The notes below the pieces were generated by a model. That model was given only the letters and a program-made list of their open reading frames with translations. It was not told the DNA's origin and did no database searches. DNA of 64,000 nt. It comes from Stentor roeselii. Taxonomy: Eukaryota; Ciliophora; Heterotrichea; Heterotrichida; Stentoridae. The position numbers and the translations under genes are program-made. Shown here one piece after another: positions 1 to 64,000 of the stretch; position 1 is the stretch's first letter, and every line of letters starts with the position of its first letter. The stretch spans positions 62,001 to 126,000 of the forward strand of contig RSEH01000104.1 of assembly GCA_006503475.1 (NCBI GenBank), written 5' to 3'.

Positions 1-737
1 ATCATGTCTTTGAATGTGCTGGGGTCATCAAGAAAGTCATTCAAGAGTCTGTCGAGCATTTGAAGTCTGAAGGACATACTTTGATTAGGATTGATACGGA
101 ATTCATGAAACCTGTGCCTAGAATGTTCACTAAGGGATTGTTTGCGGTTTCTGGGAACTTTATGATGGAAGTGCTGCGAGGGGAAGACCCTATGTGGACC
201 TACAAGCTTTATTATTATCAGAATAAGACTTGGCTTGCTAATTTCTTTTACAAACTTTCTTTTCGACTTGGAGGGTACTCGGAGATTGCGAAGTACTTGG
301 ACTGTATCGACCCTCTCAGTCTTCAGCAGTTTTGTGGAGTTTCGAATGAGTTTGGAGCGTTTAAGTACCAATTGAATAGATATTGGAGCGAATTACAACT
401 TGATGCTGTCGTTTGTCCTATTTTTCCTTTAGTGGCTCCTTTGGTTGGAACTAGTTTGAAGATTCCTCATGCGTTTTCTTATTCGTTTGTTTGGAATGTT
501 GCTGACTATCCTGCTGGTGTTCTTCCTGCTCGGTTGGTTCAAGAAGGTGAAGACATTTATCAAGGCGATGAAAGGGATACTTCTGTTAAAATCTCGAAAG
601 AAATCATGGGAAATAGTGTCGGACTTCCTGTATCTGTCCAGGTCGTGGCCAAGCCTTTTGAAGATGAAAAGGCTTTGAGGGTTATGAAAATTCTGGATAG
701 TCATTTCAAGTTCAACTTCAGTCCTAAACTTGATTAA
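1..737 (+). CDS. FAAH-type amidase, C-terminal part (5' end outside window)
   Basis: The frame is open from base 3 and has no start in the window, so the gene begins upstream. About 245 residues are visible, ending in TAA. The tail carries the block NVADYPAGVLPAR and then GNSVGLPVSVQVVAKPFED, which is the typical C-terminal end of fatty-acid-amide-hydrolase type amidase-signature enzymes. These serine hydrolases cleave fatty acid amides at membranes. The Ser-Ser-Lys catalytic triad of the family lies in the missing N-terminal half, so activity cannot be judged here. The stretch is T- and G-rich on the coding strand. Family assignment is good; exact substrate is unknown. Confidence 0.8.
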   Translation, partial: HVFECAGVIKKVIQESVEHLKSEGHTLIRIDTEFMKPVPRMFTKGLFAVSGNFMMEVLRGEDPMWTYKLYYYQNKTWLANFFYKLSFRLGGYSEIAKYLDCIDPLSLQQFCGVSNEFGAFKYQLNRYWSELQLDAVVCPIFPLVAPLVGTSLKIPHAFSYSFVWNVADYPAGVLPARLVQEGEDIYQGDERDTSVKISKEIMGNSVGLPVSVQVVAKPFEDEKALRVMKILDSHFKFNFSPKLD

Positions 738-810
738 GTTAGTTATTAATTAAATACTCAATAGGTTCTTAATCATACAGAGAATTTACCTCACTTTAAC
801 GCTCGCCACT

Positions 811-1431
811 ATGTCTAATAAAATGAATTCTCGTCATCGTAGAGCTCCTTCAGCTTTGCCACTTATTGGGCTGGATGACCTGTACGAATCCCCTACTTCT
901 GAATACATGACCAGTCAGCCCTTACCTAAGTTCTCATCCTCCACGAAGGACTCAAGTTTACTAAAGCAAAGTTTGAAGCCCTTAAACGGAAAATTTTCGT
1001 ATAACACTCCCAGTGGTCAAAATAATGAATTTTTCAAGTACGACAACAGCAGCAATGAAAGTTCTTTGAAAGGATCAGTTCAGAGGACTGAGATTTGTGA
1101 AAGAATTGAAATTCTGAGTGAAGTTGAGAATGACGATCCTCTTGACGAGCTGTCTTCCGCTATCGATCTGATCGTCAGAAGAAGGGAAAATGCGAAGAAC
1201 AAGGCCTTGATCAACAAGAAGAGCGTCAAAGCTCAACTTGGACTTATGTTTAAACTTGAACTGTCTGATGTCGATACTGACCGACGGAGAGACAATAATA
1301 AAAATACTGAAGAAACCATTGAAGGCCCTGGATCTTCTTTTAATGTTGATGACTTGAGTCTTGTCAAGTTTGACGCAAGTATCGAACATGTGAAAAGAAG
1401 GAAAGGCAAGACTGTCAAGTTTAAGGATTAA
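811..1431 (+). CDS. Hypothetical protein, disordered (206 aa)
   Basis: An ATG-to-TAA frame of 206 codons lies 73 bp after the amidase stop. The protein is rich in Ser, Asn, Lys and Asp and looks largely disordered. An acidic or helical patch sits around residues 95-130 (ERIEILSEVENDDPLDEL), and the tail is very basic (RRKGKTVKFKD). I recognise no domain. Codon use matches the neighbours and nothing longer is open on the other strand, so it is likely a real gene of unknown role. Confidence 0.65.
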   Translation: MSNKMNSRHRRAPSALPLIGLDDLYESPTSEYMTSQPLPKFSSSTKDSSLLKQSLKPLNGKFSYNTPSGQNNEFFKYDNSSNESSLKGSVQRTEICERIEILSEVENDDPLDELSSAIDLIVRRRENAKNKALINKKSVKAQLGLMFKLELSDVDTDRRRDNNKNTEETIEGPGSSFNVDDLSLVKFDASIEHVKRRKGKTVKFKD

Positions 1432-1656
1432 GTTAAGGGTTTATATTTATCGAGCATGGGAAGGTTTGGATAATAAACTTTCTAGAAACTTTTCAGATAA
1501 TTACTTGATTTTTAGAATGAACTATAAAATATTGAAGTTCTTTAAAGGTTTAGCGATTTTTTTATAATTTTTAGGAAAACGAGAGATATTTTATCTATTT
1601 TCACTTTTTTATAACTGATAAGGTCTTTATATAATAACTATTTTTTTTAAAATAAC

Positions 1657-3075
1657 CTAATCATCTTTGATAATTATTCTCACAATTTCACCTTTCGTCC
1701 TTTCCTTGGTTTCTACAAGTTCGAAAAAGCAATGAACCGCAGCGAAAGCCATAAAAACTGCAAAAGACGTAAAAATCCAAGACATATGAACTCCTGATAT
1801 AATCGCAAAATCAAATCCAAAGCAAACAAAACTCTGCATTAAAAAATTCATGCCGACAGCAAGACTCATAACCTGCTGATTCAAAACTTCAGCACAATAA
1901 ATCCAAAGAGTAGTTCCAAAAGAAAAGCTAAAAAAGAACAAATACGCTAAAACCAATGCAAGTTTAAAACTCTCAGAAATCGATGAAAACCTTGAAACAA
2001 CAGCAAGTCCGATCAAATCAGCAGCCATTAAAAAAGCCCCGGAAGTTAAAATAGTCTTTCTTCCAAAAGTTTTCAAAGCAACTACAGTAAAAGCATTAGA
2101 AAAAATAAGCATGAATCCTAAAGCAAGCGTCATAAGCCTGACAGTGATCCCGCTGCTGCCAAGTCCCTCAAAGATCTGATTAGAATAAACCAAGACCACA
2201 TTAATTCCAGACAACTGTTGATAACTTGCAAGGGCCAGTCCAATTCTCATCATTTTTCTGAACTTTTTCATGCAAAAAACATCAAAAAATTTAACTTTTC
2301 TCTGAGTTAAAAGCGGCTCTTCAAGTTTTCCATCATTTTTTGAAAATTGTTGAAAAATCATTTTAGCTGAACTTTTGCAGTAAATCAGTTCTAGTGACTC
2401 GAGACAACTCTCCACATCTCCTTTTTCAAAATACCAGACTGGAGAATCGAAATCCATCAGAAAGAAAATCCAGCAGAGTTGATAGGCGGATAAAATAATT
2501 ACTAAAAACATGCTACTGGCCCATAAGGTCCAGTCGTCGCCGAACAACTCGATCAGGACCCCGTAAAAGTAAGCCAAGATGAATCCGAAAGAAGAAAATA
2601 TTGCCATCCAAGGACCTACCTGTGAGTTTATTTCAGGTGGTGTGAATTCGTTTGCGAATTTTGGACAAACTGATATGACCATCCCGCCTGCTACTCCTGC
2701 CAAAAAACGGCTTGCTATAAATGTTGAGGTAAAAGGGAAAAGTAGTACAAGTAGTGAACTAGTGATAAAAAAATAGTTGATTATTGCGCAGGATTTTTTT
2801 CTGCCGAAGGAATTCATCAGAGAGCCACTTGACAATGCTCCTATCAAGGCTCCGATTGGGTAAAGCGAGTTACTCAGACCTATCAGTGAACTGTTTTCAC
2901 CCCAGGAGTAGTACTTCGATACAGGCTTAGAAATCGAGTTCATTATTCCTAAAGATAAACCGAACAATAACCAAGAGATATTAATGTTCAAAACGATTTT
3001 CCATACGTTTTTGTTTTTAATTTGAACCATTATAAACTTTGAATTAAATAATGGTTGATTAGTTGTGATATTCAA
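1657..3075 (-). CDS. MFS sugar-transporter-like protein (SLC2 family)
   Basis: A polytopic membrane protein of 472 aa with about 12 hydrophobic segments, the usual length for SLC2-type hexose transporters. Family marks in order: an SFGRKK loop after TM2 (MFS motif A), RFLAGVAGGM near TM4, the QQLSGIN block of TM7, a second GRK loop (FGRKTI), and the post-TM12 ETKERTKGEI that matches the PETKG signature. Family members carry sugars or polyols across the plasma or vacuolar membrane by facilitated diffusion or proton symport. An alternative start at residue 16 (3028-3030) would shorten the tail and leave more room for the divergent PRP4 promoter. Substrate cannot be told. Confidence 0.9.
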   Translation of the reverse strand: MNITTNQPLFNSKFIMVQIKNKNVWKIVLNINISWLLFGLSLGIMNSISKPVSKYYSWGENSSLIGLSNSLYPIGALIGALSSGSLMNSFGRKKSCAIINYFFITSSLLVLLFPFTSTFIASRFLAGVAGGMVISVCPKFANEFTPPEINSQVGPWMAIFSSFGFILAYFYGVLIELFGDDWTLWASSMFLVIILSAYQLCWIFFLMDFDSPVWYFEKGDVESCLESLELIYCKSSAKMIFQQFSKNDGKLEEPLLTQRKVKFFDVFCMKKFRKMMRIGLALASYQQLSGINVVLVYSNQIFEGLGSSGITVRLMTLALGFMLIFSNAFTVVALKTFGRKTILTSGAFLMAADLIGLAVVSRFSSISESFKLALVLAYLFFFSFSFGTTLWIYCAEVLNQQVMSLAVGMNFLMQSFVCFGFDFAIISGVHMSWIFTSFAVFMAFAAVHCFFELVETKERTKGEIVRIIIKDD

Positions 3076-3120
3076 ATTATAATTTTTATGTGATAAGGTG
3101 GAAGGAAATTATATAAAATT

Positions 3121-4467
3121 ATGAGTTCGGACTCAGAATCTATGTCTATCAGTCCTCAACCTCAGAATTTTTCTGAAATTAATTGTGATATTCATAGAGA
3201 GGGTATTGAAACGAATGGAATTGATAAAACTGTAACCAGGCAGAGAAGTCGTTCAAGGAGTCCTCCAAGTCTAACTGGGCATTTGAAAGGTAAAAAATTA
3301 TCGAGTCATGGTAGCTCTGTTTCTAGTGATGATATGTTCATCAAAACTCCTGAACCTGCAGAGACTACTGGTCAAGTTAGGATTGGAGGAGAACTGGAAG
3401 ATGCATCAGGCTATTACGTCCCTCAGGTCGGCGAGGTGATTCTAGACAACGAAACCAACTCAAGATTAAAAATCCTCTCAATCCGTGGAAAAGGAGTATT
3501 CTCATGCGTAGTAGAAGTAGAAAACCTAGAAAACTCATCTAAACTCGCCTTAAAACTGCTTCGAAGTTCCGAAATGATGCAAAAATCCGGTGAAAAAGAG
3601 CGAAAAGTCCTTGAAAAATTAAACACCTCTGACCCTTTCGACCACCGTCACATAATCCGTTTATTCGGTTCCTTCATCTACTCAGGCCACTTATGCTTAA
3701 AATACGAGTTAATGTTCATGAGTCTTCGAGAAGTCCTTCAAAAGTTCGGTAATCCAAACGGCCTATCCTTAAAAGCAGTTCAATCCTTTTCTCGTCAAGG
3801 TTTCCTCGCACTGCATCACTTAAAGTTACACAAAATGATCCATTCCGACAGTAACCTTTAATCAGTAAAGCCGGACAACATCTTAATCTGTTCACAACTT
3901 CGGAAAATAAAACTCTCTGACTTTGGCAGCACTTTAGAAGAAGGTGAAAATAAAATCACTGAAAATCTTGTGGCAAGGTATTATCGTCCTCCTGAAATTT
4001 ACCTGGGGTGCCCTTACGACTCTAGTGTCGATGTCTGGAGTTTCGCTTGCACCCTCTTCGAACTCTTCACAGGAAAAGTCCTGTTTCCAGGTAACTCCGA
4101 CTCACATATGATGAAGTTGATTATGGAGGTCAAAGGACCTATTCCGAAAAAAATGAGGACTCAAGGCAAGTTCGTTCAGAAGTTTTTTGAAGACTTTTCT
4201 TTTGTTTATTGTAAAAATGAACTGGAAGGACCTGCTCGAGTACCCTTGTCGGAGTTGAAGAAGGAAAAAAACTTAGGTGTTGCTTTAGAACCGACTTTAA
4301 AGATAGGAATGGCTCAAGGTGCTGAGCAGGACTATGCAAGGGAAGTTCTTTTATTTCAGAACCTGTTGGAACAGTGCCTGGAACTCGACCCAAACGAGAG
4401 AATCACTCCAGACCTCGCATTAAAACATCCTTTTTTAGAAAAAAGACGTAATAATAATGGAAATTGA
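3121..4467 (+). CDS. PRPF4B: PRP4-type splicing kinase, one 15-nt intron
   Basis: Coding parts are 3121-3850 and 3866-4467, giving 443 aa. The N-terminal ~100 residues are disordered and include an RS-like stretch (RQRSRSRSPP). The kinase domain follows: glycine loop RGKGVFS, catalytic loop HSDIKPDNIL (completed only by removing the intron), DFG in LSDFGST, activation segment VARYYRPPE, and FPGNSDSHMMKLIMEVKG, which closely matches the insert of PRP4/PRPF4B kinases (FPG-NNHMLKLAMDLKG). PRP4 phosphorylates tri-snRNP proteins during spliceosome activation in the nucleus. In the catalytic loop the usual HRD/HAD is HSD; the Asp is kept. The stop is TGA and overlaps the next gene by 11 bp. High confidence. 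Confidence 0.93.
3851..3865 (+). other. 15-nt spliceosomal intron
   Basis: GTAACCTTTAATCAG has GT-AG ends and contains an in-frame TAA. Removing it joins HSD-I-KPDNIL, the exact kinase catalytic loop, without a gap. Introns of 15-16 nt are a hallmark of heterotrich ciliates. This is the only intron in the window I can prove by homology. Confidence 0.93.
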
Positions 4468-5458
4468 ACAGAAACTCGAAGATCTCATCGAAAACACAGA
4501 CTTGTCTTCTTTAACTTCTCCTTATCTCTCTAAAACATTTTCCCTTTGGCGCCATTCTCTTGTATCCGGCGATGATCAAGACCTGGACTGGTTCATTGAA
4601 AAAGTCGATCATTACTTTCTTCCTAAATTTTTAAAGAAAGTGGCAGAAGCCTACACAACGGCCATCAGGACCGACCCGTCCTTATCAGGCCTTCCAGACC
4701 CTGACCAGTCAGTGACGAGCTTCGTCAACATCTTGGTCCAGTGGAGCGTCGAACTCGAACTAGCAGTGGACCTGGTCGAGCGAGCGAGAAGCTACAAACT
4801 CTTTGAAATACCTCATGGGTATCAAAATTTATTCAAAGAACTCAAAGATGAATGGCGAGAACATGAAAGTTATTCTCAGAAGTTCTCAATGTTTTTCTTT
4901 AAATATCTTGGAAAAGCAGCTGGTCGACTTAAGACTATTGCTGAAGATTCAATTAAAGGAAATGTCATGCAGAATATGTTTCAGGCAAAAGGAAGTATTT
5001 TAATTAGTGTCTGTTATGCATATGTTTGTAAAACTATGCCTTGGCCACTGCTCACGTTGCTTGGAACTCAGTGCTCTTGGATATTTTCCTCTGTTGTTAT
5101 CAGCAAGGTAGGCCAAAAGGTCTGTGAAAAAATCGAGGACAAGAACTTGATGATGAAAATTCAGAAACTTCAACAGGAACTGGAAAAAATGACCTCTGAT
5201 TTAATGAATCGAAATGAAAAAAGCTCGGAATTGATAAAAAAAGCAGCTGGAAGAGATGAAAGTGACTTGATTCGACTTGCTGAGCACTTTAATAAAGTTT
5301 TGAATCATCATCAGGTTGAAATTGATTTACAGAAAGAGTTTGATGAAGATGTTTTTGTTGCTGAACATGCAGTGATCACTGAGCAGGACGGGTGGTTTTT
5401 AGTTCAACCTTACGAATTGAATTGTGAGATGATGGAAGACTGGATGGTTGTTGACTAG
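4457..5458 (+). CDS. Hypothetical membrane-associated protein (333 aa)
   Basis: The ATG at 4457 lies inside the last codons of PRP4 (11-bp overlap in another frame). The next in-frame Met comes only after ~140 residues, so this start is the likely one. The protein has an acidic N-terminal ~110 residues, a hydrophobic stretch at about 178-215 (ILISVCYAYVCKTMP, then LLTLLGTQCSWIFSSVV) that may be one or two membrane passes, and a coiled coil at about 228-262. It ends in an acidic tail. No known family recognised. Ends in TAG. Confidence 0.75.
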   Translation: MEIEQKLEDLIENTDLSSLTSPYLSKTFSLWRHSLVSGDDQDLDWFIEKVDHYFLPKFLKKVAEAYTTAIRTDPSLSGLPDPDQSVTSFVNILVQWSVELELAVDLVERARSYKLFEIPHGYQNLFKELKDEWREHESYSQKFSMFFFKYLGKAAGRLKTIAEDSIKGNVMQNMFQAKGSILISVCYAYVCKTMPWPLLTLLGTQCSWIFSSVVISKVGQKVCEKIEDKNLMMKIQKLQQELEKMTSDLMNRNEKSSELIKKAAGRDESDLIRLAEHFNKVLNHHQVEIDLQKEFDEDVFVAEHAVITEQDGWFLVQPYELNCEMMEDWMVVD

Positions 5459-5493
5459 TTTTCATGTTTAATTAACGATTATCAAATATTATT

Positions 5494-5937
5494 TTAGTTT
5501 TTCATGAATTGCTTTTTCCATCTTCGGAAGGTTCTGATGTGATGAAGACGAATGCAGCGCTTGTAAGTTAAATTGATTCGGAAGAGTCTTGCATGGCATC
5601 CACTTGCTATTTTTATACTTCGACTCACTCGATCTCTTTTAGTTGGCACTTGGTTTGGTGGCAGGGTTGCTTGTTGTTGTTCAACGGCTGCTGGTTCTGA
5701 TGAAAGTGAAACTTGGGCTGATGTTAGAACTGCTTGCTCTGCGGGGCCTGACTGTTGACGGTCTTGTTTTGATTGGAAAATTTCTGAACTTTTTGAAAGG
5801 ATTGAATCTTCCTTGTGAGTTAGTTTGTGTGCTAAAAGTAATAAGTTACTTACGTCTTTGTAGCATATTTTACATCTAGAAGTCGCTCCATCCGATGGGA
5901 AAAAACACAATTTAGAACTATTCATGTTTATGCTCAT
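5494..5937 (-). CDS. Small protein with one C2H2-like zinc finger
   Basis: A 147-residue frame converges on the previous gene with 35 bp between. Residues 22-41 read CKICYKDVSNLLLLAHKLTH, a C-x2-C-x11-H-x3-H finger, one residue tighter than the standard C2H2 spacing. The middle is Gln/Ser/Pro-rich and disordered; the C-terminal 40 residues are strongly basic. A possible 16-nt GT-AG stretch near 5600 would give a different, shorter tail, so the C-terminus is uncertain. Role unknown; nucleic-acid binding is only an inference. Confidence 0.5.
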   Translation of the reverse strand: MSINMNSSKLCFFPSDGATSRCKICYKDVSNLLLLAHKLTHKEDSILSKSSEIFQSKQDRQQSGPAEQAVLTSAQVSLSSEPAAVEQQQATLPPNQVPTKRDRVSRSIKIASGCHARLFRINLTYKRCIRLHHIRTFRRWKKQFMKN

Positions 5938-6062
5938 TTCTTCTCAGAAATATTATAAACCATTTTTGGTGTCGAGAATTCATTTCTGCATTTAGAAATT
6001 TTTTATTAAATAATCAAGTCCTCGTTCATTCCAAGAGTCACAACACACTCAATAATTCTCCA

Positions 6063-6671
6063 ATGGAAAGAAACTCAACATCAACAGACTACCTAGTAAA
6101 ACTTCTAATCCTAGGCGACGGTAAAGTAGGTAAAACAAGCATCCTTCTCCGCTTCACGGAGGACTATTTCCCAACTTCTCACATCCAAACCCTGGGAATA
6201 GACTTCAAGTTGAAAATTGAGAAAATTGACTCAAAGACCTACAAATTCCAGATTTGGGACACGGCAGGTCAAGAGCGTTTCCGCAAGCTAACGACGGCTT
6301 ACTACAAAAACGCAAAAGGAATAATCCTGGCTTTCGACGTGACTCGTCGCGATTCTTTTGAGATGGTCTCATTTTGGATGTCTGAAATACAAAAACACGC
6401 CTTGGAAGGGGTGACTAAAGTTCTGGTCGGCAACCAGATTGATAAAGATGATAGGAAAGTCTCAACTGAAGAAGGCAGGCTCAGGGCGAAAGAATTGGGA
6501 GTCGAGTACTTTGAAACTAGTGCGAAAACTGGCGTCGGCATCTCAGAGCTCTTTGCTTATATGGCTATTAATACGAGGTATGTCGAGGACAACAAGCTTT
6601 CCAACCCTCGGACAAGCGTGAGGCTAAGTCAAAACAAGGAGAGAAAGAAGTGCTGCGGGAAGAACAGCTAG
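6063..6671 (+). CDS. Rab-family small GTPase
   Basis: A 202-aa Ras-superfamily GTPase of Rab type, full length. It has P-loop GDGKVGKTS (18-26), switch I with TLGIDFKLK, switch II WDTAGQERFR (65-74), G5 motif ETSAK (151-155), and a C-terminal double cysteine (KKCCGKNS, 197-198) for geranylgeranylation. Rabs direct vesicle traffic on membranes. The core resembles the Rab1/8/10 group but the exact subclass is unclear. Oddity: the G4 guanine-specificity motif, normally NKxD, is NQID (124-127), with Gln for Lys. Confidence 0.92.
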   Translation: MERNSTSTDYLVKLLILGDGKVGKTSILLRFTEDYFPTSHIQTLGIDFKLKIEKIDSKTYKFQIWDTAGQERFRKLTTAYYKNAKGIILAFDVTRRDSFEMVSFWMSEIQKHALEGVTKVLVGNQIDKDDRKVSTEEGRLRAKELGVEYFETSAKTGVGISELFAYMAINTRYVEDNKLSNPRTSVRLSQNKERKKCCGKNS

Positions 6672-6706
6672 TGTGCAACTAATAATCTACTCCGTTCATT
6701 AAATAA

Positions 6707-7042
6707 ATGGTCAAAAGAGTCACCCTACGCAAGAGGAATTCTTACCACACAAAATCTAACAAGATTAGACAGGTCAGAACTCCTGGAGGAAGACTTGTAG
6801 TCCACTACACTGATAAAATCGCTGCCGGACCTCAGTGCAGAGAAACGAAGACTAGAATTTCTGGAATCGCCAGGCTTAGACCCAGGAAATACGCTACTCT
6901 TAGAAGGACTGACTTGACTGTGTCCAGAGCTTATGGAGGAGTTTTAACCCATGCTGTGGTCAAGGATCGCATTGTTAGAGCTTTCTTGACTGAAGAGATC
7001 AAAGTCATCAAGAAGAAGATGCAGCAAAAGAAGGCTAAATAA
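6707..7042 (+). CDS. RPL34: Large-subunit ribosomal protein eL34
   Basis: A 111-aa basic protein starting MVKRVTLRKRNSYHTKSNK, with RTPGGRLVVHY, the VSRAYGG block and the VKDRIVRAFLTEE helix. These match eukaryotic/archaeal eL34 along its length. It is part of the 60S subunit. In the human protein two CxxC pairs hold zinc; here only the first Cys remains (GPQCRET) and the second pair reads THAV, so the zinc site is lost. It begins 35 bp after the Rab gene, in the context AATAAATGG. Confidence 0.95.
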   Translation: MVKRVTLRKRNSYHTKSNKIRQVRTPGGRLVVHYTDKIAAGPQCRETKTRISGIARLRPRKYATLRRTDLTVSRAYGGVLTHAVVKDRIVRAFLTEEIKVIKKKMQQKKAK

Positions 7043-7076
7043 TAGTTAGACTGCCCATTCCTTACTCTAATACTAA

Positions 7077-7901
7077 ATGGAAATCCTGGAACAAAAACGT
7101 CCTCTGCCCCGTCCACACTCTCCACCAAAGCCTCTAGAATCAGACGAAGAATTATATCAAGATGAAGAGTCCTCACCACTTCAATTAAAAAACCTATCCG
7201 AGAACTCTAACAGATCCGGGAAAATCCTTCAGCTATCAACACATAAATGTCAGCAAGTTTCTCATTCAACTTCAATCCACCGTTCATCATCGCTCGAACA
7301 TCGACTTCAAGGAGCGACATCAGCAATAAAGCACTTAGAAAAGGAGTTAAAAGAAAAAAATTCAGTAATTTCAAGACTTCAATCAGATCTGAATGAAAAA
7401 ACCCGAGTCATTGAAAACTATTCTTCACAGATCGCGAGTGCCCAGACCCATTCAAAAAGTTCGATGATCCAAAGTTCGATAACGAGCGTGATTAAAAAGA
7501 AAGAAAAAGAACTTGAAAAAATCATCAAAAATCAACAAGAAAAAATCGAGGAAGATAAAAAAACAATGTTTCGTCTTCAGGAACTTAATAAAAACTTAGT
7601 CACAAAAGTAAAGGATCAAGAGAAAAAACTTGAAGAAATTGAAATGTCCGCGAATGAAAAAATGAAAAAATATCATTTAAACCGAAATTTAGTTGAAGAA
7701 AATGAACATCTGGCAATGATCAGTCGTAAAACCAAGCAAGAAGTTCAGAATTTAAAGGAAGAGCTGAAAGGTTTACAGGAAAAGTATAATAATTTACTCA
7801 CTTCTTCTATGGAATTCGAGTACCAGACTCGTGAACTCTATAAAGCAAATCAGATTTTAAATGAAAATATTCTCAAGTTACTAGAAAGCAACCAGATCTA
7901 G
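7077..7901 (+). CDS. Coiled-coil protein (274 aa)
   Basis: It starts 34 bp after eL34. The first ~75 residues are Pro/Ser-rich and disordered. From about residue 80 to the end the sequence is a long charged heptad-type coiled coil (LEKELKEKNSVISRLQ, KEKELEKIIKNQQEKIEE). No catalytic domain is seen. It is of the type common in ciliate basal bodies and cortex, but no named family can be assigned. Ends in TAG, 11 bp from the convergent next gene. Confidence 0.75.
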   Translation: MEILEQKRPLPRPHSPPKPLESDEELYQDEESSPLQLKNLSENSNRSGKILQLSTHKCQQVSHSTSIHRSSSLEHRLQGATSAIKHLEKELKEKNSVISRLQSDLNEKTRVIENYSSQIASAQTHSKSSMIQSSITSVIKKKEKELEKIIKNQQEKIEEDKKTMFRLQELNKNLVTKVKDQEKKLEEIEMSANEKMKKYHLNRNLVEENEHLAMISRKTKQEVQNLKEELKGLQEKYNNLLTSSMEFEYQTRELYKANQILNENILKLLESNQI

Positions 7902-7912
7902 TGTTAATTTTC

Positions 7913-8413
7913 TTAAGTTAGCTTAGACTTACCTTTTGTAAAGACTTTTGTCTTGCTGTTAGACGTGGACCTGTACTGCGATTTTTTTGTCATGATCTTC
8001 GGAAGGGTTACTTCTGCCTTTTCCTCGATTTCAACTTTCTCAATTTGACTTATCCATGATTTCGGCATCGGAAGAGGCTTTGTTGAGTTCACCTGCCAAT
8101 ACTCAAGATCATCGTCGAGGTAAGGATTTTCTTCTATTTGGTTCTGGTAATAATGGGGAGGGCGAATTGGAGGTCGACGGATTTTCAATGAGTCTAACTT
8201 GTCCAAGATTTGCTTTATCACTCGATCTTTTTCGGTTAGTTCAAGTTTCATTATTTTTATTGACTCCTGGTTTCTTTGGATTGACTTTGCAAGGTCTATT
8301 AGTTTTAACTCGTTTTCAGGAATTGAACTTATTGAGTTTCCGTCTTCTTTGATTTCGACTTCTTTTGGAGAGGGTTTTTTTTGGGGCTCTGGGGTTTTGG
8401 CTTGTTTTGACAT
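7913..8413 (-). CDS. Hypothetical protein with short coiled coil (166 aa)
   Basis: Starts MSKQAKTPEPQ with a disordered Lys/Pro N-terminus. A coiled coil follows at about 33-75, then a Pro/Tyr-rich segment (RPPIRPPHYYQNQ) and a basic Ser/Lys tail. No family recognised. The upstream sequence on its coding strand is A/C-rich and G-poor, like the leaders of other genes in the window. Confidence 0.65.
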   Translation of the reverse strand: MSKQAKTPEPQKKPSPKEVEIKEDGNSISSIPENELKLIDLAKSIQRNQESIKIMKLELTEKDRVIKQILDKLDSLKIRRPPIRPPHYYQNQIEENPYLDDDLEYWQVNSTKPLPMPKSWISQIEKVEIEEKAEVTLPKIMTKKSQYRSTSNSKTKVFTKGKSKLT

Positions 8414-8593
8414 ATATAACTGAAGATTGGAAAAATAAAGGAATCAATTGGATTTTTTTTGGTTTTTTATTTGGGAAAGTTTTTTCAGTTTAGGTGAAAA
8501 GTTCTTGTGAGGTGAAGGGTTTTATACAATGTTTTAATTATAATTATTCAACAAGATGTTTTTAAGTCTTCTAATTAAACTAATTCTAATGTC

Positions 8594-9010
8594 TTATAAA
8601 TGATAAGCGAATTCCCAGCAACTTATATAACTGCCTGATTTATTTTCAAGATATACCATCACATCATATAGCCCTGGAAAAGTACCAGCGACTAATGTAA
8701 AGTTGAAAGAATAGCTGACTCCATATATGTAGTTCCGAAGCACTGGGAAATTGTTGGTAGCGAATTTTGAACCGTCATGGGTTGTCTTTGCGACTAATTG
8801 ATTTAGAGTTTCATTGCGATTGAATACTCCAGTCATCAATCCCGTATAAGGTTTAGCTATAACTGGAGGATAAGGGTTGACAGTGAAATCCATAGTAATG
8901 AACTGACTATCTGAAGTGCAGCTCTTTCCAGTACCTAAGTTCTGACCAGACTTGAAGCTTGAAATCGGGATAATTTGAAGTATGATAACAAGAGCCACAA
9001 AAATTTTCAT
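8594..9010 (-). CDS. Secreted ML-domain (NPC2/MD-2-like) lipid-binding protein
   Basis: A 138-aa protein with a clear signal peptide (MKIFVALVIILQIIPISS). The mature part has the beta-rich layout of ML domains, with FNFTLVAGTFPGLYDVMVYL and a C-terminal SCWEFAYHL that resembles the TCxEF end of phosphatidylglycerol/NPC2-type proteins. Cys residues near the N-terminus (SCTSD) and C-terminus (SCWEF) could form the usual bridge. Family members bind sterols or phospholipids in lysosomes, phagosomes or outside the cell, a sensible role in a phagotroph. Family call is moderately sure. Confidence 0.68.
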   Translation of the reverse strand: MKIFVALVIILQIIPISSFKSGQNLGTGKSCTSDSQFITMDFTVNPYPPVIAKPYTGLMTGVFNRNETLNQLVAKTTHDGSKFATNNFPVLRNYIYGVSYSFNFTLVAGTFPGLYDVMVYLENKSGSYISCWEFAYHL

Positions 9011-9236
9011 ATTTATTAGAAGCAGAAGATAATCTTACATCCAAGTTGTTTCAAGTAAAATAACTCTTATAAATATTAAATAGAAGAAAAAGAAGGGGTT
9101 TATTAATATCATACATTCAAAGTTAACTAAGAAATATTAAAAGATTATTATTTCATGTTTAATTAGGTTGAGTTAATTATTAACAAGAGATAGGATGAGA
9201 ATTCTTTCAGTAATTTCTTTAAACATTGTCTAAATA

Positions 9237-9584
9237 ATGATATTTGAAAAGCTAGATATATCTGATAGTCGACATCTGGTAAAAAATCATTCCAAGTCAC
9301 CGAACAAGGTAATCCTGCCTCAATTACAACAGAAAAATAGCTCAAAAAAACTAGTCAGAAGAATCGATAGCAAAGCCAAGTCCAAACCCATTCTAACGAA
9401 GAGAACATCTCCAATAATTATAAATCTCAATCTCCCTGCTATTCCTTCTTTACCAACTGACTTTCATCGAAATGAAGACGTAACCTTTACTCCAATTATT
9501 AGACAATCTTATGAAAATTTGATGAGTGAATATTTCAAGAAGAGAAAAATTGTTTATTCAAAGATAAAATCGCATTTAAAGTAA
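9237..9584 (+). CDS. Small basic hypothetical protein (115 aa)
   Basis: A frame of 115 codons from ATG, ending in TAA. The protein is rich in Lys, Ser, Pro and Ile and has no recognised motif; the end (YFKKRKIVYSKIKSHLK) is basic and helical. It stands between two gene-poor stretches. Base composition is more codon-like than the flanks, but the call rests on the frame alone. Confidence 0.45.
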   Translation: MIFEKLDISDSRHLVKNHSKSPNKVILPQLQQKNSSKKLVRRIDSKAKSKPILTKRTSPIIINLNLPAIPSLPTDFHRNEDVTFTPIIRQSYENLMSEYFKKRKIVYSKIKSHLK

Positions 9585-10738
9585 AGACATGGAAAATTAT
9601 TTGAGTTTTTATTCGTGGATAAAAGAATTAGGTCTTTCTGTGAGTTTGAGGAATAAATAGAATGAAATGATAATCTTTATTGTTAAATTTGAGTGGTTTA
9701 TTGTTTCTTTATTTAAAAATAGTATAAGTTGTTAAATCAGCTGACTGCAAATCGGTATTGTTTCTGATTATTTTAGGAAATATTGAAAGTAGGTGTAGTG
9801 ATTTTAGTGTTTAAAAATCTTACATTCTATTAGAGAGAATAAAATAAGATTGAATTTTTTGTAAATGCTTTAAGCCTTATTTTTAAACAGTCTTGAAATT
9901 TAAAGAGCTGGCCATTTAGTCCATAATAAAATATTTTAGATGAACTTTAACCTTTCTTCTATTCAAAATTTAATCAGTAACTATAATTATCATCTATCAT
10001 CAATAATAACCAGGTTTGACTTACATGAATCTTTATATATACCTTTAACAAGCCTATCAAGTTCATTCTCATTAATCATAAAGCGATTTGCAAATTTTGA
10101 TCTGAAAATGCTGAAACTCTGCAGAAGTAATTAAGTTTAAAATATTTTCTATTCATCCACATAGAAAAACAGTGAATTAATTCCAATTCAAATACTTGAT
10201 TATTTTTCCAAGGCTTTAACTCTGATGAAATTGAGAGGAAAGCCAATAATAGGAAAAATGATGATTGATGAAAATATCTTTCAAGTGAAATATATGGAGC
10301 TTAAAAGTGGCTTACTATAGAGTCCATGATGGTGAATCGACTAGAATGTAGTGAATTAGTGATGGTGGATTAGCAGACCATCATTAAGGCTTAAGGAAGA
10401 TTCAATTGACATCCAAGTGAACTTAGGGAATGATTCTTTTAGTGCTGGTGAAGTTTTGGTACAATTATAAACATAAAAAATCTTGAAAAATGATTAGAGC
10501 TAAATGAATGATCAGAAGCATGACTCTTATATTTACTAGAATGAGCCTTTAGTGATTGAAGAGATAATTCAAATTTCTAGTCTAGAGATAACATTTTTCG
10601 AGAGTAATATTATTTATAGAGTATAATCTTAAAAGCCATAAATTCAGTAGCTCCATGCATTTAACTGATAAAATAACTCAATTAAATAAATAAAACTTTG
10701 ATTCAGCTAAAAAAAATCTAAACCTCTATCTCCTAAAA
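9585..10738. other. Longest gene-poor stretch (1.15 kb)
   Basis: AT-rich with no long frame and no tRNA fold I can support. The best frame is 64 codons at 9940-10134, Ser/Leu/Ile-rich with no motif. At 10301-10560 the composition is less AT-rich and frames are interrupted, so it could be an eroded gene, but I find no recognisable homology. Confidence 0.4.
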
Positions 10739-12505
10739 TTAAATATCGTCGGAATAATTAAAAGTCCTGAACCCACCTCCAAACTCATCTCTAGTAATCC
10801 TAGGAAGTTCAGGAGTCATAACGCGACTACTAAAGTCAACAACATGACAACTAGCCTGTTGTTTTTCACGATAAAAGCTTTTTCCATACTCAGTAGTAAC
10901 AAGAATATTCCTATTCAAAGGTAAAGGTTTCCAAGGTACAGGGCTATAACTATTATTCGAAACCGAAGTGACATACTTATCTCCATCACTCCGAAAGCTC
11001 CAATTTTTCTTCTTTTCAACCATTTTCTTATTCTGCTGTTTGAGAGAATAAGCAATAGTGGGAACCACAAGATTAGAACTTAAAGGAATATACTCAAAAT
11101 CCCGTTTTCTGCCTTCAGACTTACCCGACCTGAATTTTTTCTTCTTAAAGGCAATGGTTGGTGCCATGAACTCAGCGTAGTCAATGTTTTTCGTTGGAGA
11201 AGGTCTTTTCAGTTCAGGTTCAGGTGTGAAAAATGCTCTTAACTTGCCGAGATCTGAATGAAAACTGATCTTTTTATGCTCATAACTGGGTGGAGAAGAA
11301 ATCAAAGTGTGACGATTCGGTTTCCTTGCAGCTCTTGAAAGACTTCTACCTTTCGCGAAGACTGAAGTTGTGAAGTTCATCAATTTCGAGTTGTCAGCAG
11401 AAGGACTGTCCTTCAGTGCTTTTTCCTGCATAAGGGGAAGGACCATGACTTGCTTGGAGTAGTTGATTCCATGAGAGAGTTTTCCTTTATCTACTTTTTC
11501 CTGGATTCTTTTTTTGATGAGATCTTGAATTCGTTGAGCTTCAAGAAATTCTTCATCGTCCATCATTTCTTCGTTTTCCTCTTCAGGCATGGGGTCGACC
11601 CTGTCCTCAGCCCTTTCAGTATCTGACTTTTTTTCCTCTTCAGTCTCAAAACTAGCTTTATTCGTCGCTTTCCTCTCAAGTTTCCCTCCAATAGAATTCA
11701 AATACCTTGCAAAAGCTTCCTTATTCAGCATCGCGGCCTGTCTTCTCTTAACCCTCAAGATTTTATCCCTCATGACCCTATAAGTGAACTTTCTAATCCT
11801 CCAGTAATTCTTAATCACTAAAATCGCGAGATTTTCCTTTATTTCCTTCAACTTCTTTTCACGGTACTCAAGAAAGCGAAGACTTTGCAATGTTTTCAAG
11901 TTAAGCAGATACCTGACGCCTGCCTTTAAAAAATTCGCAGCTTGTTCCAGCTTCTGTCGTTGATATCGAGTGTAAAGGTCTTGAAGACGGTAGAGTTTTT
12001 TTCGGAAAAGGTATCTTTTGAAGGCTTGTTGAATGAGGCGAGTTGCTGGGACCAGGACGACTCCGAGGTTCAACATGATGTTCAAGGCCTGCGCTGTTGA
12101 ACTGGAAATCAGTCTTGCTGCCTTCGCTTCGATCATGTCGATGAAGTCGTCTTCCGTTTTGACCCGGAGTAAAAAACCTCGAACGTGACGTTGAATTGTG
12201 ATGGCTGCTCGGTCTTCTTCTGCTTTAAGTGAAGAAAAAAGTTTAACTTTTTGTTGTTTTAATTCGTCCCAACGCTCTTGGATTGTTCTTTGAGCGATTG
12301 CTATGTTGCGGACTTTGGTTTGGCTTTGAAGAAGCTTTTGTTTTATTATCAGTTGTTTTCGCTCGAGAAGGGTTTTTTCTTTTGAAAGAAGGGACTTGCT
12401 GAGAGAGGTGTCTTGGTGAAGGTAACGCATTAGGGCTGCTCGCTTTTTGGACTCGATGCTTAAATTTTGACTTGCGGAGGATGGCTTGATTTGGCTTGTT
12501 TTCAT
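10739..12505 (-). CDS. IQ-motif coiled-coil protein (588 aa)
   Basis: The frame is open to 12682, but the first 59 codons are Asn/Lys/His-rich and lie antisense to the start of the DHHC gene. I take the Met at 12503-12505 as start. IQ motifs (calmodulin or light-chain binding) lie at about 100-117 (AAITIQRHVRGFLLRVK), 155-172 (TRLIQQAFKRYLFRKK) and, weaker, 229-245. Helical segments surround them and an acidic stretch lies at about 295-330. The C-terminal half is basic and disordered. Such proteins are typical of ciliary and basal-body structures. Its start codon is 21 bp from the divergent DHHC start. Confidence 0.8.
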   Translation of the reverse strand: MKTSQIKPSSASQNLSIESKKRAALMRYLHQDTSLSKSLLSKEKTLLERKQLIIKQKLLQSQTKVRNIAIAQRTIQERWDELKQQKVKLFSSLKAEEDRAAITIQRHVRGFLLRVKTEDDFIDMIEAKAARLISSSTAQALNIMLNLGVVLVPATRLIQQAFKRYLFRKKLYRLQDLYTRYQRQKLEQAANFLKAGVRYLLNLKTLQSLRFLEYREKKLKEIKENLAILVIKNYWRIRKFTYRVMRDKILRVKRRQAAMLNKEAFARYLNSIGGKLERKATNKASFETEEEKKSDTERAEDRVDPMPEEENEEMMDDEEFLEAQRIQDLIKKRIQEKVDKGKLSHGINYSKQVMVLPLMQEKALKDSPSADNSKLMNFTTSVFAKGRSLSRAARKPNRHTLISSPPSYEHKKISFHSDLGKLRAFFTPEPELKRPSPTKNIDYAEFMAPTIAFKKKKFRSGKSEGRKRDFEYIPLSSNLVVPTIAYSLKQQNKKMVEKKKNWSFRSDGDKYVTSVSNNSYSPVPWKPLPLNRNILVTTEYGKSFYREKQQASCHVVDFSSRVMTPELPRITRDEFGGGFRTFNYSDDI

Positions 12506-12526
12506 TATTGTTAGATTATTATCAGG

Positions 12527-13360
12527 ATGCTTTTTCATAGAAAGGTCTTGACTAGGGTTTTTTTTTGTTTCCCTGTTGTTATTGTGCTGGCACTTATTGC
12601 TTTTCTTTATTACTGCTATGTTGTTGGATTTCTTATGATGTTCCCTCCTGCTGTTACTGTTGCACCTGCTATTGTTTTTCATTTCACTGTTTTGGTTTTG
12701 ATTTGGAGCTATTTCATGAGCATCTGCACCGACCCAGGTTCAATCCCGAACAACTTCGAGTTAATCTCACAAGATTCAATAGACCCAAGTACTTTAGAAG
12801 CAAAAGACTACAAATCAGCCTCATCATCAACCTGCACCAAATGCGAATCAAAAAGACCAGCTCGAGCCCATCACTGTTCAAGTTGCGACCGTTGCATCCT
12901 TCGAATGGACCATCACTGTCCCTGGATCGGAAACTGCGTAGGTTACGGTAACCATCGTTTTTTCATCCAGTTCCTAGCCTACGCCTGCCTTTCATGCCTG
13001 AATCTATGCGCAAGTAATTTAGCATCTCTTCACGAGTCCTCAATGCAATCTTCCCAATTTTCACTGATCGGGTGCATTGCCGGGGGAGGACTGTCACTTT
13101 CACTCGGAAGTCTTTTCGGTTTTCACGTGTTTCTAACAGTGACCAACCAGACAACACTTGAGTTGGACTTCCAGAAAGACTTCAACGTTTTTGACTCTGG
13201 AAGCGGGCAAGTTAACTGTCATCAGGTCTTCGGAGAAAGCTTCTGGCCTAAGGTCTTACCTTTGAAGACTCGACTTACAGTGGATGGGATGAGATTTCCA
13301 TTGAAAATTAGGACTACTTATGGAGAACCCCTGCTGATAAAAGACGGGTTAGTTACTTAA
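12527..13360 (+). CDS. DHHC palmitoyltransferase
   Basis: A 277-aa S-acyltransferase with all family marks: two N-terminal membrane segments (about 11-35 and 42-64), DPG motif (69-71), Cys-rich domain from 103 with the catalytic DHHC at 128-131, two further membrane segments (about 148-165 and 180-204), TTxE (TTLE, 209-212) and a PaCCT-like motif (NVFDSGSGQVNCHQVFG). The layout resembles ZDHHC3/7/15/20-type enzymes. It attaches palmitate to protein cysteines at Golgi or plasma membranes. Substrates unknown. It shares a 21-bp gap with the divergent IQ-protein gene. Confidence 0.94.
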   Translation: MLFHRKVLTRVFFCFPVVIVLALIAFLYYCYVVGFLMMFPPAVTVAPAIVFHFTVLVLIWSYFMSICTDPGSIPNNFELISQDSIDPSTLEAKDYKSASSSTCTKCESKRPARAHHCSSCDRCILRMDHHCPWIGNCVGYGNHRFFIQFLAYACLSCLNLCASNLASLHESSMQSSQFSLIGCIAGGGLSLSLGSLFGFHVFLTVTNQTTLELDFQKDFNVFDSGSGQVNCHQVFGESFWPKVLPLKTRLTVDGMRFPLKIRTTYGEPLLIKDGLVT

Positions 13361-13419
13361 TCATTAAGTTTGACTTAATACTTTTTAAATGATTCAAAAA
13401 TGTTTCTGTGGCTTATAAA

Positions 13420-14139
13420 ATGGACGTCGGCCTGGCCTTTTGCCCTGTTTTTTTTCAGTACTTTTGCCCTGGATTCTCAGGTTTTGAAGAAGATTCTGGG
13501 AAAAACGGTTTCTTGAGAGATATGAATGAAGATTTTATTGTGCCGGAAAAAGTCAAGTACCAGAGAACCTGGACTAAGACGGAAGTGGCGGAGGTGTATA
13601 ATGAAACTGTACAATATTGCAAAGATACTAATAAAAGCATTCAACAACTGGATATCAATGATTTTATCTTTATTGGTATTGGAAAAAGGCAGAACCCGGA
13701 ACAAATTATGAAGAAAATCAAGGAAGTTTGTGTTAATGGAACTTTAAGACCTGGAAAATGGTCTGCTGAAGAGGATCAAATGCTTGTTGGACTTGTTGAT
13801 ACTGAAAATAAGTGGACTCAGATTGCTAAGGTTCTTAATTTGCAGTTTCATTCTAACCTTACGATTAGAAACTCCAAGTCTTGCAAGGAAAGATGGAATA
13901 ATTACTTGAATCCGAAGATAGACAAGGGAAAATTTACTAAGGATGAAGATTTGAAACTTTTGAAAGGGTTTATCATGTTTGCTAACAAGTGGAAATCTAT
14001 TCAGAGTCTACTTCCGAATCGCACTGAAGGAGCCATTAAGAACAGATGCAAGTCTATTGTTAGAAGACTTCAGCAAGAGTTCAAGGATGAAGACCTGGTA
14101 AAGCAGAAAATCAGAGATCTTTGTAATTATAAGGGTTAG
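13420..14139 (+). CDS. Myb/SANT DNA-binding protein
   Basis: An R2R3-like pair is clear: GKWSAEEDQMLVGLV...ENKWTQIAKVL with SCKERWNNYLNP, then GKFTKDEDLKLLKGF...NKWKSIQSLLPNRTEGAIKNR, with the regularly spaced Trp and acidic residues of Myb repeats. An earlier degenerate repeat begins RTWTKTEV. The R2 linker has an insertion (NLQFHSNLTIRNS). It is probably a nuclear transcription or chromatin factor. The start is uncertain: ATG at 13420 gives a Cys/Phe-rich leader (FCPVFFQYFCPGF) odd for a nuclear protein, while ATG at 13522 (MNEDFIVPEKV) gives a cleaner N-terminus. Confidence 0.85.
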   Translation: MDVGLAFCPVFFQYFCPGFSGFEEDSGKNGFLRDMNEDFIVPEKVKYQRTWTKTEVAEVYNETVQYCKDTNKSIQQLDINDFIFIGIGKRQNPEQIMKKIKEVCVNGTLRPGKWSAEEDQMLVGLVDTENKWTQIAKVLNLQFHSNLTIRNSKSCKERWNNYLNPKIDKGKFTKDEDLKLLKGFIMFANKWKSIQSLLPNRTEGAIKNRCKSIVRRLQQEFKDEDLVKQKIRDLCNYKG

Positions 14140-14407
14140 ATTCAATGAGATATAATTTAGGAGGATTTGTGATATTTAATCGAGCTTTAATAGATTTTAT
14201 CTCAGCTGATTAAAAATCTAGATTTTTCTACATTTTCATTTTTTTAGCTTGAATATGAAAATGCTTCAAATTCATAAAAATTACTCTTTTTCTAGAATTA
14301 ATTCCTCTAATTCTAAATTACTTTAAATTTACTTCATCTCTATTTATTTTCTCATAACTCATTCAACATTCATTACTCTAAACCTTATTTCATATTCAAT
14401 TATTACT

Positions 14408-17400
14408 CTAAGACTTCAATTTAATTTCATTGATTTTTTCATAAATCAAGTCAATCTTTTGGTTCATCTCAATACTTTGGGACTGGTTATCCCTTCTCAT
14501 TTTTTTAATAACATCAAGTACCTGCCTGACTTTTCCTCCCCATTTCTGATCTTCCTGCCCCAAGACTTCTTCACAGACTTGAATAAACCTTTTATTATTC
14601 TCTCCTCTTTTCCAGAACATCAAACTTTCAGTTTCATAGACAAGTTCAGCCATTTCAAAGTAATCCATTTGATCCGCATTGAGTTGAAAAGAGTCAAAAG
14701 TGTCTCCCAGGATTGAAATAAGTAAATTGAGCATAATAATGACATTAATAACTGAAGCCAAGAAGAAATAAACATAAGTCCAAACATTTTCACTGTTCGC
14801 TCTTGAAATTTCTCCCATGTTGAGTTCATATGCAGCAGTCCAGATGCTGAAAACGTCTTTTTCTGTGTCATTTGATATGAAATACAAGACTCCGAATGAA
14901 AAAGTAGTGTAAAAAAATATCAAAAGGAAGTAAAATGAGTCTTCAATCGCTGATTTCACCAGACGCACATAATGCCGAGCCTTGTTGATCACTCGGAAAC
15001 ATGTGAGACCTTTCACAAGGTTGAAGATCACCATTAAGACTGTCAATATGTGAAACTCTGACAATGGCCAAAAGAAACAAAATGAACTCCACAATAAACT
15101 CAGTAAAAGTCTTATGATATCGATGTAGTTCCAAAATGAAAAATATGCACTTCCTAATGCAAAAGCTTGGATCAGCTCGTAAAGACCATGAAGAAGATTC
15201 AAGAATATGAAAAAAGATTGAAGCCAGTAGTTCGGGTCATGGACTGAGTTTGATGGGAAGTGGTAGTCGATTAACAAAAAAATCATTACTACCTCTAACA
15301 TGGCTAAAACCAAAACCTGAGATAAAATAATGTACCAGACTGCATCCCATTTATGACGAATATAAGTCTGAATTAAATGAGTCTGCATTATTTTGGGATT
15401 GGAACATGAGTTAATATTTTCCAGGAACCTCAAACTACTCGTAGACCCTAATTCACAAGGAATGGTAAAAGGAAGAGTGAGTAACTGAAAATTGACTTCA
15501 TTTCTCAAATTTCTATCAGCTGGTTTTTCTCCGATAAATAAAGAATAGTCGAATTTTTTGATGTCTGAATAGTTCACAATAGGAAGATTTACCTTTGGAA
15601 AGCCGAAGTTATTCGGATTAGGAACTGAATAAAAAACATCATCGAGGAATTCAGGAAGTCTTTGTGAGTAGTTTTTTATCAGCAACTCGAAATCATCTCT
15701 TATCTGATATGAGTACATCAAAAAAAGATCCAAGTCTCTTACCTTAACCTCATGAAAGTATTTCAAGATTTTATCAACACAATTCTGAGACTTCTTCGAA
15801 AGTGCATAAAAAAGTGGCGAATTTCCATCAGCATCTCTTTTAATCTCAGTCCCAGCCCGAAGCGCAGATATCAAAAGTTTATCTTTTCCAAGAAAAGAGT
15901 AAAAATGAGCTAAGTTAATCCTGGCATTTCCGAATTTGTAATGAATATGTTTAGAATTGATATTATCTTTTTTCTTAATAGTGCTTAAATACAAATAGTT
16001 TTCGATAGGGTTTCTAATATCAGCAAGTTCCATCGCGTCACTTTTACTAATGTCCCAAAAGTAAACTTTTCCACTCTTATCAGCTGAAATGATCTGAGTA
16101 TTGCCTGAATCAAATTTAACTCTGCGGATTTCAGAAGTTTTCCAATGAATTGAATACTCTTCCATGTGATCATCCACGTTCCATACTCGGATAGTCTTGT
16201 CAAAAGAACAGGACACGAGGAATGCACTGTCTGCAGAAAAAGAAACGTCTCTCACTCGATCTGTGTGTTTTTTAAACGTTGTTATTTTATGCAATATAAA
16301 ATTTTGAGGGTCTGTTGGCCATTTGAATAGTCTGATCATTCCATTTCGGTAACCTAAAGCGATACTTGAACAGTTTGGACTGAAGGCGATTGAATCGATT
16401 TCGTTGTAGTCTGATCGGATTTTATGGATTAGGACTCCTGAGTGAAGATCCCAGATTTTTATGCTGTAGTCACTTGAACCTGATACTATGTAGTTACCGT
16501 CGTTACTGACTTCTACTGCGAAAATCGAATCTGTGTGAGCCTTCCATGATCTGATGAAATTACCTGTTGTCTCGTACATTGTAATGAAGGTTTCTTGGGA
16601 TCCAGTTATTAAAATCGTCGAGTCGGGTGAGAAAGCCAAACAAAATATAGCAAATTTGTGCTCTGTGAAGACAAACTCCAAAGTTTTTTCTTGGTAATTC
16701 CAAAGTCTAACTGTTTTATCTTCTGAACCACTAGCTAAAAACTTGCCATTCGGACTAAACTTCAAATCCCATATCTTACTTTCATGACCTTTAAGATCAG
16801 AATAATCATGAATATTCTTCAAGTTCACTAGTTTTATAGTTGATTCTTCTCCTCCTGTGGCCATGAAACAACCATCTGGAGAAATAGCCATCGAATAAAT
16901 AGCCTTTTGGTGAATTTGGATTGGTCTGACTCTTTTCTTGCTTCCAATGGTCCACTTCCTTAAGAGCCAGTCTGATGAACCACAGACTAGAACTGTGTTA
17001 TCTTTTGATAGACACCCTGAAAATATAAAACCTTCACAACCATCTATTATACATTCAAGACTTTTACCGGGAATATCAAAAATTTTTATGCTTTGGTCTG
17101 CGGAGTATGCTATGAGATATTTACTGTCACTTGTCACTATGACTCCTCGAACTGACTTTTTGAAATTATCAAACGTATGAAACAATGAAAAATCTTTCAC
17201 ATTTAAAATCTTAATCAGATTTTTTTTCTTGTATCCAAGTATTAACAAACGATCTTCTTGCGCCAATGCCATACTATTAATATCATCTCGACTTTCTTGA
17301 TCAGGCTGGTATATTTTTTCAACAGCCAAGTTTTTCGTATTGCAAAATTTAACAAATCCTCCTTCACAAGAAACAATTGCAAATGAAGCTGAACCATCGA

Positions 17401-17929
17401 AGAGTATACTCAATGAAAATGTTGAATTTATATTAACAGATCCAATTAAACTTAAATCCAAGGCATTCCATAAGTCAAAGACAGGCCCATCTCCACAAGT
17501 GCCAAGGATTTTTCCAGAAAGACTAAGGGAGCCTGCATAGATTTTAGTAGAATTTCCCTTTACATTCTTGACCAGTTGCATGTTTTCTAGTTCCCACATA
17601 AAAATGTTACTATCCCAATCAGCCGATATTAGCATTTTTTGATCTTTTGTCAAAATCAGAACTCCGACAATGTTTGAATGACCTTTCAACATATATTGAT
17701 TAATTCCTTCTGCATTCCAGGCGATTATCATCCCGTCTGATGAACCTGAGAATATGGAATTGTTGTCTGATGAGATTGTGCAAGACCAGACCTCAGAAGT
17801 ATGTCCTTTGAATAAGACATGAGAACTAGGCTCCCATGAAATGAATTTTTCTATCAAAATATCGGTTTTGGAATCGTTGAACTCTTGAATAATCTCAGGA
17901 CCCACTAATCTTTCTTCAAGTTCAGCCAT
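14408..17929 (-). CDS. WD40-repeat / TRP-like ion channel fusion (copy 1)
   Basis: 1173 aa. Residues ~35-650 hold about 13-14 WD40 repeats, enough for two propellers; examples are FKGHTSEVWSCTISSDN and LKGHESKIWDLKFSPNGK. Residues ~680-770 look like an ankyrin-type helical linker (AGTEIKRDADGNSPLFYAL). Six membrane segments follow in ~855-1085, with a TRP-like end: SFYFLLIFFYTTFSFGVLYF (S5), a pore stretch, and VINVIIMLNLLISILGDTF (S6). A cytoplasmic tail with a coiled coil ends the protein. TRP-type channels pass cations; a WD40 sensor or scaffold fused to one is unusual. It is a tandem paralogue of the next gene. Confidence 0.88.
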   Translation of the reverse strand: MAELEERLVGPEIIQEFNDSKTDILIEKFISWEPSSHVLFKGHTSEVWSCTISSDNNSIFSGSSDGMIIAWNAEGINQYMLKGHSNIVGVLILTKDQKMLISADWDSNIFMWELENMQLVKNVKGNSTKIYAGSLSLSGKILGTCGDGPVFDLWNALDLSLIGSVNINSTFSLSILFDGSASFAIVSCEGGFVKFCNTKNLAVEKIYQPDQESRDDINSMALAQEDRLLILGYKKKNLIKILNVKDFSLFHTFDNFKKSVRGVIVTSDSKYLIAYSADQSIKIFDIPGKSLECIIDGCEGFIFSGCLSKDNTVLVCGSSDWLLRKWTIGSKKRVRPIQIHQKAIYSMAISPDGCFMATGGEESTIKLVNLKNIHDYSDLKGHESKIWDLKFSPNGKFLASGSEDKTVRLWNYQEKTLEFVFTEHKFAIFCLAFSPDSTILITGSQETFITMYETTGNFIRSWKAHTDSIFAVEVSNDGNYIVSGSSDYSIKIWDLHSGVLIHKIRSDYNEIDSIAFSPNCSSIALGYRNGMIRLFKWPTDPQNFILHKITTFKKHTDRVRDVSFSADSAFLVSCSFDKTIRVWNVDDHMEEYSIHWKTSEIRRVKFDSGNTQIISADKSGKVYFWDISKSDAMELADIRNPIENYLYLSTIKKKDNINSKHIHYKFGNARINLAHFYSFLGKDKLLISALRAGTEIKRDADGNSPLFYALSKKSQNCVDKILKYFHEVKVRDLDLFLMYSYQIRDDFELLIKNYSQRLPEFLDDVFYSVPNPNNFGFPKVNLPIVNYSDIKKFDYSLFIGEKPADRNLRNEVNFQLLTLPFTIPCELGSTSSLRFLENINSCSNPKIMQTHLIQTYIRHKWDAVWYIILSQVLVLAMLEVVMIFLLIDYHFPSNSVHDPNYWLQSFFIFLNLLHGLYELIQAFALGSAYFSFWNYIDIIRLLLSLLWSSFCFFWPLSEFHILTVLMVIFNLVKGLTCFRVINKARHYVRLVKSAIEDSFYFLLIFFYTTFSFGVLYFISNDTEKDVFSIWTAAYELNMGEISRANSENVWTYVYFFLASVINVIIMLNLLISILGDTFDSFQLNADQMDYFEMAELVYETESLMFWKRGENNKRFIQVCEEVLGQEDQKWGGKVRQVLDVIKKMRRDNQSQSIEMNQKIDLIYEKINEIKLKS

Positions 17930-18050
17930 TTATACTTATATATTTTTTTGATAGCTTTCTTATTAACACCTATTAAACTACCTAACCTTAAACCTACTCA
18001 ACTTTAATCCTAAAAATCTTGTTCTTCTTAATTATCTTTTCAAATTCCTA

Positions 18051-21000
18051 TTATTTGCTAGCCTTAATTAAATATTCAATTTTTTGATTGATATTCTGAT
18101 ACTGCAAATCAATTTTTTTATGAAGTTTCATAATCCCCTGGTCAATTTTTTCTTTAATTTCTTGAAACTGCAAGTCATTATTTTTTTGAATCGAAAAAAT
18201 CTGAGCATTTGTTTCCCCTTTTAATTTCTTAACCATATCAATAATCTGTTTAACCTTTCCATTCCAATTATCCTCTTCACGTCCAGTGATAACTTCACAA
18301 AGATGTAAAAATCGTTTAGATTTTTCTCCTCGTTTCCAAAACATCAAACTTTCTACTTCATGAACAAGTTCAGCCATTTCAAAGAAATCCATTTGACTGG
18401 CGTTAAGCTGAAAAGCGTCAAAAGTATCTCCAAGAATAGAAATAAGTAAGTTCAGCATGATGATGACATTAATGACTGAAGCCAAGAAAAAGTAAATATA
18501 AGTCGTTTTGCCGTGATTGTTGATTCGATCAGTCACTCCCATGTTCAGTTCGTAAGGAGCAGTCCAGATACTCCAGATGTCGGATTCTTTATCTGCTGAT
18601 AGAAAATAAAGAACTCCGAAGGAAAGGGTTGAGTAGAAGAAAATTAGAAGAAAGTAAAAAGAATCAGAAATTGCGGATTTTATTAATCTGACGTAGTAAC
18701 GGGATTTGTCGAATACTCGAAAACATGTAATGCCTCTGATTAGGTTGAAGCATACCATCAAAAAGGTTAAAATAAATATGAAGGATTCGGACTGTTCCCA
18801 GTAAAAACTTAGAACAACCCAAGTAAGACTCACCACAAGTCTCAATACATCAATAAAATTCCAAAACGAGAAATACTTAATCCCCAAAGAGCAAACCTGA
18901 ATCATTTCATATATCACATGAAGCCCATTCAAAACAATAAAAGGAACCTTAAAATAAATAAGCTCACAAAACAAACCATCTTTTAAATGATTCCCAACAA
19001 CCAAAAGTATCATTAAAATAATAATAAGTGCCAAAATAACAGTCTGAGTCATAATAAAATAAAACACCGCATCCCACTTCTGCTTAATATAAGCCTGTAT
19101 CAACCGAGTCTGCAAGATTCTCGGATTCGAACATTCATTGATACTCTCTAAAAACTTCAAACTACTCTCCGACCCCAGTTCCGAAGGAATACTAAAAGGC
19201 ATTGTCAATATCTGAAAGTTCACTTTATCTTGAAACCCGTTTACTTCTAAGTCATTGTAAAAGTAAATCGAAGGGTCTACTTCTGGTAAGTCTAAAAATG
19301 CAATTATCGGCAGAGACCTTTTAGGAACTGCGAAACTATTCGGAAGAGAAACTTTGAAGAAGATGTCATCAAGAAACTCTGGCAGATAAACTGAGTAGTT
19401 TTTTATAAGAAATTCGAAATCATCTCTAATTTGAGTCGAATAAATCAAAAAAAGTTGCAAGTTAGAATTTTTCAGCTCGTGTAAATATTTCAAGATTTCA
19501 TCTACACAAGCTTGAAGTTTCCTTGATAAAGCGAAAAATAATGGTGACTTTCCATTAATGTCTCGTTTTATTTCAGCCCCTGCGTGAAGAGCGTCTGCTA
19601 AAAGTTTTTCTTTGCCAAGAAAAGAGTAAAAATGAATCATGTTAATTCTGGTGTTACCAAATTTGTAATTTATGTGATTAGGGTTTATTTTTTCACCTTT
19701 TTTTATCATGCTTAGATATAAGTAACTGTCGATTGGGTTTCTGATATCTGCGAGATCCATTGAATTGTCATTGATTATAGTCCAAAAGAAAACTTTTCCT
19801 TTTTTATCTGCTGAGACTATCTGGGTGTTGGTAGAGTTTAAATGAACTTTTCGGATTTCGGAGCTTTTCCAGGATATTGTGTATTCTACGATATTTTCTA
19901 AGATGTTCCAAACTAGAATTGTTTTATCATAAGAACAGGAGATGAGAAAAGAACTATCAGAAGAAAAAACGATGTCTTTAACACGGTCTGAATGTTTCTT
20001 GTAACAGGTTTTTTTAATTATTTCCTTTTCAGGATTAGCCGGCCATTCAAAAATATCAATTTCTCCATTTTTATATCCAAAAGCAATCAAATCCTGTAAA
20101 AAAACTTGTTTATTTTGATCTGATTTAGGACTGAAAGCAATCGAGTCTACTTCATTATATCCTGATCTAATTTTATTCAAAGATTGTCCAGTTTCTAATT
20201 TCCAGATAATAGAACTATAATCAGACGATCCAGATACAATATATTTTCCATCATTACTCACTTCAATAGCTGAAATAGTATTAGTATGACCCTTCAATTC
20301 CCTAATTTTCTTCCCTGTTTTAGTTTCATATAAATAAATAAAAATACCATGAGACCCAGCGATTAAAACCTGTGAATCAGGTGTGAAAGCGATACACAAT
20401 ATAGCAGAATCATGATCAGTAAAGTCAAAAACAACTATTTTTTTCCCCATATCCCAAAGTTTCACTGTTTTATCTTTTGAACCACTGGCAAGCCATTTTC
20501 CATCAAGGCTAAACCGTAAAGCATGAACAATATCTGAATGCCCAGCCATTTCAAATACTTCATTAAAGCTTAAATCTGTTATTTTAACCAGATAATCCTT
20601 ACCTTCAGTAGCCATGAATCTGTCGTCTTTAGAAATATCCATCGCTAACAGATTTTCTTTTTGCATTTCAATAATTTTTACTCGCTTATTACTGCAGAAG
20701 TCCCATTTTCTTACTTTTGCATCTGAAGAAGTGCAGATTAAAATACTATTGTCTTCTGAAAGACAGCCGGAATAAAGGAAACCTTCACAACCGTCTATTG
20801 TGTATTCGTGACTTTTAGCGAGTAAGTCAAAGATTTTAATGCTTTGGTCGGCTGAGTAGGCGATTATGTATTTGCTATCGTTTGTGACAAGAATTCCTCT
20901 TACTGAGTTAATGAAATTGCTGAATGTATGGTATAAAGATCCATCTTTAGCATGCAAGATTTTTATTTCATTACTCTTTTTGAAGCCGATTATTATAAAT

Positions 21001-21683
21001 GTGTCATTTGAGGCCAGAGCCATACATTGGATATCATTTTCTGGGTTTGTTTCAGTAGAAAACCTCTTATCAATATTGAAGCTTTCAGTATTGAAGATTT
21101 TTATCACACCACCTGTGCAAGAAACAGCTAAAAGAGTCGATGTACAATTAAAAACTACACTCAATGATAACTTTGATTCAGTTTGAATCGATTTTATAAT
21201 TGTCCAGTCTAAAGCATTCCACAAGTCCAACACTGGTCCTTCTCCGCAAGTAGCTAGAAATTTTCCACAATGACTGAGAGCAGCTGTATAAATTTTAGAG
21301 GAATTTCCTTTAATTTTCTTGAAAATATCTCTTGTTTGCATATCCCATACAAAAATATTGCTATCCCAATCAGCTGAAATCATCATTTTTTGATCTCTAG
21401 TCAAAATCAAGACTCCAACAATTTCTTGATGAGCATCTAATGTGTAGTGAGTTTTTCCATCAGAGTTTCGAGCAATTATTTTTCCATCCTTTGAACCGGA
21501 AAAGATAGTTTGATTGTCTGAAGAAATTGCACATGACCAGACCTCACTATTATGTTCTTCAAATCTGCAATGAGAACTAGGATCCCAATCCGAAAAGCAA
21601 TCCATAAGATTTTCAGTACTCCTCACATTTTCAAATCTCTGACTCAATCTAGACACTAAAAAAGGTGTTTTAAGTCCAGCCAT
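18051..21683 (-). CDS. WD40-repeat / TRP-like ion channel fusion (copy 2)
   Basis: 1210 aa, same architecture and high similarity along the length to the gene at 14408-17929. It shares YSADQSIKIFD, SWxSSEIRxV, the AGAEIKRDINGKSPLFFAL linker, and the channel end ASVINVIIMLNLLISIL followed by GDTFDAFQLNASQMD. The C-terminal coiled coil is longer (KIDLQYQNINQKIEYL), suggesting a different oligomer or partner. One blade of propeller 2 has a short insertion (KSDQNKQVFLQD). Its start lies only 10 bp from the stop of the upstream coiled-coil gene. The pair arose by tandem duplication. Predicted membrane cation channel; ligand unknown. Confidence 0.88.
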   Translation of the reverse strand: MAGLKTPFLVSRLSQRFENVRSTENLMDCFSDWDPSSHCRFEEHNSEVWSCAISSDNQTIFSGSKDGKIIARNSDGKTHYTLDAHQEIVGVLILTRDQKMMISADWDSNIFVWDMQTRDIFKKIKGNSSKIYTAALSHCGKFLATCGEGPVLDLWNALDWTIIKSIQTESKLSLSVVFNCTSTLLAVSCTGGVIKIFNTESFNIDKRFSTETNPENDIQCMALASNDTFIIIGFKKSNEIKILHAKDGSLYHTFSNFINSVRGILVTNDSKYIIAYSADQSIKIFDLLAKSHEYTIDGCEGFLYSGCLSEDNSILICTSSDAKVRKWDFCSNKRVKIIEMQKENLLAMDISKDDRFMATEGKDYLVKITDLSFNEVFEMAGHSDIVHALRFSLDGKWLASGSKDKTVKLWDMGKKIVVFDFTDHDSAILCIAFTPDSQVLIAGSHGIFIYLYETKTGKKIRELKGHTNTISAIEVSNDGKYIVSGSSDYSSIIWKLETGQSLNKIRSGYNEVDSIAFSPKSDQNKQVFLQDLIAFGYKNGEIDIFEWPANPEKEIIKKTCYKKHSDRVKDIVFSSDSSFLISCSYDKTILVWNILENIVEYTISWKSSEIRKVHLNSTNTQIVSADKKGKVFFWTIINDNSMDLADIRNPIDSYLYLSMIKKGEKINPNHINYKFGNTRINMIHFYSFLGKEKLLADALHAGAEIKRDINGKSPLFFALSRKLQACVDEILKYLHELKNSNLQLFLIYSTQIRDDFEFLIKNYSVYLPEFLDDIFFKVSLPNSFAVPKRSLPIIAFLDLPEVDPSIYFYNDLEVNGFQDKVNFQILTMPFSIPSELGSESSLKFLESINECSNPRILQTRLIQAYIKQKWDAVFYFIMTQTVILALIIILMILLVVGNHLKDGLFCELIYFKVPFIVLNGLHVIYEMIQVCSLGIKYFSFWNFIDVLRLVVSLTWVVLSFYWEQSESFIFILTFLMVCFNLIRGITCFRVFDKSRYYVRLIKSAISDSFYFLLIFFYSTLSFGVLYFLSADKESDIWSIWTAPYELNMGVTDRINNHGKTTYIYFFLASVINVIIMLNLLISILGDTFDAFQLNASQMDFFEMAELVHEVESLMFWKRGEKSKRFLHLCEVITGREEDNWNGKVKQIIDMVKKLKGETNAQIFSIQKNNDLQFQEIKEKIDQGIMKLHKKIDLQYQNINQKIEYLIKASK

Positions 21684-21693
21684 TTATTATTAT

Positions 21694-22830
21694 TTACAGC
21701 GAAATTTTCCCTGACTTGATAAGTTCAATTTTGCTTTGAAGACTTTTCAGAGTTTCTCCCAAGTCTTTAGAAGAAAGTAAATCAGAAGAATCAAGATAAT
21801 TATTGATCTGTCCCAAGATTTTATGAAGATCGCCTTCAATGCCATCCTCAATACTCGTATTTTTCTTTTTCCTAAAAGAAGCCGAGAGTTCTTTGCTAAG
21901 ATCATCAATAGTTTTTTGATACTCTTCAACAGTATCCCTAAGATTTTCATTTTCTTCCTTAAGTCTTCTAAGTTCCTGATCATTATCTTCGAAAACCATT
22001 GACTCTTTCAAAATTTTATTTTCCTCCTTTTGAATCATAAGCATTCTCTTTAAATTATTGATATCCTTCAAGTACTTTTTTTCAATGATTTCAATTTCCG
22101 CCTTATGTTCATCTTTCCAAGGGTAGTTCTTTTCCAGATCCTTTTCCCTTTCATTCAATTCAAGTTCATGTTCAACTTTCAACCCTTCAATTTTTTCCTC
22201 ATAAAAATCTCTGATTTTTTCTATTTCCTGAAGATGACTTTTCTGTATTTTTTCATTAAAAATTCCAGTCTTTTTCCCTGCGATTTCACTGATCAAGTTT
22301 TCCATGTCAGTCCTGTTTTTCTGCAGTTTGACCTCATGTCGAGCCTGCAAGTTCTGCAGTTGTTGAATGTGTTCTTTTTTCATCATTTCCATTAACCCTG
22401 TAAGTCTTGAGTTTTCAATTTCAGCTGAATTGAGTTTAGACGACAAGACATTGATTTCATCTCGAAGAATAGTAACGTCTTTATTATAAATTTTCTGAAG
22501 TTTGCGGTATTTAGTCTCCCGTCGGTGAATGTAGCACTTCATGGCTTCCAGGTCTTTTTCAGGTGACTCTTGCACGAGACTATGAGTGGTTTCTTGCAGG
22601 TCTTTACAGTAGTTATCATGCATGGAGCTGAAACAAACACTTTGGTTGATGTAAGTGTTTGGCTTCCATTCCATCGTGATCGAACTTTCCTGTCTTGGAC
22701 TGGGACTCGAGGATTCCAAAGACGAGTCAGAGTTCCTTTTGGAGTAAACTGAATTCAACTTCGATTCATTTATCAACGACCGGATTGAGATCCAAGAAAG
22801 GCCTTGGCCTTCGTTTTCATATCGATTCAT
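21694..22830 (-). CDS. Coiled-coil protein (378 aa)
   Basis: The N-terminal ~80 residues are Ser-rich and disordered. From about residue 95 to 345 an almost unbroken coiled coil follows (KLQKIYNKDVTILRDEI, LRRLKEENENLRDTVEEY). A short C-terminal helix ends LKSLQSKIELIKSGKISL. No named family. It lies directly upstream of the WD40-channel gene on the same strand with a 10-bp gap, so the promoter of that gene must overlap this coding end or the two share a transcript. Confidence 0.8.
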   Translation of the reverse strand: MNRYENEGQGLSWISIRSLINESKLNSVYSKRNSDSSLESSSPSPRQESSITMEWKPNTYINQSVCFSSMHDNYCKDLQETTHSLVQESPEKDLEAMKCYIHRRETKYRKLQKIYNKDVTILRDEINVLSSKLNSAEIENSRLTGLMEMMKKEHIQQLQNLQARHEVKLQKNRTDMENLISEIAGKKTGIFNEKIQKSHLQEIEKIRDFYEEKIEGLKVEHELELNEREKDLEKNYPWKDEHKAEIEIIEKKYLKDINNLKRMLMIQKEENKILKESMVFEDNDQELRRLKEENENLRDTVEEYQKTIDDLSKELSASFRKKKNTSIEDGIEGDLHKILGQINNYLDSSDLLSSKDLGETLKSLQSKIELIKSGKISL

Positions 22831-22887
22831 TTGAACTTATTATTCATAATCAATAACGGAGAAAAAACATATTATTCATTATTTCAA

Positions 22888-24093
22888 TTATTTCGCAGCT
22901 TTTTGTCGAAGCAAGGCTAGAAATGGGTCGACTTTATCAGATTGTTTAAAAATTGACTTGCAACTAGGAACTATCATTGATTCCAAGACTGTTCTTTTTG
23001 TCTTTGCTTCAAGTTTATCGACTTCTTTTTCCTGCCGGTTAAGAACACTGGAAAGTGCTTTAAGTTTATTGCTGATCAACAAGTTAACTCGAATTTTATC
23101 CCTGATGCCTTTGCGGGTGTACCCGTCACTTAATATCAAAGGCATGACGATGAACTTAATGAACCTGTAAAGTTTTCCTGAAAAAGTAAATCTTTTATTT
23201 AAAATAGTGACAATTTTATTCTGGCCTTTAACGCTATCCTTTTGTTTCATTGTCTTATAAATCGCCAGCTGCTTAGCCCTTACCAAAAACAACTCATGAA
23301 CTGAAATTAAGCGAATCTTCGCCTCCGCCTTTAACTTGTCACTAATATTCTTAAATGATAAAAAATCTGATTTTTTTTTACATTTGGTGAAAGGAACGTT
23401 GCTTTGAAGTGAGTTGTTCAACGAGCAAAGCCAACTCAACGCCAAGCAAATGTCATATCTCGCCAAAGCACTCGTGGTTCCGAAGTCATAAGACCTCAAC
23501 TCATTAATAATCGAGAAGCAATCTTCAGGCATATGCAGCATTCCAATTTTATCATCTATCTGTTTTTTATACATTCGAAAAGTCGAAGAACAAGATCCTA
23601 AAGTGATTCCATAAACATCAGCGAAACCGATGCGGTTTTTATTGGTCTCTGAAGTACAGATCTCGACTATTCCGTTGTTGATTTTTATTGTGACTATTTT
23701 TCTAGAAGGCGTGTTGTAGTTGTACTTGTAAACCTTGTGACCTTCCTTCATTCTTCCTAAAATATCTTCAAGGGAAAACTCTGACTCCATCGCATCACTT
23801 TTGCATAAACCTGATGGCTCTGAGTCGAAGATCTGGCAAACTGCTCGAGAAGAACGAGCGTTTAAAAGGATGCTGTCGTATTTCGCCTTGTCGTAAGGAC
23901 GGGAGTCTGGGACTATCTGTGACATTTCACCCATCATGTCTTCTTCTTCGTCTACCAGGAAGTCTTCTAAGCGTTTTTTGAAGTCTTGAACCTTTTCAGG
24001 GTCGTTTGGCAAGTCTTGACCGTTTAAAAATGAAGTGCTTTCTTCAGTTGTTGCTCCTCGAAGACGGTCGCCTGTTGTGGTGTCTCTATCCAT
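22888..24093 (-). CDS. PH-like domain protein (401 aa)
   Basis: Residues ~105-225 resemble a phospholipase-C-type PH fold: GHKVYKYNYN...RKIVTIKINNGIVEICTS..., a basic GSCSSTFRMYKKQ strand, then a helical EDCFSIINELRSYDF...ICLALSWLCSLNN that parallels the C-terminal helix and W-x-x-x-L pattern of that domain. The C-terminal 170 residues are helical and basic, with no second domain I can name. PH folds bind phosphoinositides or proteins; this is an inference from pattern only. The N-terminus is acidic and disordered. Confidence 0.6.
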   Translation of the reverse strand: MDRDTTTGDRLRGATTEESTSFLNGQDLPNDPEKVQDFKKRLEDFLVDEEEDMMGEMSQIVPDSRPYDKAKYDSILLNARSSRAVCQIFDSEPSGLCKSDAMESEFSLEDILGRMKEGHKVYKYNYNTPSRKIVTIKINNGIVEICTSETNKNRIGFADVYGITLGSCSSTFRMYKKQIDDKIGMLHMPEDCFSIINELRSYDFGTTSALARYDICLALSWLCSLNNSLQSNVPFTKCKKKSDFLSFKNISDKLKAEAKIRLISVHELFLVRAKQLAIYKTMKQKDSVKGQNKIVTILNKRFTFSGKLYRFIKFIVMPLILSDGYTRKGIRDKIRVNLLISNKLKALSSVLNRQEKEVDKLEAKTKRTVLESMIVPSCKSIFKQSDKVDPFLALLRQKAAK

Positions 24094-24416
24094 TATAGTT
24101 TTAATATATTGAGGAGATGATTTTAAAGAATTTAAAGGATTTTTAGGATAAATTTTTGGTTTTTTTTAAGTTTTGAATTTAGAGGAGATTTTTTGGAATT
24201 TGGAATTTTTCTTGGTTTTTCAGGGATTTTTGATGGTTTTTATTCTGGAAAGGGTAGAGTTTTATGATTTTTTAGGTGATTTTGTTGGCAGTTACTGAAT
24301 TAATTGTTTATGAAAATTTTAGTTTGTTTTGGAAGATGAATGTCAATCTTGCTGGAGATAAAGATTAAAAAATTTTGTTTATTACGAAGTATTAGGATAC
24401 TTATTTTTCATAAAAA
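24094..24416. other. Intergenic, low-complexity (GGATTT/TTTTGG) tract
   Basis: 323 bp between divergent genes. On the + strand 24110-24300 is G/T-rich and almost free of C, so the coding strand of the minus gene reads AATCC/AAACC-rich. No RNA or hairpin recognised. Confidence 0.5.
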
Positions 24417-25097
24417 ATGAGAGGAAATTCAGTCGCAGTTAGAATCCCGAGAATTGTTTATCAAACCACGGCTAATTCCATGTTGATCACTGCCAAATCA
24501 CCTACAATCGAAAGAATGACCCCGAAGGAAATCATGAGACAATCAAGAGAATATGTTAGGACCTTGACACCGGCGACTCCTAAAATTTACACAAATTCTC
24601 CAACTAATGTTTTAGCTTCTCAAACAGAGCCTGATGAAAAGTTATCATTTAAGGCTTTGAAAATCAGTAGAAAATCAGAAGATCGGGTATCTTCAAAGTT
24701 CAAGCCTTTGCAAACCACTTCGAATATGCTGATCAGAAATGCGAAGTCAGTGACGAAAAAATTTGATTATTTTGATTTATTCGTTATCGAAAAAGAAACC
24801 GACGAAAACATAGAAAACCAGCTATTTCCAAAAGAGCTAAATGAAAAGGTGAAATACACTCCAAGTCTCTGTAGTTATGAATACGTCGACTGGGGAGACC
24901 CTCCTCGATCCAAGTCCAAAAAAAGGATCTGCCAAAAGGGTCGAGGTTACTTTCTGAACAGCCCAAGCAACTGGAACAACCGAGTAGAGGATTCATTTAT
25001 CGTAAAAAGTCGAATGAATAATTTGATAGAAAAGCCTTGTTTCCGATTTCCCAGATTCAATACAAACAAATCGATTAATAAATCACTTGCCTTGTAA
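24417..25097 (+). CDS. Hypothetical basic protein (226 aa)
   Basis: ATG to TAA, 226 residues, basic and mostly disordered, with many Thr-Pro and Ser-Pro pairs (TPATPKIYTNSPT). A compact middle piece reads VTKKFDYFDLFVIEKETDENIENQ. No family recognised. Its 3' end overlaps by 15 bp the 3' end of the small gene on the other strand. Confidence 0.65.
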   Translation: MRGNSVAVRIPRIVYQTTANSMLITAKSPTIERMTPKEIMRQSREYVRTLTPATPKIYTNSPTNVLASQTEPDEKLSFKALKISRKSEDRVSSKFKPLQTTSNMLIRNAKSVTKKFDYFDLFVIEKETDENIENQLFPKELNEKVKYTPSLCSYEYVDWGDPPRSKSKKRICQKGRGYFLNSPSNWNNRVEDSFIVKSRMNNLIEKPCFRFPRFNTNKSINKSLAL

Positions 25098-25292
25098 CTC
25101 AGTGACTTTATAAACCAAAAACTCGTCTTCATAAGGAATCAACAAAAACTCAAACTTCTCATTGAAATCAATGATTCCATTGACAATCAAAGCCTGATTT
25201 ATTCGTCCATCCTTTACGCCAGTCAAGCGATTATTAAAAACTTGAATTTCAGTCCAGCCCTCCTTGTTGAGTACATCAAAAACCTTTTCCAT
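25083..25292 (-). CDS. Small hypothetical protein (69 aa)
   Basis: Starts MEKVFDVLNKEGWTEI, then a compact alternating pattern of hydrophobic and charged residues (FNEKFEFLLIPYEDEFLVY) that looks like a small beta-rich fold. It ends in TGA (25083-25085) inside the last codons of the convergent gene. The start lies 32 bp from the stop of the kinesin-like gene. Too short for a family call, but composition favours a real product. Confidence 0.5.
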   Translation of the reverse strand: MEKVFDVLNKEGWTEIQVFNNRLTGVKDGRINQALIVNGIIDFNEKFEFLLIPYEDEFLVYKVTELQGK

Positions 25293-25324
25293 CTTCTAAC
25301 TTTATATAACAAAACCTTCAAGAT

Positions 25325-28300
25325 TTAATAATAAGAAGGTCTGTAGCTTTCGCTCTGCCCACCTATGGCATCAACGGATCTTCCTCCTTTGAGTTGTTGG
25401 ATTAATTTTTTGTATTCATTTATTTTCTTCTGGGAGTTCTGTAAGGAGTTGTTCATGTGTTCCTGGAGATTCTTTAGCTGCTCTTCGGCCATCGTGGCTC
25501 TTACACTGAGCTCTGAACGCTCTTTCTCAACTTTTCTTAGAACGTCTTCTAGGTAGAATATTTTTTGTTGAAGATTTTTTGCGTTGGCTGAAGTGGCAGG
25601 TCCATTCAAAAGTCCCTCCAATTCATTAACCCTCCTCCTCAAAACATCAACCTCACCGCCACCATCATTGAGACTTCTCCCAGTTCTAACTTTCAATTCC
25701 CTGACATCCTGATGCAATTTTCTATTTTCCTCCCTAAGTTGATTCCTTTCCTTTCTAAGTACTTCAACATCAGAAGATCCAGGACGTGATCCCTTGGCAC
25801 TTTTAAGCATTTCAATTTCATTCCAAATCCTTTCTTGTGCAGCAGGACTAGCCATGTATCCTTCTCCCATAAGAACCATCTGAGTCTTCAGTTTTTTCAC
25901 CTCTTGTTGAAGGTCATCGTTTTGTGTTCTGAGTCTCTGCATCTCATATGAAAGTCCTTTCGATGACAGTGGCTGGTCTTCTTCAAGAAGCACTGGAGGG
26001 GGACTTACGAGGATCTCTGGAGGGTCTTGGCCCAGAGGAGCCCAGTCTTCTGCCAAGTGTTTCAAGTTCCTAGAATAAACTCGAAGGCCACGGATTATTC
26101 GCTGTTGGGAATGACTTAGCTCTTGCTCTTCTTTTAACTTTTGGATTAGCTCTGCTTCGTGGGAAGAGTAGGTTTTTACCAACTCTTCACGTGCTTGCTT
26201 TAACTTTGCATCGCTTGACTCGTTTGATGTTTGCAGTAGTTTTGTTCGGAAGGATGATCGCAACTCGTCAAGTTGTGCCTGCATTTTTTGATTGTCTTGA
26301 AGAAGACGGGCCTCACTACCCTGCAAGTCCTGCAAGAGTTCTTCAAGTTGCTGAACTTTCCTCTGAGCAATTTTCAGCTGTCTAGTAACAGCAACAGTAT
26401 CAGCATGAGCACTTTGATTTTCAATTAAAAGCCTATCAGCCTGTCCTTCAAATCCTTTAATTTTTTCATCAGCAGCCTTATCAAGATGATGTGACTTTTT
26501 AAGTAACGCTTTATCACCCGCTACTTTTTTGGCCTGAGAGTCGATTTGCAAGACATCAGCATTGATTTGAAACCTTGTGACTTCAGACTTAAGTCTTTCA
26601 ATTTCCAAGTTGCATCCATAGACCTGTTTTTCCAGTTCCAAGACCTTTTTTTTAAGAGAAGCGTTATCAACCTGCAAAGTCGCATTAAGTGACTTTAAGT
26701 TAACCTGCTGATTAGCCAGAGAGTTGGAGTCACCAGTGAGAGCTTTGTTAGAATTGACGATATTCAGTATCTCAAGACTCAAAGTTTCATTTGTTTCATT
26801 CGCGAGCTTAAGTTCGTCTTTAACCTGCAAGTAATTTTTCTTCAAAGCGACGAATTCGATTTCGAGTTCTCTTTTATCTTCCAAGATCTTTCTGTCTTTT
26901 GACTGCATTTCATTAATAGCCTTTAGTGCCTTTTCCTTTTCAATATTAGCTTCAAGTACCTGAGACTCCGCATAAAGTACTTTATCCTTGATATCAACTT
27001 CATTCATTTCTCTCTTTTGAACTAGTTGGTTATTTTCTATCTTCATCTCGATGAGTGCCTTGCTGATAATAATATTTTCTTCTTGTGAGTCAATCAATTG
27101 ACTGACCAGGTCCACTTTTTCCTTTACAATTAAATTATAACTTTCTTTCAACTCCTTAATCCGTTCAGCCAATTGACTTCGCTGTTCAATAAACTTAAGT
27201 TTTTCCAAATTGTTATCATTCAACTGCTTCTCCAATTCAGAAATATGCGAACTGTAGGCCTCAACACTTCCAGGTCCATGAAGACTCAGTTGCCCATTAA
27301 GGTAAATCAATTCAGCCCTCAATCTCCGAATTAACCCGATATGTAAAGAGTCATTAACCACTGGAAAATTCTGTATTTTTTGAACCTGTTTCATATATTC
27401 AAGCACAAGTTCTGAATTCTTGATGTCTCCATTTTGAAGACAGAACAATGCAAGAGTCATGCAGTTTCCGCCAAGGACTTCTTTTAAAAGTTTAGTGAGT
27501 ACCGAGTCTTCATACCCGAAAAACGTGCGAGGGTCTCTAGCGAGGCCAGTGATGACTTCTGCTAAGGTCAAAAGGCCACGATTCATCGAGTTGCCTTCTT
27601 GAATACGGAGCACTTCAGGGTCATCATTTAACTTTTCCATTCCAGGAGTGTCAACAAAGTGAATCCTTGCCAAGACCAGATTTTTTTCATTAGAAGCTGC
27701 GTCGATGGTCTCTTGAAGCACGTCGATCATTAGCAAAGAACTAGTTTTCGGTCGAATAAGTCCGAACTCGTTGGCTTCTTGGGTCCTATTTCGCCGTGCG
27801 AGTGTGAAAGCGTCGAGTAGGTGATGTGCACTTTCACATGAGAGCCATGTGCAGTTAGACACGCTGACACCGTCCCACTCGTCAGGGTCGACTTGCACCG
27901 ACCCTCTGATCTCTGGGTTGGATTGAGCGAGAAGGTCTGAAATGTCTTCGTCGAATATTTCAATGTACTGCATTCTCACTGAAAAGTTGAAAATCTGAGA
28001 ATTTCCTCCCGTATTTCGAGTCGCTGATGATCGGTACTTCTTCTCGTCAAGTGACTCGAATACAGCCTTTACGAAGTAACTTATAATGCCAGGGTCGGAC
28101 CCGTCACCTTCAATCACGTAGCTCTTGCCACTTTCACTTGTTCCAAAAGCGATTACTCCGATGTTAACACCCTGCATTACCGCGTTGACTAAACTCATGC
28201 AAGTCCCTTCGAAGACCTTGTAAATAGTGCTGGATGACTCGAAGACCTTATCGCATGGGTAAGTCATTTGAGCCCTGTTGTTCACGTCGAGAAGACTCAC

Positions 28301-28420
28301 AAGGCCTGGGGTCAGTTTCAGGTCTTCTCTGAAGTATCCTGTGTTTGCCTTCACTTTTACTGAAGTTGAGATTGACTGCCCGATGGCGAGTCTTTCAAGG
28401 TCAAGACGATTATTTTCCAT
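25325..28420 (-). CDS. Divergent kinesin-like protein (1031 aa)
   Basis: Residues ~15-375 align to a kinesin motor: P-loop GTSESGKS (93-100, usually GQTGSGKT), a switch II position reading FVDTPGMEKL instead of VDLAGSE, and an end typical of kinesins (NRGLLTLAEVITGLA, YEDSVLTKLLKEVLGG). Switch I, normally NxxSSRSH, is replaced by RPKTSS. The Walker lysine is kept but both switches are altered, so ATP turnover may be weak or absent. Residues ~380-1010 are a long coiled coil broken near 790-830. Probably a microtubule-associated protein of cilia or cortex; the subfamily is unclear. Confidence 0.85.
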   Translation of the reverse strand: MENNRLDLERLAIGQSISTSVKVKANTGYFREDLKLTPGLVSLLDVNNRAQMTYPCDKVFESSSTIYKVFEGTCMSLVNAVMQGVNIGVIAFGTSESGKSYVIEGDGSDPGIISYFVKAVFESLDEKKYRSSATRNTGGNSQIFNFSVRMQYIEIFDEDISDLLAQSNPEIRGSVQVDPDEWDGVSVSNCTWLSCESAHHLLDAFTLARRNRTQEANEFGLIRPKTSSLLMIDVLQETIDAASNEKNLVLARIHFVDTPGMEKLNDDPEVLRIQEGNSMNRGLLTLAEVITGLARDPRTFFGYEDSVLTKLLKEVLGGNCMTLALFCLQNGDIKNSELVLEYMKQVQKIQNFPVVNDSLHIGLIRRLRAELIYLNGQLSLHGPGSVEAYSSHISELEKQLNDNNLEKLKFIEQRSQLAERIKELKESYNLIVKEKVDLVSQLIDSQEENIIISKALIEMKIENNQLVQKREMNEVDIKDKVLYAESQVLEANIEKEKALKAINEMQSKDRKILEDKRELEIEFVALKKNYLQVKDELKLANETNETLSLEILNIVNSNKALTGDSNSLANQQVNLKSLNATLQVDNASLKKKVLELEKQVYGCNLEIERLKSEVTRFQINADVLQIDSQAKKVAGDKALLKKSHHLDKAADEKIKGFEGQADRLLIENQSAHADTVAVTRQLKIAQRKVQQLEELLQDLQGSEARLLQDNQKMQAQLDELRSSFRTKLLQTSNESSDAKLKQAREELVKTYSSHEAELIQKLKEEQELSHSQQRIIRGLRVYSRNLKHLAEDWAPLGQDPPEILVSPPPVLLEEDQPLSSKGLSYEMQRLRTQNDDLQQEVKKLKTQMVLMGEGYMASPAAQERIWNEIEMLKSAKGSRPGSSDVEVLRKERNQLREENRKLHQDVRELKVRTGRSLNDGGGEVDVLRRRVNELEGLLNGPATSANAKNLQQKIFYLEDVLRKVEKERSELSVRATMAEEQLKNLQEHMNNSLQNSQKKINEYKKLIQQLKGGRSVDAIGGQSESYRPSYY

Positions 28421-28439
28421 TTATTAAAAGTGGACTGTT

Positions 28440-28533
28440 GGACACTGGACGTCGCTTCGCTCCGAACAGGTGTCCTTTGTTCTGTCAGTATTGTCCCCCG
28501 AGATGGAAAAGCCGTCTCGGTCCTAATACTGAC
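28440..28533 (+). ncRNA. Structured GC-richer element; candidate ncRNA
   Basis: Two hairpins stand out from the AT-rich surroundings. Hairpin 1 is 28440-28475: GGACAC pairs with GTGTCC, with an inner TTCG/CGAA stem. Hairpin 2 is 28484-28533: GTCAGTATT pairs with AATACTGAC (9 bp), enclosing CCGAGATGG/CCGTCTCGG (9 bp, loop AAAAG). The single non-Watson-Crick pair is a U-G wobble when read on the + strand but a C-A mismatch on the minus strand, so a + strand RNA is favoured. T-runs at about 28564-28580 could end a Pol III transcript. It lies 20 bp from the kinesin-like start. Identity unknown; it could also be a cruciform or 5' UTR structure. Confidence 0.5.
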
Positions 28534-29381
28534 ATTACCATTAAAAGATTTTATTAAGACTTCATTTTTTTGAGATTTTTTTTGGATTTGGATTGGATTT
28601 GAATTGGATTTGGATTGGATTTGATTATATGATGAAGCTTTAGAGATTTATTTAGAGTTTTATCAGGATTTAGATTAATTGGATTGGTGAGGATTATTTG
28701 GAGGAATTTTTAGAATTTTAGAGATTTATTGTTGGGGATTAAATACGCTTCTGGATTTTGAATTGGATTAAGAGGATGAGGGAATGTGGGAAAATTTTGC
28801 TTTAACAGAGAACTCACGTAGATCGGACATTTTTTTAATCTAGCAATTTTTTGCCGTTTTTCTTTTAACGTAAGGCGTTTCATTCTTCGTTTTGAAGACA
28901 GTAGTAGGGTCAATACAAAGCAATAAAGCAACTGCCCTCAGTGACTTTATGTTAAGAAATTTTTGAATTCAGTTAAAAATTCAGCATAAAATTTTCTCCT
29001 ATCAGAAATGTTTCAAGATACCTAAAATTCATTTGATAATTAACTTCAATGGTTGTTCTAGCCATTTTGCGCTTTCTTCATATATTCCTTTGAATTTCCG
29101 CATTTATTCTCTTACGATTCAATCTGTTATTCATTAGTTAATGGTAATAAATCTTTAAGAGAGTTACTGAAATTCAGTCTGCAAATGTAAGATCTTAATA
29201 TAGGTAAAGTTTTTTCGTAGTTTAATAACAAACTCTGAAATTTTCTCTTAAAGGTCATTAATTTTTTCAACGCACTACAGTCTTCAAACCATAAAAAAGT
29301 TTAGTTTAGCAAGGCAAGTCCTTCCAAAGCATTTTAAATTTAATTCCTGATAAACACCTTCTAGTCTAACGATTAACTAGT
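28534..29381. other. Intergenic AT-rich DNA
   Basis: 28570-28720 is a G/T-rich tract of TTGGATT-type repeats. A 73-codon minus frame (28710-28931) has a basic patch (KRLTLKEKRQKIARLKK) but no other support. The rest is plain AT-rich sequence with no RNA recognised. Confidence 0.4.
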
Positions 29382-29711
29382 CTAAAAAGAGTTTGACTCA
29401 TCATTCTTGATTAAAATGTAAGAATGAGATCTTTGATGCCGAATCAACACGCATTTGTTTCTGAATTGCTTGTCGCAAAGAGAACATTTGAAAGGTTTGA
29501 TATTGAGATGTATATACTTATGCTCTTTCATGCTTTCTTCACTAACAAATATCCGACCGCATGTGGGACACTCCGATTTTCGTACCTTGAGATGGTTGAT
29601 TTCGATGTGCCTCAACAGGTTGTATTTAGTTGCATACTCCTTGTTACAATCCGGATACAAGCAGCAGTATAAGCGGAAGGAAAAAAGTTGAGTCTGAGTC
29701 TTGTCTTTCAT
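29382..29711 (-). CDS. Three-finger C2H2 zinc-finger protein (copy A)
   Basis: 109 aa made almost wholly of three C2H2 fingers. Finger 1 has a C-x4-C pair (CLYPDC) with an H-x4-H pair ending HIEINH; finger 2 is CPTCGRIF...HKYIH; finger 3 is CSLCDKQF...HQRSH. Linkers are short and TFIIIA-like. Probably a nucleic-acid-binding regulator. It is a paralogue of the gene at 30436-30753, same strand, sharing the pattern KYNLLRHxxINHLK and MKEHKYIH. Confidence 0.8.
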   Translation of the reverse strand: MKDKTQTQLFSFRLYCCLYPDCNKEYATKYNLLRHIEINHLKVRKSECPTCGRIFVSEESMKEHKYIHLNIKPFKCSLCDKQFRNKCVLIRHQRSHSYILIKNDESNSF

Positions 29712-30435
29712 TTTTATGAACTTGCTACAATGGAATATTCAAAGATTTTATTACTTTTCTGGAAAGTATTAGGATATTAAGAATCTCTATATTAAAAATA
29801 ATTCAGTTTCAACAAAAAATACAAGAGATTTGATTTTCAGTTAAAGAATTTTTAGGAAATTTAGAAATGTATCAAAAGATTAATTTTGTAGTTATGATGA
29901 TTTCCAGATTTAAAGTATTCAATGGGTTAATCATCAAATAGCGCCAAAAGATTAAATTGAGAAAAGAAAATGTTTTCGTTTAGAACTTGGGTTCAAAATC
30001 TCAATTTAATGAATAGTTTTTAAAAAATATTGAATTGTTTCAATTTGGCAATTATCTTATATTTCTTTAAGATTTTGTTTAGAATTATTCCATAGAGAAA
30101 TAGTGTTTTCTGATTAAAATCTTATAACTTAAAGATAGTTAGTAAATCAAGGTGAGTTCAATTGAATTTACTATAAAATTATAGATTCGATAAAGAGAGA
30201 AGTTGAAATTTGCATAAATTCAAAAGTTTCGATAAAGACAGGTCAAGGGCTTGAACCTGGGCATCTACAAATCAATACAAACAAAATTCATCCTTATTAT
30301 ATAAAAACCCATTTTACAAGAGGTCAGGTTATCACGTGCAATAAAACCTGATAAAGCTATTCAATAGAGACTTAAATATTGAAAATTTTCTCTAAACTCA
30401 TTCAACTTGAAGAAAATTAAGAATTTAAGTAAAAT
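29712..30435. other. Intergenic AT-rich DNA between zinc-finger paralogues
   Basis: No frame of note. One hairpin has TCAGGTT (30324-30330) pairing with AACCTGA (30345-30351) around a CACGTG-bearing loop. A tRNA B-box-like GGTTCAAGCC occurs on the minus strand near 30245-30256 but no tRNA can be folded around it. Confidence 0.4.
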
Positions 30436-30753
30436 TTAATTCTCTTTATTGAGAGCTTTGCTTAAGTCCTGATAAGATTCGAACATATGAGACCTTTTAT
30501 GTCTCACAAGCATGCACTTGTTCCTAAATCGCTTTCCGCATGTACATGCGAAAGGCTTGACTTTCATATGAATATACTTGTGCTCTTTCAAGTTATCAAT
30601 ACTCACGAATTCTCTTCCGCAGATCTGGCATTTCCCTGCTTTAGTCTTGAGGTGATTGATCTTATAATGTCTGACCAGATTGTATTTTGACTTGTATTCC
30701 TTTAAACATCCGTTGTAGGCACAACAGAAGATCTGAATGTTGAATGATTCCAT
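30436..30753 (-). CDS. Three-finger C2H2 zinc-finger protein (copy B)
   Basis: 105 aa, same layout as the gene at 29382-29711: finger 1 CAYNGC...HYKINH, finger 2 CQICGREF...HKYIH, finger 3 FACTCGKRFRNKC...HKRSH. In finger 3 the cysteine pair is C-x-C rather than C-x2-C, a one-residue deletion that should disturb zinc binding. Product of a tandem duplication, now diverged. Target unknown. Confidence 0.78.
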   Translation of the reverse strand: MESFNIQIFCCAYNGCLKEYKSKYNLVRHYKINHLKTKAGKCQICGREFVSIDNLKEHKYIHMKVKPFACTCGKRFRNKCMLVRHKRSHMFESYQDLSKALNKEN

Positions 30754-31130
30754 TACCTGATAGATTTAGTTTTATAAGCAAATAATTTCATTAAGATTAC
30801 TATTTAGGGGAAATACTGGGAAATACTGTCCACAATTTGTCTCGTTGTGGATTTAGGTTTACGATGTTTTCTGCTAAGAATATACGAAAATTAATTAAAA
30901 AAACAAGAAATAGGTGAAGTAAAGAACACCACTGGTGTTTTTATTGAATTTTAGAAAGTTAAAATGCCTATTCTAGATATTTCTTAAAAAAGTTAGTTTT
31001 GTAAATTATTTAAATATATTCTTTAAACTAAATACTTTGTAAATTGAAAATTCTTCAAAGAAGGTATAGAGAAGAATCGATTGTTTCTTTGAATATAAAA
31101 TGAATTATAAAAAGTTTTAAACAAATATTT
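30754..31130. other. Intergenic with two short hairpins
   Basis: TCCACAA (30829-30835) pairs with TTGTGGA (30845-30851). AACACCA (30924-30930) pairs with TGGTGTT (30932-30938), followed by T's, like a small terminator. No frame of note. Function unknown. Confidence 0.35.
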
Positions 31131-31184
31131 TCTAATCATTCTCCAGGTTTAGCATAATTTTTGAAAAACCTTTCACTTGATTAT
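31131..31184 (-). promoter_or_regulatory. SECIS element of GPX copy 1
   Basis: Read on the minus strand: helix I TAATCA/TGATTA (31178-31183 with 31133-31138), core GTGA (31173-31176) opposite GGAG (31141-31144), helix II AGGTTT/AAACCT (31166-31171 with 31145-31150), and a loop holding the conserved AA 10 nt after the core UGA. This is the form of a eukaryotic selenocysteine insertion element (UGA/GA quartet, apical AA). It starts 5 nt after the stop codon. Confidence 0.82.
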
Positions 31185-31188
31185 TGTT

Positions 31189-31695
31189 TTATAACAGTTC
31201 TTGAATCCTTTCACTCAAACTTAAAGGCCAAACTTTTGGTTCGAAGTACTCGATTTTTTCTGCATCTCGACTGACTAGAAACTTTCCAAAGTTCCAAGTT
31301 ATCCTATTTCCACTCAAGCTGCTTTTTTCCTTGAGAAACTTGAAAAGTTCTGATATTTCCTTACCATTTACATTCACTTTTGAATAAACCGGGAAAGGGA
31401 CTTGAAGACTTTTTACATAATTTTGGATTTCTTCATCTGTTCCTGGCTCTTGACCACCGAACTGATTACAAGGAAAGGCCAAGATTTGAAATCCTTTAGG
31501 ACTGAGAAGATGATGCATTTGGATGAGTTCTGAGTACGATCTTTGAGTTTTTCCTCATTTGGATGCCACATTAGTGATAAGCAAAACTTTTCCAATGAAT
31601 GAAGAAAGTTGTTTCTGCTCACTATTGGCGAGTTTTAGCTGAATATTATAAAAACTTGAAATACATCTGCCTAAAGCCTCGGCAGATCTTATCAT
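31189..31695 (-). CDS. GPX: Selenocysteine glutathione peroxidase, GPX4-like (copy 1)
   Basis: Read through one in-frame TGA (31555-31557), this is a complete 168-aa glutathione peroxidase, the usual length of GPX4-type enzymes. The TGA is residue 47 in TNVASK-U-GKTQRSY, exactly the catalytic selenocysteine site (VNVASQ-U-GKT in animals). The rest of the catalytic tetrad is present: Gln in FPCNQFGGQEPG, and Trp and Asn in TWNFGKFLV. It reduces hydrogen or lipid peroxides with thiols. Start chosen at ATG 31693-31695. A SECIS-like hairpin follows the stop by 5 nt. A paralogue lies next upstream in the same orientation. Confidence 0.9.
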
Positions 31696-31836
31696 TAATT
31701 ATATTAAAGAATTCATTAATATTAAAAATGATCTAATTTATTCCAAACTAAAATTGCTTAAAAATCATTAAATCAATGAAAACCCATCAAATTCCTCTAA
31801 AATAAGAAAAAAAAAATCCAACAACTAAACTTAAAT

Positions 31837-31890
31837 AACATTAATTCTCCAGTCTTGCCCTAGTTTGAACAAGACCATCACTCGAATATT
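31837..31890 (-). promoter_or_regulatory. SECIS element of GPX copy 2
   Basis: Read on the minus strand: helix I AATATT/AATGTT (31885-31890 with 31837-31842, one wobble), core GTGA (31878-31881) opposite GGAG (31847-31850), helix II GTCTTG/CAAGAC (31870-31875 with 31852-31857), and loop AA 11 nt after the core UGA. Core bases equal those of the copy-1 element while both stems differ in sequence but keep pairing. It starts 3 nt after the stop codon. Confidence 0.82.
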
Positions 31891-31893
31891 GTC

Positions 31894-32394
31894 TTATAAA
31901 ATTTTCCTGATTTTATCCTTGATATCCAAAGGCATGACAGTGGGTCCGAAGTACTCAACTGACTTTTCTTCTCTTCCAATAAGAAACTTTCCAAAATTCC
32001 ATCCGATACTTGATCCCTTCAGTGAACTATTGACTCTCAAGTACTTAAAAAGTTCGCAGGCATTATTTCCATTAACTTCAACCTTTGAAAATACAGGGAA
32101 ATTCCCTCCTTTTTGCCTTACAAAGTTTAAAATTTCTTCATCTTTTCCAGGCTCCTGATTCATGAACTGGTTGCAAGGAAATGCAAGGATTTGAAAACCT
32201 TTTGACTCGAATTCTTTTTCTAGTTGGATAAAATCTGAGTAAGAACGGTTGGTTAGACCTCAGTGAGATGCGACGTTTGTTATCAGCATCACTTTTTCTG
32301 AATATGTTTTAAGTAATGAGGTACCTCCTCCGATTTGGATTACTGGAATCGTGTAGATTGACTTGAAGGAAGTCGAGCATCGCGCCCCTCCCAT
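31894..32394 (-). CDS. GPX: Selenocysteine glutathione peroxidase, GPX4-like (copy 2)
   Basis: A 166-aa glutathione peroxidase interrupted only by TGA at 32260-32262, residue 45 in TNVASH-U-GLTNRSY, the catalytic selenocysteine position. Gln of FPCNQFMNQEPG and the Trp/Asn of GWNFGKFLI complete the tetrad. Start is ATG 32392-32394 (MGGARCSTSF), leaving a short N-terminus without a convincing targeting signal. It is a diverged tandem paralogue of copy 1 with its own SECIS 3 nt beyond the stop. Predicted role: peroxide or lipid-hydroperoxide reduction. Confidence 0.9.
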
Positions 32395-33044
32395 TATTAT
32401 TTAAGGAATTACTGAAGTTTTACTGAATATTTAGAATTTTTAGGAAAGATGAGAGTTGTTGAGGATAATTTAGGAAAATAGTTTTGGATTGATAGATTCA
32501 GAATTTTATTTTTTATTATTAGAATTTGAGTGATTTCATATGTTTAGTTCTAAAGATATTTCTTAAGGTAAAAAAATTATATTTCTCTTCTACTAAATGG
32601 GTGAAAATAGGCAGAAGTAATTCAATTATTCTGAAATATAAATCATCTGGTTTGTATAAAAAATCAAGAATTCTGAAAGGGATACTTTAGTTTAAATAAT
32701 ATTGTATTGTAAATCAATAGATTAAATTTATGAGGCATGTAGACTGATAAACATTCTTTTTCTTCTTGAGAATTTAACCCTTACTCAATTTAGAAACTAT
32801 TGCATACCTAACCAAAAGCAGGATTGTCAATCAAGTCCTAAGCATCTCAAATATAAAAAAAAAACATAAATTCTAATAAACCATTCTAAATCTAAACCTC
32901 AAACAAATCCAAACTATCCCAAACTAAACCTTAAAACAATCATCCTTTAAATCCAAAAAAACCTCTAAACATCCAAAATCCTCCAAAAATCCAAATCCAA
33001 ACATTCCCAAAACTTAAAATCCCAAAGGCTTAAACCCTATTAAA
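32395..33044. other. Intergenic; A/C-rich leader before START gene
   Basis: 650 bp without a gene. 32400-32800 is plain AT-rich. 32860-33030 is strongly A/C-rich and G-poor with many AATCC and AAACC units, ending at the START-domain ATG. No RNA or hairpin recognised. Confidence 0.45.
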
Positions 33045-33650
33045 ATGGAAGGCCAGTATCATAGTGAAGCTGAAAGAGTCGCTGAAAGTTCAATCAACGA
33101 CTTCCTCTCCCTCCTATCCCGAACGGACTGGGACGACCTCGGAGAGCGTGACGGTGTCCACGGTTTCCAGAAGAGCATTGACGGTCGAACGACAATAAAA
33201 GCCTTCGGAGTTTTAGAATTTCCAGCAGAGAGCATTTGCAACTATTTACTTGACAACAGCAACAAAAAGAACTGGGACAAGATGTTGATAGAGTCAAAAA
33301 TTTTACATAATTTTGGAAATGTTCGAATTATTCACGAGTCTTTCTCAGCTCCTTGGCCTGTCAGCGGGCGAGACTTCGTCTTCGCCTTGAAGTGGATGGA
33401 CCGCGGGGAGGACATTTTGATGGTCGCCAAGAGCATCGACATCGGAGTCGCTGTGCCCAGAGGAGTCGTCAGGGGAGAAGTGCTCAACAGCGGCTTTCTT
33501 ATTAAAAAACTCACACCGACCTCCAGTGAAGTCACTTATTCAGTCTGCATCGACTTGAAAGGAATGATTCCTAATATGCTTGTCAATCAGATGGCAAAAA
33601 ATCAAGTTGGAAATCTTGCGAAAATCAAAAAAGCTATGCAAAGGTCTTAG
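33045..33650 (+). CDS. START-domain lipid-transfer protein
   Basis: 201 aa, the size of a lone START domain. Typical features are the GVHGFQKSIDGRTTIKAFGVLEF opening, NWDKMLIESKILHNF, the APWPVSGRDFVF block (the START W-P-x-x-x-R-D motif), and a C-terminal helix MIPNMLVNQMAKNQVGNL that closes the lipid cavity. START proteins bind phospholipids, sterols or ceramide in a hydrophobic pocket. It has no membrane anchor or extra domain, so it is like soluble PCTP/STARD2-type members. Ligand unknown. Confidence 0.9.
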   Translation: MEGQYHSEAERVAESSINDFLSLLSRTDWDDLGERDGVHGFQKSIDGRTTIKAFGVLEFPAESICNYLLDNSNKKNWDKMLIESKILHNFGNVRIIHESFSAPWPVSGRDFVFALKWMDRGEDILMVAKSIDIGVAVPRGVVRGEVLNSGFLIKKLTPTSSEVTYSVCIDLKGMIPNMLVNQMAKNQVGNLAKIKKAMQRS

Positions 33651-33764
33651 TTATTGGATAATTAATTCAAAAAACAATGAAAGGTTAGACTTTTTTGAAT
33701 ATTTCGAATATTTAGTAAATAGAATGGTTTTAGGTTGAAAAAGGGACTGGTTATAATAACTGGA

Positions 33765-34208
33765 ATGTCTATTAAATGCTGGACTCCGGACTCGCAGGGT
33801 GTTGATGAGGCTCCTCTCATTTCTTACACTACTGAAATATTAAGAAAATCACGGAAAAAACTACAGAAAACTCGGACTTCGGCTTGCTTTGAAATACTTC
33901 CAAAACTCTTTCAAGTACCGATAGTCAAGAATTCCACAGTGATTAAATTGATTAAACCTGAAACCGCCTCTAAGTTGATACCTTTGAGGATCAACCCTTA
34001 TTTGAACTGCAGGCCTCAGGAAAAAACTAAGGCTAAAGAGAGAGTGAGGAATAAAAGTAAAGATACTCTTCATATGAATTTCATTAATGTCGCTCCTTTC
34101 AGTAATCCTATGGTCAGGATACGGAAAAAAACTCAGGGAAAAATTAGATTTGCGTCTTTATCGAATTCTTTTATTGCGCCCAGTCGAAGAGAATTGGTTG
34201 ACTGCTAA
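33765..34208 (+). CDS. Hypothetical basic protein (147 aa)
   Basis: The frame is open from 33735, but the first ATG is at 33765 (MSIKCWTPDSQ). The protein is basic, with a Lys/Arg-rich centre (QEKTKAKERVRNKSK) and no recognised motif. It ends in TAA and follows the START gene on the same strand. Function unknown. Confidence 0.5.
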   Translation: MSIKCWTPDSQGVDEAPLISYTTEILRKSRKKLQKTRTSACFEILPKLFQVPIVKNSTVIKLIKPETASKLIPLRINPYLNCRPQEKTKAKERVRNKSKDTLHMNFINVAPFSNPMVRIRKKTQGKIRFASLSNSFIAPSRRELVDC

Positions 34209-34470
34209 GATAAGTAAACGGGTTAAATGGGTGTTAGAAGGATTAGAAGAGGGATTTGAAATCTGATATTTGGTTGAGGTACTTTCTTTACTGTTTTAAT
34301 TTAATTAAAGGTGGAAAATCAGGATTTTAATTGCATCGAGGTTCATCAATTTTATAAAACCAAGGTCATTCAATATAAGAAAATTTTCAAACCTAAATAA
34401 ATCTGATTAAAATTACCAAAAAAATTAAACTAAATGAGTATCTTCCAAATTTTCATTTAAAATTACTGAA

Positions 34471-34908
34471 TTATCCTATTAAAAGACTAATTCTCTTCGC
34501 CCTTGTCTTCAATCTATCCTCTTCCACAATAAATTTATCAAGATCCTTCATACTACCATGTTCATCCCTTCTATTATTTTTACCAGAGGCGGCAGAATTT
34601 TTCATTTTTTTTAGTTTCTTATCATTTTTAAACTTTCTCGTCTTCCCTCTTCTAAAAAATTCCACTAAAACCTTTTCCTTCAAATTCCTCTTATCCTTTT
34701 CCCTCTTCCCTTCCTTCAAGCCCCATCGATATTGCACATCAAAAATAACCTTCTGAAAAAACCCTTCAAATTTCAAATCAACAGGAGAAAAGCTCCTCTG
34801 ACTAACTTGAGTACTTTCTTCACTTTTCCTAATCAAAACTTCGTCCCTTCTATCAATCCTAAAGTCTTTATAATCTAAAAGCGCCTGAGACCGAGAATGC
34901 ATTTGCAT
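34471..34908 (-). CDS. Hypothetical very basic protein (145 aa)
   Basis: Starts MQMHSRSQALLDYKDF; about a third of the residues are Lys or Arg (RRGKTRKFKNDKKLKKMK), mostly disordered, with a possible helix at the end. No family recognised. It follows the LRR/IQ gene on the same strand with only 10 bp between stop and start. Confidence 0.6.
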   Translation of the reverse strand: MQMHSRSQALLDYKDFRIDRRDEVLIRKSEESTQVSQRSFSPVDLKFEGFFQKVIFDVQYRWGLKEGKREKDKRNLKEKVLVEFFRRGKTRKFKNDKKLKKMKNSAASGKNNRRDEHGSMKDLDKFIVEEDRLKTRAKRISLLIG

Positions 34909-34918
34909 CTAAAATTTA

Positions 34919-37765
34919 TTACAAAGCAGAAGTTTTATTATGTTTATACTTTTCATATAACATCGACTCAAACAGCTCCTTTCTCTCCCTGCTCTTGTTT
35001 TTAAAGTCCTGCACCCTGGCCCTTACATCTTCTCTGCTTTTATTCTTCCACCTGTTCATATCACTATTTTTCATCAACTTCTGCAGCATGTTTTTCGCTT
35101 GTGAGAACTGCACTATAAACCTTCTCTCATTATTCAAGACCTGCTTTTTACGGGCTTGAGCTTCGATCAAGCTTTTTTTAAGTTCTGTTTGACGATGTTC
35201 AAAAATTTGTCTGAATTCAAAAACTTCGTTCAGATGTTCCTTTGCCTCACGACATTCATTTATTTTCGCTTCAAGTTCGAGTTGTTTTGAGATTTTTGAC
35301 TCATTTAATCTTCTAGAGCTATCTTCTCTTATCTTCTGGACACGCTTTCTAAGATGTTCTTGACTGGAAATCGTTTTTCTCGGAGGAAGCTGCTCAGATT
35401 CCGACTCGACTTCAAATAATCTCTCAGATCGTCTCGGGCCTTGAACAGGTGCAGTTGCAGGAGGCGGCAAAGGGGTGACTTCTTTAACAGTCTCCACAAC
35501 ACTTAAAGCTTTAATCAAAATACCGACGGCAGGACAGGCTTCATTAGAATTGATATTTCTCAAGCTCCAAGCAAGTCGAAGTTTCGACATCAAGAACTGT
35601 TGCTTCAGGTCTTGAATTGTGAAGACCGGGACTGCGCTTTTATGACGAAAGTTCCAAGTTTTCAAGAAAAGAACAGCGACTCGTCGTCTTGCTTCTGTAA
35701 GAGAAGAGTATTCGAGTTTTAAGAAGCGAAGGCTCGGGTCTGCCACTTTTGACTCTGAGACTTGACTCGCAAGGGTCACGACTTCTACTCGAGCGCCGGA
35801 GAGGATCAGGGCTTGAAGGCTTTTTGACTCGTCTGGGACTGAACGGCCTGAACGGTCTAAGAATAATTGAGTGCCTAACCAACTTGGAAGGAGCTTGTGG
35901 CTTGGCTTTGGATTTGTTAGAAGATATACCGAATCTTGGTCACAGTAAAAGGAAAAGTCTTGCTCGATAAAGGTTAACTTTGAACGGCTTGGAGATAGGT
36001 ATTGGAAAAAATGCTCTTGGAAGTATAGTGTTGGGATTTGGAATGATGATAGAAGTGATCTTAAGAGGGTTAAGGCAGTTAGACGGATGTTGAACTTGAT
36101 CATCCTCCACCATCTCTGAATAGAAACTGCAGCTCTTCTTCTAATAGCCCTTAGAGGTAAATCACTTTCTTTTCTAAGTTTAATTCCTCTCCAGGCAGCC
36201 TGAACTGTGCAAGCAGCTTTAACCCTATTAACAAAAACCTCGTAAACAGGTATAAAAAGAGGTAAATCTCTTTGATTAAGAAATCGATTGAACTTTAAAA
36301 TCAATTCAAACAGCTCAGTCATAAATTCTGGACTAGGCCCTGTGAATTGCAGAAAATCTAGATAATCATCTAATTTATACTTTGCTTTCTTCGCAGTTTC
36401 AAGCATTTCCCTAGAGACAGAGCTTCCCCTATTTTTGAACTTTTTCAACACTAGATGCTGAGAAGGGGTGCAGTATTTGGAACTGATCTGAACATTAGTA
36501 AGAGGTTTTTCGATACAACTTGGACTTAGTTTTGCTAGTGGTACCCATTTCACCATCTGACTAAGAGGAAGATCAGTATAAGGAATATTATCAGTATCAG
36601 GAAAGCGAATAACTTTAATACTCTTACATTCCGAGATACAATCAAAAAGTTGAGCAAAAGGAAACCCTTCAGTCCTAACAGGTAAATGTTCAAAGAACTC
36701 AGGACAAACCCTATCCTTGATATGAGCAGCAGGATGATACTGTTCCGGATGAAACACCGAAAGAGCTCGTATCAAGCAAATAAGAGTCCTCTGCTGACTT
36801 TTCAGCACAAAGAACTTCAAATGACTCATCAAGGGCACTTGAAGTCTCGAGCTCTTATATTTCTTAAAAGCCGACTGAATCCTGGTCGCTGCTCTATTCC
36901 TTCTCTCCCTAACCTCCTTCCGTCCCTTATAAACTCGATACCAATTCTCAATCTTCTTCACAGCTTTAAAATGAATAAAATCTTCCGGCGAATACAACAA
37001 ATACTCATTATTCGTATCTTTCAAAAGCTGCTCTAAATCACGTTTCCACTTTTTTCTCATAAGCCATCCCCGAACATGTTTCTGAATAATCACAGCTTTT
37101 TTATCACGTTCAGTGAAATGTCCTCCAACATGTTTGCGAACTTTAAAACCTCTCCAAAAAGCTTGAATTCTGATGACCGGTGAGCATTTTTCCCATTTTC
37201 TCTGAAGTTTGTAGATATGTTGTTTAAAATTACGAATATCTGAAGTATCTTGAATCCAAATTTTCGATTTTTCCACGTCAAAAGAAGTCAGATTTTTCTT
37301 TTCTTCTTCAGTGCAGATGTAAAAGTCAAGAGCTTTCAAAGAGTCCAGCCCGTTGATCATGAATCGTCGATACCCTGGAAGGTGGATGCATGGATTGTTG
37401 AACAAAGTCAGATGGAGAATCGCGGGCAGACCTGAAAGACTTTCCAAAGTCGACCAAGTTTCTAGCAGGTTGTCGTGAAGGTAAAGAATCTGTAGTCGAG
37501 GCATGCTTTCCCATAACTCACGCTTTCCGATGTTCGACAAGAAATTGGTTGATAAGTCAAGTTTGTGAAGATTTGAAAATCCTAACTTGATATCAATTTC
37601 TACTATCGAGTTGTTTTTCAGGCTTAGAAGGTAAAGATGAAGGCCGAATTCTTGAAGAAGTAACTTGAAACATGAAGAAAGCTGTAAATTTTCAAGTTTC
37701 AGACAAGTCACTGATTTGAAGTCCTCGTTTTTTAAGATGGTTGTGAGAAGGTCTCTGGTAAGCAT
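34919..37765 (-). CDS. Leucine-rich repeat and IQ-motif protein (948 aa)
   Basis: N-terminal LRRs at about 17-150 in the SDS22-like form (LHKLDLSTNFLSNIG, LQILYLHDNLLETWS), capped by INGLDSLKALDFYICTEEE as in LRRIQ-type proteins. IQ motifs follow at about 197 (RIQAFWRGFKVRK), 224 (IIQKHVRGWLMRKKW), 268 and 291, with two more near 513 and 540 (SIQRWWRMIK). The C-terminal ~130 residues are a basic coiled coil. Relatives (LRRIQ1/3 group) are ciliary and probably bind calmodulin. It is divergent from the coiled-coil gene at 37798 with 32 bp between starts. Confidence 0.85.
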   Translation of the reverse strand: MLTRDLLTTILKNEDFKSVTCLKLENLQLSSCFKLLLQEFGLHLYLLSLKNNSIVEIDIKLGFSNLHKLDLSTNFLSNIGKRELWESMPRLQILYLHDNLLETWSTLESLSGLPAILHLTLFNNPCIHLPGYRRFMINGLDSLKALDFYICTEEEKKNLTSFDVEKSKIWIQDTSDIRNFKQHIYKLQRKWEKCSPVIRIQAFWRGFKVRKHVGGHFTERDKKAVIIQKHVRGWLMRKKWKRDLEQLLKDTNNEYLLYSPEDFIHFKAVKKIENWYRVYKGRKEVRERRNRAATRIQSAFKKYKSSRLQVPLMSHLKFFVLKSQQRTLICLIRALSVFHPEQYHPAAHIKDRVCPEFFEHLPVRTEGFPFAQLFDCISECKSIKVIRFPDTDNIPYTDLPLSQMVKWVPLAKLSPSCIEKPLTNVQISSKYCTPSQHLVLKKFKNRGSSVSREMLETAKKAKYKLDDYLDFLQFTGPSPEFMTELFELILKFNRFLNQRDLPLFIPVYEVFVNRVKAACTVQAAWRGIKLRKESDLPLRAIRRRAAVSIQRWWRMIKFNIRLTALTLLRSLLSSFQIPTLYFQEHFFQYLSPSRSKLTFIEQDFSFYCDQDSVYLLTNPKPSHKLLPSWLGTQLFLDRSGRSVPDESKSLQALILSGARVEVVTLASQVSESKVADPSLRFLKLEYSSLTEARRRVAVLFLKTWNFRHKSAVPVFTIQDLKQQFLMSKLRLAWSLRNINSNEACPAVGILIKALSVVETVKEVTPLPPPATAPVQGPRRSERLFEVESESEQLPPRKTISSQEHLRKRVQKIREDSSRRLNESKISKQLELEAKINECREAKEHLNEVFEFRQIFEHRQTELKKSLIEAQARKKQVLNNERRFIVQFSQAKNMLQKLMKNSDMNRWKNKSREDVRARVQDFKNKSRERKELFESMLYEKYKHNKTSAL

Positions 37766-37797
37766 TTATTAAATCTTGTTATCAACAGTCTTAGAAA

Positions 37798-38769
37798 ATG
37801 AAAAATTCGATTCGGTATAACTATCGAGAAAGCAACTCTTATTATTCTTACTCTCCTCTTCCTGGAAAAGCTAAACCTTCAAACGGCCCAGTCGTGAACA
37901 CTTTTTACCCGCGAGCCCGGAAGTACAAGTCTCCTGATTCAACTCCGACGACATCTCCTATTCCTTCAAGACAAGTCACAAGTGAAGAGGTCAGTACTTG
38001 TTTTTCTGACCAAAAAGGCAAAAATCAATACTTTTTTAAACAACAACTTTCACTACAAGAGAAAAAAATTCAACATCTTGAAGGAGAAAATAAAAGACTT
38101 GTTAATCAGCATCGTCCTGAGCACTGGGAAAAAGAAATCCTTAGAAAAAACGAGGAAATCTTTAAAATGGAGAACCAGCTTAAGTATTACATGGAACTTG
38201 CTGCTGATAACTCAGATAAAGAAGACTTAGTCACTGAACTTTCCAGAAAAAAAGAAAAAATCACTGAACTTACTGAAAAACTAGAAAAAACATCGAAAAA
38301 TCTAGAAGAATTCGAAGAAAAGTACCTGAAAGTCCTTCGAGAAAATGACCAGTTGAAGGAAGATCAGAGAAAATACTTGAAAAAAGAAGAATGCGATGTT
38401 TTATTGAGACAGATTCAAGAACTTGAAGTCGCTCTTGAGTTACAAGCAAAACAATTCAGAGACGTTCGAGATGAAAATGAAAAATTAAGAAAAGATTCAA
38501 ACGTCTCAAGTTTAAGTTACTTCGCTCAAGACATCAACAAAATCAAGGTAGAAGTTCAAAAACTGCTGATAATCGTTGAAGACTTCGCAAAAGGAAAAGA
38601 AATTTCTTTAAAAGGCCTTCTGGGTATCGAAAATATCAGCAAATTCGAGCCAGTGAAGCAGATTTCAAATGACATCGTGAGTATAAAAAGTGACTTAAAC
38701 CAAGTGCTTAACATTATCACTGACTTTCACGCTGAACAGTCTGCCAACACTGCCTGTAGAACTCAGTGA
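37798..38769 (+). CDS. Coiled-coil protein (323 aa)
   Basis: The N-terminus is disordered and Tyr/Ser/Pro-rich (SNSYYSYSPLPGKAKP). A coiled coil runs from about 75 to 235 (RKKEKITELTEKLEKTSK). The C-terminal ~80 residues are helical (INKIKVEVQKLLIIVEDFAKG). No named family; the layout is like ciliary or basal-body proteins. The stop is TGA; a TAA follows three codons later, so a TGA-as-Trp reading would add only WCY. The next gene begins 18 bp on. Confidence 0.75.
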   Translation: MKNSIRYNYRESNSYYSYSPLPGKAKPSNGPVVNTFYPRARKYKSPDSTPTTSPIPSRQVTSEEVSTCFSDQKGKNQYFFKQQLSLQEKKIQHLEGENKRLVNQHRPEHWEKEILRKNEEIFKMENQLKYYMELAADNSDKEDLVTELSRKKEKITELTEKLEKTSKNLEEFEEKYLKVLRENDQLKEDQRKYLKKEECDVLLRQIQELEVALELQAKQFRDVRDENEKLRKDSNVSSLSYFAQDINKIKVEVQKLLIIVEDFAKGKEISLKGLLGIENISKFEPVKQISNDIVSIKSDLNQVLNIITDFHAEQSANTACRTQ

Positions 38770-38787
38770 TGCTATTAAATATAGTAA

Positions 38788-40341
38788 ATGGACTTAAAAC
38801 TCGACAAAATCAAAGAAATTTTAATGAAACCTCAGGACTCGAGGAACTCTGAGGATATTAAACTTCTTGCTTTGACTGTCGCTCATGTGAAGTTTTTTGA
38901 AGAATTGAAGGAACACAAAAATGTTTATCGTGAATGTTGCATGTACCTGGCTTATGAAAAATTCAATAAAAATCAGTTTGTCTTCAAAGAAGGCGAACTC
39001 GGTGATAAGTTCTTCATACTCATCAAAGGGGAGGCTAAGGTCATGATTAATGTTAAAGTCAACGAGCAGACCTCTCAAAAAGAAGTACTTTCTTATAAAG
39101 ACGGAGAAAGCTTCGGAGAACTTGCTTTGACTTCGAATAAACCAAGAGCTGCTTCAATTTTAACGAAATGTGAATGTCACTTTGCAGTTCTTGATAAGTT
39201 TAACTATAACCGCATTCTTTCTTCTTTGCTGAACACAAAACGCACGGAGTTGATTGAATATTTGAAGCAACATGATTATTTTAAACATCTCACAAAAGTC
39301 TCTTTGCTTAAACTTAGCTATTGCTTTGAAGAGAAGATTCTCACTAAAGACCAAATTCTGTTCAAAGAAGGAGATTCTTTGGACTTTATTTACTTCATTA
39401 AAGAAGGAGAAGTTAAACTTTCAAGGAAAATAAAAATCCAAATGATCAACTCTTTTGAACCTGTCACTAAAGGGACTTTGTTCTTAAAAAAACATTGTTG
39501 GAAAAGTGCTGATGTTGGAGTACTGGAATCTGGAGGACTTATAGGAATTAACGACTTGGAAAATGAAAAACATAGCGTTTCTTGCAAAGTCTGTTCGAAA
39601 ACTGCAAAGATCCTTCAGGTCACTCTTCAGAACTTCAGAAAACGGATGAACAATGATGAGACCTTAAGTGTGATCAACCATGGAAAAACCATGAGAAACC
39701 TGCTTATTCAGGATAACACTAAAAGTGCTACTAAAATACTTAAAGACCGTATTTTTTCTCCTTATAAGCAACTTTTCGCTGAAGAAACTTTAAATAAACC
39801 CTCAAAAATCGACTTGGTAGGAAAAACTCCAAAAAATAATGAAAAAGTTTCAAGACCAAGTAGAAGAAAAAGCTCTAGTTACGAGGATATCAATGAAAAA
39901 GTTCCAAAATTCGCTACTTTTGATGTGAATTCTAAAGTAAAACAAGAGATTTATAAGAATAGCAGAAGGATTCGAACTACTGCACCTGTCGGGTCCAAGG
40001 ATAGTTCAAGATTGAATAGTGAAGCAGATGATGCGAGAAAAGCTGTGAGAAGCAGAATAAGTCAGAGAAAAACTAAGTCAATGGACCATGAAGACCATTC
40101 AAGCACGTCAATAAAGAAAAGGAAGTGCAATATCAGCTATTTGATCATGAAAATGAATCCCTTTGGTAAGACAAAAAGTGTCAACCCTACTCCGAAAATT
40201 GAAGAAGTTGTCAATATGCATGTGCAGAGCAAAAAGAATCTCAGTATCAGACCGAATACACCGAAGAACTGGAGCTTTATGAACTTTAATAGTCCGATAA
40301 GACGACCTATTAGTACTCTTTGCAGGATTAAAGATACTTAA
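38788..40341 (+). CDS. Cyclic-nucleotide-binding-domain protein (517 aa)
   Basis: Two cNMP-binding folds. The first (about 35-155) has the phosphate-binding cassette SFGELALTSNKPRAAS, with Glu111 and Arg120 in the places that bind cAMP/cGMP, after KEGELGDKFFILIKGEAKV. The second (about 165-290) keeps FKEGDSLDFIYFIKEGEVKL but has no proper cassette (GGLIGINDLENEKHS), so it may not bind. The C-terminal 230 residues are basic and disordered. There is no kinase or channel segment. Possible regulator or scaffold responding to cyclic nucleotides. Confidence 0.85.
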   Translation: MDLKLDKIKEILMKPQDSRNSEDIKLLALTVAHVKFFEELKEHKNVYRECCMYLAYEKFNKNQFVFKEGELGDKFFILIKGEAKVMINVKVNEQTSQKEVLSYKDGESFGELALTSNKPRAASILTKCECHFAVLDKFNYNRILSSLLNTKRTELIEYLKQHDYFKHLTKVSLLKLSYCFEEKILTKDQILFKEGDSLDFIYFIKEGEVKLSRKIKIQMINSFEPVTKGTLFLKKHCWKSADVGVLESGGLIGINDLENEKHSVSCKVCSKTAKILQVTLQNFRKRMNNDETLSVINHGKTMRNLLIQDNTKSATKILKDRIFSPYKQLFAEETLNKPSKIDLVGKTPKNNEKVSRPSRRKSSSYEDINEKVPKFATFDVNSKVKQEIYKNSRRIRTTAPVGSKDSSRLNSEADDARKAVRSRISQRKTKSMDHEDHSSTSIKKRKCNISYLIMKMNPFGKTKSVNPTPKIEEVVNMHVQSKKNLSIRPNTPKNWSFMNFNSPIRRPISTLCRIKDT

Positions 40342-40854
40342 GGATGGTCAAGGTTATAGCAGGTTAGAAGTTATTAATGTTATTTTGTACGATATGATTA
40401 TATGTTTGAGAATAGGATTGATTTTGGATATTGTAGAGTTTAATTCAGTGGATTCGTGTTTTTATTTAAATTAAAAATATTCGTGGGTGCATGCAACTAA
40501 AAATTTTTTATTTTATTGAAAGTTAAGCTTCAGTAATTTAAGATAATTATACTTTATCAATATTTTTCAATAAGGGTTGTAAAAGGCCTAGTAATTTTAT
40601 TATTAATAAAAATTTTTTTCGCCAGATGTAAATAGAAAACTCAATTCATATTCAGTATAAGATATATATATTATATATTCCGAATGTCTAGTTTAATATA
40701 TAATCTTCAAATTTTGTTTAGTTAAAAGCCAGATTTTAACTTGCTTAATTAAATAAACATTAATCTTATTATTTTAACTAAGTGTAAGTTACCACTCTTT
40801 ATATTTTCATCCTTTTCTTAACCAAATAGGAATTAAATTTAATATCTAGTAATC
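40342..40854. other. Intergenic AT-rich DNA
   Basis: 513 bp of strongly AT-rich sequence with a short AT-repeat near 40663-40680 (ATATATATTATATATTC). No frame, RNA fold or notable hairpin. Confidence 0.4.
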
Positions 40855-43095
40855 TTAACTATATTTTGAGTTACTGAGACCGCATCTAATAGGAAGTAAT
40901 CCTCCAGTATTACATCCACCTCTTTCTAATCTGATATTTCCCGTTCCTTCGCTTTGTCTCTTTTTAAAATTTTCAGTAAAGCAATTAAGTGTAATATTTG
41001 AATCCCCAAAGAGCAGATATTCGGCAGCTTCTCTTGAAATATTGATAACAGTTTCTCCAAATATCATTTCTTCAAGACTAAATCCAGCTTCACCTTTTAG
41101 TTCTTGTCTTTCTCTCTCAGTTTTATAATCCTCATCATAAACTATTTTCTTGTCAGTCTCAATTGATATAGGAGATAGAGTATTCCTTGCTTCTTGAAAT
41201 GTGTTACATTTCACCCTTCTTAGCACGTGAGCTAGTTCATGCAGTAAAATAATGTATATTACAGCTCTGCGTTGATAATCACCTATATGTTTCAATATTG
41301 ATGGAATTCCCCGACTGATAAAAATATATTGATTATATGTGCTCAAACCACAACAAGAACTTGTAGTACTGGTCAAGTAAACATTTTCTAATAATCTTTC
41401 TATTGTTTGTTGAGTATCAACATCTGATGCATTGAAAAGTTTAAGGCAGTCCATAATAAATTTTTTTTCTAAAACTGTGCGGAATTCCGTTATTAGTACT
41501 GAGAAATCATTGAATTTCGTAAAGGATAACTTACTGAGCAAATTTCGATTAAAAAAATAAAAAAAATCTTTTTCAATTCGAGTCATAATCAATGAAAATA
41601 CAATAAAACTTTGAGAAACGCTTGAACTTTTTTCTAATTCATCAAAAAACATTAAAAAATTAGTAATTGGTATCAATTTTTGACTTTTTAACAGGCAAGA
41701 TAACTGAAAGAATCCAATTTTATTTTGATATAAAAACTTTAGTGAGGTATTAAAGAAAATCATTGATCCATCAATTATCTTAACATCACTACAGTCACAA
41801 CTGATTTGATTGAATGAGTCTAATGCAATAGATAAATCATCACCATATTTTTCTAAAGTATAGCCAATAGTCGTCAAAGTCTCATAAAATTTATCCCAAT
41901 CGTGTGAAGATAAAGTATATTGGTTGTAACCAACTGTCAAAACATACATTTTTGAAGAGGAAAATGGTTCTGGGTTCTTTCTAATTTTTATTATCTCAGT
42001 TTCGCTTCTTTCATTTATTGCCTCAATTGTAAAATTAATCGACTGTATTTCTGATATTATTTTGTAAAATGCTTTAGCAACTTCCATTAATTTATCCATC
42101 TTTATTATATTGGAATTGGATTGACTCTTTTGTTCTAGAGTAGATGTGCATCTCACTCTTTCTGATATAAAAACGCTTGTTGCCAATTCAATAAGTTTAC
42201 AAATTTTTAATTTATCACATTTTTTTATATTTTTTTTTATATTATCTCCAAAGTTATTTATCGAGTTCAGAATTGTTTCTCTTTCAAATGGATCATCTAT
42301 TGATTGGTATAAACAGTCTATATTCTGGTTTATGAGAAGAAGGTTAAAATTATATCTGCTGAAATTAAAAATAAATGGCTCTTGGTCTTCTTTATATATC
42401 TTCAAACCAATGCATCCTGCTGCAAAGAGATCGATAGCTTTTGGGTCTACGAATTCATAATTATATTCTAGTTGATTGCTTGCAAATATTACTTCCGGCG
42501 CCAAGTATTGATTATATATGTTTAGTGATTTCAGTATGTAAAGGTAATTTTTTAATTGAAATTCATGAATTTGAAAAACGAAGAAATTCAATTCAATTTT
42601 AATTTTATTCTCTACAACAAAAATTGTATCAGGGGTTAAAAATCCATGAAAAAAACCTTTAGAATGCAAATAGATGATGGCCTTGAAAATTTTTGAAATT
42701 TTTTTTTCTGGTTTCTGTTTTGAACGTCGTGCCACGAAGCAAATATTGTAAGGGTAGTAGGCAGACAATAAAGAAAACTCTATTTCATCCAAAGAATAAT
42801 TTTTTATAGAGAAGCCTAAAACCTCGTAAAAGAGTGGGTTTTCTTTTACCGAATTATAAGCAAGTAGTATGGATTGAATATATGTAAATATTTTTTCTAT
42901 AGGTCCTTGAATTGCCCTTACTTTATAAGGGATAGTTGGATCTTCAAGTGTAGCAACTAAAGTCCTTAGTTTCACTCCATCAACCTCAGATTCATTAATA
43001 TTAATTCTCACTGTCATTAAATCACATTGGAATCGCTCTAATCCTGAATTTATCCCCAAATTAATCAGATCCTGAACCATATCTTGATTTTCCAT
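40855..43095 (-). CDS. Pseudokinase fused to an HExxH (gluzincin-like) domain
   Basis: 746 aa. Residues ~85-245 follow a protein kinase C-lobe: FKAIIYLHSKGFFHG, catalytic loop HGFLTPDTIF (150-159, HRD Asp replaced by Phe), NFF (170-172) in place of DFG, YLAPEV (APE kept), and VDPKAIDLFAAGCIG. The catalytic residues are gone, so it is a pseudokinase. A middle region of ~350 residues is unrecognised. At 619-623, HELAH in VIYIILLHELAHVLRRV is a zinc-metallopeptidase motif, with GEAGFSLEEMIFGE (Glu669) 46 residues after the second His as a possible third ligand. Flanked by long spacers. The fusion is not a family I know. Confidence 0.72.
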   Translation of the reverse strand: MENQDMVQDLINLGINSGLERFQCDLMTVRININESEVDGVKLRTLVATLEDPTIPYKVRAIQGPIEKIFTYIQSILLAYNSVKENPLFYEVLGFSIKNYSLDEIEFSLLSAYYPYNICFVARRSKQKPEKKISKIFKAIIYLHSKGFFHGFLTPDTIFVVENKIKIELNFFVFQIHEFQLKNYLYILKSLNIYNQYLAPEVIFASNQLEYNYEFVDPKAIDLFAAGCIGLKIYKEDQEPFIFNFSRYNFNLLLINQNIDCLYQSIDDPFERETILNSINNFGDNIKKNIKKCDKLKICKLIELATSVFISERVRCTSTLEQKSQSNSNIIKMDKLMEVAKAFYKIISEIQSINFTIEAINERSETEIIKIRKNPEPFSSSKMYVLTVGYNQYTLSSHDWDKFYETLTTIGYTLEKYGDDLSIALDSFNQISCDCSDVKIIDGSMIFFNTSLKFLYQNKIGFFQLSCLLKSQKLIPITNFLMFFDELEKSSSVSQSFIVFSLIMTRIEKDFFYFFNRNLLSKLSFTKFNDFSVLITEFRTVLEKKFIMDCLKLFNASDVDTQQTIERLLENVYLTSTTSSCCGLSTYNQYIFISRGIPSILKHIGDYQRRAVIYIILLHELAHVLRRVKCNTFQEARNTLSPISIETDKKIVYDEDYKTERERQELKGEAGFSLEEMIFGETVINISREAAEYLLFGDSNITLNCFTENFKKRQSEGTGNIRLERGGCNTGGLLPIRCGLSNSKYS

Positions 43096-43232
43096 ATTAT
43101 AATTATATCAAATATGTAATAAAAGTGAATCTGTTTATGAATTTTTCTGAGGAGATTTCATTTTTGTTGCATGCCTAAATCTCAGTGTTCTAAACACTTC
43201 TTACTAATCTGTTTCATGCGCAAATCAACTTC

Positions 43233-43592
43233 TTGGATGAGAATTATTTTTTTAAAAAAAATTTCGCTGCCACTATCGATGGAGAATTGGCGGCCAGGGC
43301 GTGGAACAAGGATTTTTACAGACTGAAGGGAAAGATCTACCACAGATCAAGCATTAGAGCTGGAACCAAGACCAGCTGCGAGGGTTCAACTGGTCAGAAA
43401 ACGATTTTGACTACTCGATACCCGAAACCGCAACAAAAGCCCTCAACTTAAACAAGGCATGTCAGGTATATTACTAGACCAGGAGATAATTGCCAGAAAA
43501 GGACTTTCCAAGAGTGACCAGGAGTTTGATAATCTCATAAATTTAAATTACTATAAACTCCTCGAACTCATAATCAATCCTATTCCCACTTA
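43233..43592 (+). pseudogene. Probable decayed gene fragment
   Basis: Coding-like composition between AT-rich spacers, but no single frame covers it. One frame gives DGELAARAWNKDFYRLKG; near 43380 a different frame takes over (FNWSENDFDYSIPETATK); from about 43459 the third gives LLDQEIIARKGLSKSD and runs to TAA at 43590-43592. No 15-16-nt intron joins them, so frameshifts in a former host gene are likeliest. Parent family not recognised; transcript evidence could show otherwise. Confidence 0.4.
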
Positions 43593-43622
43593 AATCCATT
43601 CCAAACTGTTAATAATAACATT

Positions 43623-44219
43623 CTAAGACTTAAAAAAAATCCCATCCTTATAAAACAGTTCTGCCTCCCGATTGCCAACAGAAAAGCTCCTCTCTCCTTT
43701 AGGTGCATATTTATTGCTAAGTTTGATATACTTGTCCATAACCTTTTCATAATAAGAGTTCGGTGTCATATCATAATTTTCAAAGTTAGACTGATTCGGT
43801 CTCGAAGTCTTTTCCTGCACAAAAACAAGTCTTTTCTTCGCCGGTCTAACAACTTCTTCATTAATCTGCTCCAACGGATACGCTGAAATCGGGCTAAAAG
43901 TTTTAGTAACCTTCGGACTAGCAGGAACTTCCTCTCCAAGACTACTACTAGAACTTCTATTATTTTCATAGTTAGCCATACAGAACTCAGCCAAATCTCC
44001 ACAATTCGCCGAGAGTTTCGGTGGAAGATACTTAATACTTTCAAACTTCAACATTTTCGAGTAAATCGCAGTGAACTGCTTCGAGAACTGGGCATTGTCA
44101 GACTTTTCCCCTTTCATCAATTTCACTAGTTTCGTGCTAAGAAGACTGACGAGCATCTCACAAAGTTGACCGTATTTCGATTCTTGCGCTCTTGTAGTAA
44201 AGCCATTATATACACTCAT
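43623..44219 (-). CDS. Hypothetical protein (198 aa)
   Basis: The N-terminal ~85 residues form a helical domain (KYGQLCEMLVSLLSTKLVKLM), then a Ser-rich linker and a basic tail with several aromatic residues (YYEKVMDKYIKLSNKY). No family recognised. It shares a 10-bp intergenic gap (TGTATATTAC) with the divergent HPt-like gene, suggesting a common regulatory point. Confidence 0.65.
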   Translation of the reverse strand: MSVYNGFTTRAQESKYGQLCEMLVSLLSTKLVKLMKGEKSDNAQFSKQFTAIYSKMLKFESIKYLPPKLSANCGDLAEFCMANYENNRSSSSSLGEEVPASPKVTKTFSPISAYPLEQINEEVVRPAKKRLVFVQEKTSRPNQSNFENYDMTPNSYYEKVMDKYIKLSNKYAPKGERSFSVGNREAELFYKDGIFFKS

Positions 44220-44229
44220 TGTATATTAC

Positions 44230-44757
44230 ATGGCGCTTGAAACCTTTATCGACTTTGATATGGGCAAAGTTTACCTCGGAAGGGACCATGACAGCTTTTT
44301 GAAGAGGTTCGTCGAGGTCGACTTGCAGGAATATCTGGAAAAAATGAAAAATTTTCTTGAAAATGCGGATCTTGAAGAACTTCATAGAACTGCTGATACT
44401 TTAGCCTCGACTTGTTGTTATGTTGGAGCCAAGCATTGCCAGGAGTTATCGAAAAAAGTTTCTCTATCTGCCAAAGAAAGAAAGATGAAGAAACTTGAAG
44501 GAGAAATGATTGAACTTGTCAGTCATGGAAAGATTTTACAAAAACTTATTAAAGTTCACTTTGATGAAAAAGTCGTTTCAGCTACTTCAGCTAATCTTGA
44601 CCGAATCACGAGTAGCACCCTGGAGGAAAACTCGGAATATCGAAGTTACCGATTAAGACCTCCACAGAAAAAACCTACTCCAAAACAACAGACTTGGTAT
44701 GAAGATGACTTCGACCCTTTTGAAGACAATAAGCAGTGGACATGTGAAATTTTCTAG
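44230..44757 (+). CDS. HPt-like protein lacking the phospho-histidine
   Basis: 175 aa. Residues ~15-105 follow a histidine-phosphotransfer four-helix bundle: SFLKRFVEVDLQEYLEKM, then LHRTADTLASTCCYVGAKHC, which lines up residue for residue with the HPt signature AHTLKGSS-x3-GA. The accepting His is Asp56, and the following LKG is LAS. The fold is therefore likely kept but phosphorelay lost. The C-terminal 60 residues are Pro-rich and acidic (YEDDFDPFEDN). Divergent from the gene at 43623-44219; the next gene starts 14 bp downstream. Confidence 0.6.
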   Translation: MALETFIDFDMGKVYLGRDHDSFLKRFVEVDLQEYLEKMKNFLENADLEELHRTADTLASTCCYVGAKHCQELSKKVSLSAKERKMKKLEGEMIELVSHGKILQKLIKVHFDEKVVSATSANLDRITSSTLEENSEYRSYRLRPPQKKPTPKQQTWYEDDFDPFEDNKQWTCEIF

Positions 44758-44771
44758 TTTCTAATATTTAA

Positions 44772-45281
44772 ATGATTAAAAAGATTGAAAAACCTGCAAT
44801 TTTAGAGAACTTTCAAAGACTCAGCTCGAGGGAAAGCTCGAATCTTTCTCTTACTACACAAAATTCTTTTCTGGTTGAAATTGAAAATAATGTTGACATC
44901 GATGAAACGATTCGATCGGAAATCAATAAAAGGTTTAATCGAAGTCTTGTCAACGCTACTTACAAGTTTCCAAGGGTCTCGCATAGTCCTTTTCCTAGTA
45001 TTTCTTTGCAACAAAAGTGCAGTCAAAGGGAAAATGTCAGGGGTCAACATAAGAAGTTTGTTAAGATCTTTAGAATTGTTTCACATACTCCGAAACCTTC
45101 TTTGAATCAGAGCTTGAATGTCACAAATAAACTTAAGATTAGGAATTTGGAACAGGATAGAAAAGTTGTGTCTATTACACCTACACCTTTGAGCTTTGCG
45201 GGGAAAAATAAGAAGGTTTATGATTTTCCGAAAATCAAGAAACAAGGGAGAAGAAGCCCTTATTTAAGCTTAAAGAATTAG
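44772..45281 (+). CDS. Hypothetical basic protein (169 aa)
   Basis: Starts 14 bp after the HPt-like stop, context TTAAATGATT. Basic and mostly disordered, with Ser/Asn/Lys-rich stretches and Pro-Ser motifs; no recognised domain. The spacing suggests it might share a transcript with the HPt-like gene, but there is no direct evidence. Confidence 0.6.
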   Translation: MIKKIEKPAILENFQRLSSRESSNLSLTTQNSFLVEIENNVDIDETIRSEINKRFNRSLVNATYKFPRVSHSPFPSISLQQKCSQRENVRGQHKKFVKIFRIVSHTPKPSLNQSLNVTNKLKIRNLEQDRKVVSITPTPLSFAGKNKKVYDFPKIKKQGRRSPYLSLKN

Positions 45282-45349
45282 TTTGAATTCATCTATTTCT
45301 TTGGATTCATAATATTCAAGTAGTTTTAACAACATTAAATACTTAAGGA

Positions 45350-47023
45350 ATGGAAGAAGTCGAGCAAAAGTTCCTTGAAATGAATTACTCTCTAAGTCCT
45401 CTCTTTAGTTTTATAGAAGAAATAAAAAACGTAAAAAGATCTCGTCGCATCTCAGAAGATAGCACTATATCAATGCTTGACCTACTGACACTTGAAATAA
45501 AAGAAGATGTGATAACTACAGTGCGAGCGATGCAGATAGAAGAGTCTAAAAAGTGGACAGAAGTAGAAGATCAATTCAAAGAGTCCTACAAAGACATCAG
45601 AGACAAGCTTTACGATCAAAGCCAAACAATGTCAAACCTCGAGATGGACTTTCACAGCCTAGGCGACATGATATCCCGTCAAGGAGGTTACATCGAGAAC
45701 CAAAACAAAAACTTCGACATTTTCCGTAAAGACCTAAACGAAAAAGCTACCAACAACGACCTAATCGATTTCAAAAAACAACTAAAGCGCTACACTCCAA
45801 TCGGTGACTTCCACCATCTAAGCAACCAAGTAATGGAATGCGCCAACAAGTCCTCAGTAGACCTAATCCGAAAAGAGCTTCTAAACCTAGAAAAACGAGT
45901 AAAAATTTACATCACCCAAGAAGAACTTTACGATTTCACAAAAAAATCAGAAGAATCTTCCAAGTCTTTCGCAACGAAAACTTTTCTACCAACTGAAAAG
46001 TTTAATGAAGAAAAAGATTTTATAGTAAAGCGTTTTGATCGACTTGAAGAAGACATTCACGGATTATTTCAAAAGGTCGAGAATTACAATGAAGCTGTTA
46101 AGAAAAAGTTTAAAGAAATCTTTGAATTGATCAAAAGACGTCCTTGGGACCCTGACGTTCAGCATCTTCAGGGGCAGATCGATGAATGTTCGACAAAAAA
46201 TGAGTTTCAACGGCTTTGTAACTACGTAAACCCGAAAATCGACGGGTTTTCTTTAGCAGTCGCGGAATTCACAGGGAAAATTTTCCAGTTCGAGAAGATC
46301 ATTGAGAGGTATGACGAGATTATCTTGGAAAAAGCCTCGAAAGATGATGTTAAACAAATCAATTCGAAAATTCCTTCTTTTGCTTTAGTTTCGAACTTGA
46401 AAGAGCTCAGTGATCGAATCAGGGTGGAAACTGAATATAATTCAGATAAGTTCTATGAAATTAAACATAAAACTGAAGAAGTCAGTAGTCATATTTCAAC
46501 GATTTTTCAAAGGATTGAAGCGATTCGAAGAGAAAATATTGAAGTCTCTTCAGTTGCTTCTACTTTGGTTGGAATTTCAGAGAAACTGACTGAAAAAGCG
46601 GATAAAAGCGATATTTACTTGATTTATGATGTGATGGGAAGGAAAGAAGACATTGTTGCTATCAAAGACGCTGATGATATCTTCAAAAAACAAGTGGAAA
46701 TGATTGTTATTATTCTTCAAAGTCTTTGTCGCACGTTCTTAGATAGTGGAGATACTCCGAATGATTTGAAAAAGCAGAGGTTTCATTTGTATAGAAATTT
46801 AAAAGGATTACTTGCGTGGATCAATGGAGATGAACCTGCGAAAGCTAGAGTCACTCCTGGGTCGAAAAGTCCATTGAACTTAAAAACTGAAATTGACTTG
46901 GAAACCAGTGCTGAATTCATGAACTCTGGAAGACTTGGGAGAAGATTCAGAAGAAGTGTCATGACTACTAGTCCTAGAAGCAAAGGGTCAGTTGACTTTG
47001 TAAATTTACCTCCATTATCTTAA
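45350..47023 (+). CDS. Coiled-coil protein with repeated KA-x-K-x-D motif (557 aa)
   Basis: An extended helical protein in which a short motif recurs every 70-130 residues or so: EKATNNDLIDFKKQL, ANKSSVDLIRKEL, EKASKDDVKQINSKI and EKADKSDIYLIYDVM. Each is followed by a coiled-coil stretch, suggesting a repeating rod. The C-terminal 70 residues are basic and disordered. No named family; a rod-like structural protein of basal bodies or cortex is an inference. The first ~640 bp are A/C-rich and the rest G/T-rich. Confidence 0.75.
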   Translation: MEEVEQKFLEMNYSLSPLFSFIEEIKNVKRSRRISEDSTISMLDLLTLEIKEDVITTVRAMQIEESKKWTEVEDQFKESYKDIRDKLYDQSQTMSNLEMDFHSLGDMISRQGGYIENQNKNFDIFRKDLNEKATNNDLIDFKKQLKRYTPIGDFHHLSNQVMECANKSSVDLIRKELLNLEKRVKIYITQEELYDFTKKSEESSKSFATKTFLPTEKFNEEKDFIVKRFDRLEEDIHGLFQKVENYNEAVKKKFKEIFELIKRRPWDPDVQHLQGQIDECSTKNEFQRLCNYVNPKIDGFSLAVAEFTGKIFQFEKIIERYDEIILEKASKDDVKQINSKIPSFALVSNLKELSDRIRVETEYNSDKFYEIKHKTEEVSSHISTIFQRIEAIRRENIEVSSVASTLVGISEKLTEKADKSDIYLIYDVMGRKEDIVAIKDADDIFKKQVEMIVIILQSLCRTFLDSGDTPNDLKKQRFHLYRNLKGLLAWINGDEPAKARVTPGSKSPLNLKTEIDLETSAEFMNSGRLGRRFRRSVMTTSPRSKGSVDFVNLPPLS

Positions 47024-47039
47024 TATACAGCTAAAACTA

Positions 47040-47636
47040 TTACTTACTCCTTCTCGGCTTGTAAAAACTCTGACTAGAAATTGATGCAAGGCTCATCAGC
47101 TCAGCTTTAATCGAGCTTAAAATTTCACTTTCAATATTATCCGAATTATTCAGTTCCATAACCAAAGCTTGATTGGTTTCTCCCTTGAGCATAATTTCGT
47201 TTTTAAGTTCTTCTATTCTCATATCAAGACTCAAAAGATTTTCTTTAAAAATTTCTTCATTGGCTTTTCTTTCAAATCTGAGTCTTTTTTCCTTTTCCAG
47301 GAATTTTTTTTTTTCAGTCTGAGCGAGTTCTGCTTGAGTCTTATAAGCTGAGGCAAGGTTTTCCATGTCCTTTTTCGCTTTATCTACTCTTTGTTTTAGC
47401 AATTTTACTTCGTTTGTGTTTATTGAGTGCAAATCTTTGAACCTTTTGAGTTGTTCTTCAAGTTTTTTTAGATCTAAGTTTAGTCCTGCATTTTGATGAA
47501 AAGTTGAAGAAACCTGTTGTTCAAGTACCGAATTCTCACTCCCCAGCAATTCTATTTCCTTCCCAACATCCTGAATTTTCTGTTTAGACTCCGCTAAAAA
47601 GTTATTGAACCTAGTATCAAGTTTCGCGTTAATCAT
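47040..47636 (-). CDS. Coiled-coil protein (198 aa)
   Basis: The frame is open to 47654, but that Met overlaps the stop of the upstream gene; ATG at 47634-47636 (MINAKLDTRFNNF) is the better start, 14 bp from that stop. Nearly the whole protein is a coiled coil (NLDLKKLEEQLKRFKD, MRIEELKNEIMLKGE) with a short basic tail. No family recognised. Converges on the rod-protein gene with 16 bp between. Confidence 0.7.
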   Translation of the reverse strand: MINAKLDTRFNNFLAESKQKIQDVGKEIELLGSENSVLEQQVSSTFHQNAGLNLDLKKLEEQLKRFKDLHSINTNEVKLLKQRVDKAKKDMENLASAYKTQAELAQTEKKKFLEKEKRLRFERKANEEIFKENLLSLDMRIEELKNEIMLKGETNQALVMELNNSDNIESEILSSIKAELMSLASISSQSFYKPRRSK

Positions 47637-47650
47637 ATAAATTAATACAT

Positions 47651-48679
47651 TCACTCATAACTACTACTTAAAATCTGGTCAATCTCAACCAGTTGTTCCT
47701 TAACATCATTAAATCCAAGTTCAGAGTAGTCAGGTCTGGCAATAGTCAAGTTATTCGAATTTCCATTCCCCGAGTTGACAACAGAATGACCAGCATTGAC
47801 CAGGGGTACAAATTTGCTTTCAAAGCTTAAAGGTTTACTTCCCACAAAATAATCATCAGTCATCCTATTCTCATAATTTTTGAAAGAATTCGAAATATTC
47901 CCCGAAAAATTTCTACTAAACACATTTTTCTGCTGAAACTTCAAATCATAATCAATACTCGACATCCTTAATTGTTCTCTAAACCTGTCTAACTCAATAA
48001 TAGCCTCATTTCTTTCATAATGTGCCTGATCAGCATCTTGTTTAAGTTTTGCCAAAATATTTTTAAATGAATTTTGTTGAATTTCTAAATCGCTTCTTGC
48101 TTTCCAGTAGTCGATTTTCATCGGGTTGAATTCAAGACTGCGAAATTTTTCTTTGTTTTGGACTATCGGGTCGATTTCTTTGATGACAGGAACAGGACTT
48201 TCTTTGTGGACTTCTTGTTTCACTGGCTTCGGCTCGGGTCTTTTGATGGTCTTCGCCTGACGGGGTTCTTCGTAGGGCAGGCCGAGTTCGACTTGGATTT
48301 CTTTTTTGTATTTGGCTTCTAACAAATGACGTTCTTGAGACAGTTTCTCTTCTTCTCGCTTGTCTTCTAGCAGTTTTCGGGTCTTTTCTTCTTGTTTTTT
48401 ACGCTCTTTCTCTTGGACTTGCTCTGAAAGACTTTTACGCCACTCGTCACGCTTCGCATCTCGTAAACGTTGCTGGTCGTCAAAGGTCCAGTTCGCTGAT
48501 GGCTTTAGATTTGAACGGTTTTTTAACTGGGATGCTTCCGGGTTTTCTAAAGGCTTTGATTGGTTTTTAGAGTCGTTGAAATAGTCGAGAGGCTGATCTC
48601 GTGAGTGGCTTTGGAGTGATGAGTTGTTTTGTGGAAGGCTTAGAGATGATTGGTTTGAGAATCGACTTTCAAATTTCAT
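47651..48679 (-). CDS. Hypothetical protein with charged helix (342 aa)
   Basis: The disordered N-terminus is followed at about 68-130 by a long charged helix, RDAKRDEWRKSLSEQVQEK then KEEEKTR/REEEK-like runs, of the kind seen in CSPP1/CCDC66-type centrosome proteins; this likeness is pattern-level only. A second coiled coil lies near 200-240 (NILAKLKQDADQAHYE). The tail is Ser/Asn-rich with acidic ends. Upstream lies the phased 10-bp repeat, so that repeat may be part of its promoter. Confidence 0.68.
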   Translation of the reverse strand: MKFESRFSNQSSLSLPQNNSSLQSHSRDQPLDYFNDSKNQSKPLENPEASQLKNRSNLKPSANWTFDDQQRLRDAKRDEWRKSLSEQVQEKERKKQEEKTRKLLEDKREEEKLSQERHLLEAKYKKEIQVELGLPYEEPRQAKTIKRPEPKPVKQEVHKESPVPVIKEIDPIVQNKEKFRSLEFNPMKIDYWKARSDLEIQQNSFKNILAKLKQDADQAHYERNEAIIELDRFREQLRMSSIDYDLKFQQKNVFSRNFSGNISNSFKNYENRMTDDYFVGSKPLSFESKFVPLVNAGHSVVNSGNGNSNNLTIARPDYSELGFNDVKEQLVEIDQILSSSYE

Positions 48680-48715
48680 TGTTTATATCAGAAGATAAGA
48701 AAGGATTAAAGAATT

Positions 48716-48935
48716 AAAAGGATTAAAAGGGTTAAAAGGGTTAAAAGATTAAAAGGATTAAAAGGATTAAAAGATTAAAAGGAATAAAAGGGTTACAAGG
48801 ATGAAAAGGATTAAAAGGATTGAAAGGATTAAAAGGATTAAAAGAATCAAAAAGATTTAATGGATGAAAAGGATGAAAATGATGAAAAGTATTAAAAGGG
48901 TTAAAATATTAAAGGATTAAAATATTAAAAGAAAA
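48716..48935. repeat. Degenerate 10-bp repeat, phased A-tracts
   Basis: About 20 imperfect units of AAAAGGATTA (variants GGGTTAAAA, GGATGAAAA) between divergent genes. The A-tracts recur close to one helical turn, which bends DNA. It fills most of the 340-bp space between starts at 48679 and 49020. Confidence 0.75.
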
Positions 48936-49019
48936 GGATTTAAGATTTTTTTGATTTATGAGGATTTTAGTGTTTTGAAGATTTTTAGATAATCCTATTT
49001 TTACCTAACCCCCATAAAA

Positions 49020-52000
49020 ATGACTAATCGACGGAAAGATACTCATCTGGCTGGACTAAATTTTGATAATATAGAGATTTTAAGGAAGAATCAAGAAAAA
49101 TCACCTCCGATTCCTGGAAGTCGTAACAAATCACTTCCTATCAAAGTCACTCCAAACATTGATACAGATACCGCGAAGCTTCAGATGCTTGTTGATTCAC
49201 TTGAATCTAGCTCTTCCTTTAACCAATATGATAGAATTGATGATATCTTCACTCGTTTGAAGCACAAGTCAGCGATTGACCTGGTATCTTTTGAGACTTT
49301 ATGCACTTTTGTCTACCAAATCAAAGAAAACTTCACTGCTCAGTATTCTATCAACTTTTCGAAGAAGTTTTCGAAGGAATTGAAAAGTCTTGTTGTTATT
49401 TTCGAACCCCTCAAGACTTATCTAAACCTTATCACTTCTCCTCAGGTTGACCAGAGGCTGATTATTGATGAAATGATTGAGAATATTTTTAAATTGGTTC
49501 AGGGCGCGCTGGACAAAGTGATAATCCCACTAAGCCAAACCCCATCCAAAGAAACCCAAAAAATCCTAGAAACAAAAAAATCCCTATCATGCATGTCCTC
49601 GATCTGCAGCGTGCTTGAATACCTTCTAGTCCTAATAACTCGAGGAATGTTCCAAGATCATCATCTGCTATCTCTAAGCGACTCATTAATAAAAACTCTA
49701 TTCGCAGAAGGAGCAGAACTTTTACATTTAACCTGTTGTTTCACTCTATCAGGAATAATATCCTCTTACAAAAAGTTAGCCACTACAATTTTAAACGAAA
49801 TTTTAAATAACTTATCAGCCTTAACCGACGACCCCAATGCGACACTAGGCTCTAAATCAAAGCGAATTAACTGCAAAAACTACAACGTTTGTGAAGGAGT
49901 TTCAATAAAATTTAGCACATTTTTAGTAATCAACGTCGTGCAACACTATTCAAGTCTTCAACAACCCATTCGAATAGACGGCTCAGTCGACTTGAAAGTC
50001 CTCCGCATTCAGTTTGATGAGACTCTCGGACTTGCCAATAAATTTATCAGCGAGGTCTGTGACCGAGCTTTCAGGGTAAAAGCTGATAACCAGGACTACC
50101 GAGTGTACCTTGAAAGTTTCACGAAGGACCTGCTGAAACTTTTGTTTCAGCCTGAATTTCCTATTGCTTTTCAGATGGTTAATCTTTTGGTTTTGAAACT
50201 TTTTGCTGGGTTGAAAACTTTTTCTGCTATGATTAGACATTTTATTATTGAAGAACTTTGCTTGGTGGGGTCGTATTTGAAAGAAAGTATTCATCTTATT
50301 AAACAGTCTCCTGTTGTACCTCAGCAGATTATTAAAGTGCCGATGACTGATCATCCTTCTATCTCTGCTCTTGCTTCGACTTGCTTGTGTAAGGAGGGCT
50401 GGAGTGGTGATAAGGATATGATTCAATGTGAGGAGTGCTGGAAATGGTTTCATCTTGATTGCATTGGAATTGACTTGGATAAGTATCGTGAAGACTCTTG
50501 GTTCTGTGATGATTGTAGATTGTTTGAGTGTCTTGAACATGTCAAACTCATGAATCCTACTGTCACTGATGATCAGATTGTTAGCTTGCCTAGGGATTTG
50601 ATCAAAGTTACTCAGAAGTACCAGCGAGTATACCAACACCTGATAATAAACTACATAATCTGCTCAGGTGGACGAATGGAAAACTCCAGTCGAAGCGTAT
50701 TATTAGGTAACTGGATCGACAGCAGATCCGACCAAGACTTAATAAACCTTTGGCAAACTCCAAAGCAAAGCCACCTTCCTCGTCTTTCCGAAAAAGGAAC
50801 AATGAAGCTATTCCGTCAATTCCTAGTAGTAAACGAGTTAGGTCTGACATATCTTCACATTCAAACCAAGATAATAAACCTTCTAAACGCTGTCCAGCCC
50901 TTAACCCGTGCAAAGGCCTTAAAAACTCTGACAAGTCTCGTGCAAGCCGACCCAGAATGCCTTGCCGAGGACATGATCGAGTCAGCGGTGACTGAAAGGC
51001 TTCATGATAACTCCATTGCTGTCAGAGAAGCCACTGTTGAGCTTCTGGGCAAGTTCATCACTTACAAGTCAGAATTTTCAGATAATTATTTCGCTAACAT
51101 CATGCAAAGGCTTAAAGACAAAGGGCCTAGTGTCAGAAAAAGAGTCATTAAGATTTTGAAGGATATCGTCTCTGCTGACCAGAATCATGAAAGAATCATT
51201 GAAATATACTCAGAAGTTATCAAAAGGATTTTTGATGATACTGAAAATATTCGTGAGGCAGTTGTTAGTCTTTTTGAAGAGTTTTGGTTTACTAGTAAAC
51301 CTGCTGATCTTTTTAAAACTGTTGTTAAAGTTGTGAAAATATTGAAGTGGAAGGATCCTATTGTTTTAGTGTTTAAGGCAATTGTTGCGAAAAATGTGGT
51401 TTATAAGGATCAGTTAGATTATCTTGCACAAACTGCAACTGAGCAGCTGGTCGCCAGTTCTAGTGTTAAGTCGTCGATTCTTTTTGCGAAGATACTGGAA
51501 ATCGTGTCATTATCATCACCTGAACTACTTCTCGACCAAATCTCAACTTTACATCAATTTCTGACCCCATCTCAGAACGCAAAAGAAGAAGCTGAACTCC
51601 TAGGATCAATCTGCACAATAATCGGAAGAACTTCAGAATTCATGTCAAGTCTCAGTTCATCTCGTATAATTCGAATTGAAAACCAACTGATTCAATTAGT
51701 TTACACTCAAGGTTCTGCTGTTTTACAACAAGCTTTGCATGCTTTGTGCAAAATTGTAAAGCTTTGCAGCAGGAATCAATCGATTTTGACAGGCCTTATT
51801 CAGAAATGCTATACATTGTTGAAAAGTGCCAGCAAGGCCTCGATTATAGAAAAAGGAAACCAGCCGAGTTTGTTTAGGGCGATGTTGGTTGTTGGACTTT
51901 CAGTTAAGTTCAGTGATAGAAATTACCTCATGACTGTTAAGGTTGAGGAAGATAAGAACTTTGATAAAAGTGTTTTTGAAGTTTTTGAAGTGTTAGCGAA

Positions 52001-53132
52001 AAATAAAGATAAAGGGGTCAGGGATCGAGCACTTGAATCTTTGAGCTTGACCTGGGTAAAGTTTCCTGCTTTTTTACCCGCCTGCGACTATCTAATAAAG
52101 AAATTCTGGAAAGAAGCCAAATCTCCAGAAGCCTTAAAAAAAATGCTTGAAGTATTCCAAGAGTTTCTAAACAGTTGCAAAGAAGCTATTCTTGAAAACC
52201 AAGAAGACGACTCAGGTAACGTAGCGAACATAATAAACACCTACCTCGACCAAATAATCGACACAGCACTAAACCCAAAAACCGAAGTAAGAGAAACCTC
52301 TTCCGAAGTCTTAAAACTAATCCTAATGCAAGGTTCAGTAAACATCGGTCACATAATTCCCTGTTTATTCGTAATGCTAGGTGACGAAAGCCAACAAGTA
52401 AAAGAATCCGGTTTTTTCTGCATCGAGAAAAGTTTCATAAAAAACCCAGAACTCGTAACAGTCAACTTAAAAAAGTCTCTACAAAATTCATTCGACTTCC
52501 AAAAAAAAGTTTTAGAAAAAAAGCAAAACTTGATAAACACTTTTTACCCACGACTTTACCTTCTCATCAAAGGAAAAAAACAACTCAGGAACAAGTTCAT
52601 TAAAATCATCTTAGAAAGTTTCGAGTCTGAAGACCCGGAGTTCGTCGACTTCCTCTGCAGTCTTCTCTCTTCTTTTTCCTTTTCAATCATAGAAGAACTA
52701 GTCCCAATTCTCATGTTTTTATCTGGAAGGGTCGATTTAAACGCTTCTAGATGTTTGAGAACAGTCAAGATTTTAACTCAACAAAAAGAAAAGCTAAAAG
52801 GTGAAAACATGGCACAAGTCCTGATCATGGTCCAGGTGATCACCTTGAAAAACTACCTGATGTCTGCTTATAACGTCAGGAGTCTCGAGGACTTAACTGA
52901 AAGAAATGAAAAAAACCTGCAAAAAGCAGAAGAAGTCCCTGGATTCGATGATGAATACGAAGAATTCCGACAACTCAACGGAAGTGAAATCGAAGGAGAA
53001 GAACTTTTTAGATTTAAAAGAAAATTCAAGATTTTACTTGCAACTCAACAAAATGAAGACGTTGGACTTCGCAAAAGGATTAAAAAAGTTGTTGATGTTG
53101 AGATGGAAAATGAAGAAGTGGTCGTAGATTAA
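49020..53132 (+). CDS. NIPBL: Cohesin loader SCC2/NIPBL with PHD finger (1370 aa)
   Basis: The HEAT block carries the SCC2/NIPBL/Nipped-B signature: TRAKALKTLTSLVQADPECL, VTERLHDNSIAVREATVELLG, LKDKGPSVRKRVIKILKDI, then NIREAVVSLFEEFWF. This matches human NIPBL (RTKAMKCL, MDNSTSVREAAVELLG, SVRKRVIKILRDI). A PHD finger at about 452-498 (CLCKEGWSGDKDMIQCEEC, WFHLDC, WFCDDC) has the full C4-H-C3 pattern, as in plant SCC2, and may read histone H3 tails. The protein loads cohesin onto chromatin with SCC4/MAU2. The C-terminus is acidic (EEVVVD). Uninterrupted, no intron. The gene is a mosaic of A/C- and G/T-skewed blocks. Confidence 0.93.
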   Translation: MTNRRKDTHLAGLNFDNIEILRKNQEKSPPIPGSRNKSLPIKVTPNIDTDTAKLQMLVDSLESSSSFNQYDRIDDIFTRLKHKSAIDLVSFETLCTFVYQIKENFTAQYSINFSKKFSKELKSLVVIFEPLKTYLNLITSPQVDQRLIIDEMIENIFKLVQGALDKVIIPLSQTPSKETQKILETKKSLSCMSSICSVLEYLLVLITRGMFQDHHLLSLSDSLIKTLFAEGAELLHLTCCFTLSGIISSYKKLATTILNEILNNLSALTDDPNATLGSKSKRINCKNYNVCEGVSIKFSTFLVINVVQHYSSLQQPIRIDGSVDLKVLRIQFDETLGLANKFISEVCDRAFRVKADNQDYRVYLESFTKDLLKLLFQPEFPIAFQMVNLLVLKLFAGLKTFSAMIRHFIIEELCLVGSYLKESIHLIKQSPVVPQQIIKVPMTDHPSISALASTCLCKEGWSGDKDMIQCEECWKWFHLDCIGIDLDKYREDSWFCDDCRLFECLEHVKLMNPTVTDDQIVSLPRDLIKVTQKYQRVYQHLIINYIICSGGRMENSSRSVLLGNWIDSRSDQDLINLWQTPKQSHLPRLSEKGTMKLFRQFLVVNELGLTYLHIQTKIINLLNAVQPLTRAKALKTLTSLVQADPECLAEDMIESAVTERLHDNSIAVREATVELLGKFITYKSEFSDNYFANIMQRLKDKGPSVRKRVIKILKDIVSADQNHERIIEIYSEVIKRIFDDTENIREAVVSLFEEFWFTSKPADLFKTVVKVVKILKWKDPIVLVFKAIVAKNVVYKDQLDYLAQTATEQLVASSSVKSSILFAKILEIVSLSSPELLLDQISTLHQFLTPSQNAKEEAELLGSICTIIGRTSEFMSSLSSSRIIRIENQLIQLVYTQGSAVLQQALHALCKIVKLCSRNQSILTGLIQKCYTLLKSASKASIIEKGNQPSLFRAMLVVGLSVKFSDRNYLMTVKVEEDKNFDKSVFEVFEVLAKNKDKGVRDRALESLSLTWVKFPAFLPACDYLIKKFWKEAKSPEALKKMLEVFQEFLNSCKEAILENQEDDSGNVANIINTYLDQIIDTALNPKTEVRETSSEVLKLILMQGSVNIGHIIPCLFVMLGDESQQVKESGFFCIEKSFIKNPELVTVNLKKSLQNSFDFQKKVLEKKQNLINTFYPRLYLLIKGKKQLRNKFIKIILESFESEDPEFVDFLCSLLSSFSFSIIEELVPILMFLSGRVDLNASRCLRTVKILTQQKEKLKGENMAQVLIMVQVITLKNYLMSAYNVRSLEDLTERNEKNLQKAEEVPGFDDEYEEFRQLNGSEIEGEELFRFKRKFKILLATQQNEDVGLRKRIKKVVDVEMENEEVVVD

Positions 53133-53191
53133 TTTTTTATTTGATTAGGGTTAGTTTGAATGTTGGAGAAAATTGAATAATAACTGAAAAA

Positions 53192-54163
53192 ATGCAGGAT
53201 AGGTTCAACTCCGAAGATCAAATCAACCTTCATTTGAAAGAAAACTCGATGGACCGCCTTACAAGAGCCAGACAAAAACACTATTCAAACCTCGTCGATT
53301 TCGTCAAAAATCATGTCAATAAAATCACTCAAAAGTTCCACAAAAGTGAAGAAAACCTTAAAAAAATACATCAACTCCGAGAAAAAATCATTAAAAGTAA
53401 AGGAGAGTCTCGTGACAACAAAATACAAAAGATTCTCATCAAAAGACATGAAAAAAACACTTCGAAACGATTTTACGAAGCTTTTACCCCTGTTCAGAAA
53501 AAGACTATATCGAGAAGTGCGTCTTTACCTCGCATTAGAAAAGAAGACTACGATGAACAGAAACTAGAAAAAATCAACAAAAAACTTGAGTCAAGCTTTG
53601 ACAGGGCCCAGGTGCATAAAAAGTCGATTTCTGCATCGGCTTCTTCAATGCTTAAAAAAAGTAGCTTGGAAAACTCGGCATCCCTTTCAAATCTTGATTA
53701 TTGCAAAAAACTTCAAATTTTGTTGGAGAAACAAAGACAGGTCTATGATAGCAAAAAAGAATTTCATGAAAAAATCGCTAACAGATTAAAAACTGTCAAT
53801 CAGAGTAAGTCGAAAACTAAGGAAAAATCTGCGAAAAAACTGAAATTAGAAATGCAAAACTTTGAAAGAGTCACTCTTGAGAGGATATCGAGTGAATCTG
53901 TTAAATTGGATAAACTTAGAAAGACTAGGCAGCTGCATTCGCAGATGTCTGCTGAGAGGTGGAAGGTAAAAAAAGAAAACCAGCTCCAAAAATTCTTCCT
54001 AAACCGTCGACTAGCATTCAACCAAAAAGAAAAAATTCTAGAAAAAGCTTTAAAAAGCCACCCACTTCCCGAGTTCTCAACTCCAAAGAGCCACGACATT
54101 TCAAGCCTAAAGTTCTGGCGTGACTCAGAACTCTACAAGCAACGAATCCGTTTAATAAAATAG
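53192..54163 (+). CDS. Basic coiled-coil protein (323 aa)
   Basis: A highly basic, helical protein throughout, with Lys-rich coiled segments (NLKKIHQLREKIIKSKGE, SKTKEKSAKKLKLEMQ) and a Ser-rich middle (KKSISASASSMLKKSS). No named family. It follows SCC2 on the same strand by about 60 bp and converges on the MRJP-like gene with 23 bp between. Likely structural. Confidence 0.72.
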   Translation: MQDRFNSEDQINLHLKENSMDRLTRARQKHYSNLVDFVKNHVNKITQKFHKSEENLKKIHQLREKIIKSKGESRDNKIQKILIKRHEKNTSKRFYEAFTPVQKKTISRSASLPRIRKEDYDEQKLEKINKKLESSFDRAQVHKKSISASASSMLKKSSLENSASLSNLDYCKKLQILLEKQRQVYDSKKEFHEKIANRLKTVNQSKSKTKEKSAKKLKLEMQNFERVTLERISSESVKLDKLRKTRQLHSQMSAERWKVKKENQLQKFFLNRRLAFNQKEKILEKALKSHPLPEFSTPKSHDISSLKFWRDSELYKQRIRLIK

Positions 54164-54186
54164 TAACTTCTATCTAAATCCTTTAT

Positions 54187-55536
54187 TTACCTTGAAATAA
54201 GTGACTGTCTCTTCCTTCTCGAAATAATGAAATACCTAACAACACTGAAAACGATTCCAAGTAGAATAAATAAAGAAATGATCAACAAAAGAATAGCCCA
54301 TGTAGGAAAGCCTTGGCCGACATAGTCTCCAGAGGAAAAGTCGCATCCTTCTTGATAAGTATAGTCATCCACATCGGCTGCCCAGAGGTAAAAATTCGCA
54401 TCTCCATTAACAGGGTTCTCATAATTTATCGCTCCAGCGACAAAGTTTTGAAGTTGATTGCACATCGCTAAAAGTTGCCTTTTTTGGTTATTGAATCCCA
54501 GAGTGTCTGGCCATACAGCTTTGTCATCACTGATCACATGATGAAAATCAGCGTAGTGGAAATCTGTTGGATTCGGGTTTATGTCATTCACCTTCAAGAC
54601 TCCGTTTAATTCAATCGCTGTTATGTAAAGTCGTCCTTTAGCACCTGAGAGAAGTCCATCACTTGCTGACTTTTTATAACCTAACTTGACAGCTTTGTTT
54701 GAAATGTCTTTGTTATTTTTAGCTTCTCTTAGATATTTGGTTTCTATCGCGTATAAAGTCCTACTGGTCAGAGGGGTGTAATAAAGAATTCTTCTATCAC
54801 AAGACAATGCGATTCCATCGACTCCTGTTTGCATTGGATTGTTTTCATTGACTCTTTTGCCGTTTATAACAATCCATAATGTTGGGTCTGGAATGGTGGA
54901 TGGCTTGAGAGTCATAGTTCTCCAGATTTCATTTGTATTCAAGTCGATCACAATGAAACCAGGGTACCGATACCCAGAGTCCGAGATATAAATAAAATCG
55001 TTTTCAGTGTCGATAACCAGGTCATTCAAAAACGAGTACTCAGGATGTATCGGGTCAATAAACTTTTCAAGGTTCCATGACATGAGAAGCTCTCCAGTTA
55101 TTTTATATTTATTCAACTTGGCAGACCCAGGGACATAGCTTCCATTAATAAGACCCTGATCCAAAGCCCAGATATTATCATGCTTGTCTATTTCAAACCC
55201 TAACACTGCCTGCAATGCTGAAGGGTCATACGCCTTGTTCCCTTCAAAACTAGGAAAAGGCTGAAAAAGGCCGATGTTATCCTTTGAGTTAATCAAAACG
55301 TTTAAAGTGGCTGGAACGTCATTCCACCATCTGGGAATACTCACAAAAATCGTTCCATTCGATGAGACTTTCACACCTGCTGGCATGCAACTGTGGTAAT
55401 GTTTGTTTAGGTTGTAGGTATTCCAATCTGAGGGATTTTGGAATGTGAAGTTGATCCATTTCATTTTGTGCAAGATGTGCTGGTTGTAAGATGCAGATGC
55501 CCCTAGAAATGTTAACAAAAAGAAAATAGTCGCCAT
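54187..55536 (-). CDS. Yellow/major-royal-jelly family protein, membrane-anchored
   Basis: 449 aa with a signal peptide (MATIFFLLTFLGASA). The body follows the MRJP/yellow six-bladed propeller: ISIPRWWNDVPATLNVL-type blade, LGFEIDKHDNIWALDQG, FLNDLVIDTENDFIYISDSGY, and GVDGIALSCDRRILYYTPL, all family blocks. Unlike the secreted insect proteins it ends with a membrane helix (~413-436) and a basic tail (SRRKRQSLISR), so it is probably a type I surface or vesicle protein. Family role is ligand binding; an enzymatic activity cannot be assigned here. It starts 13 bp after the stop of the phosphatase gene. Confidence 0.87.
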   Translation of the reverse strand: MATIFFLLTFLGASASYNQHILHKMKWINFTFQNPSDWNTYNLNKHYHSCMPAGVKVSSNGTIFVSIPRWWNDVPATLNVLINSKDNIGLFQPFPSFEGNKAYDPSALQAVLGFEIDKHDNIWALDQGLINGSYVPGSAKLNKYKITGELLMSWNLEKFIDPIHPEYSFLNDLVIDTENDFIYISDSGYRYPGFIVIDLNTNEIWRTMTLKPSTIPDPTLWIVINGKRVNENNPMQTGVDGIALSCDRRILYYTPLTSRTLYAIETKYLREAKNNKDISNKAVKLGYKKSASDGLLSGAKGRLYITAIELNGVLKVNDINPNPTDFHYADFHHVISDDKAVWPDTLGFNNQKRQLLAMCNQLQNFVAGAINYENPVNGDANFYLWAADVDDYTYQEGCDFSSGDYVGQGFPTWAILLLIISLFILLGIVFSVVRYFIISRRKRQSLISR

Positions 55537-55549
55537 TATTAAGGGTTAA

Positions 55550-56074
55550 CTAGATTAGGGATTGTGAAGCGGAGAGTAATGAATTCTCGTAGATTGATAA
55601 TTGGAATAAAAAACCTTGGTTTGGCATTATTACTGGACGCTTTGATTTTAAGAATTTCAGAGCGGAGTCTAGGGACATTGAGTGGTTTTTCATTAGGTAA
55701 GCGATTATTATTGTTGCTGAACGACTTTTACCTGCGAAACAGTGGACTAGAACCTTCTGACCAGCGGCTAGTGCAGTATCTATGAAACTAAAAGCTTCAT
55801 CAAAGACGTTTAATATATTGAACTCAATAGTATCCAAGATTTCGATAGACTTATAAGTAAACAGCTCGGGAAAACTGCTATTCAAGTTATCAGCTACAGT
55901 CAGAATATGACTAATCTGGTTCTCAAGCAAAAAGTTCTTATTCAAAGCAGCTCCGATGCTACCAATAAACACTCCAGGAACGACTTCCACAGGTAAAGGA
56001 TCATCTTTTTTGAACTTAAGAGCCAGAATCATTTTGACCTTAGAGATGATCATGTTTTTTCTGCGACTTTCCAT
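55550..56074 (-). CDS. Dual-specificity protein phosphatase
   Basis: 174 aa, a minimal DSP domain. Signature VHCFAGKSRSAT places the catalytic Cys at 112 and Arg at 118. IGSIGAALNKNFLLENQISHILTVA is the usual N-terminal block and EILDTIEFNIL supplies the likely general-acid Asp (81). There is no CBM, MAPK-docking or membrane segment. The closest overall pattern is that of small plant/protist DSPs. Its start is 3 bp from the stop of the upstream coiled-coil gene, the tightest head-to-tail pair in the window. Confidence 0.92.
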   Translation of the reverse strand: MESRRKNMIISKVKMILALKFKKDDPLPVEVVPGVFIGSIGAALNKNFLLENQISHILTVADNLNSSFPELFTYKSIEILDTIEFNILNVFDEAFSFIDTALAAGQKVLVHCFAGKSRSATIIIAYLMKNHSMSLDSALKFLKSKRPVIMPNQGFLFQLSIYENSLLSASQSLI

Positions 56075-56077
56075 TAT

Positions 56078-56722
56078 CTAGTTATTATTTAACTCTGAAA
56101 ATAGTTTTTCCTCAAATTCTTCTAAACTTGAATCCGACCCTTGTTCAAGTTTATGTTTTTTCTTCTCTAATTTCTTCAACTCTCCTTCAAGATTCCTAAT
56201 TTTTTGTTTTAACTCAGCTAATTTCGCTTGTTTTTCAATATTTTCCAAAGTTTCAGGAATATTGACACCTTTTTCCCTAAGTTCAGCTTGAGTAGTCTCA
56301 ATCAATTTCTGCACATTTTGACAATAAAGAGAAGCTGAAGACTTATAAGCCAAGTTTTGAATCAATTTTCTTTGCTTGGTAGAAGCTTTGCTGAGGTTTG
56401 AAAGAAGGTTGTTTAGACTATTTTTTGACTTGTTGAGACCCAGCCATTTGTTCTCAAGTGTTTTAAGAAAGGAAAGATGAGAAGACTTTTTTGAGATGTT
56501 CTTTTGAAGATTGGTTGAAATTGATTCAGTTGATTGAAGTTTTGAATTAGCTAAGGCAAGCAAAAGGGAGATACTTTGGGAATCTGGAATTGATGATGAA
56601 GGGCTTTCAGGCTTTGAAGACTCGAAGGATTTTTTTGATTGTTTTAAAGACTCGTTTTCGGAGGCTAGTTGTTTTAGTTGATGGAGTAAAGATTGAACTT
56701 GCTGGTCTGAGTTTTTTGACAT
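56078..56722 (-). CDS. Coiled-coil protein (214 aa)
   Basis: Starts MSKNSDQQVQSLLHQLKQL; Ser-rich with several coiled segments, the last one strong (KQAKLAELKQKIRNLEGEL, then KKLEKKKHKLEQ). No family recognised. Ends in TAG 3 bp before the phosphatase ATG. The antisense frame of the next gene is open across its first 133 bp, but the coiled-coil pattern favours this strand as coding. Confidence 0.7.
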   Translation of the reverse strand: MSKNSDQQVQSLLHQLKQLASENESLKQSKKSFESSKPESPSSSIPDSQSISLLLALANSKLQSTESISTNLQKNISKKSSHLSFLKTLENKWLGLNKSKNSLNNLLSNLSKASTKQRKLIQNLAYKSSASLYCQNVQKLIETTQAELREKGVNIPETLENIEKQAKLAELKQKIRNLEGELKKLEKKKHKLEQGSDSSLEEFEEKLFSELNNN

Positions 56723-56811
56723 TTTTAGCTAGTGGAAGAACTATAAGCTATGAGTTTTTTGGTTTCTGGAATACGTGGATTTATCTGGTTAATGTAATAG
56801 AATGGTTTATA

Positions 56812-58161
56812 ATGGAAATAGGAAGGTTCTCACTTGAAGAGGCTCTGGTCAAGGACACCGATAAGATTCATTGGAGGTCACTAATAATCTTTCTAACATT
56901 TTCACTGAACCCATTTGTCTTCGCAATGGGAAAAGCCATCCATTTATCAGGAGTGATTCCATTTCTCTTCATCCTGCCAATAGTCCTCCTTTTATTTTTC
57001 TTCATGAACAAGTTAGTAATCGAGAACTTCAACGACTTCTCAACCAACTTACAAGAACTTTACAACAACTACTTCCATAGATTTGACAAAGTATTAAATC
57101 TTGGTTTGTTTTTATACGGAATGTTTTTCATCTCAACATCGACAGCCCTGTTAATGATAAACATTTTAACCTTACTGAGAGACTTTGGCATAACTGAAGT
57201 ATCAGCGATAGTGATGTTTATCTATCTTATGACATTAGGAGCTTTTACTGTTCTTTTCTCAATTTCCAATCGAATAAGGAATTACTATTACCTTGGAATA
57301 GCTTCGATTTTCTTATGGTTCCTTGGCCTTATCGGAGCTTTTGCCTTGGTTATAGCGAATTCAAGTAAATCTTCTGATTTGATGAGTTGTGGTGAGTTTT
57401 ACTTCAGTTCTGACTTTTACCATGTGGCTTACATCGTGGTTGTTCCAGTGAACATAATCCAAGCCTTTAACCTGATATTCAGAGACTTCAAAGAAACAGG
57501 GACCATGAACCCAAGAGAAGCTTGTTTAAAATCTTTAAAATATTCAACTCTTATCACAGTCTTCGCTTATTTCATCCTCGGCCTCTGCCTGGGGTTCACA
57601 GAAGAAATAGTGATATACCAAAAAAACGCGATAAATCACTTTGATTTCACTGTTTTAACAATGACTGTTTATAGAGTCTTCAAGTTCTTTTGGTTCAGTC
57701 TTCAAATCGCTCTTATGATGCCAACTATCAAGCTTGCCTTTCTTGGACTCTATTACACGCCTGATTCAGAAATTTCAAGACTTTCTTCTTTTTTACTTTC
57801 AGTTTTTTTTACTTTTGTTTCAGTTTGTGTGGCATGTTATACTTATCTTTATCATAAAGGAGTCAGTGAATCGAAAATTGGAGGAAAGTTGGAAGAATGC
57901 TCGAATGATGAAAACTTTTCGAATATCGAGGTGAGTAAGGTTTACTTAGATCTTAATATCAAGTTTTATGCTATTCATTACTTGTTTCTTGGAACTTCTT
58001 TACTTGGAGCTTGTGTTGGACTTTTGTATCCTTGGGGAATAATGATCAGGGCGTTTAAGTATGAGGTTTACAAGATTGCTTTAACTGGACTTGCTGCTTT
58101 TGCGGTTATTGTTTGTATTCTTTTGGAATTTATTTATCCTCAGAGCAAGCCGGTTATTTAG
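56812..58161 (+). CDS. Polytopic membrane protein (~11 TM), possible AAAP-like permease
   Basis: The frame is open from 56590, but the first part is antisense to the gene at 56078-56722; ATG at 56812 (MEIGRFSLEEALVKD) is my choice, giving 449 aa. About 11 membrane segments can be drawn, from LIIFLTFSLNPFVFAMGKAI to GLAAFAVIVCILLEFIY. Size and number fit amino acid/auxin permease-type carriers, but I see no decisive motif. A cytoplasmic or luminal loop near 355-385 is acidic. The upstream 89 bp read FFGFWNTWIYLVNVIEWFI and could be coding if an upstream start exists. Confidence 0.7.
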   Translation: MEIGRFSLEEALVKDTDKIHWRSLIIFLTFSLNPFVFAMGKAIHLSGVIPFLFILPIVLLLFFFMNKLVIENFNDFSTNLQELYNNYFHRFDKVLNLGLFLYGMFFISTSTALLMINILTLLRDFGITEVSAIVMFIYLMTLGAFTVLFSISNRIRNYYYLGIASIFLWFLGLIGAFALVIANSSKSSDLMSCGEFYFSSDFYHVAYIVVVPVNIIQAFNLIFRDFKETGTMNPREACLKSLKYSTLITVFAYFILGLCLGFTEEIVIYQKNAINHFDFTVLTMTVYRVFKFFWFSLQIALMMPTIKLAFLGLYYTPDSEISRLSSFLLSVFFTFVSVCVACYTYLYHKGVSESKIGGKLEECSNDENFSNIEVSKVYLDLNIKFYAIHYLFLGTSLLGACVGLLYPWGIMIRAFKYEVYKIALTGLAAFAVIVCILLEFIYPQSKPVI

Positions 58162-58440
58162 TTAGATAATAGGATTGAGTTAAAGTCTTGAGAAAGGAAG
58201 ATTTTAGGTAAGTTGAGTGGTTTGAGGAAGTTTGTTGTTTAAGGAATGGGGATTAGGAAGGATTGGGTTTATTATTTTAGATAAGTTTTTATCATATTAA
58301 GATTGGAAGAATTATGAGTTATCATTTTATTTATCCGAATCTTTTCAATCTTGAATGAAATAACACGTTTCGTAAGTGTTCGTCTTCTAAGTATTTATCA
58401 GTAACTCTTATTTTTATAGTGTTTAACATCAATAAAACCG

Positions 58441-58908
58441 TCATTGTTGTAAAACAACGATCAAGTGATTCAATTTCAGAGTAATTATTTGTCTTTTAAA
58501 ACAAAAATCTTGCACTTCGTCAAAGGAAACTTTTCTTTCATTGCAGTTTCTTGAATTACATCCAACAAGTAAGAGTTTTTCCTTATCAAGCATCTGATTT
58601 TGTATTGCCTTGATTCTAGTCTTGACAGATTCGTATTGTAAATCAGAAAGTAAATTAAATACAAAGATTATCGCATGTGGCACAACTGAAAGCAGTCCAA
58701 TAGTCTGATCAATACTTGAATCAATCGGATGAAAAATCTTGACTTCTTGGTTAACTAAAGGAATAACTACATTTTTTTCAATACAATCAAACCTATCAAT
58801 TCTAATTGGTTTACTTTCTCCTTCAAGACTAAAAACAAATCCAAGACTTCCAGAAAAAGAATCACCTCCCATCAAGACTCTAAAAGTACCTTCTTGTAAA
58901 CTATTCAT
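58441..58908 (-). CDS. Degenerate small-GTPase-like protein, probable frameshift
   Basis: 155 aa in this frame. The pattern is Ras-like: a beta1-loop FRVLMGGDSFSGSLG where the P-loop should be (no GKS/T), AIIFVFNLLSDLQYESVK (beta4), and LLLVGCNSRNCNERKVSFDE at the G4 place (NKxD lost). It then ends oddly (ITLKLNHLIVVLQQ, TGA). From near 58483 another frame continues YSEIESLDRCFTTMTVLL, which resembles the G5/alpha5 part of a GTPase, to TAA at 58331-58333. No 14- or 17-nt intron explains the shift, so a frameshift (real or sequencing error) is likely. Predicted pseudo-GTPase. Confidence 0.55.
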   Translation of the reverse strand: MNSLQEGTFRVLMGGDSFSGSLGFVFSLEGESKPIRIDRFDCIEKNVVIPLVNQEVKIFHPIDSSIDQTIGLLSVVPHAIIFVFNLLSDLQYESVKTRIKAIQNQMLDKEKLLLVGCNSRNCNERKVSFDEVQDFCFKRQIITLKLNHLIVVLQQ

Positions 58909-58937
58909 TTATAAAATCCATTATCTTCAATTCTTAA

Positions 58938-60707
58938 TTAAAACCTTTTAAAACCTCCAAAAAATCCATTAATCTTCATACTAAACTTCAAAGCCCACAT
59001 AGCAAGATAAGCCGGAAATTTACTCAAAGGGTCAACAACCTGCATGTCAGCTAATTGAATAAGAAGTTCATAAGTTTCAATAGCTTTTGTATAATTATTC
59101 AGATTTCCAACTCCACTTTGATAAGCATAAGCCAAGTAAAACATTTTCTCAGCAGAAAGAGGCGAATTTTCCAAGACATTGAAAGCAAAAACATTTCCTT
59201 GTTTCTTTAAAATCTTCGAAAGTTGAACTGCACTCCAAGAGTCTCCCCGACTAAGTCCAAGTGTCAAGTAATGTTTTAAACAATAGTCCTTATCGAACTT
59301 GCAATTAACCTTCACCAGTCCTTTAATAATCAAGTAGCTGATGGCCTTGTAAGCTTCTGTGTACCCCAAACCAGCAGCGAAGAGATAAAAAAGATAAGCG
59401 CCTTCGAAGTCTCCTTCTTTGTACCTGGTGACTGCTTTGTTTATGTAATCGTCTGACTGTGCCATGTGAATGGTAAACATTGACAAGTTAAAAGATTTGA
59501 GGTAGTCCTTTTGAATGACTTTTCCGTGATAGTACTGCCCGGCCATGTTGTACATCGCAGCAGGACTGCCCATCACAGCAGCGATTGCAAGGTACTTCAC
59601 TGCTTCTTGACTGTTGTTCTGCACACCCATGCCGTTCATCATGTAAACTCCTAAATTATTGAAACTTTGAGTATCTCCTAAATCAACTCCTTTCATTGCA
59701 AGTTCAACAGCTCTTGAAAAATTCTTCTTAACATCTTTTCCCTTCTCATAAAGAACTGTCAAGGTCTTAATCGCTTCTAAACTTCCTTGTTTTTCTGCTT
59801 TTTCTAAAAAAATTAAAGCTTTAGTAACGTTTTTCTTTACTCCGGTACCTTGAAGGTACATTTTTCCTATTCGGGCTGTCGCTCTTTTACTTCCAAATTT
59901 CATTCCAAGCCTGTAAAACGCGAGAGACTCTTCAAAATCCTGAGGAACTCCTAGTGGAACACTTCCAAAGTAAAAAATCTGAGCAATTTTCAGGATTTCT
60001 TCCAGATGTTCTCGTCGATGAAAGGCTTTTCTATTTAAAATCAAGTATTTTTCCTTGTCAAGGTCGACATGTTCTTCATTTTCCAGCTTTTCAAGTGAAA
60101 TCACTTTTTTAGAGACTCCAAGATGGTCAATATGTCTCTTTGCTGAATGTGCTTGAAGTAACGCCGCTTCTGCTGTTTTAAGGTAAACTGTGCATAAAGG
60201 TCCGAGTTCGAATGGAAAGTTCTGCAAGGTTGAATTTTCATCTGGAAAAATTGAGGTTAAATCAATTTTTCTTAGATTTATGCAGTCTAGGATTGATGAT
60301 AGGTAAAAAGTTGATAAGTTGCTTTGGGATTTTGATGTTGACTTTATTGATTTTATTGCTTCGAATGGCATCGGGTTCATGGAATTCAGAGATGGGAAGG
60401 AATTTGTTAGGTATGAGTCTTTTTGAAGGACTTGAAGGGCAAAGATTGAGTTTTCGTGGCTTTGGATTGATGATTGTTGTAGGAAATTCAAGGCTTTTGA
60501 AAAGTTTCTTGAGATATTTTTAGAAGGGTTTCCGAAGAAGTAGTCTTCAAATAGGGTGTAAAGAATGGTTGAGTTTTGGAGATTGGAGGAGGTTTCGAAT
60601 GGAGATGAGGAGTTCAAGCAGGACTGAAGGTCATTTTTTGGAAATTCCTGGGTTTTTTCTGATGTTTCAAAGGAATTCGAAGTGAAGATTAGTATAAAGA
60701 TAAACAT
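58938..60707 (-). CDS. SEL1L/Hrd3-like Sel1-repeat protein
   Basis: 589 aa with a signal-type N-terminus (MFIFILIFTSNSFE). Sel1/TPR-like repeats run from about 235 to 460 (IGKMYLQGTGVKKNVTKAL, LGVYMMNGMGVQNNSQEAV, MAGQYYHGKVIQKDYLKS) and again near 530-565 (YLAYAYQSGVGNLNNYTKA). Several N-glycosylation sites occur. The layout (signal peptide, two Sel1 clusters, a hydrophobic end) matches SEL1L/Hrd3, the ER-membrane partner of the Hrd1 ubiquitin ligase in ER-associated degradation. The C-terminal anchor is weak, so orthology is probable, not sure. Confidence 0.78.
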   Translation of the reverse strand: MFIFILIFTSNSFETSEKTQEFPKNDLQSCLNSSSPFETSSNLQNSTILYTLFEDYFFGNPSKNISRNFSKALNFLQQSSIQSHENSIFALQVLQKDSYLTNSFPSLNSMNPMPFEAIKSIKSTSKSQSNLSTFYLSSILDCINLRKIDLTSIFPDENSTLQNFPFELGPLCTVYLKTAEAALLQAHSAKRHIDHLGVSKKVISLEKLENEEHVDLDKEKYLILNRKAFHRREHLEEILKIAQIFYFGSVPLGVPQDFEESLAFYRLGMKFGSKRATARIGKMYLQGTGVKKNVTKALIFLEKAEKQGSLEAIKTLTVLYEKGKDVKKNFSRAVELAMKGVDLGDTQSFNNLGVYMMNGMGVQNNSQEAVKYLAIAAVMGSPAAMYNMAGQYYHGKVIQKDYLKSFNLSMFTIHMAQSDDYINKAVTRYKEGDFEGAYLFYLFAAGLGYTEAYKAISYLIIKGLVKVNCKFDKDYCLKHYLTLGLSRGDSWSAVQLSKILKKQGNVFAFNVLENSPLSAEKMFYLAYAYQSGVGNLNNYTKAIETYELLIQLADMQVVDPLSKFPAYLAMWALKFSMKINGFFGGFKRF

Positions 60708-61010
60708 AATAATTTATGATATGGGTATAGCAGTCTTTTAACCAAAATTTAAAAATACTCTAGTATATATAATAAAACCATAAATATATATAATAAAACC
60801 ATAAATATATATAATACAAACATAAATATATAATACAAACACTATTCCTTTTCAAACTCCATCAAAGCTGCAATCAACAAAAAAAAAAAACATTCCATTT
60901 AATTTCAATCTGCAAAACATCAAACTACTCCTCCACCCCAATCAAAAACTAAACCCATCCAAATAATCCCAAAGCCCTAAATTTTTCCGAACTAATCCCA
61001 AACAATAAAA
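60708..61010. other. Intergenic; short repeat and A/C-rich leader
   Basis: 303 bp between divergent genes. 60763-60845 holds about 3.5 copies of a 21-bp AT unit (AACCATAAATATATATAATAA). 60850-61008 is A/C-rich with many AATCC units, just before the ATG at 61011. Confidence 0.5.
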
Positions 61011-64000
61011 ATGAGTGATCAATATCAAAGAAGCTTACCCAAATCCGATCTAGAAAAAATCACCTCTTTGAAATATGAAGAACTCCAGAAAGTCAGCGCA
61101 GCATGTTTCAAAGCAACTCAAAAATACCATCATTTATTCCAAGTCAGCCTAAGCTGGGAAGACGCTTTTCTATTGACATTACTCGGAGATTATTCCGGTT
61201 ACGACGTCTCCTTGCTCAATTTTTTCAGAAACTCAAGAACTCTCTCAGAAGTGAGCCCGATATGGGACGTAAGTCTAAGCACAAGAGCCAGTGACTTTAT
61301 CAGAAATCAAAACGAAAAATATTCTTACATTTACTTCATCCTTGACTTGATAAAAGGAAGATTTCAAATGACTTACGAGTCTGACTTTTACCTTTTAATC
61401 AACTCTTCACTTGCTCCCAGTAATGAACTTTGTGGACTGGTTTTAATTGAGACTTACCCGGAATTCGCTTTGAAGATCTTAGTGAGTCTTTTTAAGGAAG
61501 ATGAAGTGAACAATTCAATTAACCAGTTTTGCTCGGTTGATAGAAATATCAGTAAATTTAAGAATGTTGAATTTGAAGGAAGATATTTTCAAGTCTCGCA
61601 AGATTCGCTTATGATTCATTATCCTGGATCGATTTGTGGAATGAGAGATTTGATGAGGGTTTCTAGCTTTCAGGGAAATGGGGGATTATTTGGAAATATA
61701 TCAGGTGATGTTAAAGAGAAAAATGAAGCTCCAGATGTGATTGTTATTCCAGCCAAGCAGTCGCAGGATGAGTGGGTCCAGCCAGGTGAGGACTACGGAA
61801 ACCCTTATTTTAAGAACCTTCATGAAAAAAGGCAATATTTGGACCCAGGTCTTCCTTTTACACCTTTAGATGAAGTAGAAAATCAGTTCAGTGAGGATTT
61901 GATCAACTTCAAGTATAACTTGATGAAAAATAATCGTGAAAAGTATCTGAGGTCTGTGGGACTTGGTAGAAGGGATTTGACTACTTGGACCAACTTGTTG
62001 GTTGACTGGCATATGAGAGACTTCAGTGGGCAGATTGGAAAATACGATATTTATGAGAACTCTGGACTTTTATGGAGAATTTCTATTGGCGGGGAACTGC
62101 TGAGTGTACTTAAACAAATTGATGAAAATGAATTTATCCATTATTTCACATTGTTTATACGATTTGGACTTGGTTTCGTCATTCAAGATGTTGAGATGTT
62201 TTACCTTATTAATGAAAAAGCTAATGATGACTTCATTTTTTCTATTGTGCCTTTGAATGGAACTAACCTCAAGTCAGTATTAGTCGCTCTGTACGTCGAA
62301 TTTGATGAAAAACAGAACTTTTCATATAAAATCAACTTTTCTGACTTCTGCAATGACCAAGACCTGCTTCAAAAAATCGACAGTATCAGAAAAGAGTCGT
62401 CATATGTGAAAATTTTTCAAAATTTCGGAAAACAAGGAATGAAATCTCTTGTTTTAATTCAAAAAAACCAGAAAATCATTCCAGTGATGAACTTAAACAC
62501 GATAAAACCTTCATCAAAGAAGAAAAACATCCACTTTTTATACAGTCTGATGAAATCTCAGGCAGATGCCAACATCCTCCTTCAAGATAGCAATAAAAGG
62601 AACCATTATTCAACCAAGGTTAAGCTAAACAACGAATTTCAAAATGAAGCTGTTTATTTATTTACTTTTTCTGTTGAAATCCCAGAAAAGAGCGAATACT
62701 TGATTCAGATGAGCATCAACCTCGAAAAGCGAAACATTCAGTACTATGAAAATTTGACTGAAAAAAGAACGATTCCTGAAAGTCCAGATTCATTTTTATT
62801 TAATGTTGAATTCAAGAAACACGCTAAGGACTTTTCAAAAGAACAACCTCCTGGAAAGCCATTAAAAGACATATTTGCCCAGTTTTTTTATTACTTAAGT
62901 TTCATCAGGCAAAATTCAAGAGAGGACCTTTTTGAGTATCTTGTCAATTCTTTTGTTTCAGTCTGTGTAAAGCTGAAGGAGAACTTTTCAAAAGATTTTC
63001 AATTTTACGTTTTACAAGAAGTAGACCGTGAGTTCGAAGTGATTTCAAATGACAACTTAGAAAGATTTTACTGTCTTTTATGCATTTTATCAGTAACTGA
63101 AGCTTATCCTATTGAAATGAATTTAAATGACAACAGTCTCAAGAAATTGATTGAAATAATCACCTCAAGTAACGGGAAGTACCTGATAGTCCTTCGGCCG
63201 AAGACTCATTTCGATTCAGCTGTCAAGGGAATAGTGAAGTCTTTTTTCGTCTTGAAAAATAAAGGATTAGACTTCAGGTACTTATTCGACAATTTTTATG
63301 ATTATAACTATTTGAGGGTCGCACTGAAGACTTATCTCGAGCTTCATAAAGAAAGAAACTTGAAAGTTGACCAAAATGACTTCGACTGTATTTTGACTTA
63401 CTCTCAGTTATTCACTCATAAGCAAACTGAAATGCTTTTGAAGTACATCATTGAGATGATCAAAGAACCATTGAGGCTACTTGCTTTGTTTTCTCATAAT
63501 TGCTTTCTTAATAAGCCGCTTAGTGAAAAACAGAAAGCTTTGAATGAGTCGATTAAGTCGTTCAGGCCGAATATTTCTGATTTAATTGAGTTTTTGAGGA
63601 CTGTTAAAGAAAAATACTCTTTTAATCATTTAATTGATATTAGAGAAGTTTCGAAAATGATTGAGGAAGTTTTGATGAATAAGGAAAGTATTACCAGGCA
63701 GAATCTTTCGAAAATTAAGGAAATTTTTGAGTTTCTTATTTCTGAGAATAATGTTTTTCAAATTGATATGAAGTTAAAGGCGAATAATTTGATGAACTTC
63801 TTTACTTTTAGTGAGTGTTTACCTGTTTTTTCCTTGATTCCGAATGATATTCCTGAACTTTTTCAGAGCTGGATGAGTCGATCTGCCTTTTCAATCACTA
63901 ACAAGCAAGCTCTTCAACAAATAGAGAAAGAATTCGAGTCAATCCCCAAAAAATTCCAAGATACTCTCGCCCCTCTAGTCCTAACAAAGATAAATCACAC
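61011..64000 (+). CDS. Large unrecognised protein, 5' part (>=996 codons)
   Basis: Starts MSDQYQRSLPKSDLEKITSL in the context AATAAAAATGAG and stays open to the window end, so the C-terminus is missing. There is no signal peptide or membrane segment. The N-terminal ~300 residues are mixed alpha/beta; later parts are mostly helical with regular hydrophobic spacing (LKKLIEIITSSN, LLKYIIEMIKEPLRLLALF), suggesting a helical scaffold. No catalytic motif seen in the part present. I do not recognise the family; a giant ligase or scaffold is possible but unsupported. Confidence 0.8.
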   Translation, partial: MSDQYQRSLPKSDLEKITSLKYEELQKVSAACFKATQKYHHLFQVSLSWEDAFLLTLLGDYSGYDVSLLNFFRNSRTLSEVSPIWDVSLSTRASDFIRNQNEKYSYIYFILDLIKGRFQMTYESDFYLLINSSLAPSNELCGLVLIETYPEFALKILVSLFKEDEVNNSINQFCSVDRNISKFKNVEFEGRYFQVSQDSLMIHYPGSICGMRDLMRVSSFQGNGGLFGNISGDVKEKNEAPDVIVIPAKQSQDEWVQPGEDYGNPYFKNLHEKRQYLDPGLPFTPLDEVENQFSEDLINFKYNLMKNNREKYLRSVGLGRRDLTTWTNLLVDWHMRDFSGQIGKYDIYENSGLLWRISIGGELLSVLKQIDENEFIHYFTLFIRFGLGFVIQDVEMFYLINEKANDDFIFSIVPLNGTNLKSVLVALYVEFDEKQNFSYKINFSDFCNDQDLLQKIDSIRKESSYVKIFQNFGKQGMKSLVLIQKNQKIIPVMNLNTIKPSSKKKNIHFLYSLMKSQADANILLQDSNKRNHYSTKVKLNNEFQNEAVYLFTFSVEIPEKSEYLIQMSINLEKRNIQYYENLTEKRTIPESPDSFLFNVEFKKHAKDFSKEQPPGKPLKDIFAQFFYYLSFIRQNSREDLFEYLVNSFVSVCVKLKENFSKDFQFYVLQEVDREFEVISNDNLERFYCLLCILSVTEAYPIEMNLNDNSLKKLIEIITSSNGKYLIVLRPKTHFDSAVKGIVKSFFVLKNKGLDFRYLFDNFYDYNYLRVALKTYLELHKERNLKVDQNDFDCILTYSQLFTHKQTEMLLKYIIEMIKEPLRLLALFSHNCFLNKPLSEKQKALNESIKSFRPNISDLIEFLRTVKEKYSFNHLIDIREVSKMIEEVLMNKESITRQNLSKIKEIFEFLISENNVFQIDMKLKANNLMNFFTFSECLPVFSLIPNDIPELFQSWMSRSAFSITNKQALQQIEKEFESIPKKFQDTLAPLVLTKINH

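Follow-up and report, generated by a model that had tools for sequence, protein, structure and literature searches.

A GPX4-like glutathione peroxidase gene of Stentor roeselii with a probable selenocysteine codon and a candidate SECIS hairpin

A tandem pair of glutathione peroxidase genes and its paralogues

The window, the whole stretch of 64,000 nucleotides analysed here (C9:62001-126000 of a genome of 44.4 Mb in 522 contigs), contains two glutathione peroxidase (GPX) genes in tandem. The earlier note had placed a GPX at 31189-31695; the interval is right, and the gene lies on the minus strand, which that note had left out. No open frame is present on the plus strand of the same interval. 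The features of the pair are given below, selenocysteine being abbreviated as Sec.

31189..31695, minus strand: GPX copy 1, 168 aa, predicted Sec at residue 47, TAA stop at 31189-31191 (translation; PF00255 E 1.3e-33; PDB 2p5q E 1.6e-39)
31555..31557, minus strand: TGA codon 47, at the catalytic position, predicted to be read as Sec (translation, paralogue alignment, pairwise substitution pattern)
31516..31518, minus strand: internal ATG, codon 60, where an ordinary annotation would start a truncated protein of 109 aa (109-aa P0002)
31136..31185, minus strand: SECIS-like element of GPX copy 1, GUGA core 12 nt after TAA (model R1 50.3 bits, E 3.1e-10; training member)
31894..32394, minus strand: GPX copy 2, 166 aa, predicted Sec at residue 45, TAA stop, N-terminus MGGARC
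32260..32262, minus strand: TGA codon 45 of GPX copy 2
31842..31890, minus strand: SECIS-like element of GPX copy 2 (model R1 52.2 bits, E 1e-10; training member; fold z -2.63)

Translation of the minus strand from 31695 down to 31189 gives a frame of 168 codons with a single in-frame TGA, set in the motif TNVASK-U-GKT exactly as had been claimed. The product covers the whole GSHPx domain (PF00255 positions 1-108 of 108, 115 bits) and matches 41 PDB sequences, of which 2p5q is the best, while the GPX4 entries are matched at about E 1e-33. A Cys stands opposite residue 47 in both PDB alignments inspected and the paralogues carry the TGA in one column, which bears out its assignment to the GPX catalytic position. 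In mammalian GPX4 the catalytic Sec lies in NVASxUG and acts with Gln, Trp and Asn. Copy 1 resembles it in both the catalytic motif and these partners, having Gln82, Trp134 and Asn135, which we take to be the tetrad residues from their positions in GPX4; the description of an otherwise intact 168-aa enzyme is accurate.

Searching the genome with PF00255 yielded nine matches from 10 candidates. Exactly one in-frame TGA is found in each of the nine and always in the same alignment column, and for this reason the TGA of copy 1 is not a chance event. The paralogues share 38-77% identity in pairwise comparison; eight of them are paired in tandem on C9, C15, C60 and C310, and the one on C12 stands alone. 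Two of these loci are referred to repeatedly.

C15:28833-29156 and C15:29523-29846, matches within L007 (G000:C15:28023-31346): tandem GPX pair with MGNCLCCC start
G000:C60:58900-60500 (L017): ninth GPX copy, with a frame break yet an intact SECIS-like element

All eight unbroken copies stop at TAA. In the ninth, which neighbours C60_1, the frame breaks in mid-gene after an FQS stretch, and this copy is either a pseudogene or an assembly error. In five of five GPX pairs compared, the TGA codons align and the changes downstream of them fall mostly at third codon positions. Past the TGA, the C15 pair differs by 19, 15 and 50 of 121 according to codon position, with a dN of 0.14 against a dS of 1.38, although dS is saturated or incalculable in some of the five pairs. 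The tetrad U/Q/W/N, its positions taken from GPX4, is complete in five of the eight unbroken copies; Arg replaces the tetrad Gln in C310_2, and in both C15 copies Arg replaces Gln and Leu replaces Trp while the putative Sec is kept. Seven of the nine copies, including copy 2, start with Met-Gly, followed at residue 6 by Ser, Thr or Cys, a start that is missing from copy 1 and from the broken ninth copy. This arrangement resembles the N-myristoylation site motif, and it suggests that the seven may be N-myristoylated, membrane-bound selenoperoxidases.

A conserved hairpin and the selenocysteine machinery

Directly 3' of the stop codons of eight GPX genes and of the SPS2 gene is a hairpin with the layout helix, UGA/GA core, helix and apical AA, the UGA/GA quartet lying between the two helices. 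GUGA, the two adenines of the apical loop and GAG are invariant in all nine aligned elements, and GUGA and GAG recur in both held-out elements, those of the ninth GPX copy and of a thioredoxin reductase gene; a SECIS-like element lies behind each of the nine GPX genes. The distance from the stop to the start of GUGA is 12 nt in eight of the nine aligned elements and 13 nt in one. A manual count puts it at 13 nt behind the ninth GPX gene too. In thioredoxin reductase the core lies 35 nt after the stop and, again counted manually, about 41 nt after the UGA.

The structure was drawn by hand, and 88.9% of cells pair in the nine-sequence alignment. Changes on both sides were found in 11 of 12 base pairs (shuffled mean 6.4; one of 500 shuffles as high) and in 28 cells (shuffled mean 9.5; none of 500 as high), with covariation in both helices. 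With the partners slid by one base the covariation score, 0.82 for the structure as drawn, is at most 0.26, a control that favours the structure because it was drawn on these same nine sequences; the held-out test is free of such bias. In that test a covariance model, R1, built from the nine elements (eight GPX, SPS2), scored the element of the ninth GPX copy, which is closely paralogous to one row of the training set, at 41.5 bits and that of thioredoxin reductase at 32.8 bits. On 95,445 bases of 29 loci, some of which overlap, 15 of the 20 R1 hits reach at least 32.8 bits and correspond to the 11 elements, the other five scoring 18.4 or less. Within the window, the two GPX elements (52.2 and 50.3) are followed by a next best score of 17.4. 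Folded alone, the thioredoxin reductase element, which is not in the training set, adopts the whole two-helix shape. Fold z scores lie between -2.4 and -2.9 for the elements of copy 2, the ninth GPX copy and thioredoxin reductase and reach -1.64 for SPS2, and that of copy 1 is -0.44, no more stable than its shuffles.

The eukaryotic SECIS type I core is given as UGAN/KGAW in the accessible text of PMC7409322. The hairpin is like type I in its UGAN 5' core, its apical adenines and its two helices around a non-standard quartet. It departs from type I in three respects: all 11 elements have KGAG as the 3' part of their core and none has the KGAW that this source treats as canonical; only 12-13 nt separate it from the GPX and SPS2 stop codons; and it gives no Rfam match. 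At the gathering score Rfam reported no SECIS in the window, and at E up to 10 on seven loci, which together contained the SPS2 element and every one of the nine GPX elements and left aside the thioredoxin reductase locus, no SECIS was among the nine matches. The new part, on the sequence evidence, is this candidate heterotrich SECIS with the core UGAN/KGAG, located 12-13 nt downstream of the GPX and SPS2 stop codons. A literature search found no description of heterotrich GPX SECIS elements, which is weak evidence of absence as subscription papers were mostly out of reach.

The gene content bears on the claim that a working Sec insertion machinery exists in this ciliate. A tRNA-Sec gene, whose absence had been named beforehand as refuting a Sec reading, was found with 64 bits against a gathering score of 47 and the anticodon TCA; four other matches are tRNA-Ser and tRNA-Leu. 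SepSecS is present (388 bits), and its frame reads V-I-E-N-stop (GTN ATH GAR AAY TAG), which by eye fits a 15-nt intron. The eEFSec gene, named in the same refuting condition, is likewise present; it has both eEFSec-specific Pfam domains and matches PDB eEFSec at E 1.2e-116. SPS2 (220 bits) carries a TGA at the usual Sec site, KG-TGA-GCK. The L7Ae profile has nine matches, the weakest of which, L042, matches SECIS Binding Protein 2 (7zjw_B) at E 3e-22. In addition, a thioredoxin reductase (L019, G000:C365; 653 bits) ends GC-TGA-G-stop, with the TGA at the usual Sec site.

PSTK, which the earlier note had also listed for searching, was not found in the genome, and an intron-split gene with tiny introns could escape the search. 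The best PSTK match, L031, is KTI12 by domain scan; L044, which ranks second among the KTI12 matches, resembles an adenylate-kinase-type protein on visual inspection. The genes for tRNA-Sec, SepSecS, eEFSec, SBP2 and SPS2, together with the hairpin, thus support the claimed machinery, PSTK apart, and suggest that it may be a working one. The selenoproteins counted here are a minimum, limited by the choice of families searched. No TGA is present in the 11 matches to PF10262 (SelW/SelT-like), nine of which are over the cut-off. These matches are distributed over L023-L030 and three further places, and nine of the eleven lie inside frames of at least 249 codons.

Sec might be inserted while the conserved hairpin is not the SECIS, another, undetected element driving the recoding. 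The lack of an Rfam SECIS match would fit such an arrangement, as would the eleven ciliate Sec-GPX for which no SECIS was detectable according to the accessible text of PMC7409322. We nevertheless judge it very improbable, given that the hairpin has the SECIS layout, is common to three unrelated gene families, and was found by R1 in thioredoxin reductase with no training on that gene.

TGA as stop, tryptophan or selenocysteine

Stop codons were counted in 88 ORFs of at least 200 codons and lacking the intron signature, from loci L001-L042 (except L004, L005, L006 and L008) and the window, some of which may lie antisense or be truncated where a locus ends. TAA ends 48 of them, TAG 26 and TGA 14, one of these 14 being the thioredoxin reductase Sec codon. 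For S. coeruleus, the accessible part of PMC6879139 gives 60, 31 and 9% for TAA, TAG and TGA. In six control genes all 16 Trp codons counted are TGG, and TGA never occurs in frame. Inside domain matches, TGA was met only in GPX (9/9), SPS2 (1/1) and one thioredoxin reductase; matches to seven other families searched by protein have none, nor do the other three thioredoxin-reductase-family matches. Moreover, no TGA was seen at conserved Trp positions of ordinary genes among those examined. The view that TGA is not a general Trp codon is upheld by its use at the ends of ordinary ORFs, by TGG in the control genes and by its restriction within domains to Sec families.

Pfam was applied to nine of 28 TGA-ending frames and to two more window ORFs ending in TGA. 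A domain is present in four of the nine and reaches the last third in two, namely the kinase that precedes window position 4465 and a DHHC protein of L029; of the two extra ORFs, one is domainless and one has a weak coiled-coil match. A conserved C-terminal end at TGA was not rigorously demonstrated in any of these 9 + 2 frames. The example given for TGA as a normal stop, a kinase frame that the earlier note named PRP4 and that ends at 4465-4467, is plausible, since 200 residues precede this TGA and the kinase domain extends as far as residue 191, but the ATG of the next ORF at 4457 overlaps.

This kinase frame overlaps the ATG of the next ORF, which is on the same strand, by 11 bases (window 4457-4467), and TAATAATAA lies just upstream in a different frame. 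Both window ORFs of at least 200 aa that were counted as ending in TGA, at 37798-38769 and 47651-48679, have an in-frame TAA three codons on.

The eRF1 gene (L033:1453-2760) encodes KAANIKS where human eRF1 has TASNIKS. The protein is 87% identical to that of S. coeruleus, 71% to that of Blepharisma stoltei and 94% to an environmental protein, values that mark the organism as a relative of known Stentor and probably a species other than S. coeruleus. KAANIKS is common to the S. coeruleus protein and environmental relatives; in B. stoltei, one copy reads KSSNIKS and another SATSIKS. As S. coeruleus shares the motif, KAANIKS was set aside as a sign of a changing code.

Public relatives of these genes appear to carry two kinds of error. 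P0002, named glutathione peroxidase and 109 aa long, comes from a JGI metagenome; it is 98% identical to GPX copy 1 and is evidently a gene of a close relative truncated in the same way. It is the counterpart of the 109-aa call that had been predicted from the ATG at 31518. P0002, and likewise P0007 and P0008 (112 aa each), begin after the Sec column, from which we infer truncation at the TGA. P0003, P0004 and P0012 have Trp in this column, apparently through rote translation of TGA and falsely so at an active site. The practical consequence is that public databases hold relatives of such genes truncated at an internal ATG or with an apparent false Trp.

In some heterotrichs (Condylostoma, some Blepharisma) TGA is known to encode Trp. 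Were it a general Trp codon in this genome, residue 47 would be Trp, as it is in P0003, P0004 and P0012, and the divergence of KAANIKS from human TASNIKS might be read in the same way. This is extremely unlikely. The Trp of the three public proteins is most simply a gene caller's mechanical translation, and Trp would abolish the peroxidatic residue; TGG encodes Trp in the eight unbroken GPX copies; in-domain TGA is confined to GPX, SPS2 and one thioredoxin reductase and is absent from seven other families; and ordinary ORFs end in TGA. KAANIKS is also found in S. coeruleus, where UGA is the stop codon of about 9% of genes (PMC6879139).

That the TGA is a premature stop, leaving a short peptide, a pseudogene or a restart at the internal ATG, is scarcely credible: the public calls of 109 aa (P0002) and 112 aa (P0007, P0008) and the frame break of the ninth copy could be cited for it, but nine paralogues that are only 38-77% identical share this TGA, sequence on both sides of it is constrained, a SECIS-like element lies behind every copy, and the 109-aa product would be without the catalytic residue.

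Proposed decoding and relation to known systems

Since a matching RNA signal and most of the Sec machinery are present, TGA codon 47 is read here as Sec. GPX copy 1 is almost certainly a GPX4-like selenoperoxidase in which a SECIS directs Sec to this codon, and Sec is by far the most likely identity of residue 47 on the evidence of the genome. In the proposed sequence of events, the ribosome would reach the UGA at codon 47 of the GPX mRNA, and a SECIS hairpin predicted to form in the 3' UTR, starting a few bases past the TAA, would be bound by SBP2. SBP2 would bring eEFSec with Sec-tRNA(UCA), Sec would be inserted in place of termination, and translation would stop at the TAA. The Sec would then serve as the peroxidatic centre together with Gln82, Trp134 and Asn135 in an enzyme of predicted peroxidase activity. 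Several points count against this explanation: the hairpin is so near the stop that a ribosome terminating there should cover part of it, PSTK was not found, Rfam gave no SECIS match, and the copy-1 hairpin is unremarkable in stability. Compared with mammalian GPX4, the family is distinguished by the myristoylation-like start of seven of its nine members and by a SECIS-like element directly at the stop codon.

Sec in the GPX of S. coeruleus was published in 2020, so that GPX copy 1 joins a known kind of gene and the form of the SECIS is the part worth following. In the accessible text of PMC7409322 (2020), all seven GPX of S. coeruleus carry Sec and three have incomplete tetrads. The family described here is likewise a heterotrich one in which every member would carry Sec and three have incomplete tetrads, with nine copies in place of seven. 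SteGPx6 of S. coeruleus has a Cys two residues before the catalytic one, as does the C15 pair (VACK-U). The same text reports that SECIS were undetected in eleven ciliate Sec-GPX and that tRNA-Sec was not found in S. coeruleus, whereas SECIS-like elements and tRNA-Sec are both found here; the accessible part of PMC6879139, citing Slabodnick 2017, states that S. coeruleus has a Sec tRNA. The Stentor lineage has a GPX family composed entirely of selenoproteins, for which SECIS-like elements, tRNA-Sec, eEFSec and SBP2 had been the missing parts; their presence in this genome offers an answer to the 'missing SECIS' anomaly printed in 2020. R1 can be used for testing other ciliate genomes.

A broader proposal, to which we would give an even chance, is that Stentor-type heterotrichs have a clade-specific SECIS (UGAN/KGAG, at a fixed 12-13 nt from the stop codon in the mRNAs of GPX and SPS2) that escapes standard detectors. 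Such a SECIS would also lie behind the GPX genes of S. coeruleus and account for the 'missing SECIS' of ciliate Sec-GPX. The selenoperoxidases that it serves would be lipid-anchored, and some, without the tetrad Gln and Trp, may carry out different Sec chemistry.

In Condylostoma magnum, tRNA-Sec(UCA) and SECIS are described in the accessible text of Swart 2016 (PMC4967479). The present species resembles this heterotrich in its tRNA-Sec(UCA) and in a thioredoxin reductase with a penultimate UGA close before the SECIS; it differs in that UGA, which in C. magnum also serves as Trp and stop, was found only as stop or Sec. The same source cites a UGA-SECIS distance of 51-111 nt. The roughly 41 nt that separate UGA and core in the thioredoxin reductase described here fall below that range, and a similarly short distance is reported there for C. 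magnum.
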